Assembly: GCF_011290685.1 (NCBI RefSeq)
Contig: NZ_JAANYN010000004.1
Coordinates: forward strand, 310,001 to 374,000
Reading direction: 5' to 3'
Source of the DNA: Cyclobacterium plantarum
Lineage (GTDB): Bacteria > Bacteroidota > Bacteroidia > Cytophagales > Cyclobacteriaceae
DNA: 64,000 nucleotides
Part shown: one piece after another, positions 1 to 64,000 of the stretch
Numbering within the stretch: position 1 is the stretch's first letter
Layout of the letters: each line of letters begins with the position of its first letter
The notes under the pieces: model-generated
What the model saw: the letters and a program-made list of their open reading frames with translations, nothing else
Told to the model about the DNA's origin: nothing
Databases searched by the model: none
Position numbers and translations under genes: made by a program

Positions 1-2
1 TT

Positions 3-1157
3 ATTGGGAAATCCATGCTGATGAGTGGGGCAGCAGAACGGATTGTACGTTCCATTCTTGGATTGACCGGGGAAAAAAATGCCCCTTTGGCATTTCTGAG
101 TGGTAGTTTTTTTCTTGGGATTCCAGTTTTTTTTGATACCGTTTTCTACCTCATGATCCCCCTGGCCAAGGCAATGGCAATGCGCCTTAAGGAAAGTTAT
201 CTTTTACTGGTACTTTGTATTACAGCGGGGGCAGCCATGGCCAATTCCCTTGTGCCCCCTACACCGGGCCCTTTGTTTTTGATTGCAGAAATGAACATTC
301 CTATTGGCATGATGATGGTCGGGGGATTTTTGGTTGGCCTGGTTACCACAGCCGCTGGATATCTCTTTGCTGTATGGACCAATAAAAGAAACCAAATCCC
401 TTTAAGGGATTCATTGGATGCCCCCTTGAAAGAAATTCAATCCCTGGCAGATAAAGACAGTACCCAACTGCCATCTCTGGGATTTTCTTTATCCCCCATA
501 TTGGTCCCGCTTTTATTGATTACCGGAAGTGCTACCATCAGCACTTTTTGGGATCAGGCAGCAGGAGGTACGGTAGGGGTGATTTTTGATGGGATTCATT
601 TCCTGGGGGAGAAAAATATGGCTTTAATTCTGGGGGCTTTGGCCGCTTTGCTCACATTGTTTTTACAGCAGGATAAGGAAAGAGCTGGTATGAAGGGAGC
701 GGTTCAGGCTGCCCTGACCAGTGGAGGGGTAATTATTTTGATTACAGCGGCAGGTGGTGCATTTGGCGCCATGCTTCAGCAAACCGGGATAAGTATCCGG
801 ATAGAATCAATGACCGAGGGCTTTCAGATAGCCCTGATACCCCTGGCCTTCTTTATCACGGCCATTGTCAGAACAGCCCAGGGCTCAGCCACCGTAGCCA
901 TGATAACAGCTTCCGGCATATTGTCGGGAATGTCCACCGCAGGATTGGAGTACCATCAGCTGTACCTTGGCCTTTCCATTGCCTGTGGGTCCAAGCTGAT
1001 CCCCTGGATGAATGACAGTGGTTTCTGGATCGTATGTAAAATGAGCAACCTTACGGAAAAAGAAGCATTAAAGACCTTTTCACCATTATTGACAATCATG
1101 GGAATAGTTGGGTTGATTACCATTTTGGTGGCTGCCAAACTTTTCCCATTGGTATAA
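3..1157 (+). CDS. Gluconate:H+ symporter, GntP family (5' partial)
   Basis: This is a multi-pass inner-membrane permease of the GntP family, which takes up gluconate and related sugar acids with protons. The reading frame is open to the left window edge, and the residues before the first ATG (position 15) continue the family pattern (IGKSMLMSGAAERI). The true start therefore lies outside the window; 384 residues remain of the usual 440 or so. Visible family features are the SGAAERI segment, NSLVPPTPGP in the middle of the protein, RTAQGSATVAMITASG and PWMNDSGFWIV near the C-terminus. It heads the acid-sugar operon and ends 23 bp before the mannonate-dehydratase-like gene. It probably imports the aldonate, uronate or aldarate handled downstream; the exact substrate cannot be read from the sequence. 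Confidence 0.9.
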   Translation: MGKSMLMSGAAERIVRSILGLTGEKNAPLAFLSGSFFLGIPVFFDTVFYLMIPLAKAMAMRLKESYLLLVLCITAGAAMANSLVPPTPGPLFLIAEMNIPIGMMMVGGFLVGLVTTAAGYLFAVWTNKRNQIPLRDSLDAPLKEIQSLADKDSTQLPSLGFSLSPILVPLLLITGSATISTFWDQAAGGTVGVIFDGIHFLGEKNMALILGALAALLTLFLQQDKERAGMKGAVQAALTSGGVIILITAAGGAFGAMLQQTGISIRIESMTEGFQIALIPLAFFITAIVRTAQGSATVAMITASGILSGMSTAGLEYHQLYLGLSIACGSKLIPWMNDSGFWIVCKMSNLTEKEALKTFSPLLTIMGIVGLITILVAAKLFPLV

Positions 1158-1180
1158 AAAACAGATAAACCCATAGACTT

Positions 1181-2341
1181 ATGAAACATTTCCTGAAAGA
1201 TCTGCACAGAAGAAAATTTGTTAAGTTATTTGCCTCAGGAACAGCCGGGGCATTCGCCGCCGCTTCGGCTGCTTTTGGAACAGAGAATAGTCCTGAACGG
1301 GGGACTGGCAAAGCAACAGCCAAAAAAAAGGAGGTATTGATGAAAGTTGGTTGTCAATCGGGGGGCACCTCGGAAGAGAACCTGGCTTTCAAAGCCCGCC
1401 ACGGGGTATTCAATATGGATGGCGGCATGCCAAAATTCATTGAAGGAAAGGGTTGGGATCTTGAAGATTCCCTTCGGAAAAGGGATGCCTGTGAAGAGTA
1501 TGGTATCAGTCTGGACGCTTACCACCTGCCTTTGTCTTCAGCAGGAATTGACAGGGTGATTATTCCCCACATCATGATGGGAAAAAGTCCAGAAAGAGAC
1601 CATGAAATAGAAATGGTTCAGCAGATGATTGAGGTTGCAGCCAAAACAGGGGTTAAACTTCTGAATTACAACACCACCATCCTGCCGGTTTTACGCACTG
1701 GAAGAACGATTGATCCTGCCAGGGGAAATGCCTCCTATAGCACATGGAATTACGAGGAGGCATTGAACCGCGAACAGCAGCTTACCAAAGCAGGAAGGGC
1801 AGATGCGGATGAAGTTTTCGAAAGAATTACTTATCTTTTGGACAGAATTCTGCCGGTGGCTGAAGAATACCAGGTCAAATTAGGGAATCACATCGCGGAT
1901 CCACCGGTACCAGATGCATACAATGGTATCATGCGGTGGAACAGCCCCGAGGTTTTTGAGGGTATCAAACGTTTTGCCCAGCTATATGATAGCCCATATC
2001 ATGGATTTAATTTCTGCATAGGTTCCATAGCAGAAGGTCTTCGGGATCCTAAAAATGAGATTTTCCCTATTATTGATTGGGTGGGTAAACGAAAACAGAT
2101 TTTCAATATTCATTTGAGGAATATTAAGGGGCGCTACAATAATTTTCAGGAAGTCTATCCGGATAATGGGGAAATGAATTTCTTTCATGTTATCCGGGCT
2201 TTGCGGGATGTGGAATTTGATGGTATGGTAATGCCCGACCATGTGCCACAACACGACGCCGAAGGAGCCGGTTTACAAGCTTTTGCTTTCGCTTATGGCC
2301 ATATCATCGGTCTCCTTCAAGCCGTAAAAGATGAAGCCTGA
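1181..2341 (+). CDS. Tat-exported mannonate dehydratase-like (UxuA-type) TIM-barrel protein
   Basis: This 386-residue TIM-barrel protein resembles UxuA, which dehydrates D-mannonate to 2-keto-3-deoxygluconate. Metal-site motifs match the family: HIADPPVP (UxuA HPDDPP-like), NFCIGS, HLRNIKG and MPDHVPQH. The N-terminus carries a twin-arginine signal (HRRKFVKLF, Arg10-Arg11) followed by an Ala-rich hydrophobic stretch. The enzyme is thus predicted to be exported or membrane-anchored, whereas canonical UxuA is cytosolic. It sits between the permease and garR in a tight + strand operon. The family is clear, but whether mannonate or another aldonate is the substrate is an inference. A xylose-isomerase-like sugar epimerase is the alternative, less likely given the HxDPP motif. 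Confidence 0.82.
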   Translation: MKHFLKDLHRRKFVKLFASGTAGAFAAASAAFGTENSPERGTGKATAKKKEVLMKVGCQSGGTSEENLAFKARHGVFNMDGGMPKFIEGKGWDLEDSLRKRDACEEYGISLDAYHLPLSSAGIDRVIIPHIMMGKSPERDHEIEMVQQMIEVAAKTGVKLLNYNTTILPVLRTGRTIDPARGNASYSTWNYEEALNREQQLTKAGRADADEVFERITYLLDRILPVAEEYQVKLGNHIADPPVPDAYNGIMRWNSPEVFEGIKRFAQLYDSPYHGFNFCIGSIAEGLRDPKNEIFPIIDWVGKRKQIFNIHLRNIKGRYNNFQEVYPDNGEMNFFHVIRALRDVEFDGMVMPDHVPQHDAEGAGLQAFAFAYGHIIGLLQAVKDEA

Positions 2342-2395
2342 TACCAGCTGATCTTAGAATTTTCAATATGTATTATAAATAAAATTTTAATTGTT

Positions 2396-3274
2396 ATGAC
2401 GAAAGTAGGATTTATAGGTTTGGGAATCATGGGAAAACCCATGGCTATCAATTTAATGAATGCAGGACATGAGCTAATTGTGCTGAAAACAAACAAGGCA
2501 GCAGGAGACTTGACCCATAAGGGTGCCACTGCATTTTCCACCTGTAAAGAAGTAGCTGAAAATGCAGAAATTATCATTACCATGCTGCCGGATTCTCCGG
2601 AAGTAAATGAAGTGGTTTTTGCTGATCAGGGGGTATTGGCAGGTATTAAATCCAAAAGCATTTTTGTAGACATGTCTACCATTGCGCCTTCCACAGCAAG
2701 GGAAGTAGCTGAGGCCATGAAAAAAAAGGGAGTTGAAGCCTTGGATGCACCTGTTTCCGGAGGACAAGTTGGAGCTGAGTCAGGAAACCTTTCCATTATG
2801 GTAGGTGGAAGCCAGGAAGCCTATGAAAAGGTAAAACCATTATTTGAAATAATGGGAAAAAGTGCTGTTTTGATAGGCGATGCCGGAGCGGGGCAGATGA
2901 CCAAGGCTTGTAACCAGATGATTGTGGGAATGACCATACAGGCAGTGGCTGAATCATTTACTCTGGCTAAAAAGGCGGGTGTAAACCTGGAAAAGATGAG
3001 AGAAGCGCTTTTGGGAGGCTTTGCCCAAAGCAGGATTCTGGATCTCCATGGGCAACGGATAATAGACCGTAATTTTGATCCCGGCTTTAAAATTAAATTG
3101 CACCGCAAGGACATGAATATTGCATTAATGGCTGGAAAGGAATTTAAAGTACCTCTATATGGGTCAGCTTTGGTAGCCAGTCATATGGATGCGGTGCTGG
3201 CAGCTGGATTGGATGAAAAAGACCACAGTGCCCTGGCTTTATTGATGGAAAAGCTCAGTGGTCTTGAGGAATAA
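2396..3274 (+). CDS. garR: 2-hydroxy-3-oxopropionate (tartronate semialdehyde) reductase
   Basis: This 292-residue cytosolic beta-hydroxyacid dehydrogenase reduces tartronate semialdehyde to D-glycerate with NAD(P)H. The Rossmann motif GFIGLGIMGKPMAINL is at the N-terminus. The substrate-binding signature DAPVSGGQVGAESGNLSIMVGG lies around residues 120-140, and the catalytic-lysine motif GQMTKACNQM around 170. Length is typical. It lies 33 bp upstream of the glucarate dehydratase gene, the classical glucarate/galactarate pairing. No GarL-type (HpcH/HpaI) aldolase is present to make its substrate, which makes the RraA-like genes downstream interesting. 3-hydroxyisobutyrate dehydrogenase is the alternative; context favours GarR. 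Confidence 0.88.
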   Translation: MTKVGFIGLGIMGKPMAINLMNAGHELIVLKTNKAAGDLTHKGATAFSTCKEVAENAEIIITMLPDSPEVNEVVFADQGVLAGIKSKSIFVDMSTIAPSTAREVAEAMKKKGVEALDAPVSGGQVGAESGNLSIMVGGSQEAYEKVKPLFEIMGKSAVLIGDAGAGQMTKACNQMIVGMTIQAVAESFTLAKKAGVNLEKMREALLGGFAQSRILDLHGQRIIDRNFDPGFKIKLHRKDMNIALMAGKEFKVPLYGSALVASHMDAVLAAGLDEKDHSALALLMEKLSGLEE

Positions 3275-3307
3275 TTTAGTCCCTACCAGCCCAATTTTAT
3301 TTTACCT

Positions 3308-4621
3308 ATGAAACAAGTTCATTCAGCAAAAGGGCCCTTGATCCGGGAAATCCGTATCACCCCTATTGCCATTACAGATCCTCCATTGCTTAATGCTGCA
3401 GGATTACATGCACCATATGCCTTACGTACCATTGTAGAATTGGAAACAGAAGACGGTATTGTGGGTATCAGTGAAATTCCCGGCAATGAGGCTATTGATG
3501 CGGCCTTACGGGAAGCTTCCTCAATTATTATCGGCAAAGATGTCTATCAATTGGGTAAAATTCAACAAGAGCTGGAGGCCTGGTTTGGTAAGGACTCCAG
3601 TTTTGATCGGGGTGATGCGCCTTGGGATCAAAGAAAACTGGTCCATATATTTTCAGCATTGGAGGTGGCATGTCTGGATATCATAGGCAAAATTGTTAAC
3701 CGGCCTGTAGTTGATTTGCTGGGAGGAAAGATGAGGGATGCAGTCCCCTTTGCGGCTTATCTTTTTTTTAAATATGAGGGGGCAGGAGGTAAACTGGGCT
3801 TTGCTAAGAATACTTCCGCTACCGGCTGGGATGCTGCAAGGCAGGAGAAAGCCATAGATCCGGAAGGGATTGTTGTACAGGCACGGGCCATGTGTAAAGC
3901 CTATGGTTTTCAATCCATTAAATTAAAGGGAGGGGCTTTTGAACCAGAACTGGAAGTGGCCAGTATGCAGGCCCTTTTCCAGGAATTTGGTGGGGGAGTT
4001 CCACTGAGATTTGATCCAAATGCCATTTGGAAACCGGAAACCGCCCTGAAATATGGTAAAATCATGGAGCCGATTTTGGAGTACCTGGAAGATCCGGTAA
4101 GGGGGCAGGAAAACATGGCCTGGTTGCGAAAAATGATCCGCACCCCACTGGCCACCAACATGTGTACTACTTCATTTGATGAAATCCCTTCGGGTATTGC
4201 TTTGGGATCCGAGGACATTATTCTGAGTGACCACCATTTCTGGGGTGGCTTGAGGGCTTCCATGGAATTATCCAGGCTATGTGACACCTTTGGCCGACAC
4301 CTTTCCATGCATTCCAACAGTCATCTGGGAATTTCCCTGGCAGCCATGGTCCACCTGGGAGCAGCGCTTCCCCAACTTCCCTACGCCCTGGATACCCATT
4401 ACCCCTGGCAGTCGGAAGAAATCATCGAAGGAGGTGCCATGAAATTCCAGGATGGTGCTGTGGCTGTGCCATCCGGACCGGGACTGGGTGTTGAATTGGA
4501 TCGTGATGCTCTTGCAAAACTCCATCAGCAATACCTGGATAGCGGCCTTAAAAAGAGGGACGATGAAATTGAAATGAAAAAAGTGCATCCAGATTGGACT
4601 TTTCAAAAGACCAGATGGTAA
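3308..4621 (+). CDS. gudD: Glucarate dehydratase (enolase superfamily)
   Basis: This enzyme dehydrates D-glucarate (and L-idarate) to 5-keto-4-deoxyglucarate. The 437-residue length and the N-terminal pattern (ITPIAITDPPLLNAAGLHAPYALRT, split in two here only by its length) are typical of GudD. Active-site elements are visible in order: the KxK motif in SIKLKGG, metal ligands in RFDPNAIW and LEDPVRG, and the catalytic His in MHSNSHLGISLAAMVHLG. There is no signal peptide, so it should act in the cytosol, unlike its two paralogues downstream. It follows garR by 33 bp. The product would need an aldol cleavage before GarR can act. Confidence 0.9.
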   Translation: MKQVHSAKGPLIREIRITPIAITDPPLLNAAGLHAPYALRTIVELETEDGIVGISEIPGNEAIDAALREASSIIIGKDVYQLGKIQQELEAWFGKDSSFDRGDAPWDQRKLVHIFSALEVACLDIIGKIVNRPVVDLLGGKMRDAVPFAAYLFFKYEGAGGKLGFAKNTSATGWDAARQEKAIDPEGIVVQARAMCKAYGFQSIKLKGGAFEPELEVASMQALFQEFGGGVPLRFDPNAIWKPETALKYGKIMEPILEYLEDPVRGQENMAWLRKMIRTPLATNMCTTSFDEIPSGIALGSEDIILSDHHFWGGLRASMELSRLCDTFGRHLSMHSNSHLGISLAAMVHLGAALPQLPYALDTHYPWQSEEIIEGGAMKFQDGAVAVPSGPGLGVELDRDALAKLHQQYLDSGLKKRDDEIEMKKVHPDWTFQKTRW

Positions 4622-4703
4622 TAGAATACTTTCAATAGTCCACAATTTGTATTCTTAATAGAACAAAAGACCTGTTTTTAGGAAAATAGTTAAAAAAAAC
4701 AAC

Positions 4704-5654
4704 ATGAAGCAAATCGGTATCATTTTTCAGCAATTTGTTTTCTCAGCGTTCCTTTTCCTTGTGGTTAATCCGCTGAACGCCCAACAAATTACCAAAGAGG
4801 AAATGCTTTTCCTCACCCCCCTCTGGGAAGGGGAACGATTTGAAGACGGCAGGCCAAAAGTCCCGGATGATATCATTCAGCGCATGAAGGAGGTAACCCA
4901 CGACGAGGCCTGGGCGGTCATGAAAAATGAAGGATACAAGTACCAATATGCGGAAGGTTGGGAAACCATCCATCCGGATAGTATACTGGTGGGCAGGGCG
5001 GTCACGGCTACCTTTATGCCAGGCAGGCCGGATATACACGATGCCATCGATAAAAGGGGTAAGGCAGCAGGAAAAAAAGGACAGAATTCCTGGCCCGTAG
5101 ATGTATTGGTTCAGGGCGATGTTTATGTGGCTGACCAGTTTGGGGCTCATATAGACGGCCCTACGATCGGCGACAATGTGGGAAATGCCATATTTGCCCG
5201 TTCGGGAAACGGGATTGTTTACGACGGTGCTATCAGGGATATTGTGGGATTGCGAGAAATAGAAGGATTTACCTCCTTTTTTACCAGTTATCATCCCTCT
5301 CACCATAACCAAAGAGGGAATTTAAATACCATGCTTATTGGGATCAACCAGCCCACCAAAATACGGCAAGCGACCGTGATGGCAGGAGATGTTGTCCTGG
5401 GAAGGGATGGGGCCGTTTCGTTTATTCCTCCTCACCTGGCAGAAAAGGTTGTCGTCACCTCAGAAATTGTAAGGCTCAGGGACATGTTTGGACACGAAAG
5501 GCTTCGGGCAGGGGTTTATTCAGCTGGACAGATCGATACCCGCTGGTCTGATGAAATAGAAAAGGATTTCTCCGGCTGGCTGAATGAACACATCGATGAA
5601 TTGCCGGTACCCAGGGAGCAGGTTCAGGAAATTCTAAAAAACCGTACCTGGTAA
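4704..5654 (+). CDS. Secreted RraA-like (HMG-aldolase fold) protein, copy 1
   Basis: This 316-residue member of the RraA / 4-hydroxy-4-methyl-2-oxoglutarate aldolase fold family has a Sec signal peptide (MKQIGIIFQQ then a hydrophobic core, ending near LNAQQ). Family motifs are WPVDVLVQGDVYVADQFG, GDNVGNAIFARSGNG and the DGAIRDI segment with the conserved Arg-Asp pair used by metal-dependent pyruvate aldolases. About 60 N-terminal and 60 C-terminal residues go beyond the RraA core. It has a paralogue at 8643-9578. Typical RraA proteins are cytosolic, so secretion is unusual. In this operon it could cleave a keto-deoxy sugar acid to pyruvate plus an aldehyde; that role is inference. A non-catalytic RraA-like role cannot be excluded. 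Confidence 0.8.
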   Translation: MKQIGIIFQQFVFSAFLFLVVNPLNAQQITKEEMLFLTPLWEGERFEDGRPKVPDDIIQRMKEVTHDEAWAVMKNEGYKYQYAEGWETIHPDSILVGRAVTATFMPGRPDIHDAIDKRGKAAGKKGQNSWPVDVLVQGDVYVADQFGAHIDGPTIGDNVGNAIFARSGNGIVYDGAIRDIVGLREIEGFTSFFTSYHPSHHNQRGNLNTMLIGINQPTKIRQATVMAGDVVLGRDGAVSFIPPHLAEKVVVTSEIVRLRDMFGHERLRAGVYSAGQIDTRWSDEIEKDFSGWLNEHIDELPVPREQVQEILKNRTW

Positions 5655-5746
5655 AGCTGATTCAGCAAATCAAATCTATTTTCTTTTTTTACCTAAAGGT
5701 TTAACAAATAGGTATGAAGAATGAATAAACCTCAAAATACACCATT

Positions 5747-7024
5747 ATGCAAAACAAATTGAACAGAAGGTCCTTTCTTTCCAAGACTACTTTGGCTGGG
5801 ATTACAGGGGCCGCCTTTCTTTCCAATTATGGTTCCGGCCTTTCTGCGGCAGTGGAAAGGATGCCATCAGCTTCCAATCCCTCTGACCTGAAAATCACAG
5901 ATGTCAAATGTGGCTACGTAAGGGGGGCTGTTTATGTAAAAGTATATACCAACCAGGATGTTTGGGGCTGCGGGGAGGCTGTGGATGCCATTCATGGTAC
6001 TTATCACCTGGTCAAAAGATTGGGCAATCAAATCAGGGGACAAAACCCATTAAACCCCAATAGACTTGCCGAGCAGTTGAGAAAAGGGGCATTTTTTGGT
6101 GGGGCCCAATCAGGTGTTTTCGTTGCCGTATTGACAGCCATAGAAACAGCCCTTTGGGACATTACCGGAAAAGTATATAATGTACCAGTGTACCAGTTAT
6201 TGGGCGGAAAATTTCGGGACAAAGTCAGGGTTTACTGTGATACAGCCCTATATACAGCAACAAACCCCAGCCCCTCGGACTATGCGGAAGCGGCCAGAGG
6301 TGCGGTGGACCGGGGGTACACTGCTGTTAAATTTGATGTGGACGACGGGCGGGATCCAAATAAATATGACCGCTTCAACTGGACAGCCAGCCCTCCTGAG
6401 ATTGAAAGGATGTATAATGCCATTGCTGCGGTCAGGGAAGAAGTTGGGCCTGATATAGATATTTGTGTGGACATGCATGGCAGGTATGACTTTATTACCG
6501 GGGTTAAGATGGCCCAAAAGTATGAAGATCTTGACCTGATGTGGCTGGAAGAACCTTTACCTGCAGACAATCCTGACCTTTACCAAAAGCTAACCAGAGA
6601 AACCTCAACGCCTATTTGTACCGGTGAAAACATCTACCTGGCCTATGGATTTGTCAATTTGTTGAACCAGGGCGGGGCAGACATTATCATGCCGGATATT
6701 CAGAAAGCCGGAGGATTGGGCGAAGCCCAGCGAATAGCCAATTTGGCCAATCTGTATTACGTTCCTTTCAGTCCCCATATGGTAGCATCCTTTTTAGGAG
6801 CGATGGCCTCTTGTCACGTTTGTGCATCTGTACCCAATTTTCAGATTATGGAATGGCAAATATATATGGATACCGACCAGATGTGGCAGGATATTGTCAG
6901 CTATGATGGTCCCAGAACCCAGGATGGATTTATCAGCCTTTCAGAGAAACCAGGTATAGGGGTGGAGATCAACGAGGAGGGGATGAAGAAATATGCCGTG
7001 AAGGGGATACCCTTTTTTGAATAA
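5747..7024 (+). CDS. Tat-exported enolase-superfamily dehydratase (galactonate/mannonate dehydratase-like)
   Basis: This 425-residue mandelate racemase/muconate lactonizing family protein has a twin-arginine signal at the extreme N-terminus (NRRSFLSK, Arg7-Arg8) followed by a hydrophobic Ala/Gly stretch. The fold and metal site are visible: KFDVDD, the DMHGRYD segment (metal Asp plus a His two residues on, as in galactonate/mannonate dehydratases), WLEEPLP, CTGENIY, PDIQKAGG and SPHMV. It likely dehydrates an aldonate outside the cytoplasm. The substrate cannot be assigned from motifs alone. It is separated from the next dehydratase by 28 bp, suggesting that both are made together. Confidence 0.82.
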   Translation: MQNKLNRRSFLSKTTLAGITGAAFLSNYGSGLSAAVERMPSASNPSDLKITDVKCGYVRGAVYVKVYTNQDVWGCGEAVDAIHGTYHLVKRLGNQIRGQNPLNPNRLAEQLRKGAFFGGAQSGVFVAVLTAIETALWDITGKVYNVPVYQLLGGKFRDKVRVYCDTALYTATNPSPSDYAEAARGAVDRGYTAVKFDVDDGRDPNKYDRFNWTASPPEIERMYNAIAAVREEVGPDIDICVDMHGRYDFITGVKMAQKYEDLDLMWLEEPLPADNPDLYQKLTRETSTPICTGENIYLAYGFVNLLNQGGADIIMPDIQKAGGLGEAQRIANLANLYYVPFSPHMVASFLGAMASCHVCASVPNFQIMEWQIYMDTDQMWQDIVSYDGPRTQDGFISLSEKPGIGVEINEEGMKKYAVKGIPFFE

Positions 7025-7052
7025 GCCTATCAATTAACCAAACCCAGATACC

Positions 7053-8528
7053 ATGAAACCTTATCACAATCCCAAATTCAATGACTTGTTCAAATTACCC
7101 GGAAAAAGCAAAGACAAAATAGAAAAGAAGTCTGAATTGCATCCGAAGCCGGTGCCTTCAAGGAGGGAATTTATGCAGAAAGCAGGACTAGGTGGCCTGA
7201 CTTTAGGAGCCTTTATGTTCCAGCCAATAGAAGAAACGCTGGCCCACAGTACACAAAAGGTAAACAGAAATTCAAGCCCCTCCGAGCTGAGGATTACCGA
7301 TCTCCGTATTGCTGAAGTGGCAGGTGCCCCCATGCGCTGCCCCATCATCAGAATTGATACCAACCAGGGAATTTATGGTTTGGGTGAAGTCAGGGATGGA
7401 GCCAGTGCCAGGTATGCCCTCGTATTAAAAAGCCGCTTATTGGGGGAAAACCCCTGTCAGATTGAAAGAATATTTAAAAGGATCAAATTGTTTGGCAACC
7501 ACGCCCGGCAGGCTGGAGGTGTTTGTGCTGTGGAAATGGCCCTTTGGGATTTGGCAGGGAAAGCCTATAATATCCCGGTTTATCAAATGTTGGGCGGGAA
7601 GTACAGGGATGAGATTCGGCTTTATTCCGATACTACCCAATCAAAAGACCCGGAGGTTTTTGCGGATCGCCTAAAGGCAAGAATGGATCTGGGCTATACC
7701 TTTCTCAAAATGGATTTTGGGGTACAAATGGTCCGGGACAATGAGGGTTCTGTGGTCAATACCAAAGCATTTGATAAAGGGAATAAATGGACATCTGAAT
7801 ATGGTAGCTACAGTAGAACCGCCCATCCTTTTACCGGCGTGCAGCTTACCGACAAAGGTGTGGCAGAGATGGTAGAATATGTGGCGGCGGTAAGAAGAAA
7901 GGTGGGATATGATATACCTCTGGCAGCAGATCATTTTGGCCATTTTGATTATAAGGAATGCATCCGCTTGGGAGAAGCATTGGAGCCCTATCGCCTGGCC
8001 TGGCTGGAAGACATGGTGCCCTGGTTTTATACGGAAAAATGGAAGCAAATCACTGATGCCATCAAGACACCTACCTTGACAGGAGAGGATATCTTTTTAA
8101 AAGAAGAATTCATAAAATTGATAGATGCCAGGGCCATTGACATGATACAACCGGATTTGGCATCTTCGGGAGGTATCCTGGAAACCAAAAAAATAGGCGA
8201 TTATGCTGAAGAGCAGGGAATTCCCATGGCCATGCATTTTGCAGGCACTCCGGTCTCATTTATGGCCAATATCCATTGTGCGGCAGCTACTGAGAATTTT
8301 ATTTCCCTGGAGCACCACTCCGTTGATATTCCCTGGTGGGAAGACATGGTAAAAAATATACCCAAGCCCTTGGTTGTAAATGGGTTTGCCAAGGTTCCCG
8401 AAGGCCCGGGACTAGGAGTTGAGTTGAATGAAGAGGTAATCAAGCAGCACCTGGTAGAAGGTACATCCTATTTTGCTCCTACTGAGGAGTGGAATACTGA
8501 CCGCTCCAATGACAGGTGGTGGAGTTGA
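7053..8528 (+). CDS. Tat-exported enolase-superfamily dehydratase, long N-terminal region
   Basis: This 491-residue enolase-superfamily protein is a paralogue of the preceding gene. Its twin-arginine motif (SRREFMQK, Arg37-Arg38) lies unusually far from the initiator, after a charged, Lys-rich 36-residue region, and is followed by a Gly/Leu-rich hydrophobic stretch. Active-site landmarks are KMDFG, LAADHFGHFD, WLEDMVP, LTGEDIF, PDLASSGG and MHFAGTP. The ADHFGHF segment differs from the DxHG form in the neighbouring gene, so the substrate probably differs as well. Only ATG at 7053 keeps the whole open N-terminus, but an internal start nearer the RR motif cannot be excluded. The C-terminus is rich in Trp and acidic residues. 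Confidence 0.8.
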   Translation: MKPYHNPKFNDLFKLPGKSKDKIEKKSELHPKPVPSRREFMQKAGLGGLTLGAFMFQPIEETLAHSTQKVNRNSSPSELRITDLRIAEVAGAPMRCPIIRIDTNQGIYGLGEVRDGASARYALVLKSRLLGENPCQIERIFKRIKLFGNHARQAGGVCAVEMALWDLAGKAYNIPVYQMLGGKYRDEIRLYSDTTQSKDPEVFADRLKARMDLGYTFLKMDFGVQMVRDNEGSVVNTKAFDKGNKWTSEYGSYSRTAHPFTGVQLTDKGVAEMVEYVAAVRRKVGYDIPLAADHFGHFDYKECIRLGEALEPYRLAWLEDMVPWFYTEKWKQITDAIKTPTLTGEDIFLKEEFIKLIDARAIDMIQPDLASSGGILETKKIGDYAEEQGIPMAMHFAGTPVSFMANIHCAAATENFISLEHHSVDIPWWEDMVKNIPKPLVVNGFAKVPEGPGLGVELNEEVIKQHLVEGTSYFAPTEEWNTDRSNDRWWS

Positions 8529-8642
8529 AATTCCCGAACCCTATGGAGAGAATCTGTAACCACTTGGATAAAAGCATGGGATATGGGTTGCTTTATTAGG
8601 TTCTTTTCAAGAAATTGACGAAAAAAACTATTTAAACCTAAA

Positions 8643-9578
8643 ATGATGATTAGAATAACGCTGGTATCTTTTGTTTTGTGTCTCACTTTTACCGGATTGG
8701 GATTTTCCCAACAGATTTCCCCAACTCCGGATCAGATCAGGGCCCTTACTTCATCCTGGGATGGGGAAAGATTCCCTGATGGGCGTCCAAAAATCCCGGA
8801 TGATCTACTGGAAAGACTCAAGGGGATTTCTATGGAGGAGGCCTGGGGCATCTTGCGGAATAATGGTTACAACAACCAATTCGAAAATGACTGGATTATC
8901 TTAAAAGAAGACGAAGTATTGACTGGAAGGGCTGTAACGGCCCAATACATGCCATTCAGGGAAGATGTTAATGAGTTGGTTAAAGAGATTGGTAAAGAAG
9001 AAAACAGGGCCCAATCCGGGGGAACAAATTCCTGGCCAATAGATGTATTGGTAGATGGCGACGTTTATGTTGCGGATGGATACGGAAAAATCGTGGATGG
9101 TACCCTGATAGGTGACAACCTCGGTAACGCCATTTATGCCAATTCTGGCAATGGGGTAATTTTCAACGGTTCGGTAAGGGATATGGCAGGTCTTAGTAAA
9201 ATTGACGGGTTCAATGCCTGGATCAAAGGTCATGATCCTTCTTATATTCAGGAAATGATGCTGACCACCATTAATTATCCCATCCGAATGGGCAGGGCAA
9301 CTGTTTTGCCCGGAGATGCGGTTTTGGCCAATAAATGGGGTGTGATTTTTATCCCGGCTTATCTGGTCGCAGACCTGGTCATCAATGCGGAATTTACGGC
9401 CCTTAGGGACCAATTCGGCCATCAGCGACTCAGGGAGCAAAAGTATACCGCCGGTGAAATAGACAGTCGCTGGAGTGATGCCATCAAAGAGGATTTTTTG
9501 AATTGGCTTAACGACAAGCAGGACCTGCCCATGAGCAGGGAGGAGTTGGATGCCTATCTTAAAGAACGCAATTGGTAA
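8643..9578 (+). CDS. Secreted RraA-like (HMG-aldolase fold) protein, copy 2
   Basis: This 311-residue paralogue of the protein at 4704-5654 has a Sec signal peptide (hydrophobic core VSFVLCLTFTGLGF, cleavage near SQQ). It shares WDGERFPDGRPKIPDDL, SWPIDVLVDGDVYVADGYG, GDNLGNAIYANSGNG and the DM/RDMAG region carrying the conserved Arg-Asp pair. Both copies keep the same flanking extensions, so they are true duplicates that have diverged. It is the last gene before a strong terminator at 9586-9617 and follows a 114-bp gap after the second dehydratase. A pyruvate-aldolase role on a keto-deoxy sugar acid is plausible but unproven. Confidence 0.8.
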   Translation: MMIRITLVSFVLCLTFTGLGFSQQISPTPDQIRALTSSWDGERFPDGRPKIPDDLLERLKGISMEEAWGILRNNGYNNQFENDWIILKEDEVLTGRAVTAQYMPFREDVNELVKEIGKEENRAQSGGTNSWPIDVLVDGDVYVADGYGKIVDGTLIGDNLGNAIYANSGNGVIFNGSVRDMAGLSKIDGFNAWIKGHDPSYIQEMMLTTINYPIRMGRATVLPGDAVLANKWGVIFIPAYLVADLVINAEFTALRDQFGHQRLREQKYTAGEIDSRWSDAIKEDFLNWLNDKQDLPMSREELDAYLKERNW

Positions 9579-9585
9579 TCCGTAA

Positions 9586-9617
9586 AAATCCCTTTCGGCT
9601 CCGGTTGAAAGGGATTT
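9586..9617 (+). terminator. Rho-independent terminator after the second RraA-like gene
   Basis: A perfect 11-bp stem (AAATCCCTTTC / GAAAGGGATTT) with a 10-nt loop begins 7 bp after the stop codon and is followed by TAATTTTTTATT. It should end the acid-sugar operon transcript. Confidence 0.88.
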
Positions 9618-9703
9618 AATTTTTTATTCAAACCAATCATTTGTTTGATAGGGTCTTTGGTATTATATTAATGCTCACCGTTATGAATGATAAACCCAAA
9701 TTA

Positions 9704-10834
9704 ATGAAAACCTTTAAGCCCTTTTGTGCTGTTGTCGTATTTTTTCTTTTTTTCCTGAGCGCATTTTTCTCACCGGCTTATCCGCAAACGAACGGCGAAG
9801 ACCAATCAGTCGCGGGTAAAAGGTATTTATATGTAGCTGTACCCGGAATAAGAAATTACCTGGGATATGGTGGTCACGGATTGCTGGTTTTTGACATGGA
9901 CAATGAGCACAAATTTGTAAAAAGAATACCTACCAGAGGTTTCAAAGCAGATGGAACTCCCTCCAATGTGAAAGGGATAGATATCAGCATTCCACTGAAC
10001 AGTATTTTTATCAGCACCCTTGAGGGTCTGCAAAGGATAGACCTAGAAACCGAAGAGTTGGTTTGGGAAAGGCAATATGAGGGTGGGGCAGACCGCATGT
10101 CCATCTCACCCGATGGGCTGACCATGTACATGCCCTCTCTTGAAAAAGACTTTTGGAATGTGGTGGATTGCGAGACGGGTGATTTGATTACTACAATCAA
10201 AGTGGTACAAAGAGCCCATAATACCATCTATGGGCCATCAGGAAGGCAGGTTTATATGGCCGATATTGCTTCCCCCTTATTGCATGTGGCAGAAACAGAA
10301 AACCATACAGTGGCTAAAAAAATAGGGCCCTTTTCCAATGGTATCCGACCTTTTACCATCAATAGCGATGAAAGTCTTGTATTTGTTAATGTGAATGATT
10401 TGTTGGGTTTTGAGGTGGGCGACCTAAAGTCCGGGAAAAAATTGGCACAGGTGGTGGTGGAGGGCTGGGACAAGGGTCCTGTCAGAAGACACGGCAACCC
10501 CAGTCACGGCATAGGGTTGACACCAGACGAGGAGGAAATATGGATCAGCGATGGTCACAACATGCGCCTGCATGTTTTCAGTGCAAAACCTCCCTATCAA
10601 CAATTGACGACGATCCCCCTTCAAGACATGCCAGGCTGGGTTACCTTTAGTCTGGATGGTAAGTACGCCTATCCTTCCAGTGGAGAGGTAATTGATGTGA
10701 AAACAAGGTCCATTCTCTATACGCTCCAGGATGAATTTTACAATTACGTTGCCAGTGAAAAAATGATTGAAGTGCACCTGGAAAACAAAAAGGCCATAGC
10801 TGCCGGAGACCAGTTTGGTTTAGGCAGAAAATAA
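9704..10834 (+). CDS. Secreted YVTN-type beta-propeller protein
   Basis: This 376-residue protein has a Sec signal peptide (MKTFKPFCAVV, then a Phe/Leu core, ending near AYPQ) and repeated propeller-like segments: KRYLYVAVPGIRN, RMSISPDGLTMYMPS, GRQVYMADI, DESLVFVNVND, LTPDEEEIWISDG and FSLDGKYAYPSSG. These match YVTN/cytochrome-D1-like seven-bladed propellers. The ATG at 9704 was chosen because it opens directly into the signal peptide; an in-frame ATG at 9683 is possible. The gene follows the acid-sugar operon after a terminator, so it may be separately expressed. A lactonase acting on sugar-acid lactones in the periplasm would fit the context but is only inferred; no enzymatic residue can be singled out. 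Confidence 0.7.
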   Translation: MKTFKPFCAVVVFFLFFLSAFFSPAYPQTNGEDQSVAGKRYLYVAVPGIRNYLGYGGHGLLVFDMDNEHKFVKRIPTRGFKADGTPSNVKGIDISIPLNSIFISTLEGLQRIDLETEELVWERQYEGGADRMSISPDGLTMYMPSLEKDFWNVVDCETGDLITTIKVVQRAHNTIYGPSGRQVYMADIASPLLHVAETENHTVAKKIGPFSNGIRPFTINSDESLVFVNVNDLLGFEVGDLKSGKKLAQVVVEGWDKGPVRRHGNPSHGIGLTPDEEEIWISDGHNMRLHVFSAKPPYQQLTTIPLQDMPGWVTFSLDGKYAYPSSGEVIDVKTRSILYTLQDEFYNYVASEKMIEVHLENKKAIAAGDQFGLGRK

Positions 10835-10921
10835 AAAAGATTTTTCTGTTGCAACAAACATAAATTTTAAAGCCATTCGTAAAAATATCCTTAGATCATT
10901 TAAACCTCAATTGTGTAACCT

Positions 10922-12808
10922 ATGAGTGAAAAAAGTATCATTATCCGCAATAATTTATATCAGGAATATCAGGATGTCTATACCGATGAGGTATTGTCTG
11001 CCCTGGAAATAATGGCACCTTTTAATGCGGAGGTGAAAAAGTTAATGGAAGTCCGTTTGCGCAGGAGGCAGGAACGAAGGCAAAAGCAAAAGCGGATTGA
11101 TTTTTTAGACCCTTCTACCAATATCCCCGGTACTTCAATCAAAGTGGAAGATGCAAGAAGCGGGAAATTTGAAGGAACGCCCATACCCAAAGACCTGCAA
11201 AGGCAGTGGGTTCAGGGTACAGGGCCGGGTGCCAAACCCAACGCCCCTTTGGAAAGCAGTATACGAAATGTAGCCTATGCGCTGTTGTCAGGGGCCGACG
11301 GTTGGATGTTTGATGGTGAAGATGCTTTGGGTCAAACGGGTACCATGTCGCTGGATAATCAAAGAAACCTAAAGTTGGCCATTCATCGGGAACCCGTTTT
11401 TTTAACTGTGGCTGAACAGGTGGCAGCACAAATGAACAGCTGGTCCAAAGGATTTTTTGGAGAGGAGAAGATCCGGGAATATAAATCACAGTTGGATTTT
11501 ACTACCGTGATTTTTAGGGCCAGGGGCCTCCATCTGGATGACAGACACCTGCGCATGAAAGATGGCGCTTCTTTTTCTGCCTCTATTGCAGATCTTGCGC
11601 TATATGTGACCAATAATTATCAGGCGCTCAGGGAAAAAGGTTCGTCTATCGTGCTTTACCTGCCAAAGATCCAGACAGCTGAAGAAGCGGCTTTATGGAA
11701 CAAGATCATATCCCATCTGGAAAAACACCTTGGATTGGAAGAAGGAGAGGTAAAGGTTTATGTTTTGGTGGAACAACTTGAGGCAACTTATCAGCTGATG
11801 GAAATCAGGGCAGCCCTGGGCAAACATTTTGTTGGATACAATACCGGCAGGTGGGATTATATCAATAGCGTATCCGATGCCATGGCCTGGGATCCTTCCT
11901 TTATCAACCCAAATATAGAATCCATAGGAATGACCTATGGTTACATGAGAAATTACGAAGACCGGGTAAGAAGGGCAGTCAATACGGCTGATAAGCTTGG
12001 GAATTTCGCCCTTTGGCAAGGAGGAATGGAGCCTAATATACCGGTGGGCTCAGAAGAAGGCGTGAGCAACAGTATGAATAAAGCCATTTCAGGAGCAGAG
12101 AGAGAGCAGCGGGAGGGAGCAAGTGGCAAATGGGTAGCGCATTGGAAAATGGTTCACATTATTCGCCCGGTATGGGAAAAGAAAGGTGAAGCCAATCAAT
12201 TGGGAAGAAAATTTCCACCGTTGACTTATTCTGCCGAGGATGCAGCTGGCTTGATACTACTAGAAAAAGCACCAAGGACCATCAGAGGAGCCAGAAACCT
12301 GTTGAGTGTTGGTTTGCAATATGGCAATGCCTTTGGGCAGGGCATGCAGGCTGCAGCTCTGAAACCTGCTGATTTCTTTGGAGATGATGATGTCCTTTAC
12401 CTGATGGAAGATATGGCTACAGGAGAAATCCGTTTAAGTATTCTTTGGGAATGGCTTCACAAAGGCGCTGAAATAACGGAAGATGATTCCGAAACAGGCT
12501 TGGTCCAAGGGGATACTTTTACTGAAAAAGTATTCGATAAATTACTTAAAGAGGAATATGATAAGCTGCTGAACGCCAATAACAAAGATGTGTACAATGC
12601 ATCTAAAGATACAACCCTTCCAATTGCAAGGAAAATCGTTGACGTGTACGTCAAAGAGGACATTAAAATTCCCTGGTTTATCGATTTATTGAATATCAAT
12701 TTGAATAATACTGATTTGAAAATTGCGGAAGATAGGATAAACCTTTATGTGAAGAAATTGAAAGAAAAGGGAGAGCGGGTCACTGAAAATCTGGATTTTA
12801 CCCTGTAA
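10922..12808 (+). CDS. aceB: Malate synthase (AceB type)
   Basis: Malate synthase condenses glyoxylate with acetyl-CoA to malate. Family landmarks are present: FDGEDALGQ with the following [60 protein letters not shown] and the C-terminal [23 protein letters not shown]. It is 628 residues long, larger than E. coli AceB (about 530), with extra basic/charged sequence near the N-terminus and an extended helical C-terminus. No isocitrate lyase is in the window, so glyoxylate must come from elsewhere. The permease 16 bp downstream, of a family that also carries glycolate, hints at a glycolate/glyoxylate assimilation role. Confidence 0.88.
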
Positions 12809-12824
12809 GTCTTGCCGGAATGCC

Positions 12825-14528
12825 ATGTCGATAAACCTGCTGTTTTTACTTGCTCTTTTCCCCATTTTACTTGCCGCAATTATGTTGGTAGGTTTCCGGC
12901 TGTCTGCCAGGATCACCATGCCGGTAACTTTTGTGCTGACGTCGGTTCTGGCCTATATCTTTTGGGAGATGTCATTGCTGACCATTGTGGCTGCCACCAT
13001 ACAAGGTTTTTTCATCACCTTTGATATTTTGTATATTGTATTTGCAGCGATACTGCTACTCAATTTATTGAAATATTCCGGTGGGGTGGATACCATCCGG
13101 AATGGTTTTCAGGGAATTAGTGCAGACAGGAGGGTACAGGTGATCATCATTGTTTGGCTTTTTGGGTCATTCATCGAAGGCGCAGCTGGCTTCGGTACCC
13201 CTGCGGCAATTGTTGCCCCCTTACTGGTGGCCCTGGGCTTTCCGGCCCTGGCTGCGGTGGTTTTGGGAATGATGGTGCAAAGTACAGCGGTAACATTCGG
13301 GGCCGTAGGTACGCCTATATTGGTAGGGATAAGGGGTGGTCTGGAAAGTCCCGAATTGACTTCCAGACTAGATTTACTCGGTTGGGAATTTTCAGAAGTG
13401 TTGCTCAAAGTCACCGCCAACGCGGCCATTATTCATGCAGTTGTGGGAACTCTGATGCCATTTTTGATGGTATTGATGCTTTGCCGGTTTTTTGGAAAAA
13501 ACAGATCATGGAGGGAAGGTCTCCAAATTTTTCCCTTCGCCTTGTTTGCTGGCTTTTGCTTTACATTGCCTTATTTGATAACAGGAATTTACCTTGGGCC
13601 AGAATTCCCTTCATTGATTGGCTCCTTGGTTGGTTTGGCTTTAGTGGTCACAGCGGCTAAAATTGGCTTTTTGGTTCCGCGGAAGGTTTGGGGTTTGGAA
13701 GCTTCCGATGCCTGGCCACCTGCATGGAAAGGTACCTTAAATATCCCTGCTGCCGGCTCCAAGAATTCGGTTGCCAGGGTAACTTTGATTAAGGCCTGGA
13801 TGCCATATGTTTTTCTGGCCATTTTATTGGTCATCAGCCGATTACCCCAATTGCCCGTTAAAGCCTGGCTTACTGGTATATCATTTGGTCTGGAAGGTAT
13901 TTTGGGCACCAACATTTCAGGCAGCAGTACCCCCTTTTATTTGCCAGGGACCATCCTTTTATTGGTTTGTTGCATGACCTATTTTCTCCATCAGATGAAG
14001 GGTGCTTCGGTGAAGCTTGCTTTAAGAGATAGCGGTTTGATGATCCTGAAGGCAGGAGCTGTACTGCTATTTGCCGTGGCCATGGTGAGGGTATACATCA
14101 ATTCCGGAGAAAATGATTCAGGCTTGGTAGCCATGCCAATTTTAATGGCTGAATGGACGGCAGGAAAGGTAGGGATGATTTATCCTTTTTTTGCCCCCAT
14201 GATTGGAGCTTTAGGTGCATTTATAGCCGGAAGCAATACTGTCAGCAATCTGATGTTCAGTCTTTTTCAGTATGGTGTTGCCGACAAGTTGGGAATGGCC
14301 CCCACCTGGATCCTGGCCTTGCAAGCCGTGGGAGCAGCCGCAGGTAACATGATCGCTATCCATAACGTGGTGGCTGCTTCAGCTACGGTGGGTTTGTTGG
14401 GCAAAGAGGGGAGTGTACTGAGGAAAACTGTTTTACCTACCCTTTATTATTTGATTTTTACAGGATTGATAGGGATGCTTCTAATTGGTCTGATAGGAGT
14501 GGTGGATCGCTTTTTGATCAATGTTTAG
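12825..14528 (+). CDS. L-lactate/glycolate permease (LctP family)
   Basis: This 567-residue integral membrane transporter of the lactate permease family has about a dozen hydrophobic helices. Recognisable family segments are [21 protein letters not shown] (split here at its length limit), [40 protein letters not shown] and [20 protein letters not shown]. It starts 16 bp after the malate synthase gene, so the two are very likely co-transcribed. Members of the family move L-lactate, D-lactate and glycolate; pairing with malate synthase favours glycolate or a related 2-hydroxy acid, by inference. Confidence 0.9.
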
Positions 14529-14615
14529 TAAAATTATCATCTTTTTAATTGATAAAATTGATTATCATGTTCTAATGTGATATATTTAATTATCGTTTAA
14601 TAACAGGATATTATA

Positions 14616-15230
14616 ATGATTGCAATCATAACCGGAGACATCAAGGATTCCAGGATGGTACCAGCAGAAAAATGGATGGGGCTGCTAAAGGCTGAGTTGG
14701 GGATTTGGGGCAAAACAGGAGAGGACTGGGACATCTACCGGGGAGACAGCTTTCAATTGAAATTGCAGGATCCTGCGGATCTGCTGCAGGTTGCTATCAG
14801 CATGAAGGCAAGGATCAAATCAATAGCTCCCTTGGATATCAGGATGGGTATCGGTTTGGGAGATGAAAATTTCAGGTCAAAACGCCTTCTGGAAAACAAC
14901 GGAACAGCCTATATACATTCTGGGGAAGCATTTGAGAACCTGTCAAAAAGCAACCAGGCTTTGCTGATAAAAAGTCCCTTTGATGTATTTGATCAGGAAA
15001 TTAACCTAATGTTGAAATTAGCGCTGACAGTAATGGATGAATGGACAGAAAATTCAGCCAGGACGGTTTACCTGGTCATGAAGCACCCCGAAAAAACACA
15101 GCGGGAACTTGGGGAGATGGAGGGAATCAGCCAGCATGCCATAAGTGCCAGGTTAACCAGAGCCAGGTTTGATGCAATCAGTGCTTTGTTGGATTATTTT
15201 CCCCGTAAATTGGAAATGTACTTGTCATGA
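14616..15230 (+). CDS. SatD family protein
   Basis: This 204-residue protein matches the SatD family: the N-terminus MIAIITGDIKDSR, then WDIYRGDSFQL, IRMGIGLG and a C-terminal helix-turn-helix-like stretch (RELGEMEGISQHAISARLTRARF). It has no signal peptide. Its stop overlaps the start of the DUF3307 gene by 4 bp (ATGA), showing translational coupling. An AT-rich 87-bp spacer with a short inverted repeat (TTATCA at 14534-14539 and TGATAA at 14550-14555) precedes it. The biochemical function is unknown to me. The N-terminal GDIKDS/RGDSFQ pattern resembles nucleotide-cyclase-like folds, and the HTH suggests a sensing or regulatory role for the membrane partner. Confidence 0.75.
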   Translation: MIAIITGDIKDSRMVPAEKWMGLLKAELGIWGKTGEDWDIYRGDSFQLKLQDPADLLQVAISMKARIKSIAPLDIRMGIGLGDENFRSKRLLENNGTAYIHSGEAFENLSKSNQALLIKSPFDVFDQEINLMLKLALTVMDEWTENSARTVYLVMKHPEKTQRELGEMEGISQHAISARLTRARFDAISALLDYFPRKLEMYLS

Positions 15231-15925
15231 TCATTTTAATTAAGCTCATATTGGCCCATTTATTAGGAGATTTTGTTTTTCAACCCAGGAAGTGGGTAGC
15301 AGCTAAGGAAAGGAAAAAGATGGGTGCTTATCAACTGTACCTGCATTTGCTGGTACATGGCTTGTTACTGATGCTTCTGGTAGCCGATATTGATTTTTGG
15401 CCCTATGCTTTGGGAATCACAATGGCCCATGGGCTCATTGACCTGATAAAATTATATGCTCAAAATGAGCAAAGCAGGCGGTATTGGTTTTTTATCGACC
15501 AATCCGGCCATTTTCTTACTTTACTTGTCGCAGTATGGTACTATGACCATTCCCTGTTTGACTGGATTTTTCAGCTCAGGGACAAGCATTGGCTGGCAGC
15601 CACAATTTTTGTGTTTTTATCTTTACCTTCATCCGTGATCATCAAGACCATTATTTCCAGATGGAACCCGCTGCCGGATGATCATTCCGCTTCGCTGGAT
15701 AAAGCAGGCCAATATATAGGTATACTGGAGCGCTGGTTTGTATTTGTATTTATCATGGCGGGAAGATGGGAGGCCATAGGGTTTTTGGTAGCCGCAAAAT
15801 CAGTTTTTAGATTTGGAGATCTCCGGCAGTCAAAGGATAGAAAATTGACGGAGTATATTTTGATTGGAACTTTATTGAGTTTTGGATTGGCTATTTTAAG
15901 TGGCTGGATGTACGATCAATTTTGA
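15227..15925 (+). CDS. DUF3307 membrane protein
   Basis: This 232-residue membrane protein has about six hydrophobic helices. The N-terminus LILAHLLGDFVFQPRKWVAAKE is cut here into its two recognisable parts, the HLLGDF helix and the QPRKWV loop, and both are typical of DUF3307. A second pair of His-containing segments follows: LHLLVHGLLLMLL and AHGLIDLIKLY, then DQSGHFLTLLVA. Several conserved His/Asp residues in helices suggest a metal-dependent membrane enzyme or channel, but no activity is assigned. The start codon overlaps the satD stop (ATGA), so the two proteins probably work together. Confidence 0.75.
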   Translation: MIILIKLILAHLLGDFVFQPRKWVAAKERKKMGAYQLYLHLLVHGLLLMLLVADIDFWPYALGITMAHGLIDLIKLYAQNEQSRRYWFFIDQSGHFLTLLVAVWYYDHSLFDWIFQLRDKHWLAATIFVFLSLPSSVIIKTIISRWNPLPDDHSASLDKAGQYIGILERWFVFVFIMAGRWEAIGFLVAAKSVFRFGDLRQSKDRKLTEYILIGTLLSFGLAILSGWMYDQF

Positions 15926-16504
15926 ACGTAAAAGAATGGATCTATAAATCCCCTTTTTGGAACCATAAAAGAATCTTTTTTTACTGTTGATGGAATGAGC
16001 AGGCGAGAAGCAAATAAAATTTCCCAGGCTGCCTCTGCCATAGCCTGTTAAAAACCTTGTAACCAATTGATTTTAAGTAGGCTAAATTGGATAAATCCCT
16101 TTTAAGTCTTTGGCAAATGCAAAATAGTTGGTATAAAATAATCTATACAATTGATTATGTTTTTCAAAATTAAAAAAATGTTTTGTTCATTTTAAAGGTA
16201 AAAAATATCGTAAAATATTATATTTACCATTTTTTATCTGTTACCTTTAAATCATCAAACAGCAATAAGATAAAAGAATATTTGAGATTTAGGCATCCGT
16301 TTTTTTAAACCCGGCCCCAAGGTCTGGAAAAAGGAAAAATGGACAAAGTGTAAAAGCTTTGAAGGAATTTTGGTTAGTTGGTTATTTTTTAATGTAGGGT
16401 TTGTCCGGGGTTTCATGAAAATTGAAACTCCGGCCTTTTTGTTTATAGGGCTTTACAGGAATCGACTGACTTACCTGGATTGAATTTACTTTCAAAACAT
16501 ATCC
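15926..16504. other. 579-bp convergent intergenic region
   Basis: No protein-coding frame with family-like features was found between the DUF3307 and nucleoside hydrolase stop codons. It contains an inverted repeat CAGGCT...AGCCTG at 16025-16047, a long AT-rich centre (16100-16260), and a good + strand terminator at 16405-16441 lying about 480 bp beyond the nearest + strand stop codon. Confidence 0.6.
16405..16441 (+). terminator. Rho-independent terminator, + strand
   Basis: The stem CCGGGGTTTC / GAAACTCCGG (10 bp with one G-U pair, 9-nt loop) is followed by CCTTTTTGTTT. Only the + strand has the T-tract. It lies about 480 bp beyond the DUF3307 stop, so it ends either a long 3' UTR or an unrecognised small RNA. 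Confidence 0.75.
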
Positions 16505-17467
16505 TTAAAATCCAGCCCTGTAATGGCCTACCATCAAGGCATCAATTATTTTGGCAACTTCTGTGGGAGGTGTTTTGGGCATGAGGTACTGCTGCTGCCC
16601 GTTTTTATCCGTTTTCCACCCATTGCTGCCATCATCATGAACTATTGCCATTCCTTTGGGGCTTAGCTCCCAATAGCTGTCTGGTGAGATGAGGTACAGC
16701 AATATAGATTGGTCCCAACTTTGCCTGCCCGAAAAGTCATTGTACAATTCGTAACCCATATAGACGGGGCTATCCGATTTCAGGGATTTTTTAAGATAGT
16801 CTCCTCCGGTAATGATTTCATTGCCGATTTCCCATCCGGAATAGATCACCCTGCCCGGCCATTGCTCCGCTGTGATTTGGGTGGATTCCGGGTCAGGCCT
16901 GTAGAAATTGGCTTCTTTGCCCACTGGGAATTGTCCGCCCATACAGGCCCATAGTTTTACTTTTTTTCGGATCAGTTCAAGACCTGAGAGTTTACTGATA
17001 TCATCAGGAGCAGACTGGATCAAATGCTTCAGATTGGTCAAATGACCTATGGTGACAATGGTTACACTGCTGTCTGCTTCTTTTGCCAGGAGTTTACGGT
17101 ATAGCCGGGTTGCATCTTCCGCATCGGCATACTTGTTTAGCCGCTTTGGAAAGGAATGGCTAATCGACCTGGTGTATTTGGAGAATTCTCTCAATGCAAT
17201 TCCTTTTTCTACTCCTATGGGAATCTCAGGCCTTTCGAAATAATGGTTGATGGCATCGGCACAAAGTGGAGCATGAAGATCATCACTGGTAACAATGATG
17301 CCCAATATTTCTACCCGTTCATGATCTTCAAGGGTATGCAACATGGCCATTGCCCCCACATCATCTACATCCGAATCGAGATCAGTGTCCAGGATGACCT
17401 TTTCGGTTTGGGCAAAAGTCAATTCACAGCAAATCAGGCAAAGCCAGGAAAGGAGTAAATTTTTCAT
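16505..17467 (-). CDS. Secreted inosine-uridine type nucleoside hydrolase
   Basis: This 320-residue nucleoside hydrolase has an N-terminal Sec signal (MKNLLLSWLCLICCELTFAQ). The calcium-binding motif DTDLDSDVDDVGAM directly follows it, and other family elements include TIGHLTNLKHL and the late Asp/His-bearing region with SGWEIGNEI. It hydrolyses the N-glycosidic bond of nucleosides, here probably in the periplasm. The ATG at 17467 was chosen because it begins the signal peptide; an upstream in-frame ATG at 17494 would overlap the symporter. It starts 4 bp after the symporter stop, so it belongs to the bet operon transcript, although its link to choline is unclear. Confidence 0.82.
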   Translation of the reverse strand: MKNLLLSWLCLICCELTFAQTEKVILDTDLDSDVDDVGAMAMLHTLEDHERVEILGIIVTSDDLHAPLCADAINHYFERPEIPIGVEKGIALREFSKYTRSISHSFPKRLNKYADAEDATRLYRKLLAKEADSSVTIVTIGHLTNLKHLIQSAPDDISKLSGLELIRKKVKLWACMGGQFPVGKEANFYRPDPESTQITAEQWPGRVIYSGWEIGNEIITGGDYLKKSLKSDSPVYMGYELYNDFSGRQSWDQSILLYLISPDSYWELSPKGMAIVHDDGSNGWKTDKNGQQQYLMPKTPPTEVAKIIDALMVGHYRAGF

Positions 17468-17471
17468 TAGC

Positions 17472-18983
17472 CTATTTTTCTTTGACCTTTCCATGAGTCA
17501 GGTAAGATACCAATACAATGGATAACAAGCTGGTCAACATGGCAAAGGTTCGGAAGGGAAACTGTATGCCAGCAACAGGATCATTCATTGGGTAGGGTAG
17601 GAAGGGTTCTATACCGAAAATGGGTTCTCCACCGCCAAACCTCAAAATCAAGCCTACCAGAATTCCTGCAATGGCACCATATTGATTGCTTTTTTTGAAA
17701 TAAAGCGCCAATACCAATTGGGGAAACAGTACCACATAGACCAGGTCGGCACAGAGGTACCAAAGCTCATACACACTTTGAAGCGTCAGGGCCAGCCAGG
17801 TGGAAACGGCCCCAATTACCAAAATAGCCAAACGGATGGTTAGTTTTATTTGCTTGTCGGTACAGGCAGGTTTGATGAGTGGGCGGTATAGATTCCAGGT
17901 AAACATGGAGGCGGCAGATAATATAGAGGAATCCACAGATGACATTACCGCCGCCGCAACTGCTCCCAGTCCAAGGGCTGCGATCAAAGGAGGTGTCATT
18001 TCCAGTAGTACATAGGGAAGGACCATGGTGGCTTCGGGAGCTGTTCCCAGGGTGCTTGTGCTCCAATCAAAACCAACACCCGCTACTCCGATAAATATGG
18101 CAGGTATGGCCATCAGGGCGCAACAAATCCCACCAAATATGGAAAGCCTCACAGCGGATTTATCGGAATTGGATGACAATACGCGTTGGAAATAAACCTG
18201 CCAGGGTATGCCTCCCATGACCAGCAACAAGGCAAAGTCCAGCCAAACCCATATCCCGTTTCCCCAATCCGGATCATTGCCAGTGAAGGCATTTAAGGAT
18301 GGAAATAAGGTAAAGCCATTGGCTATGTTTTGATCATAAAGCACCATGGCCTGCTCTAATCCGCCGATTTTATCCAGAGCAAAAGGTATGCTGATGCCCA
18401 GACCAATGATAATAAATGCGAGTTGCACTACATCGGTATAGGCTACAGACCACAGGCCTCCCAGCATGGTATAGCCCACCGCAATACTCGCCGATACCAG
18501 AATGGCAGTTTCCAGATCCAGGCCAAATATAGTGGCGAAAGTAATTCCCAGGGCAGCCAATATAGCAGCACTCCAGAAAATTTCCCCTATCAAAGCGGGG
18601 ATGAAAAGAACAGCGGCGGTCTTTTTGCCATATTTGTTTTCAAAGACATCGATAAAGGTGGTGAAACCAAAGCTTCTGATTTTTTTGGCAAAAAACAAAC
18701 CGCCCAAAATCAAACTCAGTGCATATCCCCAGGGAGCCTGGGCCCAGACCAGCCCCCGGGCACTGTCATATACTGCCTCGCTGGTGCCGATGATATAGCC
18801 GCCACCTACCCAGGTAGCTGTCATGGTAAAAATCCCTATCCATGCGGGCATCCGCCTGCCTGCCAGTAACATGCCTTGCGAGCTTTGATCTCCCGATTCT
18901 TTTCTACTGGCATAATATCCAGTAAGCAGAATGATCAGGTAAAAGAAAAGGGTTACGAAAATGCCTAGCGTCCTGGTATCGAT
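17472..18983 (-). CDS. Na+/solute symporter (SSS family), non-canonical start
   Basis: This sodium:solute symporter shows TATWVGGGYIIGTSEAVYD, GLVWAQAPWGYALSLILGG and the VAAAVMSSVDSSILSAASM signature. The first ATG (18872) falls after the first transmembrane helix. The frame is open further upstream and encodes an excellent first helix (TLGIFVTLFFYLIILLTGYY), beginning right after the betB stop. No ATG, GTG or TTG lies in frame between the betB TAA and this helix. The likely initiation site is one of two ATC codons (18983 or 18986), giving about 503 residues. It follows betB by about 12 bp and should carry choline, betaine or a related solute, by context only. Confidence 0.78.
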   Translation of the reverse strand: MDTRTLGIFVTLFFYLIILLTGYYASRKESGDQSSQGMLLAGRRMPAWIGIFTMTATWVGGGYIIGTSEAVYDSARGLVWAQAPWGYALSLILGGLFFAKKIRSFGFTTFIDVFENKYGKKTAAVLFIPALIGEIFWSAAILAALGITFATIFGLDLETAILVSASIAVGYTMLGGLWSVAYTDVVQLAFIIIGLGISIPFALDKIGGLEQAMVLYDQNIANGFTLFPSLNAFTGNDPDWGNGIWVWLDFALLLVMGGIPWQVYFQRVLSSNSDKSAVRLSIFGGICCALMAIPAIFIGVAGVGFDWSTSTLGTAPEATMVLPYVLLEMTPPLIAALGLGAVAAAVMSSVDSSILSAASMFTWNLYRPLIKPACTDKQIKLTIRLAILVIGAVSTWLALTLQSVYELWYLCADLVYVVLFPQLVLALYFKKSNQYGAIAGILVGLILRFGGGEPIFGIEPFLPYPMNDPVAGIQFPFRTFAMLTSLLSIVLVSYLTHGKVKEK

Positions 18984-18995
18984 GATATTGTAGTT

Positions 18996-20471
18996 TTACT
19001 TCCCAAACCAATTTATGGGCTGGGGGTTAAAATTTTGGTAAATGTGTTTGATTTCCTGAAACTCTTCCAGGCCAGTATGGCCCAGTTCTCTTCCAAGACC
19101 GGATTGTTTGTATCCTCCCCATGGCGCCTGGGTGAAGTACACGTTGAAATCATTGACCCATACAGTGCCAAAACGCAGGGCTTTGGATACCCGATCGATG
19201 CGTTCGGGATCTCTGGACCAAAAACCTCCGGACAAGCCATAAATGGTATTGTTGGATTTTTCAATGGCTTCTTCTTCCGTCTCAAATTTTTCCACATGTA
19301 CTACAGGTCCGAAAACTTCCTCTTGTACAATGCGCATGTCTTCCTCGCATCCGACCAATAGGGTAGGTGCATAAAAAAAACCTTCTCTTAGACCCGGATC
19401 CTCCGGTCTTTCTCCCCCAACGAGCAGTTTGGCACCTTCCTGAACCGCAGTTTGAACATGATTTTCGACTTTTTGCAATTGGTCAGCGGAGATCAAAGGG
19501 CCCATTTGGGTCTTTTCATCCATACCATTTCCCAATCGGATATTTCGGATTCTTTGCTCCAATAAGGAGACTACCTGGTCATGGATACCGGAAGCAACTA
19601 GCAGCCTGGTGCCGGCAGAACAAATTTGTCCGGCATGGAAGAAAACACCGTTGAGGATAAAATCTATGGCTGTTTGCCAGTCGCCATCCTCAAAAAGGAT
19701 ATGCGGATTTTTGCCTCCCAGTTCCAGAGCTACTTTTTTGACGTTTCCGGCAGCGGCCTGCATGATCTTCTTGCCAGTCAGCACCCCACCCGTAAAGGAG
19801 ATCATGTCTACGGAATGATTTTCTGCCAGTTCTGCACCTACTGAATGACCCGGACCCAGTACGGTATTGATCACCCCAGGGGGAAAACCGACCTGCAATG
19901 CCAATCTGGTCCATTCAATGGTAGTCAGAGGAGTTATTTCGCTGGGTTTGATGACCAGCGTACATCCTGCTGCCAGTGCCGGAGCAATTTTCCAGGCGGC
20001 TTGCAATAAAGGGTAATTCCAGGGGCAGATCATCCCTACTACGCCTACCGGCTCCCTCTCCAGACGGCTTTGCGTATTTGGGTTGGGGCTGGCTATTACC
20101 TCTCCGGCCTGCTTATCGGCCAGTCCGCCGTAATACCTGAAAATCCCCGCAATATCATCCATGTCCCACAGGCTTTCGGTGTAGGTTTTTCCCGTATTCA
20201 GGGTTTCCAGTTCTGCCAGCTTTTCTTTATGGGCCTCAATGAGGTTTCCCAACTCATAAATCATTTTACCACGTTCTGTGGCAGATATTTTTGACCACTC
20301 TCCCTGGTAAAATGCATTTTGGGCACTTTTTATAGCAGCTTTGGCATCTTCCCGGTCACCTTCCGTCACATGAGCAATGACTTTTTGGTCAAAGGGATTT
20401 TGGATGGACCTTTGGGCTCCGCTTTTTGCCGGCACCCATTGGCCATTGATGAATTGATGAAGTAAATCCAT
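18996..20471 (-). CDS. betB: Betaine-aldehyde dehydrogenase
   Basis: This 491-residue NAD(P)-dependent aldehyde dehydrogenase is predicted to oxidise betaine aldehyde to glycine betaine in the cytosol. It has MICPWNYPLLQAAWKIAPAL, the nucleotide-binding SFTGGVLTGKKIM, the general base in LELGGKNPHIL and the catalytic cysteine in HAGQICSAGTRLL. The C-terminus (QPINWFGK) is typical of BetB. Its start codon overlaps the betA stop (TAATG), so the two are translationally coupled. Its TAA stop is in the same frame as the symporter that follows. Other aldehyde specificities are possible, but adjacency to betA makes betaine aldehyde most likely. Confidence 0.9.
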   Translation of the reverse strand: MDLLHQFINGQWVPAKSGAQRSIQNPFDQKVIAHVTEGDREDAKAAIKSAQNAFYQGEWSKISATERGKMIYELGNLIEAHKEKLAELETLNTGKTYTESLWDMDDIAGIFRYYGGLADKQAGEVIASPNPNTQSRLEREPVGVVGMICPWNYPLLQAAWKIAPALAAGCTLVIKPSEITPLTTIEWTRLALQVGFPPGVINTVLGPGHSVGAELAENHSVDMISFTGGVLTGKKIMQAAAGNVKKVALELGGKNPHILFEDGDWQTAIDFILNGVFFHAGQICSAGTRLLVASGIHDQVVSLLEQRIRNIRLGNGMDEKTQMGPLISADQLQKVENHVQTAVQEGAKLLVGGERPEDPGLREGFFYAPTLLVGCEEDMRIVQEEVFGPVVHVEKFETEEEAIEKSNNTIYGLSGGFWSRDPERIDRVSKALRFGTVWVNDFNVYFTQAPWGGYKQSGLGRELGHTGLEEFQEIKHIYQNFNPQPINWFGK

Positions 20472-22141
20472 TAATGGGTAAACTGATTTTTTTCCACCTT
20501 AGGTGAATGTTTGTAATAAGGAACCTCTTGTGGTGCTTCGGGGGTATTTCCCAGCAAAATGTCAGCAGCTTTCTCTGCAATCATGATCACCGGTGCATAA
20601 ATGTTGCCATTGGTAATATGGGGCATGACAGAAGCATCCACCACACTCAGATTAGAAACACCATGAACCTTTAGCTGGCTATCTACTACAGACATATCAT
20701 CATAACCCATTTTACAGGTACAACTGGGGTGGTAGGCACTTTCCCCCTCTCTGGCAACAAAGTCCAGAATTTTCTGATCGGTGTCAACACCATCACCAGG
20801 TGAAATTTCCTTTCCTCTCAAGGTATCAAAAGCAGGTTGGTTGATCAGTTTGCGCGTACAGCGTATGGCTTCTATCCATTCTTTTCTTTCCTGATCGGTG
20901 GACAGGTAATTGAAAAGAATACTGGGGTATTCCGAAGGATCATCGGACTTTATTTTCACATGTCCCCTGACATCGGTGTTCATAGGCCCTACATGCAACT
21001 GGAAGCCATGTCCTTCATTGGGAGCCGAACCATCATAACGGATGGCAATGGGTAAAAAGTGATATTGCAGGTTGGGGTAGGCCACCTCATCATTGCCTCT
21101 GATAAATCCACCGGCTTCGAAATGGTTGCTGGCTCCAACGCCCGTTTTATTGAAAAGCCATTCCAGACCGATTTTGGGTTGGTTGTAAAATTTCAGGGAA
21201 GGGTAGAGGCTAACCGGCTTTTTAGCTGCCCATTGCACATAAACCTCCAGGTGATCCTGAAGGTTTTCTCCTACTCCTTTGAGATCGGCTACTACAGGAA
21301 TGCCTAATTTTGTCAATTCTTCCCCGTTACCAATCCCGGAGAGTTGCAATACCTGAGGGGAATTGATGGCTCCCCCACAACAAATGATTTGACCGCCATG
21401 TGCGGTATGCATTTTTCCTCCCTTGGAAAAGGTCACACCAATTGCTTTATTACCATCAAACAGGATTTTAGAAACATTTGATTTCAAACTGATGGTCAGG
21501 TTTTTGCGATCCATTACAGGGTGCACATATGCCCGCGCAGCGTTCCAGCGCCTACCCTTATATATAGTGGCATCAAATTTCCCGAATCCTTCCTGCTGGT
21601 AACCATTTACATCCTCGGTCAATGGGTAGCCTGCCTCCTGCACAGATTTAAAGAATGCATCAAAAAGGGGATTATCGCATTTTGGCGTGGTAAGGTGCAA
21701 TGGGCCGCCTTCACCCCGGTAACTATCCCCCCCGATCAGCCGATTTTCCATGCGTTTAAAATAAGGGAGGCAATGGGCATAGCTCCAGGCCTCTAACCCT
21801 TCGTCTTGCGCCCACTTTTCATAATCAAGGGCATTGCCTCGAATATAAATCATGCCATTGATACAACTTGATCCGCCCAGCACTTTTCCCCTTGGCTGGT
21901 AGATCCTTCTATTGTGCATGTATGGCTCGGGGTCCGATTCGTATCCCCAATTGTAAAAATTATTACTCAAGGGGTAGGTAAGTGCTGCAGGCATGTGGAT
22001 CCTGAAATCCCAGCCATGGTCCAGCCTTCCTGCTTCAATAACGAGTACTTTGTTTTTAGGATCTTTGCTCAATCTATTGGCCAACACACTTCCGGCAGAG
22101 CCGCCGCCAATGATGATAAAATCATACTTATCGTTCGGCAT
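20471..22141 (-). CDS. betA: Choline dehydrogenase (GMC oxidoreductase)
   Basis: This 556-residue FAD-dependent GMC oxidoreductase oxidises choline to betaine aldehyde. The dinucleotide-binding motif IIIGGGSAGSVLANRLS opens the protein. The GMC signatures GGSSCINGMIYIRGNALDYE and GAINSPQVLQLSGIG follow, and the catalytic His region is HPSCTCKMG with the C-terminal VVDASVMPHITNGN. Length matches BetA. It is first in a - strand operon with betB, a symporter and a nucleoside hydrolase. The operon would make the osmoprotectant glycine betaine, fitting a marine or saline habitat. No BetI-like regulator is adjacent. Confidence 0.9.
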   Translation of the reverse strand: MPNDKYDFIIIGGGSAGSVLANRLSKDPKNKVLVIEAGRLDHGWDFRIHMPAALTYPLSNNFYNWGYESDPEPYMHNRRIYQPRGKVLGGSSCINGMIYIRGNALDYEKWAQDEGLEAWSYAHCLPYFKRMENRLIGGDSYRGEGGPLHLTTPKCDNPLFDAFFKSVQEAGYPLTEDVNGYQQEGFGKFDATIYKGRRWNAARAYVHPVMDRKNLTISLKSNVSKILFDGNKAIGVTFSKGGKMHTAHGGQIICCGGAINSPQVLQLSGIGNGEELTKLGIPVVADLKGVGENLQDHLEVYVQWAAKKPVSLYPSLKFYNQPKIGLEWLFNKTGVGASNHFEAGGFIRGNDEVAYPNLQYHFLPIAIRYDGSAPNEGHGFQLHVGPMNTDVRGHVKIKSDDPSEYPSILFNYLSTDQERKEWIEAIRCTRKLINQPAFDTLRGKEISPGDGVDTDQKILDFVAREGESAYHPSCTCKMGYDDMSVVDSQLKVHGVSNLSVVDASVMPHITNGNIYAPVIMIAEKAADILLGNTPEAPQEVPYYKHSPKVEKNQFTH

Positions 22142-22241
22142 TATTTAAAATTTGTAACTGGTAACAAGTTTTGGAATTTTTTCGGATATTCCTTTTTCTT
22201 AGTTGATGAAAACGGGTAATTTATACGAATGCTGTTTAAAT

Positions 22242-23366
22242 CTAAATTTTAGGAACGATTTTCACAATGCCTTTGCCCTCTATGCCCGCATAAATATAAC
22301 CGTCCGGTCCCTGTACTACATTTCGGACCCTCCCCATGCCATCAATGACTTTTTCTCTTTTGGTTACCTCCCCGCCTTCCAGAGTAAGTTTTTCCAGATA
22401 GGCAAAACTCAGGGAACCCACTAAGAGGTCTCCTTTCCAGGCTGGATACCTATCTCCTGTTACCAGGGCAAAACCACTTGGAGCAATGGAAGGAACCCAA
22501 TAATAGAGGGGTTGCTCCATTCCGGGTTTGGCGGTATCCTCCGTCAGGATGGTTCCGTTGTAATTGATGCCATAAGATATTTCCGGCCAGCCATAATTGG
22601 CTCCTTTTTTTACCACATTGATTTCATCACCCCCTCTTGGGCCATGTTCATGTACCCAAATTTCACCTGTTTCCGGGTGCAGGATCATTCCCTGAGGATT
22701 TCTGTGACCATAAGAATAAATGGCTTTTTTTGCAGCCGCATCATTGACAAAGGGATTATCTTCAGGTATACTTCCATCATCCTTCAAACGATATACCTTG
22801 CCACCATCTCGCGTAATGTCTTGTGGGTTTTCCTGGTGATTGCCCCTCTCCCCAATAGAATAGAACATGTAACCGTCCTTGTCGAATACAATTCTGGATC
22901 CATAATGCTGCCCGGCTTCGGTATTTGGGGTAGCTTTATATAAGACCTCAAGATTGGTCAATTGATTTCCTTGTAATTTTGCCCTGCTGATGGCCGTATG
23001 CGCACCATCACCTGGTCCCTCTTCTGAGGAATAAGACATGTAAATCCACCCGTTGCTGGAATAATCCGGATGAAGGGTAATATCCAAAAGGCCACCCTGA
23101 CCTTTGGCCCTTACTTCCGGTACCCCTTTTATCATGGTTTTTTCACCATTTTTAAAGTGGATCAGTTCACCGGACCTTTCGGTAATCAACATGCTGCCAT
23201 CCGGTAAAAAAGCCAAACCCCAAGGCAGTTTCAAATCACCTACAACTGTTTCGATGTCATAATTGCTCCATTCTGGCTCGGTAACTTCAGGGCCATTGGG
23301 AGGAGTCTGGCCCATACAGGCCACATATAGAAAAGTCATTATCACTGCAAGAAATGTCGATTTCAT
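22242..23366 (-). CDS. PQQ-dependent aldose sugar dehydrogenase-like, secreted
   Basis: This 374-residue six-bladed propeller of the soluble glucose/aldose sugar dehydrogenase (YliI/Asd) family has an N-terminal export signal (MKSTFLAVIMTFLYVACMG). The Cys of VACM could be a lipidation site, although the box is imperfect. Family motifs are LPWGLAFLPDGSMLITER, GQGGLLDITLHPDY, SIGERG, YSYGHRNPQGM, EHGPRGGDEINVV and GANYGWPEI. The catalytic base and PQQ-contact regions (the His/Arg motifs listed) are intact. It follows betA by 100 bp and may be read separately. It probably oxidises aldoses in the periplasm if PQQ is supplied; no PQQ synthesis genes are in the window. Confidence 0.86.
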   Translation of the reverse strand: MKSTFLAVIMTFLYVACMGQTPPNGPEVTEPEWSNYDIETVVGDLKLPWGLAFLPDGSMLITERSGELIHFKNGEKTMIKGVPEVRAKGQGGLLDITLHPDYSSNGWIYMSYSSEEGPGDGAHTAISRAKLQGNQLTNLEVLYKATPNTEAGQHYGSRIVFDKDGYMFYSIGERGNHQENPQDITRDGGKVYRLKDDGSIPEDNPFVNDAAAKKAIYSYGHRNPQGMILHPETGEIWVHEHGPRGGDEINVVKKGANYGWPEISYGINYNGTILTEDTAKPGMEQPLYYWVPSIAPSGFALVTGDRYPAWKGDLLVGSLSFAYLEKLTLEGGEVTKREKVIDGMGRVRNVVQGPDGYIYAGIEGKGIVKIVPKI

Positions 23367-23449
23367 AAGGTTCGGTATAAATGGAAAGAAATAAATGATG
23401 TTGACAAATAAAGTTCTAATTTACGCCTAAAATCCCTCCAAAACAAGTT

Positions 23450-25894
23450 TTAAGCCAATAGTTCGGCTTGTAAGCGCTGAATTCGGTCTTCTATTTTTTC
23501 AGAACTCAGGCTGTTTCTGCTAAGCCTGTCCACCATAATAGGAAAGGCAAAAGGACTTATCCTCACGGTATTAAGCAGCAGAATTTTTTGTTGGTTGATC
23601 CGCTGAATAACTTTCTCCAGCCTGCTTTTTTCCATTTGTATGTTTAGCACTTCACTTCTTGCCTGAGCCAGTAGCAGATTATCCGGATCATAGGTTTCAA
23701 ATACGCCATACAAAATACCTGAACTGGCCTGTAAGTGCCTGGTTTGGATTCCTTTTCCGGGAAACCCCTGAAATACCAAGCCTGCAACGGCTGCAATTTC
23801 CCGAAATCGCCGGCGCGCCATTTCACTTTCATTGATACTGGAAAATACATCCTCCATCAAATTCTCAGGAGAAAACAGGTCAGTTTCAAGAGCGTCCCCG
23901 ATGGGTATAGGACTATCGGAGAGCAATTCAAATCCATAATCATTCATGGCAATACTGATACTGATCGGATGGCTTACGCTTATTCGGTAGGCCACCAATG
24001 CCGCAAGTACCTCATGGACAAACCTGCCTTCAAATGGAAAGATAAATACATGGTATCCTTCCCTGCTTTTGCAGGTTTCAATCAAAAGAGATTTCTTGTC
24101 GGGGATTTTGGACAAAGATTGCTGTAGCTGTAATATGGGTTTTATGGTCCGGAGTTCAATGGCACTCAATTGATTGTTTGCTGCTTTGTCGAGTTCATCC
24201 CGAATAAGTGCTGCCAATCTGGATGACAGGGGCATCCTTCCCCCCATCCACCTGGGGATGGTACCGGTTTTCTTTTTGGATTTCCTTACCTGGGCCTTCA
24301 TTTCTTTGATATTTACGAATTCAAGGCTTCGGCCTGCAAACCAAAATACATCTCCCGTTTTGAGCTTGCTAATGAAACTTTCTTCCACAGAACCTATGTA
24401 ACCGCCCGTCATGTATTTCACCTGAATCATGGGGTCACTGACAATGGTTCCCATCGAAAGACGGTGCCTCATGGCTATTTTTTTATTGGTTACCTTGTGT
24501 AAGCCGTCGGAAAGAATCTCAACTTTTGAAAATTCCTCATAGCTACCCAGGGCTTTTCCTCCTATGGTGACAAATTCCAACAGCCAGGCAAATTTTTCAG
24601 TACTCAACCCTTCATAAGCATGTGCTTTTTTGATCACCGGGAAAATTTTTTCCGGTAAGAAACCTTCACCGACTGCGAGGGTGACCAAAAACTGGATCAA
24701 CACATCATAGCAATCTTCCAATGGTACCTGTTCTTCAAATTGGCCGGCTTCGATGGCATGCCTCAAGGCACTGGCTTCAATCAATTCAAGGGAGTGGGTA
24801 GGCACGAAATAGATGCTGCTTCTGGCTCCGGGACGGTGACCTGCCCTTCCTGCTCTTTGCACAAAGCGGGTTACTCCCTTTGGACCGCCTACCTGTATGA
24901 CGGTATCCACTGGACGAAAATCTACCCCCAGATCCAGACTGCTGGTGCAGACCACAAGTTTGAGCTTTTTTTCATGCAAGGCATTTTCTACCCAGGCCCT
25001 GACTCCCGGGTCCAGTGAGCCATGGTGCATGGCAATAATTCCTGCCCATTCCGGTTTGGCCTCCAAAATTTTCTGGTACCAGATTTCAGTTTGGGAACGG
25101 GTATTGGTAAAAAGCAGTACGCTTTGGCTGGACGCAATGATAGGAAGGATCTTAGACAATAATTTTACCCCCAAATGCCCGGCCCAGGGATATTTTTCTA
25201 CTTCATCCGGAAGGATGGATTTTACCCGGATATCCTTTTTTATTGAAGACCGGACAATGAGTATTGGGGCGGATTTCCCCAATAAAACCTCATGTGCCTG
25301 AGTAAGGTTACCAATTGTTGCTGAAATGCCCCATACCTTCAACGGTTCATGTGCCAGCGTGCGGACATGTTGTAGGGCCAATTGCACCTGAACTCCCCTT
25401 TTATTGGCGAGCAATTCATGCCATTCATCCACGACAAGCGTCTGCAAATCCTTAAAAATTTGGTGATTGTCCTTCTGGGCAAAAAGTAAATGAAGGCTTT
25501 CAGGTGTGGTCACCAGACATTCCGGCATGGACCTTTTCTGTTTTTGCCTCTCAGCAGTACTGGTATCGCCGTTTCTAACCCCAATCTGCCAGGGAATGCC
25601 CATTTCTTCACAAACCTGTTTCATGGCCTGCTGTATGTCCTGTGCCAGCGCCCTGAGTGGTGTAATCCAAATCAGCAGCAGACCATTTTTTTTTGGTTTA
25701 TTCCATGTTTTTGGGTGTTTACGAACGTATTCCATCAATACCGGAATAAATAGGGCCATGGTTTTTCCAGATCCTGTAGGAGCATTTAGCAGGCCACTTT
25801 TTCCTTCCAGATATTGCTTCCAACATTCTTTTTGGAAATCAAAAGGCTCCCAGCCCTTGCTGGTAAACCACTCTTCTGCCCATCTATTTTCCAT
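23450..25894 (-). CDS. Ligase-associated DNA damage response DEXH-box helicase (Lhr-like)
   Basis: This 814-residue superfamily 2 helicase has the Walker A motif NAPTGSGKTMALFIPV, the DEXH box VVDEWHELL, motif III WGISATIGN and motif VI VQRAGRAGHRPG, then a long Lhr-type C-terminal region. ATG 25894 is preferred; it overlaps the DNA ligase stop by 11 bp, while the further upstream ATG (25942) adds residues unlike the family. The overlapping ligase gene identifies it as the helicase of the ligase-associated repair cassette. The exonuclease and PdeM-type phosphoesterase that often complete this cassette are absent from both flanks here. Confidence 0.9.
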   Translation of the reverse strand: MENRWAEEWFTSKGWEPFDFQKECWKQYLEGKSGLLNAPTGSGKTMALFIPVLMEYVRKHPKTWNKPKKNGLLLIWITPLRALAQDIQQAMKQVCEEMGIPWQIGVRNGDTSTAERQKQKRSMPECLVTTPESLHLLFAQKDNHQIFKDLQTLVVDEWHELLANKRGVQVQLALQHVRTLAHEPLKVWGISATIGNLTQAHEVLLGKSAPILIVRSSIKKDIRVKSILPDEVEKYPWAGHLGVKLLSKILPIIASSQSVLLFTNTRSQTEIWYQKILEAKPEWAGIIAMHHGSLDPGVRAWVENALHEKKLKLVVCTSSLDLGVDFRPVDTVIQVGGPKGVTRFVQRAGRAGHRPGARSSIYFVPTHSLELIEASALRHAIEAGQFEEQVPLEDCYDVLIQFLVTLAVGEGFLPEKIFPVIKKAHAYEGLSTEKFAWLLEFVTIGGKALGSYEEFSKVEILSDGLHKVTNKKIAMRHRLSMGTIVSDPMIQVKYMTGGYIGSVEESFISKLKTGDVFWFAGRSLEFVNIKEMKAQVRKSKKKTGTIPRWMGGRMPLSSRLAALIRDELDKAANNQLSAIELRTIKPILQLQQSLSKIPDKKSLLIETCKSREGYHVFIFPFEGRFVHEVLAALVAYRISVSHPISISIAMNDYGFELLSDSPIPIGDALETDLFSPENLMEDVFSSINESEMARRRFREIAAVAGLVFQGFPGKGIQTRHLQASSGILYGVFETYDPDNLLLAQARSEVLNIQMEKSRLEKVIQRINQQKILLLNTVRISPFAFPIMVDRLSRNSLSSEKIEDRIQRLQAELLA

Positions 25895-27476
25895 ACTTCT
25901 CCAAAAGTAGTTGTAAATCTTCCAGAGTATTGGCCTCCTCAATGGGCTTGTCTTTTCTCCATCGGTGAATTCTTGGAAATCTCAATGCAATTCCTGATTT
26001 GTGTCGTGGGCTTTCCTGGATCCCTTCAAACGCTATTTCGAAAACCAATTCAGGTTTCACGGTTCTCACAGGGCCAAACCGCTCTTTGGTGTTTTTTTTC
26101 ACAAATGAGTCCACGGTTTTCATTTCCTTATCGGTAAGTCCGGAATAAGCCTTGGCAAAGGGAATGAGTTCTTTTCCTTTCCATACGGCCAGGGTATAAT
26201 CTGAGTAAAGATCTGCCCTCCTTCCATGGCCCTTTTGCGCATAAATCATCACCCCATCTATGGTTAAAGGGTCGATTTTCCATTTCCACCAGCTTCCTCT
26301 TATCCTGCCCGTTTCATAAGGAGAATTGATATGCTTCAACATCAAGCCTTCTGCTTTGACCTCCCGCGACTGTTCCCGAAAACCGGCCAGCTCCTCCCAG
26401 GTTTCAGATGCTATAAGTTTTGAGATTTCTAATTTTTCGGAAGGCCAGTCCGCAACTAGTTTTTCCAATTGTTTCCTTCTGGTTTTCAAAGGCCAATGCC
26501 TGATGTCCTCCCCCTGCCACTCCAGCAGGTCATAGGATATAAAGCTCAAAGGGGCCTTTTTCATCAGGCTGCTGTTCACCTGCTTTCGTCCTATCCTGGT
26601 TTGTAACAGGGCAAAGGGCAGGGGTTTACCATTTTCAAAGGGTAGTATTTCCCCATCAAGAACGGTGCCCTCAGGTAAATTTTCTGCCATGACTTTCAAT
26701 TCGGGAAATTTATCGGTAAGCAATTCTTCCCCTCTGGACCAGATGTAAATTTCTCCTTTGCGGTTTATGACCTGGCCACGGATACCATCCCATTTCCATT
26801 CTACCTGCCATTCCGCTCTGTTGCCCGGTAACTCATTGGTTTGGTCCAGGGGATGGGCAAGGAAAAAAGGGTAGGGGCGGGACAGGTTATCAGAAAGATC
26901 AGGTTCCAATAGCATGGCATTGAAGTCTGCCGTCCAGGGATCCCATTTTCCCATGATGCGGTGGGCCACTTCTGTCTTTTCCAGGCCATAGGTATTCGCC
27001 AGAGCACGGGTAATCAGATTTTGGCTAACACCAATGCGAAAACCGCCTGTGATCAATTTATTGAAAACAAGCCTTTCCTCTTTGGTCAATCCCCCCCAGG
27101 CCTTCAGAATGGCAGATTTTTTAGCTGTTTCTTCTTTATCCTTGATCGACGCCAGGAAGCCTATCCAGTAATGTAGGGGCTGGTCAGCGCTTTTTTTGGC
27201 TATGGGTAACAATAAAGCGATTGTTTCAGCCAGGTCGCCCACAGTTTGATAGGATTCCTCAAAAAGCCAGGGAGAAATTCCAGCAAGCTCGCAACACCAT
27301 TCCCTCAATTGTCTGGTATTTACCGTCCTTTTGGGCCTCTTGTGTGTAAACAGAGCGAGCGTCCACAGCTTGTCCAAATCAGAAGCCACCGAAAAATAGT
27401 TTTCCAGGAGTTTGAGTTTATCTCTTGTTTTGTTGGTTTGGTCGAGCTGACTGAATAAAATTGAAAATCTTTTCAT
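25884..27476 (-). CDS. ATP-dependent DNA ligase
   Basis: This 530-residue ATP-dependent ligase carries the nucleotidyl-transfer motif EWKWDGIRGQ (AMP-acceptor Lys228), motif IIIa-like DGEILPF, motif IV EGLMLKH and motif V SWWKWKID. An N-terminal helical DNA-binding domain (residues 1-210) and a C-terminal OB-fold complete the usual arrangement. It seals nicks during repair together with the helicase encoded immediately downstream with an 11-bp overlap. The gene is first in this - strand pair. A 232-bp spacer with a repeat copy separates it from the divergent lipoprotein gene. Confidence 0.92.
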   Translation of the reverse strand: MKRFSILFSQLDQTNKTRDKLKLLENYFSVASDLDKLWTLALFTHKRPKRTVNTRQLREWCCELAGISPWLFEESYQTVGDLAETIALLLPIAKKSADQPLHYWIGFLASIKDKEETAKKSAILKAWGGLTKEERLVFNKLITGGFRIGVSQNLITRALANTYGLEKTEVAHRIMGKWDPWTADFNAMLLEPDLSDNLSRPYPFFLAHPLDQTNELPGNRAEWQVEWKWDGIRGQVINRKGEIYIWSRGEELLTDKFPELKVMAENLPEGTVLDGEILPFENGKPLPFALLQTRIGRKQVNSSLMKKAPLSFISYDLLEWQGEDIRHWPLKTRRKQLEKLVADWPSEKLEISKLIASETWEELAGFREQSREVKAEGLMLKHINSPYETGRIRGSWWKWKIDPLTIDGVMIYAQKGHGRRADLYSDYTLAVWKGKELIPFAKAYSGLTDKEMKTVDSFVKKNTKERFGPVRTVKPELVFEIAFEGIQESPRHKSGIALRFPRIHRWRKDKPIEEANTLEDLQLLLEKYGK

Positions 27477-27601
27477 TAATTTGGATGATATTCGTCAGAA
27501 AAGGCAATAAAATCTTATTATTGATAAACCAAAAAAGGCACCTATTCGTTTAGAAATGGATGAATACTCAGTTAGGTCATGAGGTCAAACATGCGGGGAA
27601 T

Positions 27602-27652
27602 GTCACGCAAAAAGATGATTATTAAGCAACTAACTGTCTGAAGACAGATACA
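27602..27652 (+). repeat. Repeat copy D (isolated, partial) with micro-ORF and hairpin
   Basis: A partial copy of the repeat at 28868-29222. It shares GATGATTATTAAGCA with copy A and begins with ATG TCA CGC AAA, parallel to ATG ACG AGA AAG in copy A. The micro-ORF (27602-27643) would give MSRKKMIIKQLTV. A hairpin CTGTC/GACAG (27636-27649) stands at the equivalent position of the hairpin in copy A. It lies in the 232-bp gap upstream of both the ligase and the lipoprotein gene. Confidence 0.55.
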
Positions 27653-27708
27653 AGTTTATAATTCCATCAATAAAAAGGGCAATGGCCGCTAAAATAATTA
27701 TTAAAAAT

Positions 27709-28233
27709 ATGAAAATTAATTTTCTATTTGCGTTGGTGTTGCTGGGATTTATTTCCTGCCAACCTGAAGAAAACCTGGTAAATGATGTAGGTCCTTCTTA
27801 TGACCTTTATCAATCCAGTGATTTTAATTTTGAGGGAAAAGCTACCTTTCAGGTTCTTGCAAACGGAGAGGTGGAACTGCTAGTCCAACTTTTTGGGGAT
27901 AAATCCAATGATCCGTATTTCTATACAGGTCACCTTCATTTTGGGAGTTTTGATCAGGGTGATGCGCCAATCGCACATGCCTTGAACCCCATTGACAGCA
28001 GAACACTGGAAAGCAGGACTGTTCTCGGAAAACTATCCAATGGAAAGGAGTTTGATTTGGAGGCCATAAATGATTTTGACGGACACATAAAAGTACACCT
28101 GGCAGACCAGGGCCCGGATTACAATATCATTCTGGTAAGTGGAAATATCGGCAGGAATGATAATTCCAGGGAAGCCTTTAATGCAGAGCAATTAACGCTT
28201 TGCTCTCCTTATTTTCCTGCTGAATCATTTTAA
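27709..28233 (+). CDS. Small lipoprotein, CHRD/Cu-Zn-SOD-like
   Basis: This 174-residue predicted lipoprotein has signal MKINFLFALVLLGF with lipobox ending in ISC. The mature part contains a beta-rich segment with YTGHLHFGSFDQGDAPIAH and, later, GHIKVHL. The HLHFG plus downstream His pattern resembles CHRD and Cu/Zn-superoxide-dismutase-like sandwich domains, but the full metal site is not evident. ATG 27709 opens the signal peptide; an upstream in-frame ATG adds nine residues. It is monocistronic and ends at a terminator (28295-28318). The function is unknown; binding a metal or carbohydrate at the outer membrane would be a guess. Confidence 0.65.
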   Translation: MKINFLFALVLLGFISCQPEENLVNDVGPSYDLYQSSDFNFEGKATFQVLANGEVELLVQLFGDKSNDPYFYTGHLHFGSFDQGDAPIAHALNPIDSRTLESRTVLGKLSNGKEFDLEAINDFDGHIKVHLADQGPDYNIILVSGNIGRNDNSREAFNAEQLTLCSPYFPAESF

Positions 28234-28294
28234 TAAGCATTAATTCGGTGTTCTGATTTCCGGCTTTGTATAAGACATACTCCCCACTTTTTAC

Positions 28295-28318
28295 ATGGGC
28301 TCAGCTATATAAGCCCAT
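28295..28318 (+). terminator. Stem-loop terminator after the small lipoprotein
   Basis: A perfect 7-bp stem ATGGGCT / AGCCCAT with a 10-nt AT-rich loop lies 62 bp after the lipoprotein stop. No strong T-tract follows on the + strand. The rest of the 334-bp gap (28234-28567) shows nothing I can name. Confidence 0.5.
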
Positions 28319-28567
28319 CAATTCAAGATTTTGGGTGTAGATATGATTTTTTAGGAATTCCTTAGGCACGCGTTTACATTTTGTTTACTCACATTCTTAT
28401 TTGGTCGCAGCTCATCCTGGACCTGTTTCCTTTGCAGTCCATAAAGGGGTAAACAGGAAAGAGAAATTTTTACAAACTGAAGAGAAAAAACTTTTTTGGA
28501 ATTATTTTTCTTCTTCCCAAACATTTTTGTTCAACTCTAGTTCTGTAATTATTAAACAAAATGAATT

Positions 28568-28774
28568 ATGAAAATATCCTTCAAATACCTGGCTATAATT
28601 CTTTTTTTCTTTCTGATAAGTCAGAATGGAAATTCGCTTGCTTTTGACAATGAAGCTAAGGACGCTATTTTGTCAGGTATGGGAAATTTTTCCTGGACAG
28701 ACAATTTTTTTACTGAAAAAAACTACCTGAACCAATTGCTTGAACTACCACACACAAAAATTATTGTTGAATGA
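28568..28774 (+). CDS. Small secreted peptide of unknown function
   Basis: This 68-residue frame has a convincing Sec signal (KYLAIILFFFLISQNG, probable cleavage near LAFD), leaving a mature peptide of about 42 residues rich in Asn, Asp and Phe. A typical A-rich Bacteroidota leader (ATTATTAAACAAAATGAATT) precedes the ATG. A strong terminator stem follows about 50 bp downstream, which supports a real transcription unit. I do not recognise the family. Confidence 0.42.
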   Translation: MKISFKYLAIILFFFLISQNGNSLAFDNEAKDAILSGMGNFSWTDNFFTEKNYLNQLLELPHTKIIVE

Positions 28775-28822
28775 TAATTATTATTTAACAAACAATATTA
28801 ACTAGGCCAATAACTATAATAA

Positions 28823-28852
28823 AGAAAGCGCATCCCCATGGGTGCGCTTTCT
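28823..28852 (+). terminator. Strong hairpin terminator
   Basis: The perfect 10-bp stem AGAAAGCGCA / TGCGCTTTCT can extend inward (CCC/GGG). It follows the small secreted peptide gene by 48 bp, and the T-rich 3' arm ends in TTTCT. Confidence 0.75.
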
Positions 28853-28867
28853 AGTTTCATTCCGGAA

Positions 28868-29222
28868 GAAATCGAGCATGACGAGAAAGTCACACACTGA
28901 GATGATTATTAAGCATGCGGGGTTCCTTGTCTGCTGACAGGACGGCATCTGACCGATTATTACACAAATTAAAAGCCGATGAAATCGAGCATGTCGGAGG
29001 CGACACACACTGGGACGACTAACAACCATGCGAGATTCCATAGCCTGCCCCGACAAATCGGGGTGGCCATTAAAGAACAAATTATAGACACATGAAATCG
29101 ATATGATTAAAATCATCATTAAACACACAGGGCAATGATTATTTTAATCGTCAAAGATTCCCAGTCCGACTGGCGTCAGCCGGGCGGGCATCTGACCATT
29201 AAAAATCAAATTATAAACAGAT
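28868..29222 (+). repeat. Three tandem copies (A, B, C) of a ~113-129-bp hairpin-bearing repeat
   Basis: Copy A spans 28868-28980, B 28981-29093 and C 29094-29222. Each starts GAAATCGA and ends AAATTA(A/T)A...(G/C)AT just before the next GAAAT, so every junction recreates ATGAAA. Inside each unit lies a motif CACACA(C/G), then a GATGATTATTAA-like block, then TTCC and a small hairpin whose sequence differs: TGTC/GACA with flanking CC/GG in A, CCCCGA/TCGGGG in B, CCAGT/ACTGG in C. The pairing is kept while the bases change. Related copies occur at 27602 and, inverted, at 42967-43088. Short frames starting ATGACGAGAAAG-like are open in A (19 residues) and B (38 residues from 28979). Confidence 0.8.
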
Positions 29223-29244
29223 GAAATGAAAAACCTTCAATCAA

Positions 29245-30207
29245 TTATTCTACATGGATGGTAAAAATTTCTTCTGTTGTATTGCCATTGCTGTCTTCTG
29301 CTCTAATGATCAAATCCAAATGATCTTCACCTGCAGGAACAATTATGGCATCATCTCCTGTCAATATTTTGCTCAGGTCCAACATTTCATTGTGTGGCAA
29401 ATCCGGTCCGTTTCCTTCGTCTAACCAAGCAGAACTTCCCCACATCTTGTCGTAGAAATCTCCTTCAGCAACCCGGTGGTTGTGCCCATCATGATCATCT
29501 CCATCTTCATCATGACTTTCTTCAGCCATCCTTATCCAGAGAAATGTGATAGGAGCACTCAATTCATGGTCTGTTTTGGCGACAGATCCCTGAACCTCCA
29601 GAGGCGTTCCAGCTTCTGCTTCCAGTTCACCTTCATGAAGGTTTGAAATGGAAATGGCAGGGGCATAGGGTGTTCTTATCTGGATGGTTGCAATATAGCT
29701 ACTGGCATCATCATAACCTGTCTGGTTTCCAAAAATATCTGTTGCTTCGATGCCGACATCATAGGATCCGGCAATTACAGGACCGCTTAAAGTTGAATTG
29801 GATCCAGCCCAATAAATATCGGTCTCGGAAGCATTGATATTGATTCGGGTACTGCCTTCAGGAAACCTGAAGGCAGGATTTTCTGCTGTTGGACTGAAGA
29901 TATTGTTGATGTCCAGGCGTACAAAATTATTATTTATCCTGCCATGACTATGGCCATCAAAGTTGGCATGTGCATTCACCCTTACCTGGCCAATACCGGA
30001 AGGATCTTCAACGGAAAACCTAATATTCATGTGATCTGAGTTTACCCCATAAACCTCCCCATTTTCTGGTTCTATATGATCACTACCTTCCGCATGGTCA
30101 ATAACAGGTGCAGACAGGTCGTTGGGTTGTTCTTCTGTCGGTTCACAAGCAGGCAGAAAAGCAAATGCAAGGCCCAAAACTAAGTACGTTGGTTTGTTAA
30201 ATTTCAT
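29245..30207 (-). CDS. DUF4625 lipoprotein, His/Asp-rich
   Basis: This 320-residue predicted outer-membrane lipoprotein (signal YLVLGLAFAFLPAC, lipobox LPAC) matches DUF4625-type proteins of Bacteroidota. It contains an early HAEGSDHIEPENGEVYG segment, a cadherin/Ig-like beta region, HANFDGHSHGR, and a striking acidic-His loop EESHDEDGDDHDGHNHR, typical of divalent-metal binding. ATG 30207 opens the signal; 30216 is an alternative. It lies 122 bp downstream of the TonB receptor on the same strand and is likely co-expressed. A role in scavenging Zn2+ or another metal for the receptor is inferred from the His/Asp clusters. Confidence 0.75.
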   Translation of the reverse strand: MKFNKPTYLVLGLAFAFLPACEPTEEQPNDLSAPVIDHAEGSDHIEPENGEVYGVNSDHMNIRFSVEDPSGIGQVRVNAHANFDGHSHGRINNNFVRLDINNIFSPTAENPAFRFPEGSTRININASETDIYWAGSNSTLSGPVIAGSYDVGIEATDIFGNQTGYDDASSYIATIQIRTPYAPAISISNLHEGELEAEAGTPLEVQGSVAKTDHELSAPITFLWIRMAEESHDEDGDDHDGHNHRVAEGDFYDKMWGSSAWLDEGNGPDLPHNEMLDLSKILTGDDAIIVPAGEDHLDLIIRAEDSNGNTTEEIFTIHVE

Positions 30208-30338
30208 GTTAATCATTATGGATATGAGTTAAATTATTGCAGAACTATTACTTGTACAATATGATTGCAAATGCATTAATGTTGCAATTATAAAATAAAT
30301 CAGGCAAACTTCCTAAAATTGAAAACAATAAATTAGGC

Positions 30339-32714
30339 TTATTTAATAGAAAAAGGGATTTTCAGGTTGATGTTGATATTTTTTCCCTGTTCAGGAAGGT
30401 TGAGCAACCTGTATCTGCTGAGGTGGTTGTAGTAAAATGTATCCAGGAGGTTTTGACCACTGATTTGAAGTTTCCAATCTTGCTTACCGACAGGGATCTC
30501 CCAACCCAGACCAGCCTCCAGCAGGCCGTAACCATCTGTGATGCGTTCATTTCTATCTACTCTTTCCTGAGTTGCCACCTGCCTGTATTCCAGGTATATA
30601 TATCCATTTTTAAAAAAGCGTGAAAAACCGGCTGGTACGGTCCATTCCAAACCTGAAATCAAGCTTGCTGGAGGGGTCAGGGGCAGAGGAAGTCCACTAT
30701 CCAGATTGTAGTTGTAAACGTACTCAGCTGCCATTGTAGCCTTGAATGATTTGAAAAGAACCCATTGCAACTTTAATTCAGCGCCAGAAAAAAAGGCATT
30801 GTTTTGCCGGTATTCCCAAAGGGTGCCGGCAGCTGGTAAAGTGGAAAACCGGCCGGTAGGGGCAAGGTAGATATAACCATCAAAATAGGAGATAAAAGGA
30901 CTAAACCCTACCAGAAAATTTTCTTTGGAGTAGGTATAATTCAAGTCAGCCTGAAAACTCCGTTCGCTATTCAGATTGGCATCTCCCACTTCATGTCGGA
31001 AATTCCCATGATGTACACCATTGGTAGCCAATTCTATGGGAGTAGGGATGCGGTAACTGCTTCCCAGATTTAGCTTGAAATTGTTTTTTTCATCAATAAT
31101 CCAGGATAATCCCGTTGAGCCACTGAGGTTTAAGAAATTTCGGTTGATGTCGGGATTACGTTGGGTGGTTTCTCCTGTTGGATTAAGGGAATTGTCATAA
31201 ACGGGTTGATAGTGGGCCTGGATATCGTGCATGGCTCCATCCAAACGTAGACCTGCGTTGACGATAAAGTTTTCTTTCCAACGGTATTCATGGAAATAAA
31301 ACAGGCCGGAACTCAGGGATTGAAAATCTGGAAGTAGGAATTCGAAACCCCCGAAGTGATTTTCCATCCATGAAGATTGGAAACCTATGATGGATTGATG
31401 GTCCTGGTTGATGTGATAGTTGAACCTGACATTGGCGGTATAGGTATCCAAAAACAGGGCCAGGGCAAGATTTCCTTCTGGTGTGGGGCCGACACCATGA
31501 ATATGTGGCAAGGATTCTTCAAGCCTGTTGTTTCTTTGATAGCCCAGGTCAATTTCCAACCAGTTTTTATTCAATTGTATATTGGTATTGGAGATGACCT
31601 TCAAGTGCATATTGTCCTGTCTGGGATACTCAATATTGCTATAGGAGCCATTGTGCCGGAGGTTGTAACTGTTTGGAATACCTACAGCCCCTGTAAATAT
31701 TCCCGCTGTTTGGTTAAATTGACTAATGGTTAAGGTGGATTTACCCCAATCTTTTCTCAAACCGGCCATGAAGGAAAAATGTCTTTCTTTTCCTGCCGTA
31801 TTTTTTAGTCGGTTGTCATAGACAGGTAATTCAAATCCGGCATAAACAAATCGATCCGCAGGCACCCGGTAATCCTGAAAATCCTGTAGGGTAACCCGAG
31901 CCTTGAAAACAAAATCATTTTCATTCCCTTCCACCATGGCAGAATGGCTGCGCATGTTGTTATTTGTTCGGTAACTGTTGATCAAATGCCCCTGAATGGT
32001 ACCTTCTTCCGGAAGTGGAGCTGGAGAAATATTAATTACCCCGGACATGCCATCTGATCCATATATCAAAGAGGCAGGCCCTTTGACAATTTCCACCCTA
32101 TCTACATCAAAAGGGTCGATTTCTAGACCATGGTCAGCCCCCCATTGCTGTCCTTCCTGTTTGATCCCCCGGTCATTGACCATGATCCGGTTGAAACTCA
32201 TGCCGCGGATGACGGGTTTACTGATTCCCACTCCGGTATTGATGGTGCTGATGCCGGGAAGTTTCTCCAATGCATTGGAGAAAGTGCCTGAATTGTTTTT
32301 CTCAATAAAATCGCGGTCCACAACTTCGATGGTTTGGGATTGCTCTATGGGTCCGTTCTTAAAGGGGTTGGCTTCTATTGTAAGGGATTGCAAGGTAATG
32401 GCAGTTTCTACCATAGTAAAATTGAGTTCCAAATCTTCTGATTCCAAATTAATGGTTTTGGTCAGTGATTTGTACCCAATATGGGTAATGTGCAAGTGGT
32501 AACTCCCAGGATTTAGTCCTTTTATACTAAATGTGCCATCCAAAGATGCTGCAGTCCCTTTTCCTAATTCATGTACCAGAATACTTGCGGGCAAGGGCTC
32601 ACCTGATTCATCTACTACCTTTCCTTTTACAGTATAGGTTTGCTTCTCTTGAGCAAATACTAAAATAATGGGGAATAGAAATAGACAAAAACAGAATAGA
32701 AAGAAATTTTTCAC
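30339..32714 (-). CDS. TonB-dependent outer-membrane receptor
   Basis: This 791-residue receptor has a signal peptide (ending near VFAQ), a carboxypeptidase-regulatory-like domain (about residues 28-110; VKGKVVDESGEPLPASI, GSYHLHITHIGYKS), a plug (about 120-240; NALEKLPGISTINTG, VDRVEIVKGPASLIYGSDGMSGVINI) and a 22-strand-type barrel to the end. Several His-containing loops are visible (NGVHHGNFRHEVGD, HIHGVGPTP). The partner lipoprotein downstream is His/Asp-rich, so metal uptake (for example zinc) is a reasonable inference. A promoter and an inverted repeat lie immediately upstream, indicating repressor control. Confidence 0.9.
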   Translation of the reverse strand: MKNFFLFCFCLFLFPIILVFAQEKQTYTVKGKVVDESGEPLPASILVHELGKGTAASLDGTFSIKGLNPGSYHLHITHIGYKSLTKTINLESEDLELNFTMVETAITLQSLTIEANPFKNGPIEQSQTIEVVDRDFIEKNNSGTFSNALEKLPGISTINTGVGISKPVIRGMSFNRIMVNDRGIKQEGQQWGADHGLEIDPFDVDRVEIVKGPASLIYGSDGMSGVINISPAPLPEEGTIQGHLINSYRTNNNMRSHSAMVEGNENDFVFKARVTLQDFQDYRVPADRFVYAGFELPVYDNRLKNTAGKERHFSFMAGLRKDWGKSTLTISQFNQTAGIFTGAVGIPNSYNLRHNGSYSNIEYPRQDNMHLKVISNTNIQLNKNWLEIDLGYQRNNRLEESLPHIHGVGPTPEGNLALALFLDTYTANVRFNYHINQDHQSIIGFQSSWMENHFGGFEFLLPDFQSLSSGLFYFHEYRWKENFIVNAGLRLDGAMHDIQAHYQPVYDNSLNPTGETTQRNPDINRNFLNLSGSTGLSWIIDEKNNFKLNLGSSYRIPTPIELATNGVHHGNFRHEVGDANLNSERSFQADLNYTYSKENFLVGFSPFISYFDGYIYLAPTGRFSTLPAAGTLWEYRQNNAFFSGAELKLQWVLFKSFKATMAAEYVYNYNLDSGLPLPLTPPASLISGLEWTVPAGFSRFFKNGYIYLEYRQVATQERVDRNERITDGYGLLEAGLGWEIPVGKQDWKLQISGQNLLDTFYYNHLSRYRLLNLPEQGKNININLKIPFSIK

Positions 32715-32734
32715 AAATCTGAAGGATGATTTAA

Positions 32735-32749
32735 ACCGAAATTCGGTTA
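32735..32749 (-). promoter_or_regulatory. Inverted repeat, candidate operator of the TonB receptor gene
   Basis: AACCGAAATTCGGTT is a perfect 6-bp inverted repeat with a 3-bp centre. It begins one base after the -7 element on the - strand, over the expected transcription start. This is the classic place for a repressor operator. The regulator is unknown. Confidence 0.55.
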
Positions 32750-32750
32750 C

Positions 32751-32781
32751 AAAGGTATCCTTAAATATCTATTCTTGCAAC
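32751..32781 (-). promoter_or_regulatory. Bacteroidota-type promoter of the TonB receptor
   Basis: On the - strand TTG (32779-32781) is followed by 20 nt and TACCTTTG (32751-32758), a full match to TTG-N(17-23)-TAnnTTTG. The start codon is 36 bp downstream of it. Confidence 0.75.
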
Positions 32782-32809
32782 AATATGGCAGGGGAAGACC
32801 AGTTGCCTC

Positions 32810-33022
32810 CTATTTAGTTTTGAGTCTGTCAAGAAGATGTTCGAGGCCATTGAGTCTGATTTCATACATGGTTTCCAACCAAATGCCCAATTTTCCTTCT
32901 GGAAATCCTTTTCTTTTAAACCAGATCAGGTAATGCTCAGGGATATCACAAATCAATTTGTTTTTATATTTCCCAAAAGGCATTTTCTTGGATACCAGGT
33001 CCAGGAGGATATTTTGATCCAT
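32810..33022 (-). CDS. DUF3820 family small protein
   Basis: This 70-residue protein shows the DUF3820 pattern: KKMPFGKYKNKLICDIPEHYL, read in its two parts MPFGKYK and DIPEHYLIWF, then KGFPEGKLG and NGLEHLLDRL. It has no signal peptide or helix in the membrane. It follows the 143-residue membrane protein by 6 bp. DUF3820 proteins resemble a fold once linked to a quorum-sensing-regulated factor, but no activity is established. Confidence 0.8.
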   Translation of the reverse strand: MDQNILLDLVSKKMPFGKYKNKLICDIPEHYLIWFKRKGFPEGKLGIWLETMYEIRLNGLEHLLDRLKTK

Positions 33023-33028
33023 AAGTTA

Positions 33029-33460
33029 TTAATTCAACCAGGCATTCCAGGGGATCCTGCTCAGAATAAGAATGAAAGCAATTCCATAAAACATGTAAAT
33101 GCTTCTAAAGCGGCTTCTACTTTCTGTTAGTTTTTTGGCCCTGCTGTAGCCAATGGTGATCAGGGCTACTGCCAAAATATTAATTAAAGGATGCTCCAAG
33201 GCATATAGGCGGCTCAAGCTATCTCCCATGGCATCCCCACTCAGATTTGAAAACCCCAAAGGGCTTAAAAAATACAAGACAATGCCTATTAATAATTGTA
33301 TATGTGCCAGGATCATTCCTATCAATCCAAATTTACGGTCTTTTTCCCCAAATTCCTTTCCGCTCAAAGCTCCAAAAAGTGCTAAAATAAAACTGAAGAT
33401 AATTCCTGCCAGTACGAGGTATGCCAGATAGGAATGTAGGTGTTGGAATCCGGTGGTCAT
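33029..33460 (-). CDS. Four-helix membrane protein with conserved-type His residues
   Basis: This 143-residue protein has four hydrophobic helices (about residues 8-30, 46-66, 88-106 and 121-137). His residues lie in or beside helices (HLHSYLAYLV, LAHIQLLIG, LEHPLINIL). That arrangement is compatible with haem or quinone contact, as in small cytochrome b-like proteins, but no signature is conclusive. It is first of a two-gene unit with the DUF3820 gene. I do not recognise a named family. The 300-bp gap upstream (33461-33760) is AT-rich and holds the MFS promoter region and one doubtful short frame. Confidence 0.65.
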   Translation of the reverse strand: MTTGFQHLHSYLAYLVLAGIIFSFILALFGALSGKEFGEKDRKFGLIGMILAHIQLLIGIVLYFLSPLGFSNLSGDAMGDSLSRLYALEHPLINILAVALITIGYSRAKKLTESRSRFRSIYMFYGIAFILILSRIPWNAWLN

Positions 33461-33760
33461 ATTTTTAATGGTTTTCTTTTACAAAAGTCTAAATAAAGAA
33501 AAAAAAACCAGTCCACCATTAAAAAAGCAGGTCTTTATGTCAAAATTATTTACTTCTACACTCAATTTGGTGTAGGTTAACTGGGATCGTTCCAATGGAA
33601 GGCCATATAAGCTCTTCTCCCATTTTATATACTATCTTGGAATTATCTTTCATCTTTCTTTGGTTTGATTTTTTGCAAATGTATTTTTTGGTAATTTTAA
33701 AAATTATTTTTCCAATTTCCCCAAAAGCCTTTTTATAAATTTGCACAAATCAAAGCTGCG

Positions 33761-35041
33761 ATGAATTATTGGAATTTTGTATTGGAAAACAGGAAGCTTT
33801 TGGCATTCGGGCTATTGATGACCTGTTTATCTGGCTATGGTCAAACCTATCTTTTGGCATTGTATGTGCCTTATCTGATAGAGGAATTTTCGCTCCAAAA
33901 TGCACAGATCAGTGTTTACTATATGGTAGCAACCATTGGAAGTGCCTTTCTTTTGCCGCAGGTTGGAAAATACATAGATCAAATAAACCTTAAAAAATAT
34001 ACCCTATTGGCTACACTGGTCTTTTTAATGGCCCTGGTTCTGATGAGTGTAAATCCCTATTGGTACCTGCTTCCGGTAGCTTTTTTTGGCTTGCGAATTG
34101 CCGGGCAGGGACTTTTTAGTCATATTGCCATTACCAGCATGTCCAAGTATTTTTTAAAGGGCAGGGGCAAGGCCATAAGTTTGGCTTCCCTGGGGCATCC
34201 CTTTGGTCAGGCCATTTTGCCCATTTTAGTGGTGGCATTAATCAATATTTTCGGATGGAGAGAATCCCTAATGGTAAACGCGGCTATAGTGGTATTAGTG
34301 GTGCCCATATACCTGTATTTTTTTATTGATGAAAAAAGTCTTGTGGTCCATGAAGAAACCCCAGCTAGTGAGAAGGATGGTCCAAAAAAGGAAGTTTCGC
34401 AATGGGAAATCCTCAAATCCGGTTCTTTTTGGTTGCTCGCTCCAAACCTGTTTGTGCTTTCCTTTACCGTTACAGGCCTGTTTTTTTATCAGTTTGCCAT
34501 TGCTGATTTTAAGGGATGGACACTGGAATGGATGGCTGTGGGACTTACCTTCTATGCCATAGCCGGCTCCATGGCTATTTTGTTTGCAGGCCCCCTGATT
34601 GATAAGTATTCAGCAAGAAAATTTTTCCCATTTTATTTGATTCCCTTTCTCTTTGCCATCCTATTTATTTGGTTGTTCAGTGATCAGTTGGTCATTTTTC
34701 CTTACATGATTTTGATGGGTGCCTCAGCAGGATTTGGCAATGCCATTATGTCTGCCCTTCAGGTGGAATTATTTGGTGCCACTTTTATTGGAAAGGTTAG
34801 AAGTATTTTTGCGTCTATTATGGTGCTTAGCTCAGCTGTGGGACCAGCTGTATACGGTGTGGTTGTAGATGCAGGGTTTAGCTTTGATGTGATTTTTATT
34901 GGCTCCACCTTATTGATGTTATTGGTTATTATTCAGTCATTTAGGATTATACCTGACTTTACCTATGCCAAGATGAAATATAAATTTAAAAAACGACACA
35001 GGAGGTTTGACTTTTTCAATATATTCAATTTAAAGCATTGA
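33761..35041 (+). CDS. MFS transporter
   Basis: This 426-residue, 12-helix major facilitator protein shows the usual N-half (SGYGQTYLLALYVPYLIEEF), the loop after helix 2 (VGKYIDQINLKKYT) and RGKAISLASLGHPFGQAILP, with a charged central loop near residues 190-215. It is nearest in pattern to oxalate/formate-antiporter-type or monocarboxylate-like MFS proteins, but the substrate cannot be told. A TAAATTTG -7-like element sits at 33736-33743 without a good -33 partner. The C-terminus is basic and cytosolic. It is monocistronic. Confidence 0.85.
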   Translation: MNYWNFVLENRKLLAFGLLMTCLSGYGQTYLLALYVPYLIEEFSLQNAQISVYYMVATIGSAFLLPQVGKYIDQINLKKYTLLATLVFLMALVLMSVNPYWYLLPVAFFGLRIAGQGLFSHIAITSMSKYFLKGRGKAISLASLGHPFGQAILPILVVALINIFGWRESLMVNAAIVVLVVPIYLYFFIDEKSLVVHEETPASEKDGPKKEVSQWEILKSGSFWLLAPNLFVLSFTVTGLFFYQFAIADFKGWTLEWMAVGLTFYAIAGSMAILFAGPLIDKYSARKFFPFYLIPFLFAILFIWLFSDQLVIFPYMILMGASAGFGNAIMSALQVELFGATFIGKVRSIFASIMVLSSAVGPAVYGVVVDAGFSFDVIFIGSTLLMLLVIIQSFRIIPDFTYAKMKYKFKKRHRRFDFFNIFNLKH

Positions 35042-35115
35042 GCTTACCCTGTTTAGGCAGAAGAGTTTTAAAGAAAAAATTTACCCTGCTGCAAGCGGAT
35101 TAACCCGATGAATTT

Positions 35116-35145
35116 TTGTGTTCTATCCCAATGAATTTATATTTG
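35116..35145 (+). promoter_or_regulatory. Bacteroidota-type promoter of the small membrane protein
   Basis: TTG (35116-35118), a 19-nt spacer and TATATTTG (35138-35145) match the TTG-N(17-23)-TAnnTTTG consensus. The ATG at 35165 is 20 bp downstream. Confidence 0.75.
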
Positions 35146-35164
35146 CAATAACAAAAAAATAGCC

Positions 35165-35386
35165 ATGCAAACATTTGTAGCTCTCCTGATATTTACTTGC
35201 TGTTATGGTCTACTTTTTCTTTCCATGTTTCCGGTAAGGCAGTTCAAAAAATTCAACAAGATTACCCAATCTGCAAAAAATACGATCTATAAACAATATG
35301 ACCTGACCTGGCCTTATTTTCTTTCCTTTTTAGGAGGGTATATTGTGGCCTCTTTTATGGTTTATCTTATTCAGGATTCATTGTAG
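35165..35386 (+). CDS. Small two-helix membrane protein
   Basis: This 73-residue protein has hydrophobic helices at about residues 4-22 and 50-68, separated by a basic, Lys/Asn/Gln-rich loop. A consensus promoter lies directly upstream, so expression is well supported. It runs tail-to-tail into argH with only 7 bp between stop codons. I do not recognise the family. Confidence 0.65.
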   Translation: MQTFVALLIFTCCYGLLFLSMFPVRQFKKFNKITQSAKNTIYKQYDLTWPYFLSFLGGYIVASFMVYLIQDSL

Positions 35387-35393
35387 CTGTTGT

Positions 35394-36719
35394 TTATTGC
35401 CAGAGCTTCTCTTCCGCCTGGATGGCTTTTGAAAAGTCAATACCCGATACCTTCATCTTCTTCTTGATTTCTTCCAAACAGAGGTTGCCAATACTACCCT
35501 CATGGGTGTGTTTTACTTTGGTTCCCGGAGCGAACTTGTCTTTTTCTATATCCATTCCGACTTTTTTGTAGGCATCCCTGAAGGGCATTCCTTCCAGAAC
35601 CAACCGGTTCACTTCTTCAACACTAAACAAATAGGCGTAAAAATCATTGTCCAGCAGATGCTTTTTAACCTTTATGTTTTCCAACATCAAACGGGCGATT
35701 TTCAGACTGTCATTTAACTGCTCAAAAGCAGGAAAAATCGTTTCTTTTAACAATTGCAAGTCCCGGTGGTACCCTGTACTCAGGTTGGTTAACAACATCA
35801 TGATATTTTGAGGGTAGGCTTGGATCTGGTTGGTTTTAGCCCTGATTAGCTCAAATACATCCGGATTTTTCTTGTGGGGCATGATACTGGAACCTGTGGT
35901 CAGTTCATCCGGAAAATGGATAAAACCAAAGTGCTGGTTCATATACATGATGGCATCTGTAGCCAGGCGGTTTAAAGTACCGGCTGTACCAGCAAGCGCG
36001 AAGGACAGGAATTTTTCAGTCTTTCCCCGGCTATTCTGGGCATTGATCACATTGTAATGCATGTCTGCGAAGCCCAGTAATTCAGTAGTCATGGTTCGGT
36101 TTAACGGAAAGGAGGAGCCATATCCCGCTGCTGAACCCAAGGGATTGCGATTCACCAAAGCATAGGCCGATTGCCAAAGATGCATGTCCTCTGCCAATCC
36201 TTCAGCCAGGGAACCAAACCAAAGTCCAAAAGAGGAGGGCATGGCCAACTGGGTGTGCGTGTAGCCAGGCATCAGATCATCTTTGTGCTTTTCGGCAAGA
36301 TTCACCAATAAGTCAAATAGTTTTTGGGTTTCCTCCACGGTTTGCTGGATAGCATACCGGTAATAAAGCTTCAAATCCACCAAAACCTGGTCGTTTCTAG
36401 ACCTTCCACTATGGAGTTTTTTACCTACATCGCCATACCGTTCTGTAAGTAAAAATTCTACCTGGCTGTGCACATCCTCCACCCCTGGAGCAATGGTAAA
36501 TATACCTTTTCGTATTTCTTCCCGGATTTCTTTGAGCCCTTTTATCAGTACCTGCAGTTCTTGTTCGGTCAATAGACCTATTGAAGCTAACATATGGGCA
36601 TGTGCCATTGATCCGCTCACATCAAAAGGAGCCAAAATAAGATCAAACTCCGGATCCCTTCCTATGGTAAAGGTTTCAACTTCTTTTTTGCTGGTTTTGT
36701 CTTTTTGCCAAAGTTTCAT
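35394..36719 (-). CDS. argH: Argininosuccinate lyase
   Basis: This enzyme cleaves argininosuccinate to arginine and fumarate, the last step of arginine synthesis. The 441-residue protein carries EDVHSQVEFLLTERYGDVGKKLHSGRSRNDQV in recognisable parts (LHSGRSRNDQ), HTQLAMPSSFG and the superfamily signature TTGSSIMPHKKNPD with the flexible catalytic-Ser loop. It is the last gene of the operon; its start overlaps the upstream deacylase stop by 4 bp (ATGA). Confidence 0.96.
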   Translation of the reverse strand: MKLWQKDKTSKKEVETFTIGRDPEFDLILAPFDVSGSMAHAHMLASIGLLTEQELQVLIKGLKEIREEIRKGIFTIAPGVEDVHSQVEFLLTERYGDVGKKLHSGRSRNDQVLVDLKLYYRYAIQQTVEETQKLFDLLVNLAEKHKDDLMPGYTHTQLAMPSSFGLWFGSLAEGLAEDMHLWQSAYALVNRNPLGSAAGYGSSFPLNRTMTTELLGFADMHYNVINAQNSRGKTEKFLSFALAGTAGTLNRLATDAIMYMNQHFGFIHFPDELTTGSSIMPHKKNPDVFELIRAKTNQIQAYPQNIMMLLTNLSTGYHRDLQLLKETIFPAFEQLNDSLKIARLMLENIKVKKHLLDNDFYAYLFSVEEVNRLVLEGMPFRDAYKKVGMDIEKDKFAPGTKVKHTHEGSIGNLCLEEIKKKMKVSGIDFSKAIQAEEKLWQ

Positions 36720-37801
36720 TTTTTGGGTTGATTTAGTATGGAAAAATAGGTTTCCAACAGGTTGATGTAAATGGAAATGCCCTGGTTTATTTCTTCAATA
36801 TAGATGAATTCATCAGGACTGTGTGATCTGGCAGAGTCTCCAGGACCGATTTTTACCGAAGGGTAGGGGATCAGGGCCTGATCTGATAAGGTTGGACTTC
36901 CGAAGGTTTCCAACTGCAAAGATTTACCTGCCCTAACCATGGGGTGGTGTTCGTCAATATGAGAAGAGTTAAGCCGTAGCGACCGGGGGTGAAGTTCGGC
37001 TTTTAACTCCTGTTGAAGTTCCTTCAAAGCTTCTTCCAGACTGTAGGCGTCTGTTACCCGCACATCCAGGGTATAGGTGCATTGGTCTGGAACCACATTG
37101 TGTTGAGATCCTGCATGAATAATGGTGGCAGAAACCTTATTGGGTCCCAGAAAGGGGGAGACTTTTTTAAATTTAAAGCCCTTTATGGCAATTAAATCAT
37201 CCAAGGCCTCATAGATGGCATTAACCCCTTCTTCCCTGGCAGCATGACCTGCTTTGCCCTTCACGGTAGCATCTACAACCATTAGACCCTTTTCGGCCAC
37301 TGCCATTTTCATCCCTGTTGGCTCGCCTACTATGGCACAGGCCATTTCAGGGAGCTCGGGAATCAGGGATTCCATTCCTCCCTTGCCGCTGATTTCTTCT
37401 TCTGCCGAAGCCACGAACAACAAGTTAACAGGCAGTGGTCTGCCGAGGAAATAAATAAAAGTAGCCAATAAACTCACCAGACATCCCCCGGCATCATTGG
37501 ACCCCAGTCCAAACAACTTTCCCTCTTTTGTGATAGGATTATAGGGGTCGATGGTATATCCCTGATTGGGTTTGACGGTATCATGATGAGAATTGAGCAT
37601 GACAGTGGGAAGAGACGAGTCATAATCCCTATGGAATGCCCAGATATTATTGCCTTTTCGATGGGTGTCAACAGTCTTTTCTTTTAAAAAAGCCTGAAGT
37701 ATATCAGCAGTTTTGTCTTCAGATTTACTCAAAGAAGGTATCCTGATAAGTTCTTTTAGTAAGTGTAAGGCCTCTTTTTTTACATTTTCTAAATTTTCCA
37801 A
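36716..37801 (-). CDS. argE: M20 deacylase, N-acyl-citrulline/ornithine deacylase (ArgE')
   Basis: This 361-residue zinc peptidase-fold deacylase (M20 family) has MLNSHHDTVKPN, the bridging-Asp segment GLGSNDAGGCLVSLLA and VASAEEEISGKGG, which supply the metal ligands and the catalytic Glu. In operons with an acyl-ornithine carbamoyltransferase, this enzyme removes the acyl group from N-acylcitrulline rather than acylornithine. It overlaps argH by 4 bp and follows argB by 30 bp. Succinyl-specific activity is predicted from the carbamoyltransferase. Confidence 0.88.
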   Translation of the reverse strand: MENLENVKKEALHLLKELIRIPSLSKSEDKTADILQAFLKEKTVDTHRKGNNIWAFHRDYDSSLPTVMLNSHHDTVKPNQGYTIDPYNPITKEGKLFGLGSNDAGGCLVSLLATFIYFLGRPLPVNLLFVASAEEEISGKGGMESLIPELPEMACAIVGEPTGMKMAVAEKGLMVVDATVKGKAGHAAREEGVNAIYEALDDLIAIKGFKFKKVSPFLGPNKVSATIIHAGSQHNVVPDQCTYTLDVRVTDAYSLEEALKELQQELKAELHPRSLRLNSSHIDEHHPMVRAGKSLQLETFGSPTLSDQALIPYPSVKIGPGDSARSHSPDEFIYIEEINQGISIYINLLETYFSILNQPKK

Positions 37802-37831
37802 GCCAGCTAGTTATTTATAAGGGGGAGTGTT

Positions 37832-38632
37832 TTAATACAAATCGTATTTTAATGATTCTATGATAGTGCCTGCATTTTTACCCCTGGAGGCCAAAAGTAA
37901 GTTTTCCGGCAAACCCATCCAAACATGATTCACTCCTTTATTAATGGCGTTAAAGGCATTTTCCAATTTGGGAATCATTCCCGAATGAATGATTTTATCC
38001 TTTATCAATTCTTTATAAATATCCTCATTGATCAGAGGAATCAGAGAGGCTTCATTTTCAGGATCCATGAGTACTCCCGTCTTGTCAAAACAAAAATAAA
38101 GTTTTACCCGATGCATTTTGGCCAGTGCAGTAGCAATTTCCGAGGCAATGGTATCCGCATTGGTATTGAGCAACTGCCCCTTTCTGTCGTGGGTAATGGC
38201 GCAGAATACAGGGGCAATGTTTTGCTTCAGTAGAGATTCCAATAGGGTTGTATTGACACTTTCCACATCTCCTACAAATCCAAAATCTACTTCCTTTACA
38301 GGTCTTTTTACCGATTTGATGGCATTGCCGTCCGCCCCGGTAAGTCCGATGGCATTCTGTCCAAATGCTTGCAGCTGAGCCACCAGGTTTTTATTGATCA
38401 GGCCGGCATACACCATGGTCACTACATCTAGCGTATCCTTATCCGTGACTCTTCTTCCAAGATGCATTTTCGGTGCTATTCCCAGAGATTTTCCTATTCT
38501 GCTGGCCATCACACCACCTCCGTGAACAAGTATTTTGGTCCCGGGAAATTTGGCGAATAGTTTAAGAAAATGGTTGGATTTATCAGGATGATCTATGACG
38601 TTACCCCCTATTTTGATTACACTAATGTCCAT
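37832..38632 (-). CDS. argB: N-acylglutamate kinase
   Basis: This 266-residue amino-acid kinase phosphorylates the gamma-carboxylate of N-acyl-L-glutamate. It begins DISVIKIGGNVID, has ILVHGGGVMASRIGKSLG (the HGGG phosphate loop), NTNADTIASEIATALA and CFDKTGVLMDPEN. The length is that of short, non-hexameric types lacking the N-terminal arginine-binding helix, so feedback inhibition by arginine at this enzyme is not expected. It is 13 bp from argF'. Confidence 0.93.
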   Translation of the reverse strand: MDISVIKIGGNVIDHPDKSNHFLKLFAKFPGTKILVHGGGVMASRIGKSLGIAPKMHLGRRVTDKDTLDVVTMVYAGLINKNLVAQLQAFGQNAIGLTGADGNAIKSVKRPVKEVDFGFVGDVESVNTTLLESLLKQNIAPVFCAITHDRKGQLLNTNADTIASEIATALAKMHRVKLYFCFDKTGVLMDPENEASLIPLINEDIYKELIKDKIIHSGMIPKLENAFNAINKGVNHVWMGLPENLLLASRGKNAGTIIESLKYDLY

Positions 38633-38645
38633 TGGTTAATTTGTT

Positions 38646-39587
38646 TCAGATCATTGCGTCAATTACAGCCTGGGCAGCAAAAATCCTGTTTTTTGCCTGA
38701 GTTTGGACCAGACTGCGGTTTCCATCCAATATTTCATCACTGAGTTCTAAATTTCTTCTGACAGGAAGACAATGCATTATTTTGGCCTGTTGGTTATTGG
38801 CTAATTTACTTTCTTTGAGCAACCAGTTTTCGTCTACTTTAAGAATTTTTCCATAAGGATTGAATGCACTCCAGTTTTTCACATATACAAAATCTGCATC
38901 TTCCAGAGCCTTTTTTTGATTGTATTCAATGGTAGCTCCCTGGGTAAATTGTTCATCAAGTTCATAACCCACAGGATGGGTAATGGTGAGGTCATGCCCA
39001 CATCCCAATGCCCATTCAGAAAATGAATTGGCAACGGCATGGGGGATGGATTTGATATGGGGGGCCCAGGTAAGAACCACTTTCGGCTTTCTTTTTTCCT
39101 GAAAACTTTCCCTGATACTAACCATGTCAGCCAGGCTTTGTAGCGGATGCCTGATGGCACTTTCCAGGCTGATCACAGGAATACCTGAATATTTGATAAA
39201 CTGATTGATAGTGAAATCTTCTGTATCTTCTTCTTTGTTTGTCAAGGTGGGAAAAGCCCGAATGGCCAGCATGTCAAAATATCCGCCCAGGACAGCAGCG
39301 GCATCCTTGATGTGTTCCACTTTGTTTTTATTCATCAGTACCCCGTCCTGCATTTCCAGGGCCCATGTCTCTTTGTCCATGTTTAATACGAAGCTATCCA
39401 CTCCAAGATTGGTAGCGGCCAATTGGGTGCTGACCCTGGTTCGCAAACTTGGGTTTAAAAAAATCAATCCTAGTCGCTTTCCCTGACCTTTTGTATTGTT
39501 TTTTAGGGGATTAGCCTTAAACTCCAGGGCCTTTTCGATCAATGTTTCGGCGATGGTTTTGTTTTCAAATTGGGTGAATCTATTCAT
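38646..39587 (-). CDS. argF': N-acyl-ornithine carbamoyltransferase, predicted succinyl-specific
   Basis: This 313-residue carbamoyltransferase has the carbamoyl-phosphate loop LNPSLRTRVSTQ and HCLPVRRN. Central features match the acetyl/succinyl-ornithine branch, not ordinary OTCase: NMDKETWALEM, SLESAIRHPLQSLAD, TWAPHIKSIPHAVANSF and THPVGYELDEQF. The residue that separates acetyl- from succinyl-ornithine enzymes (Glu92 in Xanthomonas, Pro90 in Bacteroides fragilis) is Val90 here (KVEHI). A non-Glu residue favours succinyl-ornithine. The ATG at 39587 gives the family N-terminus (MNRFTQF); an upstream in-frame ATG (39725) lies inside argD. It starts 4 bp after the argD stop. Confidence 0.93.
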   Translation of the reverse strand: MNRFTQFENKTIAETLIEKALEFKANPLKNNTKGQGKRLGLIFLNPSLRTRVSTQLAATNLGVDSFVLNMDKETWALEMQDGVLMNKNKVEHIKDAAAVLGGYFDMLAIRAFPTLTNKEEDTEDFTINQFIKYSGIPVISLESAIRHPLQSLADMVSIRESFQEKRKPKVVLTWAPHIKSIPHAVANSFSEWALGCGHDLTITHPVGYELDEQFTQGATIEYNQKKALEDADFVYVKNWSAFNPYGKILKVDENWLLKESKLANNQQAKIMHCLPVRRNLELSDEILDGNRSLVQTQAKNRIFAAQAVIDAMI

Positions 39588-39591
39588 TTTG

Positions 39592-40740
39592 TTAAACGGT
39601 CTCTTTCTGGTTGATGGTTGATTCCAGACTATTGATAAATAATTGCAACTCTTCCTGTTGAATACCAAGTGGGGGTAGCAGGCGAATGGTATGTTTTCCG
39701 GCGGCACTACCGGTAAATATGGCATGCTTCACCATAAGCTCAGAACGGTAGGCAGCAGCCTCTTGTTTCAAATCAAAGCCAATCATCAAACCTTTTCCTC
39801 TCACGCTGGTAATTTCAGACGAGACCCTGGTCAATGCCTCGATCAGTGAACTTCCCTGTGAAGCTGCGTTTTCCATAAGGTTTTCAGACTCCATGACTTC
39901 AAGTACAGCCAACCCTGCCGCACAGGCGAGTTGGTTGCCGCCAAAGGTCGTTCCCAACATCCCATATTTTGCCTGAATATCAGGATGGATCAGAACCCCG
40001 CCTATGGGGAAACCGTTGCCCATGCCCTTGGCCATGGTGATTAAATCAGGCTCCAGACCTTCTGTCCATTGGTGGGCAAAAAATTTACCTGTCCGGCCAT
40101 GTCCAGCCTGTACCTCATCCAAAATCAATTTGGCACCGTATTGTCTGGCCAACCTGGCCAAACCTGTCAAAAAATCCGATTCGGCCACCTGAATTCCATT
40201 TACCCCTTGTATGGCCTCAACAATAATCGCCGCAATATCTTTGCTTTTGAGTTGCTTTTCTACTCCGGCTAAATCACCGGACCTTTCGAAATACACCTGG
40301 TGGCCAGCATTGAAAGGAGACATAATATTTGGGTTGTCGGTAACGGCTACAGCTCCGGAAGTTCGACCATGAAAAGCACCTTTAATAGCAATCACACCTG
40401 ATTTTCCTGTGGCAAAAGAGGCCAATTTGAGTGCGTTTTCATTTGCTTCTGCGCCGGAGTTACACAAGAATAGCTGGTAATCAGGCAGTCCGGATAATTT
40501 ACCTAATTTTCCTGCGAGATCTTTTTGAATCGGAATATTTACCGAATTGGAATAAAAGGCAATTTTTCCCAATTGTTCGTTTATCCGGGAGACAAAATGA
40601 GGATGGCTGTGTCCAATAGAAATCACCGCATGGCCACCATACAAGTCCAGGTATTTCCGGCCTTCCCGGTCCCAAATATAAACCCCTTCCGCCTTTTCGG
40701 GCGTCACATTCATCAACGGGTAGACATCAAATAATTGCAT
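39592..40740 (-). CDS. argD: N-acyl-ornithine aminotransferase
   Basis: This 382-residue class III PLP aminotransferase makes N-acylornithine from the semialdehyde with glutamate. It has GVYIWDREGRKYLDLYGGHAV in the opening region, NSGAEANENALKLA, FHGRTSGAVAVTDN, ILDEVQAGHGRTGKFFAHQ and the PLP-lysine TMAKGMGNGFPIGG. It lies 65 bp downstream of argC and 4 bp upstream of argF'. Confidence 0.95.
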   Translation of the reverse strand: MQLFDVYPLMNVTPEKAEGVYIWDREGRKYLDLYGGHAVISIGHSHPHFVSRINEQLGKIAFYSNSVNIPIQKDLAGKLGKLSGLPDYQLFLCNSGAEANENALKLASFATGKSGVIAIKGAFHGRTSGAVAVTDNPNIMSPFNAGHQVYFERSGDLAGVEKQLKSKDIAAIIVEAIQGVNGIQVAESDFLTGLARLARQYGAKLILDEVQAGHGRTGKFFAHQWTEGLEPDLITMAKGMGNGFPIGGVLIHPDIQAKYGMLGTTFGGNQLACAAGLAVLEVMESENLMENAASQGSSLIEALTRVSSEITSVRGKGLMIGFDLKQEAAAYRSELMVKHAIFTGSAAGKHTIRLLPPLGIQQEELQLFINSLESTINQKETV

Positions 40741-40805
40741 TTTTTTGTATAAGTTTAAGTGGGGGATAAGAGCCTTTCCGCTCTATTTACTATGGCCGTA
40801 AATCA

Positions 40806-41774
40806 TTAAAATGCAACGCTTTTTAATTGCAAGCCTGCTTTTTCCTCCAATCCAAAGGCAAGGTTCATGTTTTGCACTGCCTGACCAGAGGCCCCTTTCA
40901 ATAAGTTATCAATAGCTGCATAGGCCACTAGTTGACCAGCTTCCTTTTTAAGATGCACCAGGCATTTATTGGTGTTGACTACCTGCTTGAGGTCGATATC
41001 ATTTTTACTGACATGGGTATAGGCAGCATTCTGATAAAAATCCCCGTAAACCTGATAAGCCTCCTCCAAAGAGCCTTCAAATGGAAAATAGGCTGTTACC
41101 CAAATTCCTCTGGTGAAATTTCCCCTGTAGGGTACAAACAGCACCTGCTGATCAAAACCTGTATTCAGCTTGCCAAAAGTCTGATTGATTTCTTTGAGGT
41201 GCTGGTGGGTAAAAAGCTTATAGACCGATACGTTTTGGTTTCTGTGACTGAAATGCGTGGTTGCACTTAAGCTTTTCCCGGCCCCGGTGCTGCCGGTAAT
41301 TCCCGATACATGCAGGTTGTCCTGAACCCATCCCTGTTTAATGGCCGGAGCCACTGCCAATTGTATGCATGTGGCAAAGCATCCCGGGTTGGCGATTTTT
41401 AAAGCCTGCTGAATTTGATCTTTATTGGTTTCAGGCAAGCCGTATACAAAACCGTTTGACTCATCCCTGAAATCCGTACTCAGGTCGATAATCACGGTCT
41501 TTTCAGCAAAGGATTGTTTTTCCAGAAATGGTCTTGCTTCTCCATGAGGCAAACAAAGAAAAACCAGGTCCAGGTTTTTGCTGTCAACCTGGTCTGTGAA
41601 TACAAGAGAGGCATCACCGATCAGATCCGGGTGGACCTCCTCCAGTTTTTTGCCTTTTTGGCTGTTGCTGTGAATCCAGACAAGTTCAACTTGAGGATGG
41701 TGCACCAATAGCCTTACCAATTCACCGCCTGTATACCCGGCCGCACCTACAATTCCCGTTCTAATGGTCTTCAT
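40806..41774 (-). CDS. argC: N-acyl-gamma-glutamyl-phosphate reductase
   Basis: This 322-residue NADPH-dependent reductase has the nucleotide motif GIVGAAGYTGGELVRLL, the catalytic-Cys motif IANPGCFATCIQLAVAP, GITGSTGAGKS and the C-terminal His region (FVPYRGNFTRGIW). ATG 41774 gives the family N-terminus (MKTIRTGIVG) and overlaps the argG stop by 14 bp; the longer frame upstream lies inside argG and is not family-like. Overlap suggests coupled translation with argG. Confidence 0.95.
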   Translation of the reverse strand: MKTIRTGIVGAAGYTGGELVRLLVHHPQVELVWIHSNSQKGKKLEEVHPDLIGDASLVFTDQVDSKNLDLVFLCLPHGEARPFLEKQSFAEKTVIIDLSTDFRDESNGFVYGLPETNKDQIQQALKIANPGCFATCIQLAVAPAIKQGWVQDNLHVSGITGSTGAGKSLSATTHFSHRNQNVSVYKLFTHQHLKEINQTFGKLNTGFDQQVLFVPYRGNFTRGIWVTAYFPFEGSLEEAYQVYGDFYQNAAYTHVSKNDIDLKQVVNTNKCLVHLKKEAGQLVAYAAIDNLLKGASGQAVQNMNLAFGLEEKAGLQLKSVAF

Positions 41775-42966
41775 GAGCATGATTTTGATTAACCTGATGA
41801 AAAATAGCTGTCTGGTTGCCAAATATTTTGGTGAACCCCTTGACATCCTCTGCGGTATAACCTTTGTTCATTTCCCCATAACTCCCAAATTTGGAGGACA
41901 TCAGGTCATGTTTGGAGTGGATACCAATCATACTGAAGCGGTAGGGGTGCAGCTGAATTTTGACTTCCCCGCTAACGTAGCTTTGGGTGCTGGCCATAAA
42001 ACTTTCCAGATTGCGCATGACCGGATCCAGGTAATGACCCTCATGGAGGTGGTTGCCATAGAATTCTGCAAGCTGATTTTTCCAGTACCCCTGCCATTTG
42101 GTAAGGGTATGTTTTTCCAATAACTGGTGGGCTTTGATGATGAGCATGGGTGCGGCGGCTTCAAAGCCAACCCTTCCCTTGATTCCAATGATGGTATCCC
42201 CCACATGGATGTCCCTGCCTATACCAAAAGGTCCTGCTATTTCCTGAACCTTTAAAATGGCTTCTACAGGATGGCTGAACAATTGCCCGTTAACCCGCGT
42301 TATTTCTCCTTTTTCAAATCCAATGCTGATGGTCTCGGGATCAGTTTTGCTCACCTGCGTAGGATAAGCTTCCTCTGGCAAGGCCTGATCGGATGAAAGG
42401 GTTTCTTTTCCTCCTACTGAGGTGCCCCAGATGCCCTTATTAATGGAATAAGCAGCTTTTTCAAAATTCATGCTTACTCCGTGCTTCTTCAGGAAGTTTA
42501 TTTCTTCTTCCCTGCTAAGTTTGAGATCTCTTATAGGAGTAATGATTTCCACATCCGGGAGGATGGTTTGGAAAATCATGTCAAAGCGCACCTGGTCATT
42601 ACCTGCACCCGTACTTCCGTGTGCGATACAATTGGCTCCAATACTTTTTGCATGTTCGGCCAGGGCCTTGGCCTGCAAAATTCGCTCTGCACTTACAGAA
42701 AGGGGGTAGGTTTGGTTTTTCAATACATTACCGAAAATCAAGTATTTAATGACCTCATCATAATACGTTCTGGTCACATCCAGAACTTTAAATGAAGCTA
42801 CACCTAATTTTTCGGCCCTTTCCCCGATGCCTTTTAATTCTTCCTTTTCAAAGCCTCCGGTATTTACCAATACAGCGTGCACCTCGTACCCTTTTTCCTT
42901 AGTTAAATGGATGGCACAAAATGTAGTATCCAAACCTCCACTGTATGCTAAAACTACTTTTTTCAT
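41761..42966 (-). CDS. argG: Argininosuccinate synthase
   Basis: This 401-residue enzyme condenses citrulline and aspartate using ATP. The PP-loop motif KKVVLAYSGGLDTTFC opens the protein, followed by IAHGSTGAGNDQVRF and the C-terminal synthetase domain with GPFGIGRDIHVGDTIIGIKGR in recognisable pieces. The protein ends in a short His-rich tail (HQVNQNHAHEDH). The start codon directly follows a dispersed repeat copy, so its leader is unusual: the repeat ends AATTATAAACAT and the gene starts ATGAAA. A 168-bp gap separates it from the upstream acetyltransferase gene. Confidence 0.96.
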   Translation of the reverse strand: MKKVVLAYSGGLDTTFCAIHLTKEKGYEVHAVLVNTGGFEKEELKGIGERAEKLGVASFKVLDVTRTYYDEVIKYLIFGNVLKNQTYPLSVSAERILQAKALAEHAKSIGANCIAHGSTGAGNDQVRFDMIFQTILPDVEIITPIRDLKLSREEEINFLKKHGVSMNFEKAAYSINKGIWGTSVGGKETLSSDQALPEEAYPTQVSKTDPETISIGFEKGEITRVNGQLFSHPVEAILKVQEIAGPFGIGRDIHVGDTIIGIKGRVGFEAAAPMLIIKAHQLLEKHTLTKWQGYWKNQLAEFYGNHLHEGHYLDPVMRNLESFMASTQSYVSGEVKIQLHPYRFSMIGIHSKHDLMSSKFGSYGEMNKGYTAEDVKGFTKIFGNQTAIFHQVNQNHAHEDH

Positions 42967-43088
42967 ATGTTTATAATTGTTCTTTAAAGATCATAACTTT
43001 TCAAAAACCAAAGGTCGCCACCCTTCGGGAGTATCTCGCACGTTTTAGTATCATCCCTATGTGTGCCTTTCTAGTCATGCTCGATTTC
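42967..43088 (-). promoter_or_regulatory. Repeat copy E forming the leader of argG
   Basis: On the - strand this stretch begins GAAATCGAGCATGACTAGAA like copy A, contains GGGATGATACTAAAACGTGC in the place of GATGATTATTAAGCATGC, a TCCC(GAA)GGG mini-hairpin followed by TGGC as in copy B, and ends TTTAAAGAACAATTATAAAC then the argG start. The last part matches the end of copy B (TTAAAGAACAAATTATAGAC). It encodes an Arg-rich micro-ORF at 43001-43078. Its position makes a regulatory leader or attenuator role plausible. Confidence 0.65.
43001..43078 (-). CDS. Candidate Arg-rich leader micro-ORF upstream of argG
   Basis: A 25-residue frame begins MTRKAHIGMILK and has Arg at residues 3, 13, 15, 18 and 19 (codons AGA, CGT, AGA, CGA, AGG), then ends VATFGF and TGA, 34 bp before the argG start. 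The start MTRK is shared with copy A (MTRKSHTEMIIK) and nearly with copy D (MSRKKMIIK). Arg codons in a short frame ahead of an arginine-synthesis gene are what a ribosome-mediated attenuator would need. A chance frame within a repeat is the main alternative. Confidence 0.35.
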   Translation of the reverse strand: MTRKAHIGMILKRARYSRRVATFGF

Positions 43089-43134
43089 CTGTGATTGATT
43101 GCCTTTTAGATGATTGTTGAGATCCAATAATAGC

Positions 43135-43833
43135 CTAAGAAGACTGGTTTACTTTATCTTTGACTTTTGCCAGCGCATTTTTCCCCTTGGCAATATTAAG
43201 AAACATGGCCCGTTTGATCTTGATCAATCGCTCAAAAAGACTGAGATTCTTATTAAATTGAGCCGAAAGTTTCTTTTGTTCCGCTTTTTTTACGCTTTTT
43301 GGCTCATAAAGCATGGCTGTACAAAGGCAATTGGATCTGTTTTTACTTGTAAGGATAGGATAATTTACACAGCTTTGACAGCCTTTCCAGAAATCGTCAT
43401 CTGTAGTAAGGTCCGAATAGCTGACGGGATAATATCCGAGTTCTGAGTTGATTTTCATAACAGCAGCCCCTGTGGTGAGGCCAAATATTTTGGCATCAGG
43501 ATACTTCTTTCTGCTGAGTTTGAATACCTCTCTTTTTATTTCCCTGGCCAATCCGTGTTTTCTGAATTCAGGTGACACGATTAATCCGGAGTTGGCTACA
43601 AATTTCCCATGACCCCAGGCCTCAATATAGCAGAATCCTGCCCACTGGCCGGAAGCAGTAAGGGCAATGACCGCCTTGCCTTCTTTCATTTTCGTTTTGA
43701 TGTACTCAGGAGACCGTTTGGCTATTCCTGTACCCCTTGCCTGAGCTGAAAGTTCCATTTCTTCAGTGATGGTTTCAGCATATTGGCAATGTTCTTCGCC
43801 GGCAGGTTTAATGATAAATTTTTGATTGGCCAT
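43135..43833 (-). CDS. GNAT N-acyltransferase of the arginine operon (ArgA-like role)
   Basis: This 232-residue GNAT protein has the acetyl-CoA loop region SPEFRKHGLAREIKREVF and core strands around AGFCYIEAWGHGKFVANSGL. A Cys-rich stretch (GCQSCVNYP, then NCLCTAMLY) follows and could bind a metal. The C-terminus is strongly basic and helical. It is the first gene of the arginine operon, which otherwise lacks an N-acylglutamate synthase, so acylation of glutamate (acetyl- or succinyl-CoA dependent) is the likely role. It is not homologous in layout to canonical ArgA (no kinase-like domain). The assignment is by context plus fold. Confidence 0.78.
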   Translation of the reverse strand: MANQKFIIKPAGEEHCQYAETITEEMELSAQARGTGIAKRSPEYIKTKMKEGKAVIALTASGQWAGFCYIEAWGHGKFVANSGLIVSPEFRKHGLAREIKREVFKLSRKKYPDAKIFGLTTGAAVMKINSELGYYPVSYSDLTTDDDFWKGCQSCVNYPILTSKNRSNCLCTAMLYEPKSVKKAEQKKLSAQFNKNLSLFERLIKIKRAMFLNIAKGKNALAKVKDKVNQSS

Positions 43834-44368
43834 TGTATCAATTGTTTGGACTCATGGTTATCATAATTACAATAATTACGCGTGCCCTTGAGCCCTTAGA
43901 AAGATGGTTTGATTGTTAATAAATATGGTCGATAAATACGTATCTCCGTAGGATACATTAAAAATTAAATAGGGACTATGCCCTAAATACTGCCCTGAGG
44001 GTTTTTTTCGAAAACAATATCGGATACCCAAAAAGATTGTTATGGGCAAGGTAGGGATTGTAGTTTATGTGTGCTTCTTTTTTCATCGTAAACCATACAA
44101 ATATTTATTTTTTTAATGAAAAATACAAATGTTGGTACACAATAATTTGCAATCTGCTTTTTTTGGTATTCCATTTTTTGAGATGTCTGGCTTTTCCGCT
44201 TTACCCAATTCCAAGTTATATCCGAAAACTGACAAAATAAAATGCTTTATTTTGATTATTTTAAGATAGGAATTAAATAAAATAGGAAATTTTTTTTATT
44301 TTTCTATTATAATTGACTTTAGCCTGTTTTTTGTTGTAAAAGAAAACGAACCAAAAAACTATATAAAA
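43834..44368. other. 535-bp divergent intergenic region (arginine operon / ATP-grasp operon)
   Basis: This stretch is AT-rich and must hold both divergent promoters. Visible elements are an inverted repeat GTATC-N7-GATAC at 43940-43956, a small AGGG/CCCT hairpin near 43974-43987, and CCCTGAGGGTTTTTTT just after. No coding frame was recognised. No perfect TTG/TAnnTTTG pair was found for either side. Confidence 0.5.
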
Positions 44369-45589
44369 ATGGCAAAATGTTTCGCACTAATGGGTTGGAG
44401 TTTGCCCGTAATAGAAAGTATGCAAAAACTCAACAAACCTTATGTTGTAGTATCCTACCCGGATTTTGAAGGCTATGCCAAAGAACACAATATTCCTTTC
44501 GTTTCTTATCAATTTGATGAATGGAGCGATTCTTCCAATTCTTTGGACCTGAAGGCTAAGTTGGATGAATTTGGTGCTGATGTTGCCGTACCTCTTTTTG
44601 AGGAAACTGTAGAATGGGCGGGAGCTTTAAATTCTCTTTACAGAGACGACCCAAGGGTGCTAAACAGGGCCTTTTTGTTTAGAAATAAGGCCATGATGAA
44701 GCGAAAAGCACTAATTGGTGGACTTCGTGTAGGGTTGTTTGAAGAAGTTTATAGTAAAGAAGGCGTTTTGAATTTCATGGAAAGGCTAAACCAGGCCAAC
44801 CTTCAGATAGATGGGGAAGAAGATAGCTGGGTACATATAAAACCTTTTGCATCAGCTGGAACAGTAGGTCACCGTTTGCTGCGATCCAAACAGGATGTTG
44901 AAAACAAATGTGTTGACGAAGATTTCCCCTGCCTTGCCGAGAGTCATCTTCCGGGAAAAGAGTTTTCCTGTGAGGCGTTTATTCACGGGGGTAAAATCAG
45001 ATTTTTAAATATCACAGAATATGTAAAACTGGGTTACAGCAATTTTATTCCTGAAGGCAATTACCTGCATACCAAAAGGGATAAAATAATGAAAGAAATG
45101 CAAAAGCTGGTGGATATTTTTGGTATTCAGTATGGAATGATCCATCCGGAATGGTTTCTGACCGAAAATGATGAGATCAGCTTTGGTGAAACTGCCTGCA
45201 GAATTCCCGGTGGCCATATATTGGAACTTTGTGGTAAGGCCTATGGTTTTGATGCCCTGGCCGCTTTTGTCCTTTGTCACGATCCGGATTTAACGGAAGA
45301 GGATTTAGCAGAAATTTTACCACCTTTGGATGCCAGGCCTAAGGAATTTTATGGAAATGTAATGATTTATCCCCATAAAAATCAGATCTCCAAACTGATT
45401 ATACCGGAGGAGTTAAAAGAAGAGTCTTATTTTCTGGACCATAATTTGATACCTCCCATGACCACACAAAAAATCAGCGACAGAGAGGGGTTTGGAAATC
45501 ATTTCGGAACTGTTAATTTTAAGGGAGAAGATCCGGACAGGATGACGGAACTATTACTCCACTATGAAAATGTGGATTTTTATCATTAA
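44369..45589 (+). CDS. ATP-grasp carboxylate-amine ligase of unknown specificity
   Basis: This 406-residue protein has ATP-grasp landmarks: the Lys-Pro motif VHIKPFASAGTVGHRLL, the acidic ESHLPGKEFSCEAFIHGGKI region, and the metal-binding MIHPEWFLTENDEISFGETACRIPGGHI. The three lie in the usual order and spacing. The N-terminus (FALMGWSLPVIESMQKLN) forms the preATP-grasp domain. It is most like the amino-acid/dipeptide ligase branch of the superfamily (carnosine synthase or dapdiamide-type). It is followed by a strong terminator, then the 664-residue protein and alanine racemase. It may ligate an amino acid, possibly D-Ala, to another carboxylate; that is inference. Confidence 0.8.
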   Translation: MAKCFALMGWSLPVIESMQKLNKPYVVVSYPDFEGYAKEHNIPFVSYQFDEWSDSSNSLDLKAKLDEFGADVAVPLFEETVEWAGALNSLYRDDPRVLNRAFLFRNKAMMKRKALIGGLRVGLFEEVYSKEGVLNFMERLNQANLQIDGEEDSWVHIKPFASAGTVGHRLLRSKQDVENKCVDEDFPCLAESHLPGKEFSCEAFIHGGKIRFLNITEYVKLGYSNFIPEGNYLHTKRDKIMKEMQKLVDIFGIQYGMIHPEWFLTENDEISFGETACRIPGGHILELCGKAYGFDALAAFVLCHDPDLTEEDLAEILPPLDARPKEFYGNVMIYPHKNQISKLIIPEELKEESYFLDHNLIPPMTTQKISDREGFGNHFGTVNFKGEDPDRMTELLLHYENVDFYH

Positions 45590-45656
45590 TCAGTAATAAT
45601 TAATAGGTAGTATTTGATAATCTGGTGATTAATTTCGTCATTATGTAAATCAGGTA

Positions 45657-45694
45657 GAAAAAATATTGACAGCTAAGTTTGTCAATATTTTTTC
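45657..45694 (+). terminator. Strong rho-independent terminator or attenuator between the ATP-grasp gene and the 664-aa gene
   Basis: A perfect 15-bp stem (GAAAAAATATTGACA / TGTCAATATTTTTTC) with an 8-nt loop lies 67 bp after the ATP-grasp stop and 39 bp before the next start. The 3' arm includes a six-T run. It would reduce read-through into the two downstream genes. Confidence 0.85.
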
Positions 45695-45732
45695 TTTTCA
45701 CAATTATAAATATTTTAAGTGTTAAACCATTC

Positions 45733-47727
45733 ATGCAAAATCAGGAGATAGTAGAGAGAAGCCAGGAGCTTTTTGAGGAGTTATTCAAAGAATACAAAGA
45801 AGCTACAGCGCTGACCAGTAACCAAAAAGCTCAGAAAATCATGGGGCAATTGGATACCTGGTGTGATAGTGAGGAAGGAATATCCAGGATTTACGAAAAT
45901 ATTCCAAAATTGGTGAGTGCAGGCATTTTAAAAGATTCACCCTGGGAGCATCCGGGAAAATTGGTTCCTGCTTTGGTCAATGGCACTTATAAAAGTGGAC
46001 ACCCCAATTCCACCATTGAATTGCTCAGTGAGCTTAGGATGCTGGCCATTGCGAAAGGTAAAATGAAATCGGAAGAAGTTAGTGCCACCGAAGCCGAAAA
46101 TTTTGTTCAGGAGGTAATCGTTTACAATCTGGAATTTGTTTTCAATGAGCCTCAGGAAGAAACCCGGTTGGTAATGAGTGGGCATGAGTTGAAAAAAGTG
46201 CATTCTCTATTTCTCTTTTTATCCAATAGTGTCAAACTTTCGAAAGTCAAATCAAAGCTTGCGGAGGAATTGAAATTGATCTGTGAGCAACGTCCGGTGG
46301 TTACAGAGAAACAACGAAGGATCATCGCCTTGGTGAAAGAAAAAATTGAATTGGACCCCAATGACCCTGCAGATGAAGATTTGTTGGCATTTCAAAGGAG
46401 CATTTACCGACCTACCGAAAGAACAACTGGCAAAACTTTTCAGAAATACCGGCAGGATTTGGATAAACTAACCATTGAAGAACTTGAGTTTGAAGCGAAG
46501 GAAATGGGAAAAGTGATGTTGCAATTTGGCCTGGTTAGTCAATACCATGCGGTCTTATTGCTTCATCTTGTCAGAAAAGAATTGTATGAACTGGTACCTC
46601 CATGTTTTGCTTTAAGTGCGGCAGGTGAAGCCAGGTATCACGAATACAGGGATTTTGTGAGTTTTTTAATTGTCCAGGTAATTGATCCCTTCAATGCACA
46701 ATGCTTATATGGGCTTGCCAAAATGCTTGAAAACGGAGTATTGGCCAGAGAAGCTGTACGTTCGGGCTTATTTAACCTTTCCAAGATAATCATTCATCCG
46801 GAGGTAGTCAAAAGAATCTTGAAATCTACCAGGACACCACACGAAAAAGTAACGCCCAAGCAATACCTTATCGGGGCACTTTTCAGGATATTGGGTCAGC
46901 CACTTGGCGTAGGTCAAGGTAATAATCCTACCTGTCAGAGTGCCAGGGGTATCAGCATGTGGAGTCAACATGCACCGGCCAAATTGATCCATATGGTGCA
47001 AACAGCAGCGGAATATGATGACCTATCCTTCAGGTTTGAAGGGCAGGAAGTGAAATATTCTCAAACGCAACCGGGATTGGTACAGGTTCTGGACCATCAT
47101 CTGGATGCCGTGTCCGTCACCTTGGTTCCCATGCTTGACAGGATTTATAACGACATGATGTTGAGGGCTTCTGGAAGAGGAGAGGATCCGCACAAGTGGG
47201 TCAACCCAGCCCTGTATGGCCAATGGATTCAGATTGGCTTTGCCTCAGCATACGATTATCTGTACAATGCCATCATTGATTTTGATGGATTTGTCAGGGT
47301 ATTCTATTCCATGTTTCATCCAAAATACAACGGAGGTCACAGGATGGTGTATCCAAATCCGGTCGGAATTTTCGTTACCACCGCAAAAGGCGATATGTTG
47401 GGCTTTCATGCTGTTTCTTTGCTCCGCATAGATAAAGACAATAATGGTGAATTGCGGGCATATTTTCTCAATCCGAATAATGAAGGCCGGCAAGATTGGG
47501 GGCAGGACATCAAACCTTCTGTTTATGGAAAAGGTGAAATTCACGGTGAATCTTCACTTCCGTTTCACCAATTTGCCGCCAGGACTTATGCCTTTCACTA
47601 CAATAACCTTGAAGCAGCGGGTATGATGAACAATGTGCCCGCAAAAGAAGTTGAAAAAGTAAAAAAACTGGCAAAAGAAAGTTGGGGAAAATCTTATACC
47701 TGGTTAGAAACCAAAAGAAAATGGTAA
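45733..47727 (+). CDS. 664-aa protein with papain-like Cys/His/Asn signature, unknown function
   Basis: I do not recognise the family. Residues 1-380 are nearly all helical, charged and without a signal peptide. The C-terminal part looks like a papain-fold enzyme: GNNPTCQSARGISMWSQ (Cys401 at a helix start), then MLGFHAVSLLRIDK (His559) and AYFLNPNNEGRQDWG (Asn580). The order and spacing (158, then 21 residues) fit papain or C39/transglutaminase-like catalysis of acyl transfer or peptide cleavage. The ATG at 45733 is preferred; the longer frame adds a hydrophobic stretch encoded by the terminator arm. Its stop overlaps the alr start by 7 bp (ATGGTAA), so the two are translationally coupled. 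Confidence 0.7.
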   Translation: MQNQEIVERSQELFEELFKEYKEATALTSNQKAQKIMGQLDTWCDSEEGISRIYENIPKLVSAGILKDSPWEHPGKLVPALVNGTYKSGHPNSTIELLSELRMLAIAKGKMKSEEVSATEAENFVQEVIVYNLEFVFNEPQEETRLVMSGHELKKVHSLFLFLSNSVKLSKVKSKLAEELKLICEQRPVVTEKQRRIIALVKEKIELDPNDPADEDLLAFQRSIYRPTERTTGKTFQKYRQDLDKLTIEELEFEAKEMGKVMLQFGLVSQYHAVLLLHLVRKELYELVPPCFALSAAGEARYHEYRDFVSFLIVQVIDPFNAQCLYGLAKMLENGVLAREAVRSGLFNLSKIIIHPEVVKRILKSTRTPHEKVTPKQYLIGALFRILGQPLGVGQGNNPTCQSARGISMWSQHAPAKLIHMVQTAAEYDDLSFRFEGQEVKYSQTQPGLVQVLDHHLDAVSVTLVPMLDRIYNDMMLRASGRGEDPHKWVNPALYGQWIQIGFASAYDYLYNAIIDFDGFVRVFYSMFHPKYNGGHRMVYPNPVGIFVTTAKGDMLGFHAVSLLRIDKDNNGELRAYFLNPNNEGRQDWGQDIKPSVYGKGEIHGESSLPFHQFAARTYAFHYNNLEAAGMMNNVPAKEVEKVKKLAKESWGKSYTWLETKRKW

Positions 47728-48878
47728 GACACTCATCAAGAATAGAATTAAAACAATCTGCTTATAAAAGTAATATCAATTTTATCAGGAAGAAGATAGG
47801 CGAAAAGCCTATCCTCTCTTCTGTTGTTAAGGCCAATGCCTACGGACACGGGATTGAATCTTTCGTGCCTATGGCAGAAAAGTGCGGTATCAATCACTTT
47901 TGTGTGGCCTCCTCATTCGAAGCCGAACAAGTTTTGCGGGTTTGCAAAAAGGAGAGTCATGTGGTGATTATGGGTATCATCTATCAAGAGGATATACCAT
48001 GGGCTATAGAGAATGATATTGGCTTTTTTGTATACAATTATGACAGGTTACCGGTAGCCCTTGAGGCAGCCAAAAAGGTAGGCAAACCTGCCAGAGTACA
48101 TGTAGAAGTAGAAACAGGAGCCAACAGGACTGGAATGCATGAGAAAGAATTTCCAAAAGCTTTGACATTTTTGAAAAAAAATACGGAATGTATTTACTTT
48201 GAAGGTCTTTGTACTCATTTTGGAGGAGCGGAAAGTATTGCCAACCAGTTCAAAATTGACATGCAGCACAAGCGGTATAAAGCAGCCCTTAAAATATGTA
48301 AGGAAAAGAATATTCTTCCAGAATTACGCCACATTGCTTGCTCTGCAGCGGCCCTTGCCATGAAGGATACTGTTTATGATATGGTACGCATAGGAGTGGC
48401 ACAGTATGGTTTCTGGCCAAGCCCTGATGTATATTTTGCCCATCTCCATGAAACCAACAAAAAATCCGACACTTCGCTTAAGCGGATTTTTAGCTGGAAA
48501 ACCGATGTAATGGATATCAGAAAGGTGGATCAGGGAGAGTTTATTGGATACGGAACGGCTTTTCAAGCCACACAGCCCATGACAGTTGCCGTTTTACCAT
48601 TGGGATATTCCAATGGATATCCCCGGGCTTTGTCCAATAGGGGGCAGGTGTTGATAAAAGGCAAAAAGGCTCCGATAGTTGGCCTGATCAATATGAACTT
48701 GTTTATGGTGGATATCACCCATATTCCAGAAGTAAAGGTAGGAGACGAAGTGGTGTTGATTGGAAGACAAAATAATAGTGTCATAAATGTTTCCAGTTTT
48801 ACCAATGTCACTCAGTTGCTTAACAATGAAATGCTTAGCCGACTTCCTGCAGCCATACCAAGAACAGTGGTGAGGTAA
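47721..48878 (+). CDS. alr: Alanine racemase, stand-alone
   Basis: This 385-residue fold-type III PLP enzyme interconverts L- and D-alanine. The PLP-lysine motif SSVVKANAYGHG, VHVEVETGANRTGM, YDMVRIGVAQYG, the second catalytic Tyr in EFIGYGTAF, LPLGYSNGYPR and the C-terminal LSRLPAAIPR are all intact. The start (ATG 47721) overlaps the stop of the 664-residue protein by 7 bp. In many Bacteroidota the housekeeping racemase is fused to MurF; this one is not, suggesting a dedicated role for D-Ala (or another D-amino acid) in the cluster. Confidence 0.93.
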   Translation: MVRHSSRIELKQSAYKSNINFIRKKIGEKPILSSVVKANAYGHGIESFVPMAEKCGINHFCVASSFEAEQVLRVCKKESHVVIMGIIYQEDIPWAIENDIGFFVYNYDRLPVALEAAKKVGKPARVHVEVETGANRTGMHEKEFPKALTFLKKNTECIYFEGLCTHFGGAESIANQFKIDMQHKRYKAALKICKEKNILPELRHIACSAAALAMKDTVYDMVRIGVAQYGFWPSPDVYFAHLHETNKKSDTSLKRIFSWKTDVMDIRKVDQGEFIGYGTAFQATQPMTVAVLPLGYSNGYPRALSNRGQVLIKGKKAPIVGLINMNLFMVDITHIPEVKVGDEVVLIGRQNNSVINVSSFTNVTQLLNNEMLSRLPAAIPRTVVR

Positions 48879-48906
48879 TGGATACAATCATATTAAATGT
48901 GGGTTT

Positions 48907-49686
48907 TTACCGAATCAATGTAAACAACTTTTCCGGTTCATCTGTAGTGATAAAGTCTACCTTCTGGTCCAGCAGCCAACGCATGTCCTCTTCCTTATTT
49001 ACCGTCCAGGAATTTACGGTAAGGCCCAGTGATTGTGCTTCCTGAATCCAATGGGGATTTTCTTTCAGTTTATTGATATTATAATCAAAACCAAAAAATC
49101 CATCTTTTTTTAGATCGGCAGGAGTTTTGTCTCCGGTCAGGTAGGCCACATTGGCATTGGGATCCATTTCCAGTACTTTTAAACCAATGTCATAGTCAAA
49201 AGTAATATAATCAACCCATTTCTCAGCCCCTAATTTTTTTACCAATTCCACAGATTTAGCGGCAAGTCGCTGCCCTCTCTCTTTGGATATCCCGGAAGGT
49301 TTAATTTCAAAGATCAGCCTGGTTTTATGTTGCATCATGCCATGTTTGATGTAGGCTTCGACAGTAGGTATTTTCTCTCCATTGGGCAGGGGGAATTCCA
49401 GCAATTGTGCATAGGTCACTTCTTCGATCTTCATGCCGTCATGATCAGCATCATGATTGGCCACCAGCACCCCATCGGCAGTCATCCATACATCAAATTC
49501 TGATCCTTCACATCCCAGATCTATGGCTTCCTGTAATGAGGCCAGTGAATTTTGGGGATGGGAATTGGCCTTCCAGGCACCTCTGTGGGCGATGACCTTG
49601 TTTTTTAGAAATTCCATATTTTGAGCTTTACAAAATAAAATACCAGTACAAATAAAACATACCGTAAATAAAGTTTTGTAGATCAT
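48907..49686 (-). CDS. Secreted glycerophosphodiester phosphodiesterase
   Basis: This 259-residue GDPD-family TIM barrel has a Sec signal (LFTVCFICTGILFCKAQ). The catalytic motifs are complete: IAHRGAWKANSHPQNS with His and Arg, EGSEFDVWMTADG (Glu/Asp metal ligands) and VANHDAD (second His). It hydrolyses glycerophosphodiesters to glycerol-3-phosphate and an alcohol in the periplasm. It lies tail-to-tail with alr (28 bp between stops) and 110 bp downstream of the VOC gene. Confidence 0.9.
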   Translation of the reverse strand: MIYKTLFTVCFICTGILFCKAQNMEFLKNKVIAHRGAWKANSHPQNSLASLQEAIDLGCEGSEFDVWMTADGVLVANHDADHDGMKIEEVTYAQLLEFPLPNGEKIPTVEAYIKHGMMQHKTRLIFEIKPSGISKERGQRLAAKSVELVKKLGAEKWVDYITFDYDIGLKVLEMDPNANVAYLTGDKTPADLKKDGFFGFDYNINKLKENPHWIQEAQSLGLTVNSWTVNKEEDMRWLLDQKVDFITTDEPEKLFTLIR

Positions 49687-49755
49687 GTCAGTTTATCAGT
49701 TTAAAAGAATGGATCGCTGCAATATTCGAAAAGAAAAATAAAACCACAAGACAAT

Positions 49756-49789
49756 CGGGTGAAATAACCATTAAATAATAAATCACCCG
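49756..49789 (-). terminator. Stem-loop after the metY-metX-VOC operon
   Basis: A perfect 7-bp stem (CGGGTGA / TCACCCG) with a 20-nt AT loop starts 8 bp beyond the VOC stop on the - strand. A clear T-tract is missing, so termination strength is doubtful. Confidence 0.45.
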
Positions 49790-49796
49790 GAAAATT

Positions 49797-50189
49797 TTAT
49801 TCCCAAATACCTTTCGGTACGATTTCCAGCACATGGCCAAAAGGATCTTCAAAATAAATGCTGTTCTGATTATTTCCCCAGTCCTGGGTATGGGTAATGG
49901 CAATGCCCTTCTTGATCAGCAGGTCTTTTGTTTTCTGGAAGTCTCCGGGCAGCACTTCAAATGCAAGGTGCTGCTTGCCATAGGCAAAATGTGGGGGTAA
50001 TGTGGATTCTTCTTTGGTGACCTCAGGCAAAAAACAAAGCAAAACACTTTTGCCGCATCTGAAAAAAACATGTCTTTTCTCCACTATTGAAATCAAGGGC
50101 ATTTCCAGTAATCCCTGGTAAAATTCAACTGCCTTTTGAAGGTCGTCAATATACAAGCAGGTTTCTTTAATACCGGTGTAGGGAATCAT
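49797..50189 (-). CDS. VOC-superfamily (glyoxalase/dioxygenase-like) protein
   Basis: This 130-residue protein has two beta-alpha-beta-beta-beta modules, with ETCLYIDDLQKAVEFYQGLL and, at the end, SIYFEDPFGHVLEIV. Candidate metal ligands are a mid-protein His (KQHLAFEV) and the terminal Glu of LEIV. It lies 5 bp after metX, so it belongs to the riboswitch-controlled methionine operon. The substrate is unknown; detoxification or fosfomycin-type resistance are common in the fold, but neither is indicated. Confidence 0.82.
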   Translation of the reverse strand: MIPYTGIKETCLYIDDLQKAVEFYQGLLEMPLISIVEKRHVFFRCGKSVLLCFLPEVTKEESTLPPHFAYGKQHLAFEVLPGDFQKTKDLLIKKGIAITHTQDWGNNQNSIYFEDPFGHVLEIVPKGIWE

Positions 50190-50194
50190 GCTAT

Positions 50195-51262
50195 TCAGGT
50201 CCTAATGGAATGGTTGTTTTCCAAATAAAAAGATTGTAAGATGTATTGAAGTTGTTCGTATTCTATCAGGAAGGCATCATGTCCATAAAGGGAACTGATC
50301 TCCCGGTAGGTTCCCTTGGGTACATGAAGACTGATAAACCGGGACTCTACGAAGGTAAACAACAGGTCCGTATCAATCCCAATGGAGAGTACCTTGCATT
50401 GGATTTTGGCCAAAGCCGCTGCAGTCCCCCCTCTGGCTCTTCCCAGGTCATGGCTATCCATGGCTTTGGATAGTGTCCAGTATGAGAGGGCATTGAACCG
50501 GTTTGCCAATTTCATACCCTGATAGCGCAGGTAACTGCTGATTTTGAAGTTATCCCTTTTTTCCTCGGTTTCACTTTGATGCTGAATAAATGTCTGTGGA
50601 TGCCTGTAGCTGAGCATGCCTATGGCCCTGGCTGTTTCCAAACCTTTTTTTCCCGCTTTAGCATCCATGCTGCCCCAGGTTTGGTCAGATTCAATGGCCA
50701 TCCTCTGTGTTTCATTAAAACCGATGATCCAGGGAGATGCTTTGGCATTTGAAGCGATGATAATGGCGTTATTTAGCCTTTCTTTCAAAGTATAGGCCCA
50801 TTCCAGGGCTACCTGACCACCTAATGATCCTCCAATCACCGTATCAATTTGATCCAGGCCCAGGTGAAGCCTCAACTTATCCATGGAAGCAGCGATATCC
50901 CGGGTAGTAAGGTTTGGGAAATCGTAATAATAGGGTTTCCCTGTTCCGGGATTAACACTCAGGGGCTGCGTTGACCCATAACAGGACCCCAGGAAGTTGG
51001 CGCAAATGATGAAATGACGGGAAGGATCATAGAATTTATCCTCACCGATCAAGCCGGCCCACCATTCCTGAGGGTTGGCATCACCTGTAAGGGCATGCAA
51101 GACCCAGACAACATTGTCTTTTTTGTCATTAAGTTGTCCCTGGGTAGTAAAGCTCAACTGGAATTCGGGCAATATTTCTCCTGATTCCAAATGGAGGGCT
51201 TCCTTGCAATAGAAAATCTCTTGGGTCATTTCAATAGACAAATGCGGCGATTGGAGGTTCAT
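50195..51262 (-). CDS. metX: Homoserine O-acetyltransferase
   Basis: This 355-residue alpha/beta hydrolase-fold enzyme activates homoserine for methionine synthesis with acetyl-CoA (some homologues use succinyl-CoA). It has WVLHALTGDANPQEWW, the family segment GSCYGSTQPLSVNPGTGKPY, the nucleophile elbow IGGSLGGQVALEWA and the Asp/His partners in SIGIDTDLLF and YGHDAFLIE. It lies 8 bp after metY. The canonical GSxGP appears here as GSTQP, a minor change. Confidence 0.93.
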   Translation of the reverse strand: MNLQSPHLSIEMTQEIFYCKEALHLESGEILPEFQLSFTTQGQLNDKKDNVVWVLHALTGDANPQEWWAGLIGEDKFYDPSRHFIICANFLGSCYGSTQPLSVNPGTGKPYYYDFPNLTTRDIAASMDKLRLHLGLDQIDTVIGGSLGGQVALEWAYTLKERLNNAIIIASNAKASPWIIGFNETQRMAIESDQTWGSMDAKAGKKGLETARAIGMLSYRHPQTFIQHQSETEEKRDNFKISSYLRYQGMKLANRFNALSYWTLSKAMDSHDLGRARGGTAAALAKIQCKVLSIGIDTDLLFTFVESRFISLHVPKGTYREISSLYGHDAFLIEYEQLQYILQSFYLENNHSIRT

Positions 51263-51270
51263 TTTAACAA

Positions 51271-52587
<1,317 letters not shown>

Positions 52588-52633
52588 TTAGGTTTATTTT
52601 TTTGATTACATAGCTATAAATATACTAAATGCA

Positions 52634-52685
52634 TCAGGTAATTGCCTTAAGCCGGAAGCAAAGGCATGAGATGCTCACCTGAGCA
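52634..52685 (-). promoter_or_regulatory. Structured leader segment between the riboswitch and metY
   Basis: Two alternative folds share bases. One pairs TCAGGT (52634-52639) with ACCTGA (52677-52682) around an inner TGCCTT/AAGGCA stem (52643-52666). The other is a TGCTC(ACCT)GAGCA hairpin (52672-52685). Mutually exclusive stems downstream of a riboswitch suit an expression platform. Confidence 0.4.
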
Positions 52686-52767
52686 CTAGAATCGCAGTGA
52701 ATACCTGGGAAGAAATTTTTGGAATTTTTATCCTTGAATAAATATAAAATTGAACTCATTCTATAGA

Positions 52768-52875
52768 ATTTATATTTCCAAATGAAACTGTTTTCATCTG
52801 GCAGGAATTGGCACCTTGGATTTTCCAGGTTGCCAGAGGGTCACCGAGCCTGTCTCTTACCTCTTCTATATAAAT
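52768..52875 (-). ncRNA. SAM-I (S-box) riboswitch
   Basis: Read on the - strand, the P1 arms ATTTATAT (52868-52875) and ATATAAAT (52768-52775) enclose AGAGGTAAGAGACAGG, a P2 partner CCTCT followed by the invariant GGCAACC (52828-52834), a P3 around TGGAAAATCCA, the conserved AGGTGCCAATTCC (52804-52816), and a P4 stem CCAGATGAAA/TTTCATTTGG. These are the conserved core blocks of the S-box in the right order. It should reduce metY-metX-VOC expression when SAM is plentiful. A near-consensus promoter (TTG, 21 nt, TATTTTG at 52907-52913) lies just upstream. Confidence 0.92.
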
Positions 52876-52999
52876 CCTTTGTACCGTAAAAAGTAAAAGG
52901 ATGCTGCAAAATAAGCTTAGATTGGTATATTTTCCAATAGATCCCTGCGATTTTTTCTTTTATTGAAACAAAATCACAGGAATTCAGTGAGATAAATTG

Positions 53000-54058
53000 A
53001 TGGTAAAGTATCTATACCTTATGCTGACAAGCCTGATTTGGCTTTTTTTAAACATGGAAGCCTTTTCTCAGGGGCTTTCCCGAATTGGACTGGATGGGCA
53101 AAGGGCTTGGATCATTCCGCACTCAGCGGAGTTGGTTCCTATATCTCAAAGCCATCCGCAGGGATTTCAATTCAATTGGGAATATCTTCCAATGAATAAA
53201 ACTGCCTGGGAGAATTGCAATTGTTTCTATTACTGGGGTGGCACCATTGGTTATACCAATTTTAATCATCCCACAGTTTTGGGAAATGCCTATTTTTTAT
53301 CCGGATATTTTGAACCCATTTTATGGAGGCGAAAAGATTGGCAAATCAGCCTAAGGGGAGCTATGGGCGTCACCCACCTAACCCGGGTTTTTGATGCCAA
53401 CACCAATCCCCAAAACACCTTCTTTAGCAGTCCAATAAGCTTTTTATTATCTGTAAGCCCCAAGGTGAACTTCCAGCTGAATGAAAATTGGTCGGTAAAT
53501 GCCGGCTTCAACTATAACCATATATCCAATGGCGGCCAGCGGCAACCCAACCGAGGTATGAATTTTCCGGGTTTTGGACTTGGCCTAACTTATTGGCTTT
53601 CAGCTGATGATTTTCCAGAGTTTGAAAAACCCCCATTTGAATCCCGCAGCTATTTTATTCTGGAAGGTTTTGGCACTTTCAGGGATAACCCCGCTGGTTC
53701 TGGAAGACTTCCTGCAATTGGTATTACAGCCGATCTGATGTATGGAATTTCCCGGATCAATAATCTCGGTATAGGACTGGAAAGTACCTGGGATCAGTCA
53801 CTACGCAGCTCCGGGCAGGGATTCGGTTTTCTTCCGGCCCTATTTATTTCCCATCACCTGACTTTTGGGAAAATGGATTTTAGCCAACGCATGGCCTATT
53901 ATCTCAGCAAGCCTGATGGATATCAGGAAGGCAAGCTGTTTTACCAGCGGTATTCTTTATCTTATCAGTTTGAGACCGGGTTTCGATTTGGGGCAGACAT
54001 GAAAGTTCATGGCCATGTCGCTGAAAACATCGGTTTCAGGGCAGGATGGTTGTTTTAA
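53000..54058 (+). CDS. PagL-like lipid A 3-O-deacylase / acyloxyacyl hydrolase family protein
   Basis: This 352-residue outer-membrane beta-barrel protein has a signal peptide (MVKYLYLMLTSLIW ... AFSQ). The middle contains NYNHISNGGQRQPN, matching the His-x-Ser-Asn catalytic motif of PagL-type deacylases, with alternating aromatic strands on both sides (GWQISLRGAMG-like, GFGLGLTYW). The protein is about twice PagL length, so a second barrel half or accessory strands are present. It would remove an acyl chain from lipid A. ATG 53000 is used; a TTG three bases earlier is also open. It is divergent from the methionine operon. Confidence 0.72.
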   Translation: MVKYLYLMLTSLIWLFLNMEAFSQGLSRIGLDGQRAWIIPHSAELVPISQSHPQGFQFNWEYLPMNKTAWENCNCFYYWGGTIGYTNFNHPTVLGNAYFLSGYFEPILWRRKDWQISLRGAMGVTHLTRVFDANTNPQNTFFSSPISFLLSVSPKVNFQLNENWSVNAGFNYNHISNGGQRQPNRGMNFPGFGLGLTYWLSADDFPEFEKPPFESRSYFILEGFGTFRDNPAGSGRLPAIGITADLMYGISRINNLGIGLESTWDQSLRSSGQGFGFLPALFISHHLTFGKMDFSQRMAYYLSKPDGYQEGKLFYQRYSLSYQFETGFRFGADMKVHGHVAENIGFRAGWLF

Positions 54059-54206
54059 AACGAATGTGTTTACCGTACAAAGTGAATTCCAACCAAAAAA
54101 ATTTTTGAAATTTGATCCGATTCAGATCTTTAATAACTTTCATCCGTTATACAAATGGGTTTTACCATACATCATAAAAAATTCGACAATTGTTAGTATC
54201 CATCTT

Positions 54207-55847
54207 ATGAAAATACATCTTAAACATTATTTTTATACCCTGTTTATGGGTATCTTCTTTTTTGTCGGCACGTCCTTTGGATTTGTCGTGGAAAGTGACA
54301 GTATCAAAACACCGGATAACTGGTTTTTACTTGATCCATTGGAAGATGGATTTATGGGAACCGGTGCAGAAAAAGCTTATGACCTGATCTTAAAAAATAA
54401 ATCACCCAAACAGACGGTAGTAGTTGCAGTGATTGATTCCGGAATTGATCTGGAGCATGAGGACCTGGAAGGAAAAATCTGGGTAAATAAAGGAGAAATC
54501 CCTGGAAATGGTATTGATGACGATGGGAATGGTTACGTGGACGATGTAAACGGGTGGAATTTCATCGGTGGACCTGATGGAAGCCATGTGGATGCAGATT
54601 CTCATGAATTGACCCGTGAATTCGTCAGGCTAAAGGCAAAATACGGAGAAATGGAGCAGGATGAGGTAAAAAGAAGAGACAGGGAAGAATTTGCCTACTG
54701 GAATCGGGTGAAAGCCAATTTTGAGGAGAGCCAGAAAGAAGCTGAAATGAACTTTAACATGTATTCCAATATGATGAAGGGCTTTTCCGGGATGGCAGAA
54801 TTGCTCAAAGAGAAATTTGAATTGGATAATTTTCGAAAAGCTGACCTGAAAGATTTTGACACCTCGGACGAGAAAGTAGCAACTGCAGTGGACATGATGA
54901 ATCAATTGTTTTCCATGGTAAACATGCAGGATCCTGGAATCAATGAAATTCTGGGAATGTTAGAAGAGGCAGTTGAACATTATAAAGTTCAAGCCGAATA
55001 TGCTTACAATACTGATTTTGATCCAAGGGATATAGTCGGTGATGACCCCGATGATTATAAGGAAAAATATTATGGCAACAATGACCCCACAGGTCCAGAC
55101 CCATCACATGGTACACATGTGGCCGGTATCATAGCAGCCAACAGAGGCAATAACATTGGTGTGGATGGGATAGCTGAGCATGTGTTGATCATGCCTATTA
55201 GAGCAGTGCCCAATGGGGACGAAAGAGATAAAGACATCGCCAATGCCATCCGTTATGCTGTGGACAATGGTGCCCATATCATCAACATGAGTTTTGGTAA
55301 ATCTTATTCTCCCGGGAAAAAACAGGTAGATAAATCAGTAAAATATGCTGCCAGAAAAGGAGTATTGCTGATCCATGCGGCCGGCAACAGTTCCAAAGAG
55401 ATCAATCCCGATAATAATTTTCCCAACCGCTGGTATGAGAGGAGAGGAGAATCCAACTCCTGGTTGGAAGTAGGAGCCTCATCTTCCCTGGATGGGGAGA
55501 ACCTGCCTGCCGATTTTTCTAATTTCAGTAAGAAACGGGTTGATTTGTTCGCTCCGGGTGTGGATATTTATTCTACCGTTCCCGGTTCTGAATACAAATC
55601 CAACAGCGGCACAAGCATGGCTGCTCCCACAGTTTCCGGAGTGGCTGCCTTATTGCTGGCCTATTATCCGGATTTGAAAGCCAAAGAAGTCAGGTCAATA
55701 TTAAGAAGTTCAGTTTACAAACCTGAAATAGTGGAAGTAAACCTCCCCGGAGAAGAAAAGACCACTCGCTTTGATGAGCTCAGTGATACGGGAGGTTTGG
55801 TCAATGCTTATCAGGCTGTTCAAATGGCAGAAAGCATGGAGAAGTAA
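54207..55847 (+). CDS. Secreted S8 (subtilisin-like) protease with a large Asp-His insertion
   Basis: This 546-residue serine protease has a signal peptide (LKHYFYTLFMGIFFFVGTSFG) and a complete triad: Asp77 in VVAVIDSGIDLEHEDL, His301 in PSHGTHVAGIIAAN and Ser470 in NSGTSMAAPTVSGVAALLL. Asp and His are 224 residues apart, against about 30 in subtilisin; the insert is acidic, helical and Met/Glu/Lys-rich. The ATG at 54207 begins the signal; the longer frame upstream overlaps the PagL-like gene in another register and is not credible. It precedes a cysteine desulfurase by 19 bp. Confidence 0.9.
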   Translation: MKIHLKHYFYTLFMGIFFFVGTSFGFVVESDSIKTPDNWFLLDPLEDGFMGTGAEKAYDLILKNKSPKQTVVVAVIDSGIDLEHEDLEGKIWVNKGEIPGNGIDDDGNGYVDDVNGWNFIGGPDGSHVDADSHELTREFVRLKAKYGEMEQDEVKRRDREEFAYWNRVKANFEESQKEAEMNFNMYSNMMKGFSGMAELLKEKFELDNFRKADLKDFDTSDEKVATAVDMMNQLFSMVNMQDPGINEILGMLEEAVEHYKVQAEYAYNTDFDPRDIVGDDPDDYKEKYYGNNDPTGPDPSHGTHVAGIIAANRGNNIGVDGIAEHVLIMPIRAVPNGDERDKDIANAIRYAVDNGAHIINMSFGKSYSPGKKQVDKSVKYAARKGVLLIHAAGNSSKEINPDNNFPNRWYERRGESNSWLEVGASSSLDGENLPADFSNFSKKRVDLFAPGVDIYSTVPGSEYKSNSGTSMAAPTVSGVAALLLAYYPDLKAKEVRSILRSSVYKPEIVEVNLPGEEKTTRFDELSDTGGLVNAYQAVQMAESMEK

Positions 55848-55866
55848 TAAACCTATTCTTCAATAA

Positions 55867-57036
55867 ATGAAATCCTATCCCACCTATTTGGATCACAACG
55901 CCACCACTCCCTGCCACCCTACGGTGCTGGAAGCAATGATGCCCTATTTTGGGACTCATTTTGGCAATGCATCCAGTAGTCACCATCCATACGGATGGAT
56001 GGCAGAGGAAGCTGTGGAAATGGCCAGGGAGCAGGTTGCCGAATTGATAGGTGCTCAGGCAAAAGAAATTGTATTTACGAGTGGAGCAACAGAAGCCATT
56101 AACCTGGCCATCAGGGGTGTGGCATGGGCAAATAAAGCCAAAGGAAACCACCTTATTACCCTAGAGACCGAACATAGTGCCGTTCTGGATACCATGAAAT
56201 CACTTTCAAAGCAGGGTTTTGAGATCAGCTATTTGCCGGTGAATGAGGACGGTTTGGTATCTCAGGAATTGCTGAAAAAAACTTTCAGAAAAACCACCAT
56301 ATTGCTTGCTGCCATGTTTGCCAATAATGAAACCGGGCTCGTGTTACCTGTTGGTGAAATGGCCGCTATGGCCAAACAGAATGAGGTGCTTTTTTTTACG
56401 GACGGGGTGCAGGCTGTAGGTAAAATTCCAGTGGACGTCAGGGAGGCAGGCATTGACCTGATGGCCTTGTCCGCGCATAAAATGTATGGTCCCAAGGGAG
56501 TGGGCGCTTTGTATCTGCGAAAGTCTCAGCCACATATTGCACTGGAACCACAGATAACAGGAGGAGGGCAGGAGACCGGAAGAAGGAGTGGTACCCTTAA
56601 CGTCCCGGGCATTGTAGGTTTGGGAAAAGCTGCGGAGTTGGCCTTGAATGAATTTCAGGAAGATGCACTCCGCCTTTCTGCTTTGAGGGATGAATTGGAA
56701 GAAGGACTGCTGCAAATTTCGGGGTCCGAAGTCAATGGGTCCAGGAAAAACAGGCTGCCACATGTAAGCAATATTTCTTTTAAAGGCATTCCCGGCAAGC
56801 CTTTTCTGCTCCGGATTAACAAGGGCCTTGCAGTGAGTTCAGGTGCAGCCTGTAGCAGTATTACCGACAAACCTTCGCACGTGCTTACTTCAATGGGTTT
56901 GGATGCTGAAACAGCAATGGCTACTTTGCGGTTTTCCCTGGGAAAATCTACCAACAGTGAAGACATTGCGCATGCCATTGATTGGGTTAGAGAAGTGCAC
57001 AGGGATTTGAAGCAATCATCAGTGTCCTATAGTTAA
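55867..57036 (+). CDS. Cysteine desulfurase (NifS/IscS-like)
   Basis: This 389-residue PLP enzyme takes sulfur from cysteine. It starts YLDHNATTPCHPTVLEAM, has TSGATEAINLAIRG, ETEHSAVLDTMK, the PLP-lysine SAHKMYGPKGVGALYL and the sulfur-accepting Cys loop AVSSGAACSSITDKPSHVL. It lies 10 bp upstream of moaC, so it probably supplies sulfur for molybdopterin or for sulfuration of a molybdoenzyme rather than general Fe-S assembly. No IscU or SufE is adjacent. Confidence 0.92.
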   Translation: MKSYPTYLDHNATTPCHPTVLEAMMPYFGTHFGNASSSHHPYGWMAEEAVEMAREQVAELIGAQAKEIVFTSGATEAINLAIRGVAWANKAKGNHLITLETEHSAVLDTMKSLSKQGFEISYLPVNEDGLVSQELLKKTFRKTTILLAAMFANNETGLVLPVGEMAAMAKQNEVLFFTDGVQAVGKIPVDVREAGIDLMALSAHKMYGPKGVGALYLRKSQPHIALEPQITGGGQETGRRSGTLNVPGIVGLGKAAELALNEFQEDALRLSALRDELEEGLLQISGSEVNGSRKNRLPHVSNISFKGIPGKPFLLRINKGLAVSSGAACSSITDKPSHVLTSMGLDAETAMATLRFSLGKSTNSEDIAHAIDWVREVHRDLKQSSVSYS

Positions 57037-57046
57037 TGAAATAGCC

Positions 57047-57532
57047 ATGTCAGAAAAAAACTTTTCCCATCTGGATAAAAAAACCGGAAATCCCAATATG
57101 GTGGATGTGGGAGAAAAACAACCCAGCCAAAGAACAGCCAGGGCTTCCTGCCGGGTGGTTTTGGGAGAAGAAATCATGCGGGAGCTGACAGCATCAGCTG
57201 ACCTGATGACCAAAAAAGGCCCTGTTTTTCAAACGGCCATTATTGCCGGTACCATGGGTGCCAAACAAACTTCCAACCTGATTCCACTTTGTCATCCAAT
57301 CGGATTGGATGATTGTAAGGTAAGCATTGATGTGTACAATGAATCAGAAGTAATCGTTCAATGTAGTGTGAGTGTATTTGGCAAGACTGGGGTGGAAATG
57401 GAAGCCATGACCGGTGTTTCCGTGGCAGCGCTGACCATTTATGATATGTGCAAAGGTTTCTCGCATGACATTAGGGTTAAAGAGATCAGATTAGAAGAAA
57501 AAACGGGAGGAAAACGTGATTTCAAAAGATAA
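57047..57532 (+). CDS. moaC: Cyclic pyranopterin monophosphate synthase
   Basis: This 161-residue enzyme catalyses the second part of the first step of molybdenum cofactor synthesis. Typical segments are NMVDVGEKQPSQRTARASC, MGAKQTSNLIPLCHPIGLDD, GVEMEAMTGVSVAALTIYDM and the active-site CKGFSHDIRVKEIRL. It is translated 10 bp after the cysteine desulfurase. No moaA or moaE is in the window, so the rest of the pathway is elsewhere. Confidence 0.96.
   Translation: MSEKNFSHLDKKTGNPNMVDVGEKQPSQRTARASCRVVLGEEIMRELTASADLMTKKGPVFQTAIIAGTMGAKQTSNLIPLCHPIGLDDCKVSIDVYNESEVIVQCSVSVFGKTGVEMEAMTGVSVAALTIYDMCKGFSHDIRVKEIRLEEKTGGKRDFKR
57506..57510 (+). promoter_or_regulatory. Strong Shine-Dalgarno site inside moaC
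   Basis: GGAGG lies 5 nt before the GTG at 57516, within the last codons of moaC. Such a strong site is rare in this genome segment and fixes the GTG as the start of the next gene. Confidence 0.75.
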
Positions 57533-58700
57533 ACATCAAAAACATGCCAAGCTTGCCAAAGCGCAATTTGGAGATTTTGGCAGGCTTGAGCTGGGATTTT
57601 TAGGAACTTCCTGTAAGCTGATACAGGAAATGGCAAGGGATATTATCCATAAGCTTTCCCTTGATTTTGGTTTGGCTTATGTAGATGCGGACCATCAGGA
57701 GGGAGACCAGTTATTGGCCGGAGCAGGAGATCCCGATAGTCTGATGCAATATCCCGAGTTCATGGAAATGAGGGACAAAATTGTTTTCAAAAGATTGGAC
57801 ATGCGGTTGGAAGAAACCTCTGTTTTTGAGCAAAGAGAATGGCTCAACAGACAGGATTTGGTGTTGATCAATGCCAACCATTTCAAGGCTACTCACCAGG
57901 TACTGGTCATAGATCCCAAAAAACCTTTGGATAAAAAATTATCCAAATTAACCCAGGTAAGCCTTATTCTTTTGAAAGAGGGAGTAAGTGAAATACCTGA
58001 AGTGGTTAGGGAGCATTTGCCTAATTGGAAAGAAATTCCCGTTTTTGGAATCCAGGAGACAGATAGATTGGCAGGATTTGTAAAGGATTTTATCATTAAT
58101 AACAGGCCAAAAGTAAACGGCCTGGTATTGGTGGGTGGTAAAAGTACCAGAATGGGCAGGGACAAATACAAGCTGGCCTATCATGGCAAAAGTCAAAAGG
58201 ACTACATGATGGATTTACTTGCCCCTTTTTGTGATGCTGTTTACCTTTCCTGTAATCCGGACCAGGCTGGAGAATTTCAAAATTCCTATCCTCTGGTAAC
58301 GGATACGGTTTTACATTTGGGTCCTTTTGGAGGATTGCTTTCGGCTTTTATGAAAGATCCCGATAAAGCATGGCTCACAGTGGCTTGTGATCTGCCTTTT
58401 TTGTCCGAAAAAACCATTCAATATTTGATAGCGCACAGAAATCCGTCCAAATTGGCCACCGCATTTTTGGATCCGAAAGGGGAATTTCCTGAGCCATTGG
58501 TTACGCTTTGGGAACCACGTGCCTACCCGGTAATGTACCGATTTTTAAGTCAGGGATACAGTTGTCCGCGTAAGGTGCTGATCAATTCGGCTATTGAATT
58601 ACTTGAGGCACCGGATACTTCAGAGTTTCAAAACATCAATTACCCCGAAGATCACGAAGCGGCCATGACGGTACTGAAAAGTAAAAACCCCAAAATCTAG
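57516..58700 (+). CDS. mobA: MobB-like/MobA-like fusion: molybdenum cofactor guanylyltransferase
   Basis: This 394-residue protein has two parts. Residues 1-190 resemble a MobB-type P-loop domain with a degenerate nucleotide loop (LGFLGTSCKLI in place of GxxGxGKT). Residues 200-394 are a MobA-type NTP transferase starting VNGLVLVGGKSTRMGRDKYKL, with LHLGPFGGLLSAF, WLTVACDLPFL and FLDPKGEFPEPLVTLWEP. It starts with GTG, overlaps moaC by 17 bp and has a strong SD site. It attaches GMP to molybdopterin to form the MGD cofactor. The N-terminal domain may assist but probably does not bind GTP normally, since the lysine and glycine pattern is altered. Confidence 0.82.
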   Translation: MISKDKHQKHAKLAKAQFGDFGRLELGFLGTSCKLIQEMARDIIHKLSLDFGLAYVDADHQEGDQLLAGAGDPDSLMQYPEFMEMRDKIVFKRLDMRLEETSVFEQREWLNRQDLVLINANHFKATHQVLVIDPKKPLDKKLSKLTQVSLILLKEGVSEIPEVVREHLPNWKEIPVFGIQETDRLAGFVKDFIINNRPKVNGLVLVGGKSTRMGRDKYKLAYHGKSQKDYMMDLLAPFCDAVYLSCNPDQAGEFQNSYPLVTDTVLHLGPFGGLLSAFMKDPDKAWLTVACDLPFLSEKTIQYLIAHRNPSKLATAFLDPKGEFPEPLVTLWEPRAYPVMYRFLSQGYSCPRKVLINSAIELLEAPDTSEFQNINYPEDHEAAMTVLKSKNPKI

Positions 58701-58712
58701 TCCTGTATTTCA

Positions 58713-58746
58713 TTGACCCCAAAGCCAAAAATTTCAGGTATATTTG
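58713..58746 (+). promoter_or_regulatory. Bacteroidota-type promoter, close to the start codon
   Basis: TTG (58713-58715), a 23-nt spacer and TATATTTG (58739-58746) match the consensus. The ATG at 58751 follows by only 4 nt, so the transcript would be leaderless or nearly so. Confidence 0.65.
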
Positions 58747-58750
58747 TGCC

Positions 58751-59944
58751 ATGATAGATTTTAACCAGACAGGTAGATTGGTAATTACCTGTTATGATAG
58801 AAATGCCCCTTTTTTGGAATCGGAATTAATTGAGTTGGGTTTTGAACCTGAGGGAGTTTACCGAACGCATGTGGAATTAAAGGGCAGTTTGTATGATTGC
58901 CTTTTTTTAAACATGCACCTGAGAACGGCAAGTCATGTCTTATACGAAATTGATAGTTTTCCCCTGGACCACATTTCAAACCTGTATCCTATTGTAAAAG
59001 AGCTTCCTTGGGAAGATTATATTGATCCTGATGGATATTTTTCTGTAATCAGCAATGTACGGCATGAATCGGTGGATAATCCACTATTTGTCAATGTTAA
59101 AATCAAAGATGCCATTGCAGACCGGTTCCGGGAAAAATTTGGAGTCAGGCCTGATTCCGGCTCTGTACTCAATGAAGCTGTATTTCAGTTTTTCTGGAAA
59201 GGGGATGAAGCCAGCTTGTATATCAACACCAGTGGAGATACCCTGATCAAGCACGGATACCGGAAAATTCCCGGCACAGCGCCCATGATGGAGTCCCTGG
59301 CGGCGGCAACGCTGATTGCCTCTGGTTGGGACAGGAAAAGTCCCTTTATTAATCCTATGTGTGGAGCAGGTACCGTTGTCATAGAGGCAGTCATGATGGC
59401 TACGGATCGGTTTCCAGGTTTGTTCAGGGATGATTATGCGATGATGTATATCAAGGGCTATGATGCCGGGGTCTATTATGATTTAAAAAAGAAATTGCAG
59501 GCCAAAATCAAGGACAGGCCGGAATTGGTATTCATTGCCTCTGATATCAGCGAACGGGCGATTAATGCCAGCAGAGCCAATGCAAAGGCAGCAGGAGTGG
59601 AAGATTTAATTCAGTTTGAAACCTGTGATTTCAGAGATGCCAGCATACCAGAAACAGATAAGGGATCCTTGTTTTTTAATCCGGAATATGGAGAAAGGCT
59701 TGGCGAGGAAGAAAGCCTGGAAACGACTTACCGGGAGATTGGTGATTTTATGAAACAGCGCTGTGCAGGTTATACCGGTCTGGTGTTTACCGGAAACCTG
59801 GATTTGGGCAAAAGAATAGGATTAAAGCCGAAGCGTAGGATCCCCTTTTACAATGGGACCATAGATTGCCGGCTTCTGGTATTTGAGTTGTACAAAGGTA
59901 GCAGGCAGCCGGGAAAGGCTTCTTCCGTTGATGTCCCGAAATAA
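58751..59944 (+). CDS. THUMP-domain class I SAM-dependent RNA methyltransferase (RlmL/Trm11-like)
   Basis: This 397-residue enzyme has an N-terminal ferredoxin-like/THUMP region (residues 1-160) followed by a Rossmann methyltransferase with NPMCGAGTVVIEAVMMA (SAM motif I), FIASDISERAINASRANAKAAG and the motif IV region LFFNPEYGERLGEEE. The usual N-P-P-Y is N-P-E-Y here, a departure at a catalytic motif. It probably makes m2G in rRNA or tRNA. It has its own promoter and ends 216 bp before the convergent M28 peptidase gene. Confidence 0.88.
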   Translation: MIDFNQTGRLVITCYDRNAPFLESELIELGFEPEGVYRTHVELKGSLYDCLFLNMHLRTASHVLYEIDSFPLDHISNLYPIVKELPWEDYIDPDGYFSVISNVRHESVDNPLFVNVKIKDAIADRFREKFGVRPDSGSVLNEAVFQFFWKGDEASLYINTSGDTLIKHGYRKIPGTAPMMESLAAATLIASGWDRKSPFINPMCGAGTVVIEAVMMATDRFPGLFRDDYAMMYIKGYDAGVYYDLKKKLQAKIKDRPELVFIASDISERAINASRANAKAAGVEDLIQFETCDFRDASIPETDKGSLFFNPEYGERLGEEESLETTYREIGDFMKQRCAGYTGLVFTGNLDLGKRIGLKPKRRIPFYNGTIDCRLLVFELYKGSRQPGKASSVDVPK

Positions 59945-60086
59945 TGGAAAATTAGAAGAGGTAAAAGGGTTAGGATTTTCAATGACTTTTAGAGTATCAA
60001 AGTACATTCGATATTTCTCTATTCGGAATAAACAGGAAACATGCATAAACCCTGTCTGTTAGGGTCTTATAGTATGTCCTGCGCAC

Positions 60087-60132
60087 AAAATCATTCCCTG
60101 CGCTTCTCAGCAGAAAGATGGGGAATGGTTTT
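60087..60132. terminator. Bidirectional stem-loop between convergent genes
   Basis: AAAATCATTCCC pairs with GGGAATGGTTTT (12 bp with one G-U) around a 22-nt loop. The T-run on one arm and the A-run on the other let it serve both the methyltransferase and the M28 peptidase transcripts. A smaller CAGC/GCTG stem with downstream T-run lies at 60143-60154. Confidence 0.7.
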
Positions 60133-60160
60133 CTTGCATTTTCAGCACTTGCTGATAATT

Positions 60161-62266
60161 TTACCCTTTTTTTAAACCTTTACTTATACCCTGAATAACT
60201 TTGGTAAGTTGTTGCAAAGCTGCTTCGTATTTTTGATCCCATTGTTCCAAATTTGCTGTTGATTGATTGGAAATTTCAAATTGAATAGCAGGTAATATCC
60301 AGGAAGCATAGCCACTGAAGGGATCATTGGATGCATAAAGCGACTTGTACCAACTCCCAAAAGGCATGCCCTCCTCCAGGATAAAACTTTTTTCAAGGCT
60401 GATTAGGGCCTTGTTTACGGAGGATATTTCCTTTGAGCTCAAGGCATCTTTTTCCAATGCCTGGTTTACGAGGCTGTCCATTTCTTCAGCTGCTGCTTTA
60501 AGCTCTTCCAGCATTTTTAGGCTTGCTGTAAACCCTAGAAAATCCTCATCGTATTTTTGAATTTCTGTAGTGACAGTTGCCAGATGCTGACTCAGGTCTT
60601 CTGCGTATCGCGGTACCTGGTAGGGGATGATAGGTGCATTGGCCAGTCTCAGGGCCATGATACCAGCCCATTGGGCAACGGTTCCACCCATTTGGAACCC
60701 GGGATCGGCAAATTTTTCGTAAAAATAGAAATCATCGTAGTTGGTATGGTACAAGGTCGGGCCCCCTGCTCCTCCGCTAAGCGAAGGGATTCCAACATGC
60801 ATGTAAAAAGCAATGTGGTCTGAACCGCCGCCCAGGTTTCCAATGGAGGGGGTTGGATTGTCTTTTGCCCAGAATTCAAAAACTGTTTCATCTGAGTAAG
60901 GGTAGTCCACTTTTTTGGCCGCCTCCGTCATGGTTTTTTTCAGACTTGGTGCGGCTGCTCCACCGATGTTTTTCCCTGAAACTCCGCCATCAAAATTCAA
61001 ATAAGCAACCGCTTTCGCACCCAATTCATCCTTCAACTCCTCCACCCATTCGGTGGAACCGATGACACCATGTTCTTCACCGTCCCAGTGGGCAATAAGG
61101 ATGGAGCGCTTGGGTTTTTTTCCCTGCTCTGCGAGCTTGCCCAGTGCCTGGCTTAGGGTAAGAAGCATGGAAGTACCACTATTTGGGTCTGTGGCCCCAA
61201 ATGCCCATGCATCGTAATGGCAGCCGAGAATGACCCATTCATCCGGATAGGTACTGCCTTTAAGGGTACCCACCACGTTATTGATCCGAACGAAATCTAT
61301 GGGCTGCTCTACCTTTACCCTTACGGTGAGCTTTGGTCCGCCTTCCACCCGGTAAGTGAAGGGCAAGCCACCCTGCCAGGCTGCCGGTACCGGTGTTCCC
61401 TGCATTTGGCTCAGGATTTTCTCTGCTGAGGCATAGGGGATAGGGGTAACGGGAATACTGTGCAATTGGGTCTCTTCCGGGTCTAGTCTGGCGATACGCT
61501 TTTTACCATCCAGTGGCAGGGCAGGTTCGAAGGGAGTCAGGGGGTCTCCTGTAAAGCTTTCGGTCAACAAGGAGCCCCGTTGTATGGCACTTTCATTGTA
61601 ATAGGGACCTTCGGGAAACACCAGGCCCTTGGTAAAACCATTGTCTTTTGGGTCAGTATAGATCAATAAACCGGCAGCACCATGAGCTGCTGCGAATTTG
61701 GCCTTAAACCCCCTGAAATTCCCACCATACCTGGCAATTACGATTTTTCCGCTCAAATCAACCCCTAACGTCTCTAATTCCTCAAAATCCGCTTTGGTTC
61801 CATAATTGGCATAAACTACTTCCCCGCTTACATCTCCTGAACCCGAGAAGGCATTCCAACCCTTTTTTAAACCGGAATGTTCGCTAAAAGCATCGGCTTC
61901 CTGAATATCTTCCATTTGGTTCAGGGGCTGCCGTTTAGGGGTAATGATTTCTACCAACGAAATCCCGGGATCCTTAGGCATGTAAACATCATATGGATAT
62001 TTCCGGCTATCCCATCCTGCTTCTTGCATTACGGTCAGCAGGTAATCTCCCACTGCATTATTTTCCGGGCTGCCTGCAATGTGTGGATGTTTGGTGATGG
62101 TTTGCAAGTGTTTTTTAAAGCTTGAAAAATCTACTGTTTCCAAAAAGAGCTCTTCTAATGCCTCTTGTTTTTCGGATTCTTCCCTGGAAAACCCGTCTAA
62201 TTTGTTTTGACAAAAACCAAAGCCAGCCAGGAGCAAAAAGGTACAAGCCAGGAAATACTTTTTCAT
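60161..62266 (-). CDS. Secreted M28 metallopeptidase (glutamate carboxypeptidase II-like)
   Basis: This 701-residue peptidase has a signal peptide (FLACTFLLLAGFGFCQ), a PA domain at about 130-250 (GKIVIARYGGNFRGFK, AAHGAAGLLIYTDP), the M28 core with zinc ligands in LGCHYDAWAFGATDPNSGTS and HWDGEEHGVIGSTEW, plus GGGSDHIAFYMHVGIPSL, and a C-terminal transferrin-receptor-like dimerisation domain. The Glu pair of the motif DGEEHG supplies the base and a ligand. It probably trims peptides in the periplasm. It lies 12 bp after the NlpC/P60 gene in a - strand operon. Confidence 0.9.
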   Translation of the reverse strand: MKKYFLACTFLLLAGFGFCQNKLDGFSREESEKQEALEELFLETVDFSSFKKHLQTITKHPHIAGSPENNAVGDYLLTVMQEAGWDSRKYPYDVYMPKDPGISLVEIITPKRQPLNQMEDIQEADAFSEHSGLKKGWNAFSGSGDVSGEVVYANYGTKADFEELETLGVDLSGKIVIARYGGNFRGFKAKFAAAHGAAGLLIYTDPKDNGFTKGLVFPEGPYYNESAIQRGSLLTESFTGDPLTPFEPALPLDGKKRIARLDPEETQLHSIPVTPIPYASAEKILSQMQGTPVPAAWQGGLPFTYRVEGGPKLTVRVKVEQPIDFVRINNVVGTLKGSTYPDEWVILGCHYDAWAFGATDPNSGTSMLLTLSQALGKLAEQGKKPKRSILIAHWDGEEHGVIGSTEWVEELKDELGAKAVAYLNFDGGVSGKNIGGAAAPSLKKTMTEAAKKVDYPYSDETVFEFWAKDNPTPSIGNLGGGSDHIAFYMHVGIPSLSGGAGGPTLYHTNYDDFYFYEKFADPGFQMGGTVAQWAGIMALRLANAPIIPYQVPRYAEDLSQHLATVTTEIQKYDEDFLGFTASLKMLEELKAAAEEMDSLVNQALEKDALSSKEISSVNKALISLEKSFILEEGMPFGSWYKSLYASNDPFSGYASWILPAIQFEISNQSTANLEQWDQKYEAALQQLTKVIQGISKGLKKG

Positions 62267-62278
62267 TATTGTTTGATT

Positions 62279-63439
62279 TTATTGTAGGACTTGATCGACG
62301 GAAAGGATGTGTTCGCTGGGTTTATTGCGAATCCTCTTGGTTCGAAGGTAGCGGTTTAATTCATAGGCATCATAATTTTCATCATCGGGATCAAAACTGC
62401 TGATCCTCACCCGCCCTCTGGAATGAATAAATTGATTGTCTCCAATCCACATGCCCACATGTACCACTCTTTCTTTACTTTCTGCTGTGGCCGGGACACC
62501 AAAAAACAGCAAGTCACCCACCTCCAGGTTTTCCCAGTTTTTGTCCGAATCCACCAACTCCCCTTCATTTATTTGTTGGGATGCGTCTCTGGGTATCACC
62601 ATGCCATTCAGGAAATAGATGGTTTTGGTAAAGCCGCTACAATCCATGCCCTTGGGGGATGTTCCTCCCCAGAGATAGGGTGACCCCATCATTAACCGGG
62701 CTGTCTGGATCAGGGATTGATCATCTGTACTGCGGCTGTTTTTCCACCTTTCATAGGGGACCGCCTTTTCCAGGGAAATGAATCCTCTACGGTTGTCTGG
62801 CAAGGCTACACTATAGCCAGTCTGAGAAATTTCGATCAACTCCAGCACATTACCTGCAGTAATATCGCTGACGATGTCCGAAGTGCTTTCGTCTGCATAG
62901 ATATTCGCAATCATTTCGGTAACGACTACTTTATCTTTTTCCATCCATAGGTTCAGCGATTCCTGATTTAGCCTGACAATGGCAGCAGCATCTACCCAGG
63001 AAAGGTAACCGTCTGGCGTTTGTACAAGGTACCAACTCCCGGAGGCTTTTAATACATTCAATGGAGTGCCCATAAGAGCCTGCGTGGCCAATTCTGCTGA
63101 ATGCCTGGGCTCGCTCCGAATATTGGCTACCGAATTGGTTACCAATGCCATGTTTAAATCTCCCAGCGCAGGATCCGGTAAAAGCTTTACACTATCTGTA
63201 TAAGAAATACCCTCTGTGTTCAATTTCTCCAATAATTCCTGATGGGCTTCTTTAACGTTGGTTTCTCCGATCAAAACGCCATCTTTCCAGCTAACGTCGA
63301 AAAGAGCAACTCTTTTATCCGGAGCGTAGTTGCTTTGTATGTCCTCCAGCATCTCCCTGGCAAGGGTTTCTTCCCCGTTATTTTTACAAGCTGTAATCCA
63401 AAATAAAAGTAGTATGCAGAAATAGAATGTTTGTTTCAT
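62279..63439 (-). CDS. NlpC/P60 lipoprotein with SH3-like domains
   Basis: This 386-residue predicted lipoprotein (lipobox ITAC) has bacterial SH3 modules (about 100-230; NIRSEPRHSAELATQAL, PDGYLSWVDAAA) and a C-terminal NlpC/P60 cysteine peptidase domain: catalytic Cys in SPKGMDCSGFTKTIY and His in VVHVGMWIGDNQFIHSRG. Such enzymes cut the gamma-D-Glu to diamino-acid bond in peptidoglycan stems. ATG 63439 opens the signal; the frame could begin at an upstream TTG. It is followed by the M28 peptidase and preceded by an amidohydrolase, suggesting murein-peptide or dipeptide breakdown. Confidence 0.9.
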   Translation of the reverse strand: MKQTFYFCILLLFWITACKNNGEETLAREMLEDIQSNYAPDKRVALFDVSWKDGVLIGETNVKEAHQELLEKLNTEGISYTDSVKLLPDPALGDLNMALVTNSVANIRSEPRHSAELATQALMGTPLNVLKASGSWYLVQTPDGYLSWVDAAAIVRLNQESLNLWMEKDKVVVTEMIANIYADESTSDIVSDITAGNVLELIEISQTGYSVALPDNRRGFISLEKAVPYERWKNSRSTDDQSLIQTARLMMGSPYLWGGTSPKGMDCSGFTKTIYFLNGMVIPRDASQQINEGELVDSDKNWENLEVGDLLFFGVPATAESKERVVHVGMWIGDNQFIHSRGRVRISSFDPDDENYDAYELNRYLRTKRIRNKPSEHILSVDQVLQ

Positions 63440-63501
63440 GAATAACAATTAAATTTTCACCCTAATGTATGAAGAAAGTACTAATTCAGGAAAATTAGGC
63501 T

Positions 63502-64000
63502 TTATTCTGCAGGTTTCATTTCTCTATCCAGAAATTCCTGATATAACCGGATATGTCGGTTGGTCATTGGTATGCGGTATCCATTGATAAAAACCTGTTC
63601 CACCTGGGTTTTAGGCTCGAAGGGATCTCCATCAGCTATGAACAAGGTGGCATTTTTACCTACTTCAAGGGATCCCAGCCTATCGTCTACTTTGAATATT
63701 TCAGCAGCATTTATGGTAATGGACTTGAGCGCGGCTTCCACTCCCAGTCCATATGCTGCCGCAAAGCCGGCATGGAAAGGAAGGTTCCGGACATTTTCCG
63801 TATCCTGTGTTCTTAAAGCCAGCTTGACGCCTGCTTTGTGCAGTGCGGCTGCATTGGTGTAGGCCACATCATACTTGTCAGAAGCCCTGGTGGGTAGGGT
63901 AAGTACCGGACCTGTAATCACCGGAATTTTAGACGCTGCCAGTTTTTCTGCCACTTTCCAACCTTCTGCTACCCCTGTCAAAACCACCTCCAGGTTCTTC
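63502..64000 (-). CDS. Amidohydrolase (imidazolonepropionase-like), 5' partial
   Basis: Only the C-terminal 165 residues or so are in the window; the frame is open to the right edge. Visible features are VGKNATLFIADGDPFEPKTQVEQVFINGYRIP, which in its parts (DRLGSLEVGKNATLFI and INGYRIP) matches the end of metal-dependent amidohydrolases, and LGVEAALKSITINAAEIF. The metal site itself mostly lies beyond the edge. Probably a secreted or cytosolic dipeptidase- or imidazolonepropionase-type enzyme, first in an operon with the NlpC/P60 and M28 genes. Confidence 0.82.
   Translation of the reverse strand, partial: KNLEVVLTGVAEGWKVAEKLAASKIPVITGPVLTLPTRASDKYDVAYTNAAALHKAGVKLALRTQDTENVRNLPFHAGFAAAYGLGVEAALKSITINAAEIFKVDDRLGSLEVGKNATLFIADGDPFEPKTQVEQVFINGYRIPMTNRHIRLYQEFLDREMKPAE

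Follow-up and report, generated by a model that had tools for sequence, protein, structure and literature searches.

Glutathionylspermidine synthetase has an ATP-grasp half and is connected with an ornithine-derived amine. In the butirosin system BtrJ is an ATP-grasp enzyme and an acyl carrier protein is used. The N-acetylglutaminylglutamine amide pathway employs an acetyltransferase, an ATP-grasp enzyme and amide formation for the synthesis of a compatible solute. Enzymes with a papain fold mostly hydrolyse. Glutathionylspermidine synthetase is listed among the papain-like CHAP proteins (PMC10318531), and a papain-like fold is described for BtrH of the butirosin system (PMC2922099).

The locus described here lies in a stretch of 64,000 nucleotides from Cyclobacterium plantarum, which was analysed as a whole and is called the window in the following. 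As proposed in a first-pass annotation of this DNA, three consecutive open reading frames are present on the plus strand. They encode an ATP-grasp ligase of 406 aa (44369..45589), a protein of 664 aa (45733..47727) and a stand-alone enzyme of the alanine racemase family (47721..48878). The first two proteins resemble glutathionylspermidine synthetase/amidase in the combination of an ATP-grasp amide ligase with a probable papain-like Cys enzyme and in a connection to ornithine, and BtrJ/BtrH in the combination of a ligase with putative papain-like acyl transfer. However, in the glutathionylspermidine enzyme both parts are fused in a single protein, the papain-like part being a small CHAP domain, while the window has two genes, and the 664-aa protein has a long helical N-terminal region and does not match CHAP. 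Unlike in the butirosin system, no acyl carrier protein was seen at the pair, and the 664-aa protein does not match BtrH_N. ATP-grasp amide formation is shared with the N-acetylglutaminylglutamine amide pathway, from which the locus differs by its papain-like enzyme; no asparagine-synthetase-like gene was noticed beside the pair, and the ligase family of that pathway is not among the three NCBIfam families listed for the window ligase. Among the titles and abstract beginnings listed by our literature search, whose reach ended short of the amidoligase survey of Iyer et al. 2009, none names the gene set.

The ligase and the 664-aa protein

The first protein was correctly called an ATP-grasp enzyme, although it scores 23 bits against Pfam ATP-grasp_4 (E 6.5e-5), below the cut-off of 27. 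The best NCBIfam family, PRK02186, gave 38.5 bits against a cut-off of 625. When the single sequence was searched against the PDB, the best match was the L-amino-acid ligase 4wd3 (E 2.8e-6), which we take to be RizA. A ligase profile of 44 rows again found 4wd3 (E 1.8e-10), followed by 4dim (E 2.1e-5), the title of which does not say amino-acid ligase, and 3vot (E 9.4e-4). According to PMC9321006, RizA prefers an N-terminal arginine. Compared to the L-amino-acid ligases (4wd3; BL00235/3vot), the window ligase has the motif GE-x-A-x-R in common with 4wd3, but the alignments extend over only about 250 residues with 40–44 bits, and 4dim ranks above 3vot. Moreover, we know of no L-amino-acid ligase system with a partner like the 664-aa protein, with which the window ligase is paired.

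The open reading frame of the 664-aa protein starts from an ATG, and a TTG further upstream would extend the protein to 682 aa. Pfam returned Cytokin-bind alone (E 0.11, under the cut-off), and the profiles for C1, C2, CHAP, BtrH_N and transglutaminase remained unmatched. The NCBIfam search gave zero matches, the best sequence match in the PDB had an E value of 1.3, and a profile of the C-terminal domain found nothing among the PDB sequences. No viral or phage relatives were found.

The window protein was aligned with 48 homologues that are 34–74% identical to it. Gln395, Cys401, His559 and Asn580 are invariant in all 49 rows, which represent about eight phyla by record title, and also in a 53-row alignment of the domain that includes one paralogue. 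This invariance in both alignments argues that the positions of the triad are not due to chance. In papain a Gln is located six residues before the catalytic Cys, and the 664-aa protein has the order Gln-(X5)-Cys ... His ... Asn of the papain-like clan. The papain order of Cys401, His559 and Asn580 had already been recognised in the first-pass annotation; the codons are at 46933..46935, 47407..47409 and 47470..47472 on the plus strand, and the codon for Gln395 is 18 bases upstream of the Cys401 codon on the same strand. We propose Cys401 as nucleophile, Gln395 as oxyanion residue, His559 as general base and Asn580 as the third residue of the triad.

A model of the full protein had a mean pLDDT of 88.8, with values below 50 for residues 393–399, just before Cys401. 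It places about 370 mostly helical residues N-terminal to the catalytic domain (approximately residues 372–664), and a structure search with it, viral library included, gave no clear match. The C-terminal domain was also modelled alone (pLDDT 89.6). With this model Foldseek listed 50 matches, and 49 of them carry the title of a papain-like protease. Calpain cores come first and are followed by C1 peptidases, IdeC, staphopain and bromelain; these matches are weak, with a best E value of 1.4e-3, none below 0.001, and TM scores of 0.3–0.4 for calpain. The structure prediction lends weak support to the papain-like protein suggested earlier, and the C-terminal domain is likely papain-like. Ectobacillus has an additional paralogue of 610 aa (E 7.3e-174) in which the catalytic residues are kept. 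Lookalikes of this paralogue were noticed by eye in both Neobacillus loci.

The ATG of the racemase gene at 47721 overlaps the TAA of the 664-aa gene (47725–47727), as had been noted before. Between the ligase gene and the 664-aa gene there is a gap of 143 bases with a folding energy of −27.0 kcal/mol, and it contains a terminator-like hairpin with a T-rich tail (45657..45694, plus strand). Terminator-like hairpins were also found in this gap in several other genera. Because of the hairpin the three genes need not share one transcript, and its presence suggests separate expression rather than one simple operon.

Distribution and pairing of the genes

A scan of the contigs of 84,980 species genomes gave at least 596 candidate stretches, 591 of which were confirmed as loci of the 664-aa gene. 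A family with an invariant catalytic set and at least 591 loci is nameless in the Pfam and NCBIfam copies that were searched. By record title, which may be wrong for some MAGs, the best 80 of these loci are mostly from Bacteroidota. Bacillota, Planctomycetota, Nitrospirota, Deltaproteobacteria/Polyangia and Gammaproteobacteria are also represented among these titles, together with one Oligoflexia MAG and one actinobacterium (Hoyosella). Of 59 relatives, 19 have the gene; 12 of these 19 belong to the genus of the window. It is present in 34 of 148 genomes of the family and 4 of 296 of the phylum sample. The class-level sample around an Ectobacillus has it in 12 of 348 genomes and that around a Wenzhouxiangella in 13 of 369, each sample counting its centre genome, a known positive.

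Adjacency was counted in the best 80 of the at least 591 confirmed loci, allowing up to 900 bases for the ligase and up to 600 for the racemase; eight stretches were too short upstream and six downstream. The ligase is located directly upstream on the same strand in 70 of the 72 testable loci. The exceptions are L094, where the ligase is inverted and about 4 kb away, and L110, where it was not found. A racemase follows next downstream in 60 of 74 testable loci, and 56 of these are titled as Bacteroidota groups (the others are L058, L070, L104 and L106). None of the 14 loci without a downstream racemase is titled Bacteroidota, L095 being titled just "bacterium". Based on these counts, the core consists of the ligase and the 664-aa protein, and the racemase is an addition. 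The neighbourhood, for which the first-pass annotation had asked whether it extends beyond close relatives, is conserved far beyond them; the racemase does not belong to its universal part.

Further stretches were analysed by tblastn. The ligase was found upstream in 10 of 10 stretches from Bacilli and in 8 of 14 from Gammaproteobacteria. In three gammaproteobacterial stretches (L201, L202, L204) it is near the 664-aa gene in another orientation or order, and in three others (L199, L211, L212) no ligase was found within the stretch. L211 and L212 are second copies, and the other copy in the same genomes has a ligase near it. In one plasmid-collection record, from Halomonas sp. PA16-9, the ligase gene adjoins that of a homologue with 36% identity, and a racemase is absent. 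Plasmid-borne spread was considered and rejected, as it comes down to this one Halomonas record, and the same neighbours were seen by eye in a genome of 5.0 Mb (L203). No regulatory RNA was detected beside the pair at gathering scores in 11 sources.

Racemases and genes for ornithine synthesis

The window racemase was rightly assigned to the alanine racemases, as it reaches 279 bits against TIGR00492 (cut-off 168). The sequence VVKANAYGHG with the PLP lysine and the tyrosine of GYG are present in all nine rows of cluster racemases. At the site of the CMD motif all nine have NMN, while the other Alr proteins of these genomes have CMD in five of five rows (five of ten non-cluster rows, which were wrong or partial open reading frames, and three loci without a row were left out of this comparison). 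The third racemases, described below, have NMN in 10 and TMN in 3 of 13 rows. Asn in place of the Asp of CMD, in the cluster racemases as well as in the third racemases, makes a substrate other than alanine possible. The supply of D-Ala, on which the first-pass annotation had built, is thus an assumption.

Genes with an Ala_racemase_C domain number three each in nine of nine genomes with the pair and one each in three of three without it. This supports the view that the window racemase is extra and dedicated, as had been proposed, and not the housekeeping enzyme. Eight of the nine genomes are from Cytophagales, and each of these has one Alr copy in a frame of 805–841 aa, by its size a putative MurF-Alr fusion. 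The third racemase of these eight is 43–56% identical to the window racemase. Six of the eight loci have an M20 amidohydrolase next to it, and four of the eight also have a sodium/solute symporter, a GNAT protein and an Orr-like protein there. The same five genes were found in four further genomes with the pair. In one locus (L256) an M23 peptidase is one gene away from the third racemase. Both M20 proteins that were scanned are above the cut-off of TIGR01891, with DoeB2 second-best and far under its cut-off.

The presence of this second locus does not strictly follow that of the pair. Symporter, GNAT and Orr-like genes without the racemase were seen in three genomes with the pair (G000, G012, G023) and in three without it (G898, G1177, G031), and G1085 has all five genes while the core pair is absent. 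All 34 genomes with the pair contain an Orr-like gene, as do 41 of the 114 without it (E <1e-50; the count omits three of 78 genomes in which E was near 1e-4). Against NF040742, the family of the ornithine racemase Orr, the Orr-like protein reached 327 bits with a cut-off of 480, and this cut-off was passed in none of the 148 family genomes.

Gene sets for ornithine synthesis lie next to the pair at two loci from Cytophagales and three from Bacillaceae (argC and argJ were identified by profile, whereas argB and argD were recognised by eye). In L029 argB, argD, argC and argJ directly follow the racemase, and in L028 the same genes follow with one gene between. The order argC-argJ-argB(-argD) is found after the 664-aa gene in L096 (Ectobacillus) and L102 (Neobacillus), and argJ alone in L097. 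The genomes of these three Bacillaceae have two ArgJ each, and two of the three also have two ArgC. A second argB-argD-argC-argJ set of Cyclobacterium is unlinked and located at C6 (L145). Second sets of this kind indicate that ordinary arginine genes exist separately from the pair. The window contains argG and argC and, as seen by eye, further arg-like genes; inspection by eye showed such genes in the vicinity of the pair in L095, L099, L103 and L108 as well.

The phylum sample, with the 664-aa gene in 4 of 296 genomes, is too sparse for a test of co-occurrence with ArgJ. Within the family, 28 of the 34 genomes that have the pair contain ArgJ, compared to 11 of the 114 that lack it; the 148 genomes divide into 28 with both, six with the pair only, 11 with ArgJ only and 103 with neither (Fisher p 1e-15). 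Counted by genus, the numbers are 16, 4, 6 and 58 (p 4e-9); both Fisher tests ignore shared ancestry. In the first 59 genomes both were present in 18, the pair only in one and ArgJ only in one. Co-occurrence with ornithine and racemase genes is thus seen in Cytophagales, and the ornithine link, which is new here, is strongest in this group. It lies mostly outside the window and was not seen in the first-pass annotation.

Outside this group the picture differs. No argC or argJ was found by tblastn beside the pair in the 10 further Bacilli and 14 gammaproteobacterial stretches; just an ArgA/ArgB-type kinase with 26% identity is present 6–8 kb away in two of the gammaproteobacterial stretches (three by a looser label). 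ArgJ was not found in the Wenzhouxiangella and Natronospira genomes, the Oligoflexia MAG or the Halomonas record.

Possible functions of the gene pair

We tentatively favour a reading in which an ornithine-family amino acid is turned into a small amide by the ligase and a papain-fold acyltransferase; in Bacteroidota a D-amino acid would be included. By analogy to its family, the ligase would use ATP to activate an amino acid at its carboxylate, which would then be coupled to an amine as in the reaction of L-amino-acid ligases, an ornithine-family amino acid being the likeliest substrate. The 664-aa protein would form an acyl thioester on Cys401 and then transfer the acyl group to a second amine, a step suggested by the fold and the invariant Gln, Cys, His and Asn. 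The product of the two enzymes would be small and either peptide-like or acylated. The dedicated racemase of Bacteroidota may provide the D-amino acid, in the simplest case D-alanine. The second, unlinked locus of Cytophagales, the completeness of which varies, would import and dismantle the product by its sodium symporter, GNAT protein, M20 amidohydrolase, second racemase and Orr-like protein. It is possible, and we hold this with similar caution, that the pair is an amide-forming core of two enzymes, to which different lineages have added different supply genes.

The pairing with the ligase, the invariant catalytic set, the titles of the Foldseek matches, the match to 4wd3 and the links to ornithine and racemase genes all favour an amide synthesised in two steps. 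This reading is weakened by the absence of argC and argJ beside the pair in the 24 further stretches, by the six of 34 pair genomes without ArgJ and the eleven ArgJ genomes without the pair, and by the Orr-like gene, which 41 of the 114 genomes lacking the pair also have, and the second locus of G1085 without the core. The ligase that is misplaced in three and not found in three gammaproteobacterial stretches, 4dim as second match, the weak fold match and the hairpin between the genes also weaken it.

As main rival we consider a synthetase with its amidase, which appears somewhat unlikely. The papain-like enzyme would hydrolyse the ornithine- or alanine-conjugate made by the ligase, and the pair would set the level of free and bound amine. 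Glutathionylspermidine synthetase/amidase may serve as precedent, as BtrJ/BtrH may for the favoured acyl transfer. Hydrolysis is the usual reaction of papain-fold enzymes, and the hairpin would permit more ligase than hydrolase to be made. However, the M20 protein, likely an amide hydrolase of another kind, is already present with the third racemase, the 664-aa protein has no match to CHAP, and tight pairing across distant lineages suits two synthetic steps at least equally well.

The argG and argC genes of the window, together with the arg-like genes seen by eye there and near the pair in L095, L099, L103 and L108, would also fit an alternative or accessory step of ordinary arginine biosynthesis, e.g., the use of another N-protecting group or its removal. 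We regard this as improbable, since Cyclobacterium has a second argC beside argJ at another place, and the three Bacillaceae have a second argJ, two of them also a second argC. In addition, arginine synthesis has, to our knowledge, no place for a racemase.

Equally improbable is a function of the 664-aa protein as intracellular peptidase with a ligase that modifies the tail of a protein or peptide, so that the two would tag and remove. The Foldseek neighbours are proteases, but no conserved precursor or small target gene is located nearby, and the links that were seen point to amino-acid metabolism. Small open reading frames (ATG starts, 20–110 aa, within 700 bases) were scanned in 71 loci. 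The 12 largest groups were each restricted to one genus or close kin, or were pieces of the upstream GNAT gene, so that this one limited scan gave no conserved small gene for a precursor or carrier peptide. It does not support the protein modification considered in the first-pass annotation, and a RiPP or graspetide system was rejected on the same grounds.

A modified peptidoglycan stem or cross-link containing the D-amino acid from the racemase, the cell-wall precursor of the first-pass annotation, is very improbable: D-Ala is a wall component and an M23 peptidase is near the third racemase in L256, but other phyla carry the pair without a linked racemase, and inspection of the open reading frame lists by eye showed no cell-wall gene (mur, ddl or fem) repeatedly next to the pair.

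For the favoured two-step amide synthesis, the tie to the ligase and the ornithine and racemase genes of Cytophagales provide concrete candidate substrates, so that a simple assay of the enzyme and a single deletion could reveal a new metabolite. With low confidence we extend this to a new metabolite class, an ornithine-family amide with a D-amino acid, made by an enzyme similar to amino-acid ligases and a new family of papain-fold acyltransferases in about eight phyla. It would perhaps be a compatible solute, would have its own locus for uptake and breakdown in Cytophagales, and would have many marine or saline users.

That the product is a compatible solute or a nitrogen store is a guess. 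For the compatible solute it derives from two observations: gbsR-, gbsA- and gbsB-like genes, recognised by eye, are located about 2.8 kb upstream in L179, and many of the named hosts among the confirmed loci are presumably marine or saline. If the guess is right, the product would represent a new chemical class in the osmoadaptation of marine bacteria.

Genes for GNAT proteins of about 200 aa also recur at the pair. In L098, L099, L103, L107 and L108 such a gene was seen by eye immediately before the pair, for L099 backed by a profile match, while in L094 it precedes the 664-aa gene. A different GNAT-like gene, divergent from the ligase, is present in five of the ten further Bacilli loci.

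A paralogue and further copies of the 664-aa protein gene

In one of the compared stretches, L153, the gene for the 664-aa papain-like protein shares a cluster with a gene for a 610-aa paralogue (8511-10343, minus strand), in which the proposed catalytic residues are as in the 664-aa protein. Genes resembling this paralogue were also seen in L151 and L152. An amidohydrolase-like gene follows the paralogue in L153 and its lookalike in L151. Within the stretches read, the ligase was not found near the copies of the 664-aa gene in L110 and in the gammaproteobacterial loci L199, L211 and L212, and the copies in the latter two are second copies.

Genes surrounding the pair

The arg genes of the window begin with a GNAT protein (43135-43833, minus strand), a match to which adjoins the ligase/664-aa pair only in Cyclobacterium loci among the loci compared. 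This protein is probably an acetyltransferase of the arginine pathway. A SAM riboswitch (RF00162, 79 bits) lies on the minus strand at about 52767-52876 (14768-14877 in stretch L022), and downstream of it, on the same strand, are methionine-type genes (50195-52575; gene names assigned by eye).

Five other loci (L094, L095, L103, L104 and L108) have, at most a few kb from the pair, a 480-530-aa protein labelled by eye as sigma-54-activator-like from its GETGTGK motif. As also judged by eye, a dicarboxylate/glutamate-type symporter-like gene is located downstream of the pair in the Nitrospirota loci L103, L107 and L108, and a similar gene is present on the opposite strand in L097.

The Cytophagales racemase locus

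Separate from the pair, a symporter-GNAT-M20-racemase-Orr-like locus is found in L259 (6161-11426), and this gene set is kept in Cytophagales (L259, L261, L262, L263, L302 and L305-L308).
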